A stretch of 32,350 nucleotides of DNA from contig JALHOU010000027.1 of the NCBI GenBank assembly GCA_022842825.1, forward strand, positions 1-32,350, written 5' to 3'. Each line of letters starts with the position of its first letter. Position 1 is the first letter of the stretch. A program made the position numbers and the translations under genes. The DNA comes from Rubrivivax sp. (GTDB lineage: Bacteria; Pseudomonadota; Gammaproteobacteria; Burkholderiales; Burkholderiaceae_C). The notes beneath the pieces are model-generated. The model was not told where the DNA came from. It saw only the letters and a list, made by a program, of their open reading frames with translations, and made no database searches. This document shows positions 1 through 32,350 of this stretch, piece by piece.

Positions 1-1065
1 CGACGGCGCGGCGCCGCTTTCGACGCGGCTGCCGAGGCGACCGTCCGCCAAGTCGCCCGCATCGCCGCGGAGCGGCACGTGCAACGGCAATGCGAGCAGC
101 AATTCGCCGAAGCGGCCGCGGCCTGGCGCGCGGCGAGCGAAGCGCTGCCGGCCGACCCCGGCGCGGCACGCGCGGGTGCCGGCGCGCTCGCGTCGGCCCT
201 GACCGAGAAGCTCATCAACGACGGCGAGGTCGGCATCCGCCTGCTCCCCGGCGCGGGCAACGACCGCGCCGCGGCACACGCGCTGAACGTCACGGTGGTG
301 TCGATGCTGCTCGGCCGCTCGCTTGGCCTGGCGCGCGAGGACCTGGCCGATCTCGCGCTCGGTGCGCTTCTGCACGACGTGGGCAAGCTCGGCCTGCCCG
401 AGCGCGCCCGCCACCTCGAGGCCGGCAACACGGCCGCCGAGGTGTCCGCCTACCGCGAGCACGTGGTGCGCGGTGTCGCGACGGCGCAGCACATGGGCCT
501 GCCCGCCGGCGCGCTGGAGGTCATCGCCCAGCACCACGAACATGCCGACGCCACGGGCTTTCCGGGCCGCCTGGGCGGCGACCGGCTCTCGCTCGCCGGC
601 CGCATCGTCGGCATCGTCAACCGCTACGACAACCTGTGCAACCCCGCCACGCGCACGGCGCCGCTCACGCCGCACGAGGCGGTGGCGATGCTCTTCGCGC
701 ACGGCCGCACGCGCTACGACGCCGCGGTACTCAACGCCTTCATCCGCATGATGGGCGTCTACCCCGCGGGCTCGCTGGTGCAGCTCACCGACGAGCGCTA
801 CGCCATGGTGGTGGCCGTCAACTCGACGCGCCCGCTGAAGCCGCGCGTGCTGGTGCACGAGGCGCGCGTGCCGCGCAGCGAGGCCCTGCTTCTCGACCTC
901 GAGCACGAGCCCGACATCGGCATCCGGCGCAGCGTGGCCGCGGCCAAGATGCCTCCCGTCTCGCTGCAGTACCTGGACCCCCGCCCGCGCGTGGCCTACT
1001 TCTTCGAGCCGCTCGCGGCCGCCGGCGCCGCGGTGCCGGCGTCGCGCGAGATGGCCGCGGCCTGA
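1..1065 (+). CDS. HD-GYP domain c-di-GMP phosphodiesterase, 5'-truncated
   Basis: The reading frame is open from base 1, so the start lies outside the window; the GTG at 79 in the ORF track is probably internal. The C-terminal two thirds is an HD-GYP domain: LLHDVGKLGLPE carries the metal-binding HD pair, followed by EHVVRG, then HHEHADATGFP in place of the usual HHExxDGxGYP, then a helix with NRYDNLCNP. Members of this family hydrolyse c-di-GMP to pGpG/GMP in the cytoplasm using a bi- or trinuclear iron/manganese centre. The GYP loop deviates (DATGFP instead of DGTGYP), so activity is likely but not certain. The upstream part is alanine-rich and helical, with no domain I recognise. The next gene starts 28 bp downstream and is another c-di-GMP enzyme, so the two are probably co-transcribed. 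Confidence 0.85.
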   Translation, partial: RRRGAAFDAAAEATVRQVARIAAERHVQRQCEQQFAEAAAAWRAASEALPADPGAARAGAGALASALTEKLINDGEVGIRLLPGAGNDRAAAHALNVTVVSMLLGRSLGLAREDLADLALGALLHDVGKLGLPERARHLEAGNTAAEVSAYREHVVRGVATAQHMGLPAGALEVIAQHHEHADATGFPGRLGGDRLSLAGRIVGIVNRYDNLCNPATRTAPLTPHEAVAMLFAHGRTRYDAAVLNAFIRMMGVYPAGSLVQLTDERYAMVVAVNSTRPLKPRVLVHEARVPRSEALLLDLEHEPDIGIRRSVAAAKMPPVSLQYLDPRPRVAYFFEPLAAAGAAVPASREMAAA

Positions 1066-1093
1066 CCGGCACGGGCGGCGCACAGACAACCCG

Positions 1094-3289
1094 ATGGCAC
1101 ACGCGCACGCCAGCATCGTCGATGCCCCGGCCGCCGGTCCGGCCTCGGCGTCCGCGCTCGTGTGCGCGCTGCCGCATGCCGCTTGGCTGGTCGCGTTGCC
1201 GCAGGCGGTGGTGGTGGCCGCCAACGAGGCCGCTGCACGCCTGCTCGGCCGGCCCGTGGGTGAGCTCGTCGGCGCGCCGGCACAACAGCTGGCCGCATCC
1301 CCGGAGGACCTGGCCTGGTGGGCCGCAATGGCCGGCAGCGGCTGGCGCTCTTCTGGCTGCCCGACCGAAGGGCCAGTGGCGCCGCTGCTCGACTCGGATA
1401 CGGTGTTCGCCGCCGCCGCTGGTCAGGCCCGGCATGTGCGTCGCAGCATCAGCCTCGTGCCCGACGAGGCCGACACCGGCCGCGCCTGGGCTCTGGTGAT
1501 GGTCATCGACCGCACCCCGGAGCAGGCCGTCGACGCCGAGCGCGAGGCCCGCGTGGCCGAGCTCGAGGCCACCCTCGAATCGGCCGCCGACGGCCTGCTC
1601 GTCACCGACCTCGCCGGCGGCCTGCGCTCGTTCAATCGACGCTTCGCGGCGATGTGGGGCCTGCCCGACGAGCTGCTGCGCGCACGCGACGATGCCGGCA
1701 TCGTCGCCTGGATGCAGCGCAGCGTGCTCGAGCCCGGCGCCTACGCCCAGCGCCTGCGCACGCTGTTCGACTCGCCCCTTCTCGCCGCGACCGACCGCGT
1801 GGCCCTGCTCGGCGGGCCGGTGTTCGAGCGCGTGACGCGACCGCTGTGGCGCGACGGCCGCCCCCAAGGGCGCGTGTGGGCCTATCGCGACCTCAGCGAA
1901 CGCCTCGCCGCCGAGGAGCGCATCGAGACGCTGTCGAGCACCGACCCGCTGACCGGGCTGCCGAACCGCCGCGTCATGTCCGGCTGGGTCGAGGCGGCCG
2001 CTCAGGCCAGTGGTGGCAGCGGCGAAGGTCGACAGGGCTTCGCCGTCATGGTCGTGGACCTCGACCACTTCCGGCAGATCAACGTCTCGCTCGGGCATGC
2101 CATGGGTGACCGCGTGCTCAGGCACGTGGGCGAGCGGCTGCAGGGTTGCCTGCGCGACGACGACCGGCTCGCGCGCATCGGCGGCGACCAGTTCGGCGTG
2201 CTGCTCACCGGCGCCGACGCGCGCGCCGCCGAGGCCACGGCGCGCCGCATGCTCAACGTCGTGGCGCAGCCCTGCGCGCTCGAGGGGGCCACCTTCACCC
2301 TCACCTGCAGCATCGGCATCGCGCTGGCGCCGGCGCATGGCCGCAGCGCCGACGAGCTGGCACGGCACGCCGAGGCGGCGATGCGCGCCGTCAAGCAGGC
2401 CGGGCGCGCCAACGTTCGCCTGCACCAGGCGCGCGCCGAGGTCGACCGCCGTTCGCACATGATGCTCGACCACGCCATGCGACAGGCGCTCGTGAGCGGC
2501 CGCTTCCGCCTGGCCTACCAGCCGCAGGTGAGCCTGGCCGACGGCCGCATCGTCGGCGCCGAGGCACTGTTGCGCTGGCGCGACCCTGAACTCGGCGAGG
2601 TTCCGCCGGCGCGCTTCATCCCGGTGGCCGAGGAGAGCGGCTTCATCGTCGCCATCGGCGACTGGGTGCTGGCGCAGGCCGTGCGACAGGCCGCACTGTG
2701 GCACCAGCGCGGCTGGCAGGTTCCGGTGGCAGTGAACGTCTCGGCGCTGCAGTTCCACCAGGCGCAGTTCGTCGAGCGCGTGGCCAGTGTGCTGGCGGTG
2801 GCGGCGCTGCCGCCGAGGCTGCTCGAGCTCGAACTCACCGAGTCGATCCTTGTGCACGACGCCGACGAGGCCCTGGCGCGCCTGCACGAGCTGCACCGGC
2901 TGGGTGCACGCATGTCGATCGACGACTTCGGCACCGGGTACTCCAGCCTCGCCTACCTGAAGCGCTTCCCAATCGGCAAGCTCAAGATCGACCGCAGCTT
3001 CGTGCAAGGTCTGCCGGGCGACGAAACGGACGCCGGCATCGTGCGCGCCATCCTGCAGATGTCGCTGGCGCTGGACATGCGGGTCATCGCCGAAGGCGTC
3101 GAGACCGAGCAGCAGCGCGAATTCCTCGTGCGCGAGGGCTGCGCCGAGATGCAGGGCTACCTGTACGCGCCGGCGCTCGATCCGTTGAGCTTCGAGCAGA
3201 GGCTGGCGCAGTCGCGCGTTGACGAGGCAGGCCCAGCCCAGCCGGGCGCCGGCGCGCCCGGCCAGCGCATCCGCCTCGTGCGCGGCTGA
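1094..3289 (+). CDS. PAS-PAS-GGDEF-EAL c-di-GMP signalling protein
   Basis: This 731-residue protein has no membrane segment. A PAS-like segment lies at about residues 25-125 and a second at about 150-280. A GGDEF domain (about 285-450) opens with STDPLTGLPNRR, and an EAL domain covers about 455-705. The GGDEF signature reads GGDQF (residues 363-367), so the fourth position is Gln rather than Glu. A product-inhibition I-site RxxD (RDDD) sits exactly five residues before it. The EAL domain looks catalytically complete: EALLRW (EAL at 490-492), NVSALQF, ELTES, DDFGTGYSSL and AEGVE. I infer a c-di-GMP phosphodiesterase whose GGDEF domain is weak or regulatory, sensing an unknown PAS ligand. The ATG at 1094 lacks a clear Shine-Dalgarno sequence but gives a sensible N-terminus. 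Confidence 0.93.
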   Translation: MAHAHASIVDAPAAGPASASALVCALPHAAWLVALPQAVVVAANEAAARLLGRPVGELVGAPAQQLAASPEDLAWWAAMAGSGWRSSGCPTEGPVAPLLDSDTVFAAAAGQARHVRRSISLVPDEADTGRAWALVMVIDRTPEQAVDAEREARVAELEATLESAADGLLVTDLAGGLRSFNRRFAAMWGLPDELLRARDDAGIVAWMQRSVLEPGAYAQRLRTLFDSPLLAATDRVALLGGPVFERVTRPLWRDGRPQGRVWAYRDLSERLAAEERIETLSSTDPLTGLPNRRVMSGWVEAAAQASGGSGEGRQGFAVMVVDLDHFRQINVSLGHAMGDRVLRHVGERLQGCLRDDDRLARIGGDQFGVLLTGADARAAEATARRMLNVVAQPCALEGATFTLTCSIGIALAPAHGRSADELARHAEAAMRAVKQAGRANVRLHQARAEVDRRSHMMLDHAMRQALVSGRFRLAYQPQVSLADGRIVGAEALLRWRDPELGEVPPARFIPVAEESGFIVAIGDWVLAQAVRQAALWHQRGWQVPVAVNVSALQFHQAQFVERVASVLAVAALPPRLLELELTESILVHDADEALARLHELHRLGARMSIDDFGTGYSSLAYLKRFPIGKLKIDRSFVQGLPGDETDAGIVRAILQMSLALDMRVIAEGVETEQQREFLVREGCAEMQGYLYAPALDPLSFEQRLAQSRVDEAGPAQPGAGAPGQRIRLVRG

Positions 3290-3330
3290 GGCGCCTGGCG
3301 CGGTAGGCGACGCGACGCGTTGCGGTCGTC

Positions 3331-3380
3331 GGCATTGGCATTGGCAACGGCAGTGGCAGCCGCTGCGGCAGCGGCAACGG
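3331..3380. repeat. Degenerate hexamer tandem repeat (GGCANN)
   Basis: Eight hexamers lie in perfect register in the gap between the GGDEF-EAL gene and the DUF1840 gene: GGCATT twice, then GGCAAC, GGCAGT, GGCAGC, CGCTGC, GGCAGC and GGCAAC. It is simple-sequence DNA with no recognised function. It may vary in length between strains. It lies within a 180-bp gene-free gap. Confidence 0.6.
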
Positions 3381-3471
3381 TTGGGGCGCCGACAGCGGCG
3401 ACGGCCGCCACAATGCGGCCACAATGCTCGGCGTGGCCCGGCGATTCGGCCAGCGGTCGGCCACCACCCCC

Positions 3472-3801
3472 ATGATCTACAAGTTCAAGAGCGCCGCCAG
3501 CGGCGACGTCATCATGCTCGGCCCGCATGGCGATGACATGCTGCGCCTGCTCGGGCGCGAGCCGGCGGCCAAGGGCATCGTCGAGGCGCGTGACATGCCC
3601 GCGGCCATCGCCGCGCTGCGCGCCGCCATCGAACGGGCCGAGCGGCGCGCCGCCGCGCCGGGCTCCGGTGCACCGCCTGGCAGCGCGCCGCCCGAGGGCG
3701 AAACCGAGCCGGCCGTCCGCCTGCGCCGCCGTCTGTGGCCGATGATCGACATGTTGGAGCGCGCGCAACGCGCCGACGTGCCGGTGGTCTGGGGCGCATG
3801 A
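3472..3801 (+). CDS. DUF1840 domain-containing protein
   Basis: A small cytoplasmic protein of 109 residues beginning MIYKFKSAASGDVIMLGP. This opening is typical of DUF1840, a family I know mainly from Betaproteobacteria and whose function is not established. The ORF track starts 16 codons earlier at 3424, but the family normally begins at M(I/L)YKFKS, so I chose the ATG at 3472. The conserved N-terminal half (GDDMLRLLGREPAAKGI) is followed by an Ala/Arg-rich helix, a Pro/Gly linker and a conserved C-terminal helix (LWPMIDMLERAQ). It lies 94 bp upstream of the PEBP gene on the same strand. No catalytic motif is visible and I do not propose a function. Confidence 0.85.
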   Translation: MIYKFKSAASGDVIMLGPHGDDMLRLLGREPAAKGIVEARDMPAAIAALRAAIERAERRAAAPGSGAPPGSAPPEGETEPAVRLRRRLWPMIDMLERAQRADVPVVWGA

Positions 3802-3895
3802 CCCCGCATCCGGGCCGGATCTGCACTGGCTGGCCCCCGCCGCGCCGGCAGCCCCGGCGCGCCCCGACCCACCCCCCAGAGTTGAACGTAGACCG

Positions 3896-4531
3896 ATGAA
3901 ACTGTGGAGCGACAGCTGGACCAACGGTGACCGCATCCCGGCCCGCTATGCCGCGGGCCGCCCCGACGGCGCCGGCCGCGCCACCTTCGGCGACAACCTG
4001 AATCCGCACCTCGCCTGGAGCGAGCTGCCCGAGGGCACGCGCTCGATGGTGCTGGTGTGCCACGACTTCGACGCGCCCACCGAGGCCGGCCAGGTCAACC
4101 GCGATGGCGTCGAGGTGCCGGCCGACCTGGAGCGCACCGACTTCTTCCACTGGGTGCTCGTCGACCTGCCGCCGCGGCCGATGGTCATCGGCGAGGGCGA
4201 GTTCAGCCGCGGCTTCGTGCCGCGCGGCAAGCCCGGCCCGGCGGCGCCCAATGGCGCGCGCCACGGCCGCAATGACTACACGCGCTGGTTCGCCGAGGAC
4301 GCCGCGATGGCCGGCGACTACTTCGGCTACGACGGCCCCTTCCCGCCGTGGAACGACTCGCTCGTGCACCACTACGTCTTCACACTCTATGCCGTGGCGC
4401 TGCCGCGGCTGCCGCTGCAAGGCGTCTTCGACGGCCTCGACGTGCGCCGGGCGCTGGCCGGACGCGTGCTGGCCGAGGCCACCTACTCGGGCACCTACAC
4501 CCTGAACCGGCGGCTGCTGGAGGAAGGCTGA
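3896..4531 (+). CDS. YbhB/YbcL-family phosphatidylethanolamine-binding-like protein
   Basis: This 211-residue protein belongs to the PEBP / Raf-kinase-inhibitor-like fold. Conserved landmarks are the early substrate-pocket strand with NPHLAWSELPEGT, VCHDFDAP (the family DxDxP-type signature), FFHWVLVDLP and the late HHYVFTLYAV strand. Bacterial members (YbhB, YbcL) are soluble single-domain proteins with an anion-binding pocket; their physiological ligand is mostly unknown. No signal peptide is visible, so it is probably cytoplasmic. The histidine phosphatase gene starts 9 nt after its stop codon, which suggests co-transcription. The start has only a weak ribosome-binding site, but the N-terminus (MKLWSDSW) fits the family. 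Confidence 0.9.
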   Translation: MKLWSDSWTNGDRIPARYAAGRPDGAGRATFGDNLNPHLAWSELPEGTRSMVLVCHDFDAPTEAGQVNRDGVEVPADLERTDFFHWVLVDLPPRPMVIGEGEFSRGFVPRGKPGPAAPNGARHGRNDYTRWFAEDAAMAGDYFGYDGPFPPWNDSLVHHYVFTLYAVALPRLPLQGVFDGLDVRRALAGRVLAEATYSGTYTLNRRLLEEG

Positions 4532-4539
4532 GCGCGACC

Positions 4540-5205
4540 GTGGCGCCGCGGCCGGCCGAGTCTTCCGAGCCCGTCGAGCCTGGCGGGGCCGTCGAGGCGA
4601 CCCGGGTCCTCGTGCTGCGGCACGGCGAGACGGCCTGGAACGCGGCGCAACGCATCCAGGGCCATGTGGACGAGCCGCTCAATGAGCGCGGTCGCTGGCA
4701 GGCCGCGCGGCTGGGCGAGGCGCTGCGCGGCGAGGGTCTCACGCAGGTCTACAGCAGCGACCTGGCGCGCGCACGCGACACCGCCGAGGCGCTGGCGCGT
4801 GCGGCCGGCATCGCCGAGGTGCGCACCGAGGTCGCGCTGCGCGAACGTGCCTTCGGCATCTTCGAGGGCCTCACCTACGCCGAGGTCGAGCAGCGCTGGC
4901 CCGACGACCTGCGGCGCTGGCGCACGCGAGAGCCCGGCTTTGCGCCCGGCGGCGGCGAGAGCCCCGAGGTCTTCTACGCCCGCTGCGTGCCCTGCGCCGC
5001 GGCCATCGCCACGCGCCACCCCGGCGGCACGGTGGCACTGGTGGCGCATGGGGGCGTGCTCGACTGCCTCTACCGCGCCGCCACGGGCCAGCCTTTGCAG
5101 GCGCCGCGCACCTGGCAGCTGGGCAACGCCAGCATCAACCGCCTGCTGTGGAACGGCTCGAGCTTCGTGCTGGTGGGCTGGAACGACGACGCCCACCTGC
5201 TGTAG
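4540..5205 (+). CDS. Histidine phosphatase family protein (phosphoglycerate mutase-like)
   Basis: This is a branch-1 histidine phosphatase of about 221 residues. The catalytic RHG motif is in VLRHGETAWN (His28 from the GTG start), with the downstream SSDLARARDTA helix, the acidic ERAFGIFEG segment and the second catalytic His in VAHGGVLDCL. Family members include GpmB-like phosphatases, phosphoserine phosphatases and alpha-ribazole phosphatase (CobC); the sequence alone does not decide the substrate. The ORF track extends to 4348, but that part overlaps the PEBP gene in another frame and looks like shadow coding. I prefer the GTG at 4540, which has AGGAAGG at 4521-4527 about 12 nt upstream and leaves a 9-nt gap after the PEBP gene. 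It converges with pilY1. Confidence 0.87.
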   Translation: MAPRPAESSEPVEPGGAVEATRVLVLRHGETAWNAAQRIQGHVDEPLNERGRWQAARLGEALRGEGLTQVYSSDLARARDTAEALARAAGIAEVRTEVALRERAFGIFEGLTYAEVEQRWPDDLRRWRTREPGFAPGGGESPEVFYARCVPCAAAIATRHPGGTVALVAHGGVLDCLYRAATGQPLQAPRTWQLGNASINRLLWNGSSFVLVGWNDDAHLL

Positions 5206-5277
5206 CGCGCCGCCCGGCCCGCCGCCGCACATCGCCCCGGCGCGGGCCCCGGCCCATTCCGCCGAGGCCCCACATCG

Positions 5278-8200
5278 CTACCGTCGCAGTTCGCGCCAGG
5301 CGTTCTTCGAAGGCTGGATGATCGTGCCGATGGGCAGCTGGCGCTGGAATATGGTGTCGTCGGAGCGGTGCGCGGTGCCGAAGATCTTGCCGTCCACGGC
5401 GCGCAGCGTGATCACGCGCGAGGCATTGGCGGTGTTCGAAATCAGCGTGGCGGCGAAGGTCGAGTCGTTGACCTTCTTGCCGGTGCCGATGTCCAGCAGG
5501 TACAGCCACGAGGACTGCGAGCAGTCGGTGCTGCCGTTCGTGTTGGTGACGAAGGCCACCGTGCCGTAGGTGACGACGGGCAGCGTGTTGGCCTGCTCGC
5601 CGGCCGGCAGGTCCATGTACCAGCCACGGTCGCTGGCCCAGTTGAACGCGCTGCCGGCGACCGGCGTGGACGCGACGGTGCCGTCGTCGGCCGAGCGGGT
5701 GTAGGTGCGCTGCACGAGGCCGCTGCGCGCGTTGGACAGCGTGGCGCCGTCGGCAATCGCGTAGAAGGTCTGCGTGCGCGTGCTGCCGAAGTCGTTGATG
5801 TCGAGCACGCGGCCGGTGCCGACGAGGATGACGCGCTTGTCGGCCATCGTCACGAGCTCCGGTGCCGCCGTCACGGGCTGCCGGTTGCCGGCGCTGTCGT
5901 ACAGGGTGGCCACCAGTTCGGCGTCGTGCGGGCCGGCGCCGCTCTTGGCGAGGTCGAACTTCCAGACGTTGCCCAGCAGGTCGCCGCCATACGCATAGCG
6001 GGTCGTGCCGTCGAGCTCCTTCATCGCCGAGATGTGGGCGAGGCCGGCTTCGCTGGCCGTCGTGCCCTCGGTCGTGCGGAAGGTCTTCATGACGGCGCCG
6101 GTGGTCGCGTTGAGCATCCACACGCGGCCCTTCCCGTCGCCGAGCGTGACGCCGTTGTCGTAGCCCGAGGTGACCAGCGCCACGGCGCCGTCGGCGGCGG
6201 TCCTGGTGAGCACCGGCCGGCCCACGGTGTAGCCCATGAGGCCGCGGTTGGTGGTGTCGGTGGTGGCCGGGAAGACCCACTTGAACTGCGCCGCCGCCGC
6301 CGTGGCATTGGCCGGGCGCGGGTTGCTCACGTCCAGCGCGTAGTAGCTGCGGCCGGCCGCGCCGAGCCCGCCGACCAGCATCTTCTGGCTGCTGGAGAGC
6401 TGCGCCAGCGTGGGCGTGGCGTCGAGCTGGGTCTTGAAGACCCAGCCGCGCGCCACCGCCGCGCCGGCGCTGGCCAGCGTGTCCGAGGGGTGGTAGGCCC
6501 ACAGCTCGGCGCCGGTGGCGGTGTCGAAGGCGTGCAGCATGCCCTCGCCGGAGGCCAGGTAGACGACACCGTCGGCGCGCGAGACCACCGGCTCGGCGTT
6601 GACCACGGCGCTGAGGAGGCCGGAGCGTGCGCGCACCGTGGTGCCCTCGCCGGCGCGGTTGCCGCGCATCCACTCCACGACCTGCGCATTGGTGAAGGTG
6701 GCGCTGTCCGGGTTGACCGTGCTGCCCACGTTGGTGCTCGTGAAGTCCAGGCCGGCGCTGTTGTTGGACGTGAAGATGAGGCGCGTGGTCCAGTCGCGCG
6801 CGGCCAGCAGCGCGGCGGCCGACCAGGTTGCGGTGGTGCTGACGGCGCCGGTGCTGGTGTTGACGGCGTTGCGCGTGAGGTCGCCGCTCCAGCCGCGGAT
6901 GTTGTACTTGCCGAGGTAGGCGTTGTCGTCGCCGCGGCCGAGGTTGACCGAACTGACGCCGATGGAGGCCTGGGCGCCTGCCTGGTTGAGAATGTCGTCG
7001 AACGCGGACTGGATCGCCGTGCGCATCGCCGTGGCGTCGTTGGCGAGGTACATCAGGCCGCGGCCATTGATCGTCGCGTGCCAGAGGTCGTCGATCATCG
7101 TCGGGTCGTCGGCGATGGGGGTCGGCCAGGTCGGCGGCGAGGCGAAGACGTTGGTTGCGAACGGGTTCAACGCCGTCGGGTACAGCGTGCCGCGCGCGCC
7201 CAGCGTGATGCCGTAGGTCGTCACATGCAGGTTGGGGTTGGTGATGGGGTTGACGCGCGCGGGGTCGCCCAGCGGCACGAGTCCGGCCGGCAGGTCGGTG
7301 CGCAGGCGGTTGGTGTAGAACGACAGTGCCAGGTCGGCCAGCGAGTTGGCCGCCGTGGTGGTGTACGGCGCACTGCCGCCGTAGGTGGCCGCGTTGTAGG
7401 CCGGCGTCGTCGTGCTGTGCGAGTTCGCGAAGCCGTCGGTGACGACGAACATGCTGTTGCGCTGGCACGCGTACTGGACGACGCCGGTGTTGGTGTTGAA
7501 CTGGCCGCCGATGTGCGCCACCGTGGCGTGTGTCGGCGTGCCGTTGGCTGCCATCGAGTTCAGGTAGAAGCTGCCAGCCACCGCAAGCCGGTTGCTCGAG
7601 GCGGCCGTCGAGTCGGCATCCAGCATCGTCACCGTGCCGCGGTTGTTGAAGGGCACCACCGCCATTCGCATGCCGGTGACCGGCTCGAGCGCATTGCCCA
7701 TCGAGGCGGCCAGCATGAGCTTGCGCTTGCGGTAGTAAGTGAACCAGTTCGCGAAGTTCTGCAGTTCCTGCGCATGCGTGCGGCCGGTGGGAAAGGTGTT
7801 GCCGCTCTTGATCTCGTAGCGGCGCAGCTTGCCCAGGCCGTCGGGCGACGCGACACAGGCGGCGCCAGGATTGGTCAGCGGGTCCAGCACCGTGCAGTCG
7901 GGCGCGGCGACGCAGGCGGTGTCGCCGGCGGGGCACACGGTGCGTTGCCAGTAGGTGGCGGGGTAGTACGGGATGGAGGCGCGGCAGCTCTGGCCGGCGC
8001 CCACCACCGTGACGGCCGTCAGCGTGCGCGTGGTGCCGCCGGTGCAGATGCCGCTGCTGGTGGTGTTGGCCTCGACTTCGGTGCCCACCGGCAAGGCCAT
8101 GCCGGCCAGCACGCGGAACCGGAAGTCGTTGGTGCTCCAGGAGGCATGCGAGGAGTTCCAGTCAGTACCGACATTGAGCGTAGGCGCGCCGCTGACCGCG

Positions 8201-8712
8201 GGGTGCGACGGCGAGGCCGACGTCGACGCGTCGGCATAGGTCCGTGAAGCGCCGTCCACATACGCCGGCGCCCAGGCCGTGTAGGTGACGTGCGGGTTGT
8301 AGTACAGCGGATTGAAGGCGCTCGACCGCGTCCAGGCGAGCTGGGCAATCGGCGGGATGCCCCGGCCGAAGCTGCTGGAGCTGTTGTACAGCGCGGCGCC
8401 CGTGGCCGTGCCGAGCGGAAACAGGTAAGACAACTGGCTGAAGTCGGGCGAGCTCTCCCAGGGCTTGTTGTTCGTGCTATCCCAGGCGCTGCCGTTGGTG
8501 CCGTCACCGCGCCACCAGACCGCACCATTGTCGGTGCCGAGCACGGTCTCCCAGTCCATCGAGCCCGAGTCGTCCATGCCGAAGATGACATTGGGCTTGG
8601 CCAGCGCCGCCACCTTCAGCGGCAGTTCGGACAGGTTCGTCGCCTCGGCCGCGGTGACCCAGGCCAGGCCGGCCGTGGCCAGCGTGCTGAGGATGGCTTG
8701 CAACTTGTTCAT
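5278..8712 (-). CDS. pilY1: Type IV pilus tip/assembly protein PilY1
   Basis: This 1144-residue secreted protein has an N-terminal signal peptide (MNKLQAILSTLATAGLAWVTAAEA). Next comes a von Willebrand A-like region beginning NVIFGMDDSGSM, where D47-S49-S51 form a MIDAS-type DxSxS metal site. The C-terminal half (from about residue 650) has the repeated strand pattern of the PilY1 beta-propeller (VVYLASGEGMLHAFDTATG, GRVWMLNATTGA, GNVWKFDLAKSG). PilY1 acts with the minor pilins to prime pilus assembly, antagonise retraction and serve in adhesion and mechanosensing. I do not see a clear acidic calcium-binding loop like that of Pseudomonas PilY1. The start codon overlaps the pilX stop as ATGA, arguing for translational coupling. 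The track's longer 1217-aa version runs through pilX in another frame and is rejected. Confidence 0.93.
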   Translation of the reverse strand: MNKLQAILSTLATAGLAWVTAAEATNLSELPLKVAALAKPNVIFGMDDSGSMDWETVLGTDNGAVWWRGDGTNGSAWDSTNNKPWESSPDFSQLSYLFPLGTATGAALYNSSSSFGRGIPPIAQLAWTRSSAFNPLYYNPHVTYTAWAPAYVDGASRTYADASTSASPSHPAVSGAPTLNVGTDWNSSHASWSTNDFRFRVLAGMALPVGTEVEANTTSSGICTGGTTRTLTAVTVVGAGQSCRASIPYYPATYWQRTVCPAGDTACVAAPDCTVLDPLTNPGAACVASPDGLGKLRRYEIKSGNTFPTGRTHAQELQNFANWFTYYRKRKLMLAASMGNALEPVTGMRMAVVPFNNRGTVTMLDADSTAASSNRLAVAGSFYLNSMAANGTPTHATVAHIGGQFNTNTGVVQYACQRNSMFVVTDGFANSHSTTTPAYNAATYGGSAPYTTTAANSLADLALSFYTNRLRTDLPAGLVPLGDPARVNPITNPNLHVTTYGITLGARGTLYPTALNPFATNVFASPPTWPTPIADDPTMIDDLWHATINGRGLMYLANDATAMRTAIQSAFDDILNQAGAQASIGVSSVNLGRGDDNAYLGKYNIRGWSGDLTRNAVNTSTGAVSTTATWSAAALLAARDWTTRLIFTSNNSAGLDFTSTNVGSTVNPDSATFTNAQVVEWMRGNRAGEGTTVRARSGLLSAVVNAEPVVSRADGVVYLASGEGMLHAFDTATGAELWAYHPSDTLASAGAAVARGWVFKTQLDATPTLAQLSSSQKMLVGGLGAAGRSYYALDVSNPRPANATAAAAQFKWVFPATTDTTNRGLMGYTVGRPVLTRTAADGAVALVTSGYDNGVTLGDGKGRVWMLNATTGAVMKTFRTTEGTTASEAGLAHISAMKELDGTTRYAYGGDLLGNVWKFDLAKSGAGPHDAELVATLYDSAGNRQPVTAAPELVTMADKRVILVGTGRVLDINDFGSTRTQTFYAIADGATLSNARSGLVQRTYTRSADDGTVASTPVAGSAFNWASDRGWYMDLPAGEQANTLPVVTYGTVAFVTNTNGSTDCSQSSWLYLLDIGTGKKVNDSTFAATLISNTANASRVITLRAVDGKIFGTAHRSDDTIFQRQLPIGTIIQPSKNAWRELRR

Positions 8713-9353
8713 GGGGGTGGCACTCCGCCGGCAACTGACGCAGAACCTTTGCTGACCAGGGTCTGCACCCAGGTCTCGGTGTCCTTCGGGCCCAGCACGC
8801 GCACGGTGATGCGGAACTGGCGTGTATTGGGTGGGTCGACCTCGTCGGCACCGACCCGGCTCGAGCTCACCTGCGGCACCTGGCGCACGAGGCACTGGCG
8901 CAGGGTGTCGGTGACCGGTGCCACGTTGCACATGCGCTCGACGATGTAGCGCACGCTGTAGCTGCCGACCACGACCTCGGGCGCATTGGCCCAGGCGACG
9001 TTGGGCATGCCGTTGGCGTCGGCAGCCTGCGTGGTCGCCCAGTACCAGGTGCCGCTGTTGACCTCTTCACTGGCCAGCGCCCTCGTCTCGGCATAGGCCG
9101 TGTTGATGCCCACCTCACTGGCCTGAAGCGAGGCCTCGCGCGTGGCGTTGTTGCCGGTGGCGAGCGTGCCGATCTCGGTGACGCGCGCGAGCGCCATGCC
9201 GCCCAGCACCATCACCGACATCAGGATGAGCACGACGAGGATGGTCACGCCGCGCTGCGCGCGCCGGGCCGGGTGGCGTCGGGCGGCGATCGTGCGTGCC
9301 CCACGACGCAGGGACGCCGCGGCACCTGCCTGCGGTTGGCTGTACGGACTCAT
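8709..9353 (-). CDS. pilX: Minor pilin PilX
   Basis: This 214-residue protein has a positively charged leader of about 34 residues, then the prepilin-type segment QRGVTILVVLILMSVMVLGG, matching the PilX N-terminal family. Cleavage by PilD would follow the Gly of RGV. Position +5 is Val, not Glu, as usual for PilX/GspK-type minor pilins. The rest includes ATREASLQASEVGINTAYAE, a heptad-like alpha-1 helix, and a cysteine-containing globular head. It sits in the tip-priming complex with PilV, PilW, FimT and PilY1. It overlaps pilW by 4 nt (ATGA) upstream and pilY1 by 4 nt downstream. I chose the ATG at 9353 because of this overlap; the ORF track's start at 10400 belongs to a shadow frame. Confidence 0.88.
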   Translation of the reverse strand: MSPYSQPQAGAAASLRRGARTIAARRHPARRAQRGVTILVVLILMSVMVLGGMALARVTEIGTLATGNNATREASLQASEVGINTAYAETRALASEEVNSGTWYWATTQAADANGMPNVAWANAPEVVVGSYSVRYIVERMCNVAPVTDTLRQCLVRQVPQVSSSRVGADEVDPPNTRQFRITVRVLGPKDTETWVQTLVSKGSASVAGGVPPP

Positions 9354-10468
9354 GGCACCATCCCCAGCACGAGGTTGCGCAGCGGCACGACGAGCATCGT
9401 GCTGCGGTAGCGGTAGCACTGCCAGTCGGCCACGTCGGCCGTGACGGCAGCGCCGAAGAGCGTGGGCATCGCGGTGCTGGCCTCGCAGTCGCCGGCGGCG
9501 TTCGGCTTCTCGCGTTGCGTGCTGCGCGTGACCATGCCGATGCGCAGCGCGCGCACGCGCGGCAGGTTGGCCGGCGTGAGCGTGGCGAAGCCGCTCGCCG
9601 CGGCTTGCCATGAGGCGAGTGCCGTCGTGCCGGCATCGGCCAGGCCGTACTCGGCGCGGAAGGCGATGACGTTGCGCGCCAGCACCACCGCGTCGCCGCC
9701 AAGCGGCCGCTCGAGCGTGAGGTCGGTGCCGACGAGGCGGTAGCGCGACCAGCGCAGGTCGCCCAGCAGCGTGACGCGGCCGCGGTCGGGGTAGGTGACG
9801 TTGGTCGTGAAGGCGGCGCGGTTGTAGCGGGCCGTCGTCACGTTGGCATATTCGATGACCTGCGGCGTGTCGACGCCGGCGGCGGTGTTGGTGGTGACGG
9901 TGCGCACGACGCACGGGTCGCCCGGCGTCGCCGGCGCCAGCAACACGGCCTGGCCCACGCCCACCGGCAGCAGAGAGCGCAGCGGCGCCGAGGCCGTGGT
10001 GCTGGCGGCCTGGAGCAGCACGTTGGCGCCCGAGGACACGTCGGTGGCGTAGAGCACGTCGATGCGGTCGCCGGCGGCCTCGGTGGTGATGGACACCGGC
10101 GTGAAGTCCACGCCGTCGAGCAGCACGCTGGTGCCCACGCTCAGGTTCAGGCGGCGGCAGAGGAACTGCGAGTCGCCGAAGAAGCCGAGGCCGGCGGCGG
10201 ACACGTCGTCGCGCAACGCCGCCAGCGCCGTGCCGGCACTGACCGTCGTGCCGCCGGTGCCGACGCCCTGGCGCTGGGTGGCCGTGAAGAGCATGGCGCC
10301 ACTGGTCGCGGTGAGGCTGACGAGCAGCGCGACGACCAGGCCCACCATCAGTTCGACGAGGGACAGGCCGCGGGAAGGGCTGCGGAACAGACCGCGACAA
10401 GCGCCCGGGGCAAGGCCGCGCGGCGCGCGCGGCCCGGCGCGGCGCCCGGTGTTGAAATCAGCGCACAT
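9350..10468 (-). CDS. pilW: Minor pilin PilW
   Basis: This 372-residue protein has a class III leader ending in SRG, followed by LSLVELMVGLVVALLVSL with the canonical Glu at +5. PilW is a large minor pilin of the pilus tip complex, and the length fits the family. The soluble part holds two Cys-containing strands (DPCVVRT, DWQCYRYRST) that could form disulfides. The leader is long (about 33 residues, Arg/Gly/Pro-rich), so an internal start is possible, but no better ATG lies close to the cleavage site. The gene overlaps pilV by 11 nt at its 5' end and pilX by 4 nt at its 3' end. Confidence 0.9.
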   Translation of the reverse strand: MCADFNTGRRAGPRAPRGLAPGACRGLFRSPSRGLSLVELMVGLVVALLVSLTATSGAMLFTATQRQGVGTGGTTVSAGTALAALRDDVSAAGLGFFGDSQFLCRRLNLSVGTSVLLDGVDFTPVSITTEAAGDRIDVLYATDVSSGANVLLQAASTTASAPLRSLLPVGVGQAVLLAPATPGDPCVVRTVTTNTAAGVDTPQVIEYANVTTARYNRAAFTTNVTYPDRGRVTLLGDLRWSRYRLVGTDLTLERPLGGDAVVLARNVIAFRAEYGLADAGTTALASWQAAASGFATLTPANLPRVRALRIGMVTRSTQREKPNAAGDCEASTAMPTLFGAAVTADVADWQCYRYRSTMLVVPLRNLVLGMVP

Positions 10469-10910
10469 CGGTCACGGCCTCCAGGCGTCGGGTGTCGCCG
10501 CTGTCCTTGCCGGTCCAGTTCACGACCACGGTCATCCGGCCGCTGGCGGCGTCGAGCGTTGCCGTGCTGCTCACGGTGCCGGGCAAGGCGGCGGACACGC
10601 GCGTGGCCCATTCGGTGGTGCGGGCCATGGCCGCGGCGTTGGCGCAGGCACCGGCCTGCGGCAGCGTGTAGCAGGCAGCGTTCGTGGCGTCGACGAGCAC
10701 GGTGGCCAGCAGTTCGGAGGAGAGCTGGGTCGCCAGTTGCCGCGACTGCGACTCGGTGGTCTGCGCCACCATGCGGCCCTGGAAGCGCGTCATCGCGAGC
10801 ATGCCGAAGGCGAGGATGGCGAGCGCGATGAGTCCGTCAAGCAGCCCGCTGCCGCGACGCGCCATGACCAGACGTGCGGCGTGCGGCCGGTGTACTTGGC
10901 GAGTCTTCAT
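10458..10910 (-). CDS. pilV: Minor pilin PilV
   Basis: This protein of about 150 residues has a prepilin-like segment RRGSGLLDGLIALAILAFGM. The -1 Gly and hydrophobic helix match PilV (usual form GFSLIEVLVA), but position +5 is Asp instead of Glu. The body has TESQSRQLATQLSSELLA, the usual amphipathic helix, and a Cys pair around ACYTLPQAGACANA. The start at ATG 10910 lies 2 nt after the fimT stop. An alternative ATG at MARRGSG, 15 residues further in, would give a very short leader. It is the third gene of the pil operon. Identity is clear from position and helix; only the +5 substitution is unusual. Confidence 0.86.
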   Translation of the reverse strand: MKTRQVHRPHAARLVMARRGSGLLDGLIALAILAFGMLAMTRFQGRMVAQTTESQSRQLATQLSSELLATVLVDATNAACYTLPQAGACANAAAMARTTEWATRVSAALPGTVSSTATLDAASGRMTVVVNWTGKDSGDTRRLEAVTDVR

Positions 10911-10912
10911 CG

Positions 10913-11473
10913 TCAGCACCCGGAGAGCTTGTTGCCGCACAGGCGGATGCCGCCGCCGGCGTCCACCCGCAGGCCGGGGCAGCGCTGCTCGGACGAGCAG
11001 GTCACGCCGGTCAGGCCGAGGTCGATCGCGGCGGCCACGAAGTCCACAGAAGGATTGACCGCGCGGTTCACCGGAAAGCCGCGCGGCGCGAAGTCCACCG
11101 TCGTGGCGGCGCCAGCGACGACACCGCCGGCCAGCGTGCGCTCGCGCAGCAAGGTCGTGTTGGCCGGGTCCTGCGCCTCCAGCACCTGGATGGTCGAGCC
11201 CGAGATCGTGAGGCGCACGAAGCGGTTGCGCTTGATCGCCTCGCTCTGCGCGAACAGCGCCTCCGTCTGCAGCGTGGTGCCGCCCTCGCGCATGCGCGAG
11301 TTGTTGGTGTAGTCGGCGAAGTGCGGCGCCGCCGCCATGACGAGGAAGGCACCGATGGTGACGGCCACCATCAGCTCGATCAGCGTGAAGCCGCGGGCTC
11401 GGCGGGGCGCGGGCGAGCACGCCGCGCCGTGCGTCATGGCCGGCAGCGTGTGCCGGCCCGAGGGGCTCGTCAT
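10913..11473 (-). CDS. fimT: FimT/GspH-family pseudopilin
   Basis: This protein of about 186 residues has RRARGFTLIELMVAVTIGAFLVMAAAPHF, an excellent PilD substrate with Glu at +5. The following YTNNSRMREGGTTLQTEALFAQSEAIKRN is the FimT/GspH (H-type pseudopilin) helix. FimT/FimU proteins are minor pilins; some bind DNA and promote natural transformation. Two C-terminal Cys pairs are visible (TCSSEQRC and RLCGNKLSGC). I chose the ATG at 11473 because it overlaps the pilE stop as ATGA, like the other junctions in this operon; the ATG at 11437 would give a shorter, more typical leader. Whether it is closer to FimT or FimU cannot be decided here. Confidence 0.85.
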   Translation of the reverse strand: MTSPSGRHTLPAMTHGAACSPAPRRARGFTLIELMVAVTIGAFLVMAAAPHFADYTNNSRMREGGTTLQTEALFAQSEAIKRNRFVRLTISGSTIQVLEAQDPANTTLLRERTLAGGVVAGAATTVDFAPRGFPVNRAVNPSVDFVAAAIDLGLTGVTCSSEQRCPGLRVDAGGGIRLCGNKLSGC

Positions 11474-11922
11474 GTGTCGCATGTGCCGCCTCGCGTGGTC
11501 CAGCAGGCCGTCGCCGGCGTGCCCTTGGGATGCGCCGTGGTGTTGCGCGCGCCCTGGTGATTGATGGTGAAGGTGTAGCCGCTCATCGGGCCCGAGCCGG
11601 TGGCGGTGGCGGTGAAGCCGGTGCCGCCGCCCGAGATGGCGCAGGTGACGGTGAAGTTGTTCACCGTGGGCACGGCGACGGCGCAGGCGCCGGCGTTGGC
11701 GTAGTTGCCGGCGTCCTGGAAGCGCTGCTCCATGCGCACGGCGTACGAGCTCAGCCCGTCCAGCGCGGCGGGTACGCGCGAGCGCTGCACGTAGTTGTTG
11801 TACGAGGGCAGCGCGACGGCGGCCAGGATGGCGGCGACGGCCATCGCCACCAGCAGCTCGATGAGCGTGAATCCCCGTGCCGACGGGAGCCGGCTCGCGC
11901 CGCGGAAGTGATTTCGAACCAT
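11470..11922 (-). CDS. pilE: Type IV pilin PilE
   Basis: This protein of about 150 residues has a short basic leader and then ARGFTLIELLVAMAVAAILAAVALPSY, the classic type IVa pilin N-terminus with Glu at +5. The body has four cysteines, GACAVAV/TVTCAIS and the C-terminal ACWTTRGGTC, the latter consistent with a D-region disulfide loop. It resembles PilE-type minor pilins of Burkholderiales. The ORF track begins at a GTG (11931); I prefer the ATG at 11922, which has AAGGTG about 6 nt upstream. It is the first gene of the six-gene operon, whereas in Pseudomonas aeruginosa pilE is last in the equivalent cluster. Confidence 0.87.
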   Translation of the reverse strand: MVRNHFRGASRLPSARGFTLIELLVAMAVAAILAAVALPSYNNYVQRSRVPAALDGLSSYAVRMEQRFQDAGNYANAGACAVAVPTVNNFTVTCAISGGGTGFTATATGSGPMSGYTFTINHQGARNTTAHPKGTPATACWTTRGGTCDT

Positions 11923-11964
11923 GCCGGACACCTTGCATCGAAGGCGGGGCGGGGCGCGCCATGG

Positions 11965-11980
11965 GGCACGCCGGGAGCCA
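11965..11980 (-). promoter_or_regulatory. Possible sigma-54 (-24/-12) promoter for the pil operon
   Basis: Read on the minus strand, TGGCTCCCGGCGTGCC matches the sigma-54 pattern TGGCAC-N5-TTGCW with the invariant GG and GC spaced by 10 nt. Three less conserved positions differ. A start site about 12 nt downstream would give a leader of roughly 30 nt with a Shine-Dalgarno sequence before pilE ATG 11922. Pilin genes are often sigma-54 dependent, and rpoN lies in this window. In DNA this GC-rich a chance match is possible. Confidence 0.35.
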
Positions 11981-12076
11981 TCGCCATGAGCAGGTATCGG
12001 CAGGACCGGGTGGCGACTTGAGCGCCGTACAGTGATTCGGAGTGCGTGGCCGGGGCCGCCAGGCTCACGCGCCGTG

Positions 12077-12108
12077 CCGCGGCGTGACGTGCGTCACGTC
12101 GGCCGCGG
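12077..12108 (-). terminator. Hairpin downstream of ruvB
   Basis: Arms CCGCGGC-GTGACG and CGTCAC-(GTCG)-GCCGCGG enclose a 2-nt loop, giving a 13-bp interrupted stem 12 nt past the ruvB stop. There is no T-tract, so it may be a weak intrinsic terminator. It separates ruvB from the pil promoter. The inner GTGACG/CGTCAC part could alternatively be a protein-binding site. Confidence 0.4.
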
Positions 12109-12119
12109 GGCGACCCGGC

Positions 12120-13211
<1,092 letters not shown>

Positions 13212-13217
13212 GGCGCG

Positions 13218-13237
13218 ATTATCCGTGCCGGCACAAT
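13218..13237. promoter_or_regulatory. Candidate -10 elements in the ruvB/GST divergent region
   Basis: On the minus strand GATAAT (13223-13218; 5 of 6 to TATAAT) ends 6 nt before the ruvB ATG. That would place the start site at or beside the ATG, and no Shine-Dalgarno sequence is visible, so a leaderless ruvB mRNA is possible. On the plus strand CACAAT (13232-13237) could be a -10 element for the GST gene. Neither has a good -35 match, so both are tentative. Confidence 0.3.
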
Positions 13238-13293
13238 CGGCCCGAGCGGGCCCGGCCCGCCCATGACGCCACGAACCACCCGAGGAGACACCG

Positions 13294-13953
13294 ATGATCA
13301 CCCTGTACGGCGCCACGCTGTCGAACTACTACAACAAGGTCAAGCTCGTGCTGCTGGAAAAGAGCCTGCCGTTCACCGAGCAGGTGCAGCGCACGCGCTC
13401 CACCGACGAGGCGGTGCTCAACGCCACGCCGCTGGGCAAGATCCCGTTCGTGCGCATTGGCGATCAGACGCTGTGCGAGAGCCAGGTCATCGTCGACTGC
13501 CTGGAGGCGATGCACCCGAACCCGCCGCTCGTGCCGGCCGACCCGCTGGGCGCGGCCAAGGTGCGCGAGCTGTGCGCCTTCATGGAACTGTATGTCGAAC
13601 TCGTGGGGCGCGAGCTCTATGGCCAAGCCTACTTCGGCGGCAAGGCAAGCGAAGACGTCAAGGCCGGCGTGCGTGAGCGGCTGACGAAGAACCTCGCGGG
13701 GCTCAAGCGGCTCGTGAAGTTCTCGCCCTACATCGCCGGACCGGCGTTCACCTTGGCCGATGCCGCGGCCTTCGCGACTCTGCCCACGGTGGCGCAGGCC
13801 ACCAAGGCGGTGCTCGGCGAGGACCTGGTCGCCGCCGCCGGCATCGACTGGAAGCCTTACCTGAAGCTCCTCGCCGAACGCCCCTCCGTGCAGCGCATCA
13901 ACGCCGACCGCAAGCGCGACCTCGAAGCGGCGGCGGCCGTCGCCAAGGCCTGA
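13294..13953 (+). CDS. Glutathione S-transferase family protein
   Basis: This 219-residue cytosolic GST has an N-terminal thioredoxin-like domain ([22 protein letters not shown]) with the cis-Pro strand [10 protein letters not shown] and the glutathione-contacting [11 protein letters not shown]. The helical C-terminal domain includes the folding motif segment [13 protein letters not shown]. Such enzymes conjugate or reduce electrophilic substrates with glutathione; the substrate cannot be told. The residue after the first strand is Ser/Asn rather than a clear catalytic Cys, so I do not assign a class. A good ribosome-binding site (GAGGAG) precedes the ATG. It is divergent from ruvB and has no same-strand partner. 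Confidence 0.9.
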
Positions 13954-14008
13954 TCCGCCCCGAAGATGCTTCGCCATGGTTGCACGCTGTTGCAGGCCGG
14001 GTTCGAAG

Positions 14009-14050
14009 CTAGGGGGGCGCGTGCCCGCAAGCCGCGCCGCACACCCCTAG
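14009..14050. repeat. Long hairpin (CTAGGGG...CCCCTAG)
   Basis: Outer arms CTAGGGG (14009-14015) and CCCCTAG (14044-14050) are perfect complements. Inner arms GGCGCG (14016-14021) and CGCGCC (14033-14038) continue the stem, with 5 unpaired nt on one side and an 11-nt loop. It lies 56 nt past the GST stop. It could act as a terminator, although no T-tract follows, or be part of a small RNA. Confidence 0.5.
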
Positions 14051-14150
14051 AGCGGAACTTTCAGGGCCCCGCCAAGGTCAGAACGGTTCACACTGCCGAG
14101 AACAACCAACATCATCGGCTCGCGGATGGCGCGGCGGTTGTGGGGTTTCT

Positions 14151-14243
14151 CTGTTGTGCAGCCGGCCCCAGCGGCTGAAATCTCCGGGCGGTTCTCCTCC
14201 TCCTCCCTCCCTCCCTCGTTCGCCCGGGGGCGCTGCACAACAG
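14151..14243. repeat. Nested inverted-repeat element with pyrimidine-tract loop
   Basis: Perfect 12-bp arms CTGTTGTGCAGC (14151-14162) and GCTGCACAACAG (14232-14243) bound a 93-bp unit. Inside are two more hairpins: CAGCCG/CGGCTG (competing with the end of the outer arm) and CCGGGCG/CGCCCGG around a (TCC)n-(CTCC)n tract. The fold would be a three-way junction. On the minus strand the tract has six G-runs of two or three, so a G-quadruplex is conceivable. Its identity is unknown: it could be a structured RNA, a REP/MITE-like element or a bidirectional terminator. Confidence 0.55.
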
Positions 14244-14284
14244 CATTTATTCGCCTGCTTCGAGTGGGCGCCGTGGCTGGGCTC

Positions 14285-14809
14285 TCAGGGCGTCGTCGAC
14301 AACAGCGGCGACGCCACCCCTGCCGGCGGCAGGCCTCTCTGGCCTTCGGTGAGGGAATGGCTCTGGAACAGGCCCGAGCGGTCGACAAAGAAGGTCTCCA
14401 CGAATCGGACCACGCCGCCCGGCAGCTTCGCCGGGACCGGGAACGGCGCTGCTCGGCGCAGCAAGGCCACCATCCAGGGCTCGATCGCCTCGGCCGCCGG
14501 CTTGCGCACGACGGCCATCGTGGCGATCTCGCCCTTCTCGTTGATCTCGGCCTCGACCGTGATGACGCCGTAGATCAGTGGCGGCAGCACGCCGAGGTAG
14601 ACGCGGCCCGGGAAGCACTCGTAGACGTGGCGCGCGGCCTCGAGCCGATACGCCTCCTCGGTGCTGCTGGCGGCCGGGGCCTGCGGCGGGCACTGGGGCG
14701 GCGGCACCATGTTGAACTGCGCCGCGGCCAGGGCCGGCAGCGCCAGCAGACACATGCCGGCCAGCACTGGCCGCGCCTTGCCGCGGGCACGCCACCTCAA
14801 CGAAGCCAC
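14285..14809 (-). CDS. Secreted TonB C-terminal-domain-like protein
   Basis: This protein of about 174 residues has a basic N-terminus, a hydrophobic stretch (MCLLALPALAAAQ) typical of a Sec signal peptide, a Pro-rich segment, then a domain with the TonB-C pattern. That pattern is ITVEAEINEKGEIATMAVVRKP followed by a helix and AAPFPVPAKLPGG. It lacks the N-terminal transmembrane anchor and long Pro-Lys spacer of true TonB, so it is probably a free periplasmic protein rather than an energy transducer. No ATG gives a good n-region; I propose the GTG at 14809, which overlaps the corA stop by 13 nt. The TTG at 14800 or ATG at 14755 are alternatives. It is likely co-transcribed with corA. Confidence 0.7.
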   Translation of the reverse strand: MASLRWRARGKARPVLAGMCLLALPALAAAQFNMVPPPQCPPQAPAASSTEEAYRLEAARHVYECFPGRVYLGVLPPLIYGVITVEAEINEKGEIATMAVVRKPAAEAIEPWMVALLRRAAPFPVPAKLPGGVVRFVETFFVDRSGLFQSHSLTEGQRGLPPAGVASPLLSTTP

Positions 14810-15771
14810 CCCTTGCGCCGGAAGTAGATGAACGGCGCGGCGACGCTGGCCACCATCAGCGCCAATGCGAAGGGGTAGCCCCAGGGCTGCTCGAGCTCGG
14901 GCATGGCGCGGAAGTTCATGCCGTAGATGCTGGCGATGAGCGTTGGCGGCAGCAGGGCGACGCTGGCCACCGAGAAGATCTTGATGATCTTGTTCTGGTT
15001 GATGTTGATGAAGCCGACCACGGCATCCATGAGGAAGTTGATCTTCTCGAACAGGAACGCGGTGTGCGAATCGAGCGAATCGATGTCGCGCAGGATCTGT
15101 CGCGCTTCCTCGAACTGCTCGGCGTTGAGCATGCGGCTGCGCATCATGAAGCTGAGCGCGCGCCGTGTGTCCATGACGTTGCGGCGGATGCGGCCGTTGA
15201 CATCCTCCTCGCGCGCGATGGCGGCCAGCACTTCGGCCGCCGTGCGGTCGTTGACATCCTCCTTCAGCACGCGCGCGCTGACGCGCTCGAGCTGGTCGTA
15301 GATGCCTTCGAGCGCGTCGGCACTGTACTCGGCGTCGGCGTCGTAGAGCTTGAGCAGCACGTCCTTGGCGTCCTCGATCAGCGCCGGGATGCGCCGCGCG
15401 CGCAGGCGCAGCAGGCGAAAGACCGGCAGGTCCTCGGCGTGGATCGAGAACAACACGTTGCGGTACAGGATAAACGCGACGCGCACGTTGCGCGGCGCCA
15501 CGTCGTCGTCGATGAGGAAGTCGGAACGGATGTGCAACTGGCCGCCGTCCTCTTCGTAGAAGCGCGCCGACTCCTCGATGTCGGACTCGACGATGTCGTC
15601 GGGGATCCCGAGTTCGAAGCGGCTCTTGATCCAGCCCTTCTCCTCGGCGCTCGGCGCTTCCAGGTCCACCCACACCGGCTGCACGTGCGCGAGCGACTGC
15701 GCCAGCTCCTCGGCGCTTTCGATCTCTTCCTGGAACAACCGGCCGTTGGCCAGCGTGAAGACGTTGAGCAT
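14797..15771 (-). CDS. corA: CorA-family divalent cation transporter
   Basis: This 324-residue protein has a large N-terminal cytoplasmic domain, a long stalk helix (about residues 205-270) and two C-terminal membrane helices. The diagnostic GMN motif (IASIYGMNF) caps the first membrane helix, and the C-terminus is basic (FRRKGWLR). CorA forms pentameric Mg2+ (also Co2+/Ni2+) channels in the inner membrane. I chose the ATG at 15771 (MLNVFTLANGRL); the track's extra 24 residues upstream lack family character. It lies 68 nt downstream of the HNOBA kinase gene on the same strand, so read-through from the sensory operon is possible. Functional linkage to NO sensing is not implied. Confidence 0.93.
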   Translation of the reverse strand: MLNVFTLANGRLFQEEIESAEELAQSLAHVQPVWVDLEAPSAEEKGWIKSRFELGIPDDIVESDIEESARFYEEDGGQLHIRSDFLIDDDVAPRNVRVAFILYRNVLFSIHAEDLPVFRLLRLRARRIPALIEDAKDVLLKLYDADAEYSADALEGIYDQLERVSARVLKEDVNDRTAAEVLAAIAREEDVNGRIRRNVMDTRRALSFMMRSRMLNAEQFEEARQILRDIDSLDSHTAFLFEKINFLMDAVVGFININQNKIIKIFSVASVALLPPTLIASIYGMNFRAMPELEQPWGYPFALALMVASVAAPFIYFRRKGWLR

Positions 15772-15839
15772 GGCGCGTGTCCGCTCGCTGCAAGGTGTCG
15801 GAGCCGGGGTCGACCGAGGCACCCTGTGCGCTGCGCCAT

Positions 15840-17498
15840 TCAAGGCAGCGGCATCACGGGATGTCGGTTCACCGTTGAGGGCTGGGGTCCAATCAAGGGC
15901 TCCGACTGTGGCGACGATGGATTATCCCATCGGCCTTGCGTGGCCGGCCCCGCCGCCGCCTCGGCCTGGAGCGGAAACCAAAGGGTCACGGTGGTTCCCT
16001 GCCCCTCCTTGCTGTCGATCTCGATGCGGCCGCCCTGGAGTTCCACAATCTCCTTGACCAGGCTCATGCCAAGGCCGGTGCCGGGGATGTTTCCACTCGG
16101 GTCGGCCCGGTAGAAGCGTTCGAACACGCGTGCCAGTTGCGGCGCACTCATGCCGATTCCCGGGTCGCGAACGCGCACACCCAGGGTGGGCTGGCTCTCG
16201 AGTCGCCCGGGCACGAGGTCGACCCTGATCTCCCCGCCCGCGGGCGAGTACTTCACCGCGTTCGAAAGCACATTGCTCAGGGCCTGAACCGTCTTGTCCC
16301 GATCCAGCCGGGCGGTGGCCGGGGCGGTGCCTGGCGTCCCCAATGACAGCGCGATGCGGTGCATGCGGTCGCCCACGTGCTGGGCTTGTACGGCCTCCTG
16401 CACCAGCTCGGTCAGGTCCACGCTCCTGCGCTGCAAGACCTGCCCCTGGCGCGACTCGATGCGCGCTAGATCGAGCAGGTCGTTCACCATCGTGATCAGG
16501 CGTCCGCACTGGCGGTGGATGGTCTGCAGCACGTCGCGTCGCCGCGTCTCGTCGATCGGGCGGTTGAGCAGGAGTTCGGTGAAGCCGAAGACGCTCACCA
16601 TCGGCGTGCGCAATTCGTGCGCGGCGGTTGTGAGGAATTCGCTCTTCATGCGGTCGACTTCGAACTCGGCGGTGATGTCGCGCAGATAGATGGCCAGCGC
16701 ACCGTCCTCGCTGCGCCGCGCGCTGATCTCCACCACGCACGCACGCGGGCGTGCCAGGCGCAGCACGCGGGAAGGCGTGTCGCCTCGTGCGGCCGCGCGT
16801 TCGGTGGGGTCTGCAGCGGCGCCACCGAACCAGGGGCCGCAGGGTTGCCCGGGTTCGAGCAAACCTGCCAGGTGCGCGTCCAACGCGGCCGCGGTCAGGC
16901 CCGGCAGCTGCTCGCGACGCATGTCGAGCATGCGAAGCAGCGCGCCATTGGCGTGCAGCACGTGTCCGCCCGGGTCGACCAGCACCATGCCGTTCTGGCC
17001 CAGCTCCAGGATGGTGTCCATCTGCTGCGAGCGCCGTCGGGCACGCGTTGCCATGCGCTGGGTGTCATCCATGGACGTCTGCATGGACCGGGCCAGAAGC
17101 AGCATCTCGCCCACGGCATCGTGGGGCGCGAAGTCATCGAACGCAAGGCCGTGCGCGCGCATCTCCTCCATCGACCCGAGCACCGGCGACACGAGGAGCA
17201 GGACGGTGCCGTCGTCGAACACCTCGCAACTGCCGCGCAGCGACAGCCGAGGCTGGCTCAACGACCTGAGCGTGCACAGGTCGGCACCATGCTCGCGCCA
17301 GGCCTGCACGCTGTCGGCGCCGCGCGGACGGCTGACCTCGAAGCAGCCGGCCAGCGGCATGCCCTCGTTGAGCGCTGGCATCGCCTTGCCCAGCGAGGCG
17401 CCACGGCCCCGAATGCGCAACTCGGCGTCCAGCGACAGGTGGAACGGGAACGCGCGCTCGAGTCGCGCGCCGGAAAGCGCGAGCACGGGTGCGTTCAC
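15840..17498 (-). CDS. HNOBA-PAS histidine kinase (H-NOX partner)
   Basis: This 552-residue soluble protein opens (about residues 12-150) with a heme-NO-binding-associated (HNOBA/H-NOXA) domain. FPFHLSLDAELRIRGRG, CFEVSRP, LLLVSPVLGSMEEM and FDDFAPHDAVGEMLLL match, segment by segment, what I remember of the H-NOXA domain of soluble guanylate cyclase beta-1. A coiled-coil helix follows, then a PAS domain (about 160-275) and a kinase core. The HisKA box is AAHELRTPM (phospho-acceptor His294), with NVLSNAVKYS (N box), RDPGIGM (G1) and GTGLGMSLVKE (G2). It starts with GTG inside the H-NOX stop codon (GTGA overlap), so the two are translationally coupled. I infer a kinase controlled by NO through the H-NOX protein. 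It has no receiver of its own; the CheY-like gene upstream is a candidate target. Confidence 0.9.
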   Translation of the reverse strand: MNAPVLALSGARLERAFPFHLSLDAELRIRGRGASLGKAMPALNEGMPLAGCFEVSRPRGADSVQAWREHGADLCTLRSLSQPRLSLRGSCEVFDDGTVLLLVSPVLGSMEEMRAHGLAFDDFAPHDAVGEMLLLARSMQTSMDDTQRMATRARRRSQQMDTILELGQNGMVLVDPGGHVLHANGALLRMLDMRREQLPGLTAAALDAHLAGLLEPGQPCGPWFGGAAADPTERAAARGDTPSRVLRLARPRACVVEISARRSEDGALAIYLRDITAEFEVDRMKSEFLTTAAHELRTPMVSVFGFTELLLNRPIDETRRRDVLQTIHRQCGRLITMVNDLLDLARIESRQGQVLQRRSVDLTELVQEAVQAQHVGDRMHRIALSLGTPGTAPATARLDRDKTVQALSNVLSNAVKYSPAGGEIRVDLVPGRLESQPTLGVRVRDPGIGMSAPQLARVFERFYRADPSGNIPGTGLGMSLVKEIVELQGGRIEIDSKEGQGTTVTLWFPLQAEAAAGPATQGRWDNPSSPQSEPLIGPQPSTVNRHPVMPLP

Positions 17499-18058
17499 GG
17501 CGCGATGGCCATCACTTCATGTCGCACGCGGAAGGTGTCGTGTGCGCCGGCATCGGTGCGGGCCGCTACATGCTCCACCTCGACTTGCTGGCCGAAGCGT
17601 TTGGCCAGTCCCTTCACGAGGCCAGCCACCATGGGCGCAAGGCCGGCGCGCTCCGACTCGTAGTGAAGCAGATACTCGTCCTCGTCGAGATCCTCGACGC
17701 GGAAGCGCGGCAGGCGCATCTTCGTGAAGATCGTCTCCACGCGGCCGTGCATGGCGTTCAGGTTGCCCAGGAACGAGCGCAGGTCGCTGCCGCCGGCGCT
17801 CATCAACTCGCCGTAGCCTTCGTCGGCGGTGTAGAGAACCCAATACTCGCCAAAAGCTTCGAGCACCTGGTGCGCCGTGAGGCCGAGCTCTTCGCTCACG
17901 GCACCGACGAGCTTGTAGGTGATGTCGTCGTGGTAGGGGCACATGGCGACGAAGCCGTCGCTGTCCACGCCGGCGCGGTGGCAGACCCGCTCCCAGGCGG
18001 CCTCGCCGCGCGCCGATACGACCAGCTGCTCGATGGCTCGGTTGACCAGTCCGTACAT
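17495..18058 (-). CDS. H-NOX heme nitric-oxide sensor protein
   Basis: This 187-residue stand-alone H-NOX (HNOB) protein starts MYGLVNRAIEQLV, as the family does. The proximal heme ligand is His104 in NAMHGRVETIF. The heme-propionate motif YxSxR is present as YESER (Tyr133, Ser135, Arg137). No tyrosine follows within about ten residues of that motif, where O2-binding H-NOX proteins place their distal-pocket Tyr; this suggests an NO-selective sensor. Known bacterial H-NOX proteins bind NO at ferrous heme and regulate an adjacent kinase or diguanylate cyclase. Here the adjacent gene is the HNOBA kinase, overlapping by 4 nt. The LOV-like kinase gene ends 38 nt upstream, so all three are probably co-transcribed. 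Confidence 0.95.
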   Translation of the reverse strand: MYGLVNRAIEQLVVSARGEAAWERVCHRAGVDSDGFVAMCPYHDDITYKLVGAVSEELGLTAHQVLEAFGEYWVLYTADEGYGELMSAGGSDLRSFLGNLNAMHGRVETIFTKMRLPRFRVEDLDEDEYLLHYESERAGLAPMVAGLVKGLAKRFGQQVEVEHVAARTDAGAHDTFRVRHEVMAIAP

Positions 18059-18096
18059 GTCGGGTGTCCTTGGCTGTGAAGGGAGGGAAGGCGCGA

Positions 18097-20733
18097 TCAG
18101 CCAGCGCTAAGCGCCGGTGCCGCGGGTTGGGGGGAGGCCGGCTCGACGGCCCACCACAGCGTGACGGCCGTTCCCCGGCCGAGTTCGCTGTGGATGTCGA
18201 CCCGGCCGCCGTGCAGCTCGACGATCTCCTTGACGAGGCACATGCCCAGTCCGGTGCCGGGGATGTTGCCGCTCGGGTCGGCCCGGTAGAAGCGCTCGAA
18301 CACCCGGGCGACCTGCTCCTCGCTCATTCCGACGCCGCGATCGACGATTCGCACGCCCAGCGCAGGCTGGCCGCGCAGCTCACCGTTGCGCGTGGTGACG
18401 ACGATCGGCCCGCCGCGGGGCGAGTACTTGACGGCGTTGGAGAGCACATTGGTCAGGGCTTGCTGCGTCTTGTCCTTGTCCACGAAGATGAGCGCGTCGC
18501 CGTCGGCCAGCTCGACGACGATGTCGTTGCCGCGAGGGCCGACCCGCAGCGGCTCGACCGCGCCGCCGACGAGCTCGGCAATGCCGCACTGGGTGCGCTT
18601 GATGTCCTTGCCTTGCCGGGCCTCGATGCGCGCCAGGTCGAGCAGTTCGTTGACCATGTGGATCAGCAAGGAGGCCTGGCGGTGGATCGTCTCGAGCATG
18701 TCGCGGCGCCGCTCTTCCGGCACTTGCCGTCGCAGCAACAGCTCGGTGAACCCGAATACGCTGACCATCGGCGTGCGCAGTTCGTGCGCTGCCGTGGTGA
18801 GGAACTCGCTCTTCATGCGGTCCACCTCGGTTTCGCGCGTGACGTCGCGGAAGAAGAGGATGGTCTCCACGTGCCCGTCGTGCGGGCTGCGCGCCACGCG
18901 GTCCAGCACGCGCCGCTCGGGCCGAGTGAGCAGCATCGTCTCGGGCGCCTGATCGCCTCCGGGGACCAGGACCTCGGCCAGCGGCCGCGGCTGCTGCGCC
19001 GGGCCGGCCTCGCACTGCGCGAGCATGCGCGCCTCGAATTCCTGCACACCGAGGCCGACGATGTCGGGGTCGGCGTGCCAGCCCGTCATCTCCAGGAAGG
19101 CGGGGTTGCAGTAGACGAGCTTCGAGTCACCGTCGAACACGACGAACCCATCCGGGCTCAACTCGAACACCGCGTTGAGGCGCGCGCTGCGCTCGGCGAT
19201 CGCCATGCGCGCGCGCTCGCGGTCGGTGACGTCGTTGAGCACGCCGACGTAGTGGCGCACGCTGCCGTCGGGCTCGCCCACGGGCGCGATGGCCAGCTCG
19301 TTGAAGAACAGGGTGCCGTCCTTGCGGTAGTTGCGCAGCACCACCTGCGCACTGCGCCGCTCGGCCACGGCACGGCGGAGCTCGTCGATCTCGGGCTGCT
19401 GCACGTCGTCGCGCTGCAGCAGGCTGCAATTGCGGCCGATCACGTCCATCGGCTCGAAGCCGGTGATGCGGTAGAAGGCCGGGTTGGCGTAGAAGACCGG
19501 CTGCGCGGGCATGCTGACGTCGGAAATGACGATGCCGTTGGTGGTGCACTCCAGCGCGCGGCCGTACAGGTGCACGAGGTCCATCGACATGCGCGCCTCG
19601 GTGAGGTCGCGCACGAGGGCGGCGTAGCGCGGCCCCTCAGAAGTGTCGATTCGCGTCAGCGACACCTCGGCCGGGAAGGGCGTGCCGTCGCTGCGCATGG
19701 CCTCGGTCTCGAAGCGGGCCACGTGCGACCGCGTCGAGCGCATGTACAGACCCTGCATGGTGCGCGTCTCGACCTCTTCGGCGGTGAGCCCGGGCAGCAT
19801 GGCCACCAGAGACAGGCCCACGGCCTGCTCGGGCTCGAGCCCGAACACTGAGCGCACGCCTGGATTGGCGATGCGCACACGGCACTCGCCGTCCATGCCG
19901 ATGAGCGCGTCGGGCACGGCGTTCAACAGCGCTGCCTGGGCCGTGTCGTGCTCGCGCAGGGCGGCCAGCTGCAAGTGCAGGGCGGTCGAAGCCTCGTTCA
20001 GCGCGTCGGCCAGCTCGGCCACCTCGCGGCTGCCGGTGTGGACCTCGATGCGTTGCCCGCTGCCGCCGGCCAGTCCGCGCGAGAAGCGCGCCAGACGCTG
20101 CAGCGGGCTGACCGCCCGGGCGACGAACCAGGAGGTCACCGCCAGCATCAGCAGGCCGACGAAGGCTGCGGCCAGCAGTACGTCGTTGCGCAGGTTGCTG
20201 AAGGGGTGTTCCTCGGCCGGCAACCGGTAGGCGATGCCCACGCTGCCCAGGGTGCTGCCCGGGCCGGCGCCCGCCCAGGCGCGCAGGGTGCCGTCGGCAT
20301 CCGCCGGGCCACCCTTGCCGGGGCCGGCCATGGTCGCTGCGGTGCCGCTCGACTCGGGCTGCGCGACGCGGCCGTCGTCCTTCTGGATCAGCCGCAGGAC
20401 GCTTCGGCCATCGCGGTCGACGACGTGCACCTCCCGGGTGGCGGGCATCGCGGCGATGTCGCGCAGGGCCTGCTCCAGCCCGGCGCGGTCGCCGGTCACC
20501 AGATGCCGCGCGGCCTGGCCGGCGGCCGCCTGCGCGAGCGCCTGGACCCAGGCCTGTTCCGAGGCAGCGGCCGCCTGCTGCAGCCGCCAGGTGGAAACCT
20601 GCGCCAGCACGGCCATCGCGATGGCCGTGACCAGGGCCAGCAGCCAGATGATCTGCAGGCGCAGCGGGCGGCCGCTCCGGCCGAGAGTGGCCGCCGGCGC
20701 GTCCGCAGGCCCTTCGAACACAGGGGAGGACAT
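18097..20733 (-). CDS. Membrane histidine kinase with HAMP and three PAS domains, one LOV-like
   Basis: This protein of about 878 residues has a TM helix at about 25-45, a periplasmic sensor segment, a second TM helix at about 180-200 and a HAMP linker (RAVSPLQRLARFSRGLAGG). PAS-1 contains VPDALIGMDGECRVRIANPG. PAS-2 is LOV-like: YANPAFYRITGFEP, IGRNCSLLQ with Cys436, and NYRKDGTLFFNELAIAPV. PAS-3 contains SPDGFVVFDGDSKLVYCNP. The kinase core has AAHELRTPM (His650), NVLSNAVKYS, VDRGVGM and GTGLGMCLVKE. LOV domains bind FMN and form a photo-adduct at this Cys; here the next residue is Ser rather than Arg, and the conserved Gln of GVQxD is Leu. I prefer the ATG at 20733, with GAGGTGG upstream, over the GTG at 20745. 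The core is nearly the same as that of the HNOBA kinase. Confidence 0.92.
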   Translation of the reverse strand: MSSPVFEGPADAPAATLGRSGRPLRLQIIWLLALVTAIAMAVLAQVSTWRLQQAAAASEQAWVQALAQAAAGQAARHLVTGDRAGLEQALRDIAAMPATREVHVVDRDGRSVLRLIQKDDGRVAQPESSGTAATMAGPGKGGPADADGTLRAWAGAGPGSTLGSVGIAYRLPAEEHPFSNLRNDVLLAAAFVGLLMLAVTSWFVARAVSPLQRLARFSRGLAGGSGQRIEVHTGSREVAELADALNEASTALHLQLAALREHDTAQAALLNAVPDALIGMDGECRVRIANPGVRSVFGLEPEQAVGLSLVAMLPGLTAEEVETRTMQGLYMRSTRSHVARFETEAMRSDGTPFPAEVSLTRIDTSEGPRYAALVRDLTEARMSMDLVHLYGRALECTTNGIVISDVSMPAQPVFYANPAFYRITGFEPMDVIGRNCSLLQRDDVQQPEIDELRRAVAERRSAQVVLRNYRKDGTLFFNELAIAPVGEPDGSVRHYVGVLNDVTDRERARMAIAERSARLNAVFELSPDGFVVFDGDSKLVYCNPAFLEMTGWHADPDIVGLGVQEFEARMLAQCEAGPAQQPRPLAEVLVPGGDQAPETMLLTRPERRVLDRVARSPHDGHVETILFFRDVTRETEVDRMKSEFLTTAAHELRTPMVSVFGFTELLLRRQVPEERRRDMLETIHRQASLLIHMVNELLDLARIEARQGKDIKRTQCGIAELVGGAVEPLRVGPRGNDIVVELADGDALIFVDKDKTQQALTNVLSNAVKYSPRGGPIVVTTRNGELRGQPALGVRIVDRGVGMSEEQVARVFERFYRADPSGNIPGTGLGMCLVKEIVELHGGRVDIHSELGRGTAVTLWWAVEPASPQPAAPALSAG

Positions 20734-20746
20734 GGGAGCGACCACC

Positions 20747-21118
20747 TCAGGCCGTGGCCATCAGGCGCTCGATGGTGTCGATGAGCTGCAGCGGGCTGAA
20801 GGGCTTGACAAGGTACTCGTCGGCTCCCGCGGCACGGCCGGCTTCCTGGTCGCGCGCCTGGCCGCGCGCGGTGAGCAGCACCACCTTCACGTGCCGCAGC
20901 TTGGGGTCGGCCTTGATCGCCTGGCACACCTGCAGCCCATCCATCTCGCCGGGCATCATCACGTCCAGCAGCACGATCGACGGCGTCACCGCGCGCGCCA
21001 TGCGCAGGCCGCCCGCGCCATCGCACGCCTCGTGGATCTCGTAGGCCTCGAACTCGAGGGTCATGCGGATGAGCTTGCGGATGTCGGACTGGTCTTCGAC
21101 GATGAGGACGCGGTTCAT
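20747..21118 (-). CDS. CheY-like single-domain response regulator
   Basis: This 123-residue receiver domain has no output domain. The acidic pocket is VEDQSD, the phospho-acceptor is Asp52 in IVLLDVMMPG, the switch Thr is in VVLLTARGQ and the conserved Lys is in YLVKPFSP. Single-domain receivers act as diffusible signals, allosteric partners or phosphorelay intermediates. Its stop codon lies 13 nt before the ATG of the LOV-like kinase, so that kinase, and possibly the HNOBA kinase, is a likely phosphodonor. I chose the ATG at 21118 (MNRVLIVEDQ); the track's 23 upstream residues look non-coding. An 82-nt gap separates it from the pseudokinase gene upstream. Confidence 0.92.
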   Translation of the reverse strand: MNRVLIVEDQSDIRKLIRMTLEFEAYEIHEACDGAGGLRMARAVTPSIVLLDVMMPGEMDGLQVCQAIKADPKLRHVKVVLLTARGQARDQEAGRAAGADEYLVKPFSPLQLIDTIERLMATA

Positions 21119-21200
21119 GTGTGCCTCCGGAGGGTTCGGGGTGTCGGTACGGTTGGCTTGTGTCGGCAGGCTCGGCGGGTCGCGCACCAGGGCGGTCGGC

Positions 21201-22331
21201 TCAACGGCTTTCTGCGCCGGCCGGCAACGCGGCGGGGGCGGCGTGCCTGCGGGCGCGGTTCATCAGCGCGGCCAGGTCGCTGGCGTAACGCTGCGCCTGG
21301 GCGATGTCCAGTTGCGGGGCGGCATCGCGATGCGGCGCACCGGTGGGCAGTTCGATGAGGAAGTTGCGTTGGCCGTCCTCGTGCTCCTCGCGCAGCTGGC
21401 CGCCGTGCAGCGAGACGATGTGCTGGCACAGCTTGAGGCCGATCTGCTCGCGCGCGCCGGCCACAGGCTGCTTGGGCGTTGCCACCTTGGCACGCGCAGG
21501 CATCGGCACGCCGGCCGCGGCGCTGTTGCGGGCGGCGAAGACGCCGCAATTGCGGAACACGATGAGCGCACGCGCGCCCATCTGGCGGTGCTCGATCTCG
21601 AGCAGGCTGCCGCGCTGCGTGGCGCGCACGGCAGCGTCCAGACACTCGGCGAACACGCGCTTGAGCCAGCGCTCGCTGCCGTACAGGGTGGCCAGGCTGT
21701 CGGCGCCGGTCTGGGCGTGGAAGCGGACCTTCACGGCGCGGTCCATCGCCAGCGGCTCGATCTCGGCCCACACGTGCTGCAGCATCGGCCACAGCTCGAT
21801 GCGGTCGTTGGCCAGCAGGGTGCCGCTGCCCCAGAGGCTGGCCAGGTCCACGAGCTTGTCCACGACGTCGAGCACCTGGCCCACGCCATCGGCCAGCGCC
21901 TCGATCTCGCCCGCGCCGGAGTGCGACTGCACGAGTTCCAGCGCCGCGCGCGCGCCGCGCAGCGGCTCGCGCACATCCGTGCGGATGGCCTGCATCAGGT
22001 TGTCGAAGCCGGAGCCGTCGTCCTGGCCGATCTGCGGCCCGATGAGGACGAAGGCATCGTCCTGCGCCAGGCCCGGGATGACGCGGCACTTCATCTCGAC
22101 GTTGCTGGCCCCTGCGCCGACCACTCCGGCGGCAGCAACGGCGCGCGGCACACGACCGGCCACCGACTGCGAGACCGCCTTCGCGAGGTCCGGGTCGTAC
22201 AGTTTGCGTCCGGGCGCAAGCCCGGTGCGGGCCGCCGCCTCGCCGTTGGCGTAGCGCACGATGCCTTCGCGCGTCACCCACAGCAGCCCTGGGCGCAGGT
22301 TCTCGAGCAGTTCGGTCAGTGATGCATGCAT
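21201..22331 (-). CDS. PAS-containing degenerate histidine kinase (pseudokinase)
   Basis: This 376-residue soluble protein has a PAS-like N-terminus (LLWVTREGIVRYANGEAAA), a dimerisation-type helix pair and an HATPase-like fold, all visible by layout, but the catalytic signatures are lost. Where a kinase has SHELRTPL this protein has RTDVREPLRG, with Thr in place of His. The N box reads FAECLDAAVRAT without the Asn residues, and the DxGxG motif is replaced by FRNCGVF. Only the final GLKLCQHIVSLHGGQL resembles the G2 region. I infer a non-catalytic sensor or scaffold that could regulate the neighbouring receiver or kinases. The ATG at 22331 has AGGAG at ideal spacing; the track starts 7 codons earlier. 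Confidence 0.75.
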   Translation of the reverse strand: MHASLTELLENLRPGLLWVTREGIVRYANGEAAARTGLAPGRKLYDPDLAKAVSQSVAGRVPRAVAAAGVVGAGASNVEMKCRVIPGLAQDDAFVLIGPQIGQDDGSGFDNLMQAIRTDVREPLRGARAALELVQSHSGAGEIEALADGVGQVLDVVDKLVDLASLWGSGTLLANDRIELWPMLQHVWAEIEPLAMDRAVKVRFHAQTGADSLATLYGSERWLKRVFAECLDAAVRATQRGSLLEIEHRQMGARALIVFRNCGVFAARNSAAAGVPMPARAKVATPKQPVAGAREQIGLKLCQHIVSLHGGQLREEHEDGQRNFLIELPTGAPHRDAAPQLDIAQAQRYASDLAALMNRARRHAAPAALPAGAESR

Positions 22332-22359
22332 GTCGGTCTCCTTGGAACGCATGATGCCA

Positions 22360-22389
22360 TTTCTATCATTTTGAGCAGAAGGAACTGCT
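22360..22389 (-). promoter_or_regulatory. AT-rich promoter-like motif with adjacent inverted repeat
   Basis: Minus-strand CAAAATGATAGAAA (22373-22360) sits about 30 nt before the pseudokinase ATG and resembles an extended -10 (TGnTAGAAA). Just upstream is an inverted repeat, AGCAG-AAGGAA-CTGCT (22374-22389). A near-identical AT-rich motif occurs before the HD-GYP gene at 24870-24884, suggesting common control. No convincing -35 is visible. Confidence 0.4.
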
Positions 22390-22419
22390 TCACGCTTGCG
22401 CAGGCAATTCCCGGAGGGG

Positions 22420-24042
22420 TCAGCCGAGCGTGAGCGTGTCGCCGGTGCGGCCGGGCACGCGCACGTGGAAGGCGCTGCCGCCGCCGCGGGCGTTCTCGGC
22501 GTGGATGCGGCCGCCGTGCGCCTCGACGATCTTGCGGCTGATGGTCAGGCCGAGACCGGTGCCGCCCGAACCGTCCTTCGTCTTGCTCGACTGCACGAAG
22601 GCCTGGAAGATGGCTTCCAGCTCGGCTGGCGGGATGCCCGGGCCGTGGTCGCGGACGCAGACGTGGACCTGGTTCTCGGCATCGATGTCCCCGGTGACCT
22701 CGATCGTCTGCCCGGGCGGCGAGAAGCGGATGGCGTTGGCGAGCAGGTTGCGCAGCACCTGCTGGTAGCGCAGCGGGTCGACCTTGGCCACCATCGGCGC
22801 CTCGCACAGGCCGAGCTCGACGTGCAGGCGGCGCTCGGCCAGCAGCGGCTGCAGCTCGCGCAGCACCTCGCGCACGAGGGTGCGCACGTCGATGCGCTCG
22901 AGGTGGAAGGTGCCCACGGCGCTCTCGATCTTGGACACGTCGAGCAGGTCGTTCACCAGAGCCAGCATGCGCTCGCCGGCGGCGTGAATGTCGCCGAACA
23001 TGGCGCCGAGCCGGGGCTCCTTGCTGCGCAGGTGGCCGAGCTCGGAGAAGCCGATGATCGACTGCAGCGGCGTGCGCAACTCGTGGCTGATGTTGGCGAT
23101 GAACTCGCTCTTGGCGCGCGAGGCCTCCTCGGCGATGTCGCGCGCCTCGCGCACGGCGCGCTCCGCGTCGCGAAACTCGCTCACGTCCATGAAGGCCACC
23201 AGCACGCCGGCCGGCCGGCCGTCCGGGCCGGGCACGGCGGCCTTGCTGATGGCCACGTCGCGACGCGAGCCGTCGCGGTGCAGGAGCGAGGCCTCGTAGC
23301 GCGCGCTGCCTCCCAGGCGCAGCAGCTCGCGGTCGCGCACGTCGTGCAGGACGGCTTCCTCCGCGGACAGGTAGTCGCGCGCGCGCCGGCCGGCCACCTC
23401 GGCGCGGCGGCGGCCGGTGAACTCCTCCCAGGCCTGGTTCACCGACTGGTAGCGGTTGTCGGCATCGAGCATCGACACCGGCAGCGGCATCACCTCGAGC
23501 AGCTGGCCGATGAAGTCCAGCTGCGACTGCAGGCGCTGGCGCGCCTGCTCGCGCTCGGTCACGTCGGCGGCGCTGCCGGCATAGCCAACGAGGCGTTGCC
23601 CGGCCTTCAGCGGCAGCACGGCGACCTCGAAGCGCCGCCAGCGGCCGGCCTGCCCCATCTGCACGACGGCCGTACGAGGTCCTTCGCCACCGCCGAAGAG
23701 GGCCCGTGTGGCGGCGGCGGACTCGGGCGCCACCCAGTCGGCCAACGGGCGGCCGATCGCCGCGACCTCCTGCCCGCCGGTGGCCGCGCCCCAACGGGCG
23801 TTGACGAACGTCAGGCGGCCCTGCGCGTCGGTCCGGAACAGCAGCGCCTGGACGCTCTCGACGATGGCACTCAGGTCGCGCTCGCGCGCCGCGACGGCTG
23901 CCAGCGCCTGCTCGCGCGAACGCAAGCGCCGCAAGGCCCACGCCGCCAGCCCGCTGACGAGCAGCAGCGCCAGCGGCGCCGCCCACGACGCGGCGGCCTC
24001 GAGGGCACCGGCCAGGGCGAGGCCGGGGTCTGTGGCGGCCAT
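22420..24042 (-). CDS. PAS-PAS sensor histidine kinase
   Basis: This 540-residue kinase has one N-terminal membrane helix (about residues 18-38), a coiled-coil linker and PAS-1 (about 55-170; SIVESVQALLFRTDAQGRLTF). PAS-2 covers about 180-295, with VMPLPVSMLDADNRYQSVN and a PAC segment ending AFMDVSE. Then come HisKA (NISHELRTPLQSI; His320) and HATPase_c (NLLANAIRFS, RDHGPGIP, GGTGLGLTISRKI). All catalytic boxes are intact. There is no receiver or Hpt domain in the same polypeptide. It follows the HD-GYP gene after 7 nt, so the two form an operon. The divergent receiver-Hpt and HTH-receiver genes would supply the missing relay modules. The signal is unknown. Confidence 0.93.
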   Translation of the reverse strand: MAATDPGLALAGALEAAASWAAPLALLLVSGLAAWALRRLRSREQALAAVAARERDLSAIVESVQALLFRTDAQGRLTFVNARWGAATGGQEVAAIGRPLADWVAPESAAATRALFGGGEGPRTAVVQMGQAGRWRRFEVAVLPLKAGQRLVGYAGSAADVTEREQARQRLQSQLDFIGQLLEVMPLPVSMLDADNRYQSVNQAWEEFTGRRRAEVAGRRARDYLSAEEAVLHDVRDRELLRLGGSARYEASLLHRDGSRRDVAISKAAVPGPDGRPAGVLVAFMDVSEFRDAERAVREARDIAEEASRAKSEFIANISHELRTPLQSIIGFSELGHLRSKEPRLGAMFGDIHAAGERMLALVNDLLDVSKIESAVGTFHLERIDVRTLVREVLRELQPLLAERRLHVELGLCEAPMVAKVDPLRYQQVLRNLLANAIRFSPPGQTIEVTGDIDAENQVHVCVRDHGPGIPPAELEAIFQAFVQSSKTKDGSGGTGLGLTISRKIVEAHGGRIHAENARGGGSAFHVRVPGRTGDTLTLG

Positions 24043-24049
24043 CGCGGCC

Positions 24050-24847
24050 TCAGGCCTGCGCGGGCTCGGGCAGCCCGTCGCGCAAGGCGCCGAAGCGGGG
24101 CCGCGCGGCGTTGATGCGGTCTCGCAGCGCCATGAAGCTGGGCGCCTCGGCCAGGAAGGCGTCGACCAGGCGCGGGTCGAAGGCGCGCGCGCGCTGCGCG
24201 GCGAGCATCTCGAGTGCCTTCTCGTCGCTGAAGGCCCTGCGATAGCAGCGATCCATCGTCAGCGCATCGAAGAAATCGACGACGGCCACCAGCCGGCCGC
24301 TGAGCGGGATCGCCCCGCCGGCGAGGCGGTGTGGATAGCCGCTGCCGTCCCACCGCTCGTGGTGGGTGAGCGCGACGTCCGCGGCCATGTGGAACAGCGG
24401 GATGCGCGACTGCCCGAGGATGCCAGCGCCAAGCACCGGGTGCTGGTCCATCACGGCGCGCTCGTCGGCCAGGAGCGGGCCGGGCTTCTTGAGCACGTCG
24501 TCGGGGATGCCGATCTTGCCCACGTCGTGCAGCGGCGCGGCCTGGCGCAGCATCGCCGCCTCGTCGGCCTTGCGGCCGACGGCCAGCGCCAGGGCCTCGG
24601 CCAGGAAGCCGATGCGCACGATGTGCACGCCGGTCTCGTCGTCGCGCGTCTCGGCCGCCAGCGCCAGCCTGAAGAGCGCCTCGTGATGCGCCCGCGCGAC
24701 CTCCTGCAGCGCCTCGTTGCGCTCCCGGTACAGGCGGCGCAGGTCGGTGACCAGCCGCATCATCTGGCCGAAAGCGCCGGGATCGAAGCAGGTGTCGCCC
24801 GGCGCCTCGGCGTGGGCCGCGAGCTCATGTTCGGTCGTCAGCATCAT
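24050..24847 (-). CDS. HD-GYP domain c-di-GMP phosphodiesterase
   Basis: This protein of about 265 residues is almost entirely HD-GYP domain after a coiled-coil-like N-terminus (LYRERNEALQEVARAHHEALF). It carries LAAETRDDETGVHIVRIG, PLHDVGKIGIPD (HD at 107-108), HHERWDGSGYP (HHE at 162-164, GYP at 170-172) and VAVVDFFDALT. All metal and substrate motifs are canonical, unlike the HD-GYP at the window start. It has no receiver of its own, so control may come through protein contact with its neighbours. The start is ATG 24847 or the adjacent ATG 24844. It is the first gene of the HD-GYP/kinase operon and divergent from the HTH-receiver gene across a 108-nt promoter region. Confidence 0.95.
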   Translation of the reverse strand: MMLTTEHELAAHAEAPGDTCFDPGAFGQMMRLVTDLRRLYRERNEALQEVARAHHEALFRLALAAETRDDETGVHIVRIGFLAEALALAVGRKADEAAMLRQAAPLHDVGKIGIPDDVLKKPGPLLADERAVMDQHPVLGAGILGQSRIPLFHMAADVALTHHERWDGSGYPHRLAGGAIPLSGRLVAVVDFFDALTMDRCYRRAFSDEKALEMLAAQRARAFDPRLVDAFLAEAPSFMALRDRINAARPRFGALRDGLPEPAQA

Positions 24848-24869
24848 GATCAGATTGTCACTGAGAACG

Positions 24870-24884
24870 TTTTTAGCATTTTGG
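24870..24884 (-). promoter_or_regulatory. Promoter-like AT-rich motif before the HD-GYP gene
   Basis: Minus-strand CCAAAATGCTAAAAA (24884-24870) lies about 25-35 nt upstream of the HD-GYP ATG and resembles an extended -10 (TGnTAAAAA). Twelve of 14 positions agree with the motif at 22360-22373 before the pseudokinase gene. No clear -35 is seen. Confidence 0.4.
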
Positions 24885-24887
24885 CCA

Positions 24888-24919
24888 TCTGCCGATCTTC
24901 GCGGTCGCAAGACGGCAGA
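24888..24919. promoter_or_regulatory. Inverted-repeat operator candidate in the divergent promoter
   Basis: TCTGCCG (24888-24894) and CGGCAGA (24913-24919) are perfect complements. TCTT/AAGA continue the symmetry inward, with one extra base on the left arm and a 9-nt centre. The site lies between the HD-GYP promoter motif and the HTH-receiver start. Two TGATCA palindromes (24847-24852 and 24933-24938) flank the region. It is a plausible binding site for the HTH-receiver protein encoded next to it, controlling both directions. Confidence 0.45.
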
Positions 24920-24955
24920 ATTGCTCGAAACCTGATCACGAACGGCCATACCCGC

Positions 24956-25609
24956 ATGTCCGACACCTACTCGACGCTGGAGGTCGCGCGCCTGCTGGGC
25001 ATGGCGGTGCGTTCGGTGCAGTTGATGGTGGACCGTGGCGAACTCGCGGCATGGAAGACGCCGGGCGGCCACCGCCGGATCCTGCGCGATTCGGTGGAGC
25101 GCTGGCGCGCCGAGCGCGGCCTCGCCGCAAACGCGACAGCCCGCTCCGCCCAGCGCACGGCCGAAACCGCGCGCGAGCCTGCCGCCGTGGCGGCTGCGGC
25201 CGCCGAGGCCGGCGAGCCCGACACGCCCGTGGTGCTGCTGATCGAGGACTCCAAGCACTTCCAGAACCTCATCAGCCTGCTGGTCAGGCAGCACTTCCCG
25301 GGCGTGGACCTGCAGGTCGCCGACGACGGGATCGCCGGGCTGGCGATGGCCGGTCGGCTGCGACCGCGATTGCTCATCGTCGACATTCTGCTGCCGGGCA
25401 TCGACGGCGCCGCGCTCATCGGCAGCCTCAGGCTGCATCCGCAGTTCGCTGGCATGCAGCTCGTCGTCGTGACGTCGCTGGACGAGGCGCAGCGCGAGCC
25501 CTACGCCTTCGCGTTGCAGGACGTGCCGGTGGTGCACAAGCCGCGGCTCGTGGCCGAACTGCCGCCCCTGCTGCGCACGCTGCTCGTGCCGCAGGATCTC
25601 GATGCCTGA
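24956..25609 (+). CDS. HTH (excisionase/MerR-like) plus C-terminal receiver protein
   Basis: In this 217-residue protein, residues 5-50 form a MerR/excisionase-type winged helix-turn-helix: STLEVARLLGMAVRSVQLMV followed by the wing KTPGGHRRI. A 40-residue Ala-rich linker follows, then a receiver domain (about 90-212) with LLIEDSK, Asp143 in LLIVDILLPGID, VVVTSL and VVHKP. The order is reversed from most response regulators, which have the receiver first. I infer a phosphorylation-controlled DNA-binding protein. The ATG at 24956 starts directly before the HTH; the 633-aa track ORF is an upstream read-through. The next gene overlaps by 8 nt, and the region upstream is a divergent promoter shared with the HD-GYP gene. 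Confidence 0.88.
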   Translation: MSDTYSTLEVARLLGMAVRSVQLMVDRGELAAWKTPGGHRRILRDSVERWRAERGLAANATARSAQRTAETAREPAAVAAAAAEAGEPDTPVVLLIEDSKHFQNLISLLVRQHFPGVDLQVADDGIAGLAMAGRLRPRLLIVDILLPGIDGAALIGSLRLHPQFAGMQLVVVTSLDEAQREPYAFALQDVPVVHKPRLVAELPPLLRTLLVPQDLDA

Positions 25610-26348
25610 GGCGCTACGCGTGCTGCTGATCGAGGACGACGCCTCGATCCGCCGCTTCGTCGCCATGGCCCTGGAGGACGAGTCGCTGCAGCTGGCCATG
25701 GCTGCCAGCCTGGGCGAAGCACGGGCGCTGCTGGGCAGCGGCGAGATCGACGTCGTCATCGCCGACCTCATGCTCGGCGATGGCAACGGCCTGGATCTGC
25801 TGGCCGAGCTCGGCCCGCGCGCCGGCCTGACGCGCATCGCCTTCAGCGCAGGCATCGATCGCACGACGCGTGCTCGCCTGGACGCCATCGGCGTCACCGA
25901 GGTGCTTTCCAAGCCGGTGTCACTGGCGGCGCTCCAAGAGACGGTGGCTCGCGCGCGCGTCGCAGCGAGCGGGGCCATCCCCTCGACTCGTGCAGCCGTG
26001 CTTGCAAGGCCCGGGACCGCCCTCGAGACGGCGGCCGTCGAACGCTACTTCGGTGGCGAGCGCACGCTGTACGAGATATACCGCCAGCAGTGCTTGGCGC
26101 AGTTCGCGGAGGACCTGCGCCAGGGCAACGAGGTCGCCGCCGGCAGCGACGCGCCCGCGATGCGCCGCTTGGCGCACAGTCTCAAGAGCGTGCTCACGAT
26201 GCTGGGGCACGAACCGGCAGCCGCCCGCGCGCGAATGATGGAAGAGGCAGCCGCCGACGCAGACGCGGCGCGTGCCGCTGCTCTGTGGCAGGACCTCGCG
26301 GCAACGCTGCAGGCGCTGCGCGCAGCCGGGGACGACGATGCCCGCTGA
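25602..26348 (+). CDS. Receiver-Hpt phosphotransfer protein
   Basis: This 248-residue protein has a receiver domain at residues 5-120 with LLIEDDAS, Asp55 in VVIADLMLGDGNG, FSAG at the switch position and VLSKPVS. A linker follows, then an Hpt domain (about 145-240) with the phospho-His motif MRRLAHSLKSVLTMLG (His192). Such REC-Hpt proteins carry phosphate between a kinase and a final receiver. Its gene overlaps the HTH-receiver gene by 8 nt, so the pair is probably produced together. With the kinase at 22420-24042, which lacks both modules, a His-Asp-His-Asp relay ending on the HTH-receiver can be drawn. That connection is inferred from proximity only. Confidence 0.9.
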   Translation: MPEALRVLLIEDDASIRRFVAMALEDESLQLAMAASLGEARALLGSGEIDVVIADLMLGDGNGLDLLAELGPRAGLTRIAFSAGIDRTTRARLDAIGVTEVLSKPVSLAALQETVARARVAASGAIPSTRAAVLARPGTALETAAVERYFGGERTLYEIYRQQCLAQFAEDLRQGNEVAAGSDAPAMRRLAHSLKSVLTMLGHEPAAARARMMEEAAADADAARAAALWQDLAATLQALRAAGDDDAR

Positions 26349-26379
26349 CCCAGGTGGGCAGTCTGCGCGCAAGTGGAGT

Positions 26380-26411
26380 GCCCGGCCCGCACACCAGCTT
26401 GCGCCGGGCCG
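26380..26411. terminator. Hairpin between convergent genes
   Basis: The 71-nt gap between the receiver-Hpt gene and the methyltransferase gene contains GCCCGGC (26380-26386) and GCCGGGC (26403-26409). An overlapping alternative pairing CGGCCCG/CGGGCCG also exists. It could terminate either strand, but there is no T-tract. Confidence 0.35.
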
Positions 26412-26419
26412 CCGGCCGC

Positions 26420-27832
26420 TCAGCCGCGGGCCGACCCTGCCACAAGGTCGAAGCGGAAGAGCCGGCACTCGATTGGCCCGTTCCATAGCGGCACGCGCCG
26501 GCTCTCCTTCAGTCGCATCAACGACGGCAGGCGCAACTCGGGGCTGAGCACCCAGGCCGTCCAGCCAGGATAGTGACGCTTCCAGTGCGAGGCCAACGAG
26601 GCAAAGAAGTCGCCGGCTGAGCCACCGCCCTCGAAGCCTTCGCGCGCCGTGCCCGCAGCCACCTGCGCCTCGGCCACGGGCGCTGCCACCTCCGGGCCGC
26701 CGTGCGCCGGCCGGCGCCAGCTGCCCTTGGCCTCGATGCGTTCGCCGTACGGTGGATTGAGCACCATCGTGCCGTACTCTGCCGGTGGCGGGCGCTGCAG
26801 CGCGTCCCCGGCCCTGAACTCGATGGCGTGGCGCACGCCGGCCCGCTCGGCATTGCGCGCCGCGAAGTCGGTCATTCGGAAGCTCACGTCGCCGGCGAAC
26901 ACCTGCACCGCCGGTGCACGCACCCGCGCCTTCGCCGCCGCAACCATCTCGCGCCAGGCGGCCGCGTGAGGCCTGAACGGCGCCAGCCGCTCGAAGGCGA
27001 AGCGCCGCGCAAGCCCGGGCGCGATGGCGCAGGCGATCTGCGCCGCCTCGATGGCGATGGTGCCGGCGCCACACATCGGGTCGAGCAGCGACCCGTCCTC
27101 GGCGCGGCCCCGCCAGCCCGCAGCGGCCAGCATCGCGGCGGCCAACGTCTCCTTCAGCGGCGCCTCGCCGGTGTCGTCGCGCCAGCCGCGCTTGAAGAGG
27201 GGCTCGCCAGACAGGTCGACGTACAGCGCTGCGTCATGCTCGCCTGCGAAGAGCACGAGCGGCAGGTCCGGCCGGCGCGTGTCCACGCTCGGCCGCGCGC
27301 CGGTGGCGTCGCGCAGGTGGTCGCACACTGCGTCCTTGATGCGCAGCGCGGCGAAGTTCAGGCTCGTCAGCGGCGAGCGGCGCGCGCTGACGTCGACCTT
27401 CAACGTCTGCGCCGGCGTGATCCACAGCGTCCACGGCACGCGTCGCGCCAGCTCGTACAGGTCGTGCTCGTCGCGGTAGCCGCCCTCGACCAGGGGCCAC
27501 AGCACGCGGGTGGCGAGCCGGCTCTCCAGGTTCAGGCGCATTGCGACGCGTTCGTCGCCACGCACGAAGACGCCTCCGCGTCCGGGCTCCACGGCGTCCG
27601 CCTCTTCGAGCAGGACGCGCACTTCGTCGGCAAGCAGTTCCTCCACGCCCTGCGGGCAGGGCAGGAACAGGTTCGCCGCGATGCGCAGGTTCGCGGGCGC
27701 CCGGCCGGATGCCGGGCCGGCCCCCGAGCCCCGCGGGCCGCCGGGGGCGCCCGACGGCGGACGAGATGCGTCGCCGCCTGCCGGGCCCGGCCCCAGCGGC
27801 GCCGGCACGCGCCGGGGCGCGGCTGCGCTCAC
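26420..27832 (-). CDS. THUMP-domain class I SAM-dependent RNA methyltransferase (RlmL N-terminal-like)
   Basis: This protein of about 470 residues has an N-terminal ferredoxin-like/THUMP part (LFLPCPQGVEELLADEV, then WTLWITPAQTLKVDVSARRSPL) and a Rossmann methyltransferase domain. Motif I is DPMCGAGTIAIEAA and the catalytic motif is NPPYGERI. It corresponds to the N-terminal half of E. coli RlmL/YcbY, which makes m2G2445 in 23S rRNA; the RlmK half is absent. After NPPYGERI there is an unusual Gly/Ala-rich insert of about 35 residues. I chose the GTG at 27832, whose GTGA overlaps the rpoN stop; no ATG fits. The N-terminal 45 residues are low-complexity Pro/Gly/Ala, so the true start could be the GTG at 27808. 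Confidence 0.85.
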   Translation of the reverse strand: MSAAAPRRVPAPLGPGPAGGDASRPPSGAPGGPRGSGAGPASGRAPANLRIAANLFLPCPQGVEELLADEVRVLLEEADAVEPGRGGVFVRGDERVAMRLNLESRLATRVLWPLVEGGYRDEHDLYELARRVPWTLWITPAQTLKVDVSARRSPLTSLNFAALRIKDAVCDHLRDATGARPSVDTRRPDLPLVLFAGEHDAALYVDLSGEPLFKRGWRDDTGEAPLKETLAAAMLAAAGWRGRAEDGSLLDPMCGAGTIAIEAAQIACAIAPGLARRFAFERLAPFRPHAAAWREMVAAAKARVRAPAVQVFAGDVSFRMTDFAARNAERAGVRHAIEFRAGDALQRPPPAEYGTMVLNPPYGERIEAKGSWRRPAHGGPEVAAPVAEAQVAAGTAREGFEGGGSAGDFFASLASHWKRHYPGWTAWVLSPELRLPSLMRLKESRRVPLWNGPIECRLFRFDLVAGSARG

Positions 27833-29451
27833 AGCTTCTTGCGCAAGGCCGCCGGCGCGATCTTCAGCGCCTCGCGGTACTTGGCCACGGTGCGCCGCGC
27901 CACCTGGATGCCCTGCTCCTCGAGCATCTGGCTGATCTGGCTGTCGGAGAGCGGATGCGCGGCGTCCTCGGCGGCGACGAAGCGCTGGATCAGCGCACGC
28001 ACGGCTGTCGAGCTGGCGTTGCCGCCCGCCTCGGTGTTGAGCGAGCTGCCGAAGAAGTACTTGAGCTCGAAGGTGCCTTGCGGCGTGGCCATGTACTTGG
28101 CGGTGGTGACGCGCGAGATGGTGCTCTCGTGCAGGCCGAGCTCGTCGGCGATCTCGCGCAGCACGAGCGGCTTCATGGCGATGGCGCCGTGCGTGAAGAA
28201 GGCGCGCTGGCGCTCGACGATGGCGCGGCTGACGCGCAGGATGGTGTCGAAGCGCTGCTGCACGTTCTTCACGAACCAGCGCGCCTCCTGCAGCCGCGCC
28301 GAGAGGCCCGGGTTGGCGTGTGCGCCGCGCTGTGCGCGCGCCGCCTGTGCATAGAGGTCGTTGATGCGCAGCTTGGGCATGACGTCCGGATTCAGCGTCA
28401 CCGACAACCCGCGCCCTGACTTGCGCACGATGACGTCGGGCACGACGATGTGCGACTCGGCGTCGGCGAACGGCCGCCCCGGCTTGGGCTCGCAGGCAAC
28501 GATGAACGCCTGTGCCTCGCGCACCTGCTCCTCGCTGGCGCCGGTAAGCGACATCAGCCGGCGGATGTCGCGCTTGGCGAGCAGCTCGAGGTAGTTCTGC
28601 GCGATGCGCAGGGCCAGCGTGCGAGCCGGTCCGCGCGGCCGGTGGCGGATTTGCAGTGCCAGGCACTCGCCGAGGTCGCGCGCGCCGATACCCGGGGGGT
28701 CCAGGCTTTGCAGCCAGCGCAAGGCGCAGCGCAGGCGGTCCTGCAGCGCCTCGCCGGCATCGGGCGGCTCGATCGGCATCTCGCCGTTGCCGACCGGTGC
28801 CGCCTCCGCGGGTGAGGTCACGCCCATCGCGAGCAGCCGCGCGCCGATCTCCTCCAGCGGGTCGGCGAGGTAGCCGTCGGCATCCAGCGACTCGATCAGC
28901 ACCAGCAGCGCCGCCCGGTCCTCGGGCGAAAGGCGCATCGCCATCACTTGGCGGCGCAGGTGCTCGGTGAGCGAGAGGTCGGCGCCGCGCCGCTCGGACA
29001 TATCGCCATCGTCGTCGCCGCCGTCGCGCTGCACGCGGCCGGGCGTCTCGCGGATGCCGTCGAAGTCGTCCCCCTCGGTGCCGTTCTCCCAGTCGTCGCG
29101 GCCGGGCGTGCCGAAGTCGTCGGCGCGCATCTCGCCCAGCACCTCGCCGCTGTCACCGCTGCCGTCTGCGCCGCGGTCAACACCGTTTTCCGCGCCCGCC
29201 TGGGCGCGCTCGTAAGGCTCGTCGATGCGGTCCGCCGGCAAGGCATCGGCCGGCGGGCGATCCAGCGGCGTCTCGAAGGGGTTGGGGACCTCCTCCTCGA
29301 CATCGAGGAAGGGGTTCTGCTCCAGCATCTGCCCGACTTCCTGGTGCAGTTCCAGCGTCGACAGTTGCAGCAGGCGGATCGACTGCTGCAGCTGCGGGGT
29401 CAGCGCCAAGTGCTGCGAGAGCCGGACCTGCAGCGTGGGCTTCATGCCCAT
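27829..29451 (-). CDS. rpoN: RNA polymerase sigma-54 factor RpoN
   Basis: This 540-residue protein has all sigma-54 regions. Region I is Gln/Leu-rich (LSQHLALTPQLQQSIRLLQLSTLEL) and contacts the bacterial enhancer-binding protein. Region II is acidic (about residues 55-150). Region III includes LQSLDPPGIGARDLGECLALQ, the HTH with LHESTISRVTTAKYMATPQG, and the C-terminal RpoN box ARRTVAKYRE. It directs transcription from -24/-12 promoters. Of the two nearby ATGs, 29451 has GAGGA at 7-nt spacing; the ATG at 29445 gives the more usual MKPTLQ start. It lies 112 nt downstream of lptB and overlaps the methyltransferase gene by 4 nt. Confidence 0.98.
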   Translation of the reverse strand: MGMKPTLQVRLSQHLALTPQLQQSIRLLQLSTLELHQEVGQMLEQNPFLDVEEEVPNPFETPLDRPPADALPADRIDEPYERAQAGAENGVDRGADGSGDSGEVLGEMRADDFGTPGRDDWENGTEGDDFDGIRETPGRVQRDGGDDDGDMSERRGADLSLTEHLRRQVMAMRLSPEDRAALLVLIESLDADGYLADPLEEIGARLLAMGVTSPAEAAPVGNGEMPIEPPDAGEALQDRLRCALRWLQSLDPPGIGARDLGECLALQIRHRPRGPARTLALRIAQNYLELLAKRDIRRLMSLTGASEEQVREAQAFIVACEPKPGRPFADAESHIVVPDVIVRKSGRGLSVTLNPDVMPKLRINDLYAQAARAQRGAHANPGLSARLQEARWFVKNVQQRFDTILRVSRAIVERQRAFFTHGAIAMKPLVLREIADELGLHESTISRVTTAKYMATPQGTFELKYFFGSSLNTEAGGNASSTAVRALIQRFVAAEDAAHPLSDSQISQMLEEQGIQVARRTVAKYREALKIAPAALRKKL

Positions 29452-29563
29452 GGCATGGTCCTCGGCGCGGCGGAAGGCGACTCGCCGACGGCCCGGCCCG
29501 CGGGAGAGGCAGAACCCGGGTGCCCGGGGGGGCGCAGCGACGAAGAGCCAGGTTGCACCATGG

Positions 29564-30385
29564 CTACATCTTGAAGTGCTCGCCGAGATAGACCTTGCGC
29601 ACCTCGGCGTTGGCGACGATATCGGCGGGCGTGCCTTCGGCGAGCACGCTGCCTTCGCTGATGATGTAGGCGCGGTCGCAGATGCCCAGCGTCTCGCGCA
29701 CGTTGTGGTCGGTGATGAGCACGCCGATGCCGCGCGCGCGCAGGAAACCGATGATGCGCTGGATCTCGATGACGGCGATCGGGTCGACGCCGGCGAACGG
29801 CTCGTCGAGGAGGATGAAGCGCGGCTGCGTCGCCAGCGCGCGCGCGATCTCGACGCGCCGGCGCTCGCCGCCCGACAGCGCGGGCGCGGGCGAGTCGCGC
29901 AGCTTCTCGATGGCGAGGTCGGCGAGCAGCTTGTCGAGCAGCTCGTCGATGCGCCGGCCGGGCAGCGGCCGGCCATCGGGGCCGCGCTGCAGTTCGAGCA
30001 CGGCACGGATGTTCTCGGCCACCGTGAGCTTGCGGAAGATCGACGCCTCCTGCGGCAGGTACGAAAGGCCCAGGCGGGAACGCTGATGGATCGGCAACTC
30101 CTGCACCGGCTTGCCGTCAATGCGGATCTCGCCCGCGTCGGCACGCACGAGCCCAACCACCATGTAGAAGGTGGTCGTCTTGCCGGCGCCATTGGGGCCA
30201 AGCAGGCCGACGACCTCGCCCGCGGCGACGGCGAGGTGAACGTCCCGCACGACGGTGCGCGGGCCGTAGCGCTTTTGCAGGTGCTCGGCTTCGAGGCGGC
30301 TTGCGGCGAGGGGCGCCGCGGCGGTGGGTGCAACGGGCATCGCGCCGGGCGCTGTCGGCCCGGTCGGGGGGCCGCCGGCGCTCAA
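29564..30385 (-). CDS. lptB: LPS export ABC transporter ATP-binding protein LptB
   Basis: This protein of about 273 residues is the ATPase of the LptB2FG complex, which extracts lipopolysaccharide from the inner membrane. Walker A is GPNGAGKTT, the Q-loop is [13 protein letters not shown], the signature is [15 protein letters not shown], Walker B is [13 protein letters not shown] and the switch His is in ITDHNVRE. The long start is a TTG that overlaps the lptA stop (TTGA) and has GGGGA about 6 nt upstream. The alternative ATG at 30340 removes 15 low-complexity residues and gives a length nearer the usual 240. It is the second gene of the lptA-lptB-rpoN block. Confidence 0.96.
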
Positions 30386-31053
30386 CGCCGGTCCCCGCCA
30401 AGCCCGCGGCTGGGCGTCAGTGGCACGGCGGCCGGCGCGTTGCCGGCGGCGGCGCCGGAAGCAGCCGCCGAGGCCGGCTCGACCCGCGGGCTCAGCACCA
30501 CACGCACCCGGCCACCCGGGTTGGCCGCCGTCGGGGTGCCCCCTTCGACGCGGAAGACCTCGGCCAGGTTGTCCCAGACGATGGTGGCGCCGGTGATCTC
30601 GTCAGCCACGGTGCCCGCCCGCAGCCGGCGCACCGACCCGTTGCCCATGAAGCGCAACGTGTCGGCCTTGCCGTCGAACTCAATGCGATCGGCCACGCCC
30701 TCGACGACTTCATCGCCAGCGCCGTCACGGCGTTGGCGCCAACTCGCCTGCCGGCCGTTGCCGCCAATGGCGTTGGCGGCCCGGAAGCCATCGGGCATCT
30801 CGCGCATCTCGACGCGGTCGGCGCGCAGCACCATCGTGCCCTGCGAGATGACGACGTTGCCATTGAAGACCACCACCTGGCGCTGCAGGTCCACGGTGCC
30901 GGGCCGGTCGGCTTCCACGACCATGGGCTTGCTGCGATCGGCCTTCTCGGCGCGAGCCTGCGGCGGCAGTGCGGCCGCACACAGCATCGCCAGGGCAGCG
31001 GCCGGCAGCATGGAGGCGGTCAGCCTGGAAGCGGGGAATCGGCGGGAGATCAT
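30382..31053 (-). CDS. lptA: LPS transport periplasmic protein LptA
   Basis: This protein of about 223 residues has a Sec signal peptide (MISRRF, hydrophobic stretch, then PPQARA) followed by an OstA/LptA beta-jellyroll. The jellyroll contains [39 protein letters not shown] and [21 protein letters not shown]. LptA bridges LptC and LptD and carries LPS across the periplasm. The C-terminal 40 residues are an Ala/Pro-rich tail. The track starts at 31074, but that ATG lies inside a 21-bp palindrome; I prefer the ATG at 31053, although neither start has a Shine-Dalgarno sequence. No lptC gene precedes it; dsbA does, 183 nt away. Confidence 0.92.
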
Positions 31054-31057
31054 CAGG

Positions 31058-31078
31058 TGGCATGCAAGTTGCATGCCA
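31058..31078. promoter_or_regulatory. Perfect 21-bp palindrome (operator candidate) before lptA
   Basis: Arms TGGCATGCAA and TTGCATGCCA flank a single central G, a perfect 10-bp inverted repeat ending 5 nt before the lptA ATG. On the minus strand TAGAAT (31083-31078; 5 of 6 to TATAAT) overlaps its upstream edge, so the start site would fall inside the palindrome. This is a classic geometry for repression. I do not recognise the cognate regulator. The ATG of the longer lptA reading is part of the palindrome. Confidence 0.6.
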
Positions 31079-31146
31079 TTCTAGACACGAGTTGATGCGC
31101 ACCGGGGCGCTTACCGCGAGGTTTACCTCACGCCACGGCCGCGGCG

Positions 31147-31165
31147 GGCCCGCAGCCTTCGGGCC
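31147..31165 (-). terminator. Hairpin downstream of dsbA
   Basis: GGCCCG and CGGGCC enclose a 7-nt loop about 70 nt after the dsbA stop, in the 183-nt dsbA-lptA gap. No T-tract follows on the minus strand. It may separate dsbA transcription from lptA. Confidence 0.35.
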
Positions 31166-31236
31166 GGCGGCCGGTTGGGCAGCAGGAAGTGCGCTCTCGG
31201 TCGCCGGAGCGGGCGGCGCGACGCGGCGCCCGGCGA

Positions 31237-31893
31237 TCAGGCGCGCGCGCGGCCGATCAGGAAATCGGCCACCGCCACCATGCGCTCCAGCGAGCCAGCC
31301 AGGCTGCCCGAGGTGTACCAGCGCCCCTGCACACCCAGCGCCGGCACGCCGTCGATCTTGTAGGCGTCGGTCAGCTGCCGGGCGCGCGCCGCCTTGGTAT
31401 TGACGCCAAACGACTTCATGGTCGCCACCAGCTTGGCGCCGTCGATGCCGCTTTCGGTGCCGAAGGCGCTGATGTCGCTGTCCGAGATGAGCTGGCGCCG
31501 GTTGCTCGGCGCGTGCATGGCGGCGAAGACCTTGCGATGCATCGTGGCCAGCACGCCCATCTCCTCAAGCGCGTAGTGCAGCTTCTGGTGGATCTGGTGC
31601 TGCGCCCCGAAGCCCACGTGCACGCGCCGGAACGACACGTCAGGCGCCAGCCGCTTGATCCAGGACTCGAGCAACGGCTCGAAGCTGTTGCAGTGCGGGC
31701 AGCCGTACCAGAAGAACTCGACGACATCGACCTTCTTGTCAGGCGTGGGCAGCGACACCGGGGCGGGTGTGGAGAGCTTGGCGAAGTGCTGCCCCTCGAC
31801 GGGTGCACCGGCCTGCGCCAGCACGACCTCAGGCGCCGCGAGGGCCGCGCCGGCGGCGAGGATCTGGCGAGAGAAGTCACGCCGGTTGGACAT
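31237..31893 (-). CDS. dsbA: Thiol:disulfide interchange protein DsbA
   Basis: This 218-residue periplasmic oxidase has a thioredoxin fold. The active site is FFWYGCPHC (Cys65, Cys68), with the cis-Pro loop in KIDGVPALGVQGRW and the helical insert between. It introduces disulfides into exported proteins and is reoxidised by DsbB. The N-terminus has a twin-arginine-like leader (NRRDFSRQILAAG...VVLA), so Tat export is possible, as in several Burkholderiales DsbA proteins. Cysteine-bearing pilins and PilY1 in this window are plausible clients. The ribosome-binding site AAAGGA lies 7 nt before the ATG, inside a small hairpin (AATCC/GGATT). It is downstream of the SPOR gene on the same strand. Confidence 0.95.
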   Translation of the reverse strand: MSNRRDFSRQILAAGAALAAPEVVLAQAGAPVEGQHFAKLSTPAPVSLPTPDKKVDVVEFFWYGCPHCNSFEPLLESWIKRLAPDVSFRRVHVGFGAQHQIHQKLHYALEEMGVLATMHRKVFAAMHAPSNRRQLISDSDISAFGTESGIDGAKLVATMKSFGVNTKAARARQLTDAYKIDGVPALGVQGRWYTSGSLAGSLERMVAVADFLIGRARA

Positions 31894-31967
31894 GGGAAAT
31901 CCTTTCAGGATTCAGGGAAGGAGAGGTGGATGGAAGGCCGGCGGGTGTCGTGCCGGTCGCCGGGCGC

Positions 31968-32350
31968 TCAGGGCCGCTCGACACGCACGATCTGCCCATC
32001 GATAGACGCGGCCTGCAGCTTGACGAGCAGGGCATCGGCATCGTCGCGCGTACGGAAAGGCCCCACGCGCACGCGGTAGACGACACGCCCAGCCTGTTCG
32101 CGCTCGCTGACGTTGGCCGTCTGGCCCATGAGGGCCAGCTTGGCGCGTTGCTGTTCGGCATCTTCCGATCGTGTATAGGCTCCGGCCTGCACAAAGAAGA
32201 CGAACGGTTCACCACCGACAGCGGTGGACCGCTGCGGCACCGAAGCGCCTGGTGCAGACACCGGCGCGCCCGAAAGGATGGCCGCCGGGTCGCGCGTGCC
32301 ACCCGAAGCGGCGCGCGCCGGCGGGCCGGCCGCCGCGCCGACGGTTGGCG
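31968..32350 (-). CDS. SPOR-domain protein, 5'-truncated by the window end
   Basis: The minus-strand frame is open to the last base of the window, so the N-terminus is missing; the GTG start in the track (32261) is probably internal. At least 127 residues are visible. The last 75 residues form a SPOR domain: FVQAGAYTRSEDAEQQRAKLALMG, then VYRVRVGPFRTRDDADALLVKL. SPOR domains bind denuded peptidoglycan glycans at the division septum. The preceding part is a Pro/Ala/Gly-rich linker, as expected between an N-terminal membrane anchor and SPOR. In Burkholderiales this gene commonly lies between argS and dsbA, and dsbA does follow here after 74 nt. Confidence 0.88.
   Translation of the reverse strand, partial: PTVGAAAGPPARAASGGTRDPAAILSGAPVSAPGASVPQRSTAVGGEPFVFFVQAGAYTRSEDAEQQRAKLALMGQTANVSEREQAGRVVYRVRVGPFRTRDDADALLVKLQAASIDGQIVRVERP

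Follow-up and report, generated by a model that had tools for sequence, protein, structure and literature searches.

The window, a stretch of 32,350 nucleotides from Rubrivivax sp., carries on its minus strand a gene for a stand-alone H-NOX (HNOB) protein (17495..18058) and, directly downstream on the same strand, a gene for an HNOBA-PAS histidine kinase (15840..17498). The two ORFs lie in different frames, and H-NOX and HNOBA do not belong to one polypeptide. The genes share four bases, GTGA (17495..17498), as an earlier note on this DNA had described; these contain both the GTG start of the kinase gene and the TGA stop of the H-NOX gene. A 4-nt overlap is shared by 16 of 79 related pairs. 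As observed, the pair is real and far beyond chance. Coordinates given below for features of the two proteins are all on the minus strand.

The 187-aa H-NOX protein is a predicted NO sensor (Pfam HNOB, E 6.2e-49). Its nearest solved structure is that of the Nostoc Alr2278 H-NOX, with which it shares 49% identity. The heme-associated residues H104, P117, Y133, S135, and R137 are all intact. The proximal heme ligand, His104 (17747..17749), is invariant in the 80 aligned H-NOX proteins; in the YxSxR heme-propionate motif (YESER, residues 133–137, 17648..17662), the Tyr and the Arg are likewise invariant and the Ser is found in 77 of 80. The earlier reading of His104 and YESER as intact therefore holds. 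In direct searches of the whole source genome, HNOB matched this one protein and HNOBA one protein, the kinase of the window. A scan of viral contigs found no relative. Elsewhere, an H-NOX adjoining an HNOBA kinase (L013:692-1249) retains the heme His, but its YxSxR positions read CSSSA, with neither the Tyr nor the Arg.

The kinase is 552 aa long and matches Pfam HNOBA (62.8 bits), HisKA (63.6 bits), and HATPase_c (97.9 bits). The HNOBA domain, with a PAS-like fold, spans approximately residues 1–127 (17118..17498) and is modeled by AlphaFold2 with pLDDT >85 from residue 11. The first 158 residues align with residues 215–369 of the beta-1 subunit of human soluble guanylate cyclase (sGC; E 7e-5) and, weakly, with 2P04, the crystal structure of the HNOBA domain of a Nostoc punctiforme kinase (E 0.065). 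The earlier note had recognized HNOBA from the collinear segments FPFHLSLD, FEVSRP, LLLVSP, and APHDAVGEMLLL and had proposed a profile search of the N-terminus. All these segments fall within the sGC beta-1 alignment, and the profile search is significant, with two collinear stretches scoring well over the curated Pfam cut-off of 23.4 bits, which confirms the assignment.

Following HNOBA, a signaling helix, or coiled coil, is predicted at residues 128–166 (17001..17117); it forms one unbroken helix in the AlphaFold2 model and lies within the C-terminal part of the HNOBA match. A PAS domain may occupy residues 167–275 (16674..17000), as suggested by weak sub-cut-off matches to PAS_4, PAS_8, and PAS_7 between residues 160 and 280 and by a PAS-like pattern of strands and helices in the model. 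The DHp/HisKA domain (residues 276–350, 16449..16673; E 1.8e-17) contains the phospho-acceptor His294 in the motif AAHELRTP, and this residue is nearly invariant. The catalytic HATPase_c domain covers residues 358–511 (15966..16427; E 6.2e-28), with N413, D445, G447, and G473–G477 conserved. With both kinase domains above cut-off and H294, N413, D445, and G447 conserved, the protein is catalytically complete as judged by sequence. The model, built from a 27-sequence alignment (mean pLDDT 84.7), shows in succession an HNOBA-type alpha/beta domain, a long helix, a PAS-like domain, the DHp helices, the ATPase domain, and a disordered tail. When the entire kinase served as the query of a fold search, the top 50 matches were mainly histidine kinases and phytochrome-type sensors and included no sGC chain, a result that is uninformative on HNOBA. 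The order of modules in animal sGC, which the earlier note had seen here, is borne out: H-NOX is followed by HNOBA, the helix, and the output. As it had also claimed, a histidine kinase stands in place of the cyclase, since HisKA and HATPase_c are matched and the window kinase has no class III cyclase domain.

Further signaling genes lie upstream. On the minus strand at 18097..20745, a multi-PAS histidine kinase gene encodes three PAS stretches, HisKA, and HATPase_c. Its product is paralogous in its core to the HNOBA kinase: the two proteins are 50% identical over 370 aa and 65% identical in the kinase core, and their H-box helices are near-identical. Across loci the cores of the two kinases intermingle and form no separate clades, in a tree that is poorly supported and too unresolved to date the duplication. 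This intermingling suggests repeated duplication or gene conversion. The next minus-strand genes encode a receiver-only, CheY-like response regulator (20747..21187; Pfam Response_reg, E 6e-26), a kinase-like protein that has a weak HATPase match and no HisKA match in Pfam and is a probable pseudokinase (21201..22352), another PAS kinase (22420-24042), and an HD-GYP-type phosphodiesterase (24050..24847; HD_5, E 2.5e-31), which is a possible output of the system.

Homologues of the receiver, 64–83% identical, adjoin related H-NOX/HNOBA pairs. Together with the probable pseudokinase, the receiver recurs at the H-NOX/HNOBA loci of Rubrivivax albus, Ideonella paludis, Parachitinimonas, Chitinibacter, and other relatives; the pseudokinase is kept beside the receiver at loci L034, L036/L074, L037/L081, L039, L040, L041, L078, and L080. 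The two genes (20747-22352 in the window) thus travel together with H-NOX/HNOBA pairs in Burkholderiales and Chitinibacteraceae. An HD-GYP homologue is found near the pair in four loci (L040, L041, L074, and L078). On the other side, the kinase gene overlaps at its 3' end with a gene for a CorA-type transporter (14797-15843), and I. paludis (L037, L081) has an 81% identical CorA gene at the matching place.

We examined the neighborhoods of the closest 80 of 407 H-NOX relatives found in named genomes by a scan of the genomes of 84,980 species. An HNOBA protein, identified by profile, is encoded directly downstream on the same strand in 79 of these 80, a figure that covers the closest relatives and so describes the clade of the window H-NOX rather than all H-NOX proteins. 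In the 80th case, the contig ends at the H-NOX gene. The best 80 of the 407 span Burkholderiales, Chitinibacteraceae, many cyanobacteria including N. punctiforme, Nannocystis, Planctomycetota, Verrucomicrobia, Anaerolineales, Kineosporia, Bacteroidota, and Gemmatimonadetes. If the window kinase is added to the 79 HNOBA proteins, HNOBA is present in 80 of 80, HisKA in 74, HATPase_c in 73, Response_reg in 15, Hpt in 5, and GGDEF and EAL in 4 each. The H-NOX and HNOBA distances across pairs are strongly correlated (mirror-tree r = 0.95; shuffled maximum 0.24), which indicates that the two are inherited as a unit; this agreement is evidence of co-inheritance, not of contact. Some loci contain additional HNOBA genes. 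In a betaproteobacterial locus, two close HNOBA proteins (L043:8801-9265 and L043:12914-13378), one with a kinase-like C-terminus and the other with similarity to GGDEF/EAL, accompany a single detected H-NOX. In the cyanobacterial loci L098 and L128, an extra HNOBA protein of approximately 940 aa is encoded just upstream of H-NOX, in addition to the one downstream.

We also surveyed 399 evenly sampled Pseudomonadota genomes. They contain 16 core HNOBA genes, of which 14 lie next to HNOB; of the two others, one is at a contig edge and one is without HNOB. Bacterial HNOBA genes reportedly always neighbor an HNOB gene, a statement attributed to Iyer, Anantharaman and Aravind in 2003. Conversely, 13 of 67 stand-alone HNOB matches, counted in short open frames of the same genomes, have an HNOBA neighbor. 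The Pfam HNOBA model PF07701 runs into the signaling helix, and its last 40–70 positions match proteins devoid of core HNOBA, some of them above cut-off, so HNOBA counts from that model alone are inflated. Matches restricted to profile positions ~149–216, found in ten places, were rejected as signaling-helix matches; none shares a contig with an HNOB match. Closer to home, the pair is patchy: it occurs in 2 of 80 genomes from the window's genus and in about 4% of 301 from its family, a distribution that fits loss or horizontal transfer.

These counts bear on how unusual the locus is. To the knowledge of the earlier note, most of the described partners of bacterial H-NOX proteins (HnoK-type kinases and cyclases) do not belong to the HNOBA family. 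That view stands for the HnoK-type kinases of other clades and is wrong for the clade of the window H-NOX, where pairing with HNOBA is the normal arrangement and has long been published. The rarity of the pair, which a survey of H-NOX neighbors was to establish, is ruled out both by the 399 Pseudomonadota genomes and by the best 80 of 407 relatives.

HNOB and HNOBA were described in 2004 as common to animal NO receptors and several bacterial signaling proteins (PMC549065, citing Iyer, Anantharaman and Aravind 2003); HNOBA had received its name, as a domain of animal sGC and bacterial signaling proteins, in 2003. By 2008, the HNOBA (H-NOXA) domain of an N. punctiforme signal-transduction histidine kinase had been solved and is presented as a dimeric PAS fold in PMC2576301, where the Nostoc H-NOX is said to come "from a histidine kinase operon". 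This HNOBA domain is 35% identical to sGC beta-1 (PMC2828450). The H-NOX/HNOBA pairing is therefore long published (PMC549065; PMC2576301; PMC2828450; PMC8196705).

The closest known counterpart is the system represented by Nostoc Alr2278 and the N. punctiforme HNOBA kinase (PDB 2P04, 2P08), in which a stand-alone H-NOX is likewise followed on the same strand by an HNOBA histidine kinase with the same domain families; the N. punctiforme genome locus (L130) is arranged as in the window. Compared with Nostoc, the window kinase has an extra putative PAS domain between HNOBA and DHp, the pair has a 4-nt gene overlap, and the neighborhood differs by its CheY-like receiver, pseudokinase, HD-GYP protein, and second kinase. 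Animal sGC shares the homologous H-NOX, HNOBA, and coiled-coil modules in the same order, whereas the window encodes two separate proteins with a histidine kinase output and no alpha/beta cyclase heterodimer. In the HnoX/HnoK-type systems of Shewanella, Vibrio, and Caulobacter, an H-NOX gene also adjoins a histidine kinase gene, with c-di-GMP or another two-component output; the window kinase differs in having HNOBA, which most stand-alone HNOB genes of the 399 Pseudomonadota genomes lack as a neighbor. Finally, in Dinoroseobacter shibae H-NOX/Dgc1 and other H-NOX/GGDEF pairs, H-NOX is also encoded beside an output protein, which in the window is a histidine kinase instead. HNOBA-GGDEF-EAL proteins exist within the window H-NOX clade as well (L089).

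In sGC, residues R258, R305, and K307 of the beta-1 HNOBA domain meet D102 and D106 of the H-NOX helix alpha-F (PMC8196705). The position equivalent to R258 is Arg in 71 and Lys in 5 of the 80 HNOBA proteins (R57 in the window), and that of K307 is Lys in 47 and Arg in 31 (R88 in the window). As these equivalents are conserved, a direct H-NOX/HNOBA contact is plausible. On the H-NOX side, the D102 equivalent is Asp in 59 of 80 and Asn101 in the window, and the D106 equivalent is Asp in only 3 of 80 and Gly105 in the window; these weak counterparts count against docking. We also modeled a linked pair with AlphaFold2, using the I. paludis homologue (L081), in which the genes are in frame and the stop was read through (126 rows). 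Both domains are well folded (pLDDT 88, pTM 0.64), with a relative placement that is not trusted. The best matches of the model, over both domains, are sGC beta chains, with a TM of ~0.5–0.56 (0.54–0.56 to the human chains), only slightly more than the 0.47 of H-NOX alone. Its domain placement thus differs from that in sGC, although the model, a single chain in which HNOBA is not dimeric, is a poor test.

Our best reading is that the locus encodes a Nostoc-type H-NOX/HNOBA-kinase two-component sensor for NO, an arrangement already known and not surprising. We hold with good confidence that H-NOX would sense NO through its heme, dock on HNOBA, and control the kinase. Heme would be bound via His104, and two H-NOX molecules would probably flank an HNOBA dimer as in sGC. 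Breaking or weakening of the Fe-His bond by NO would shift helix alpha-F, and this shift would be relayed through the HNOBA/PAS dimer and the signaling helix to the DHp domain, changing autophosphorylation of His294. Whereas sGC is activated by NO, NO-bound H-NOX would most likely lower kinase activity here, by analogy with the H-NOX/kinase systems studied, and we hold only loosely to inhibition as the more likely sign. In those systems, NO-bound H-NOX usually inhibits kinase autophosphorylation, with the exception of Caulobacter, where it does not (PMC12329717), so NO control is not to be taken for granted. The phosphate would probably pass to the adjoining CheY-like receiver, and a likely output is that the HD-GYP protein encoded nearby turns over c-di-GMP, as the recurrence of these genes beside the pair suggests.

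The control of the kinase by H-NOX might instead respond to redox state, heme loading, or CO, as in Caulobacter, where H-NOX is activated by cysteine/zinc oxidation and not by NO (PMC12329717). Two loci from one genus of the window's family lend this some weight: there, a degenerate H-NOX relative (L041:8758-9312, HNOB E 0.008; L040:8714-9274) without the proximal His or YxSxR lies beside a retained HNOBA kinase, which implies that the pair can be maintained in the absence of heme sensing. These degenerate proteins recall the H-NOX domain of sGC alpha subunits, which has no heme. However, the window H-NOX retains every heme motif. The zinc-site cysteines sit in the C-terminal half, whereas the window protein has only two cysteines, C26 and C40, neither of them in that half. 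It also groups with Alr2278, which was crystallized with NO and CO (PMC2576301). We consider a signal other than NO unlikely.

H-NOX could also act on the multi-PAS kinase, alone or as a heterodimer with the HNOBA kinase, and the latter would then be a secondary partner or scaffold. The near-identical H-box helices, the similarity of the cores, and their mixing in the poorly supported tree would allow it; yet the multi-PAS kinase is missing from most related loci, for example, R. albus L034/L076 and L036/L074, whereas the HNOBA kinase is present in 79 of the best 80 of 407. This makes such a target rather improbable. It is equally doubtful that, in this lineage, the H-NOX/HNOBA kinase works in a larger module with the pseudokinase, receiver, HD-GYP protein, and second kinase, in which the kinases may form mixed dimers with an NO input on only one partner; such dimers would be the two-component counterpart of the alpha/beta heterodimer of sGC and would feed c-di-GMP. 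That the locus represents a split system of the guanylate-cyclase type that is rare or novel is very improbable despite its sGC-like module order, as such pairs were published between 2003 and 2008 (PMC549065; PMC2576301; PMC2828450) and are found in many phyla, and the 24 families to which the 80 HNOBA proteins have matches include no class III nucleotide-cyclase domain.

Read as a Nostoc-type NO sensor, the locus is one further example of a known pairing, which is general for this H-NOX clade and extends over many phyla. Such two-protein systems would be convenient models for the transfer of the NO signal from H-NOX to HNOBA in sGC.
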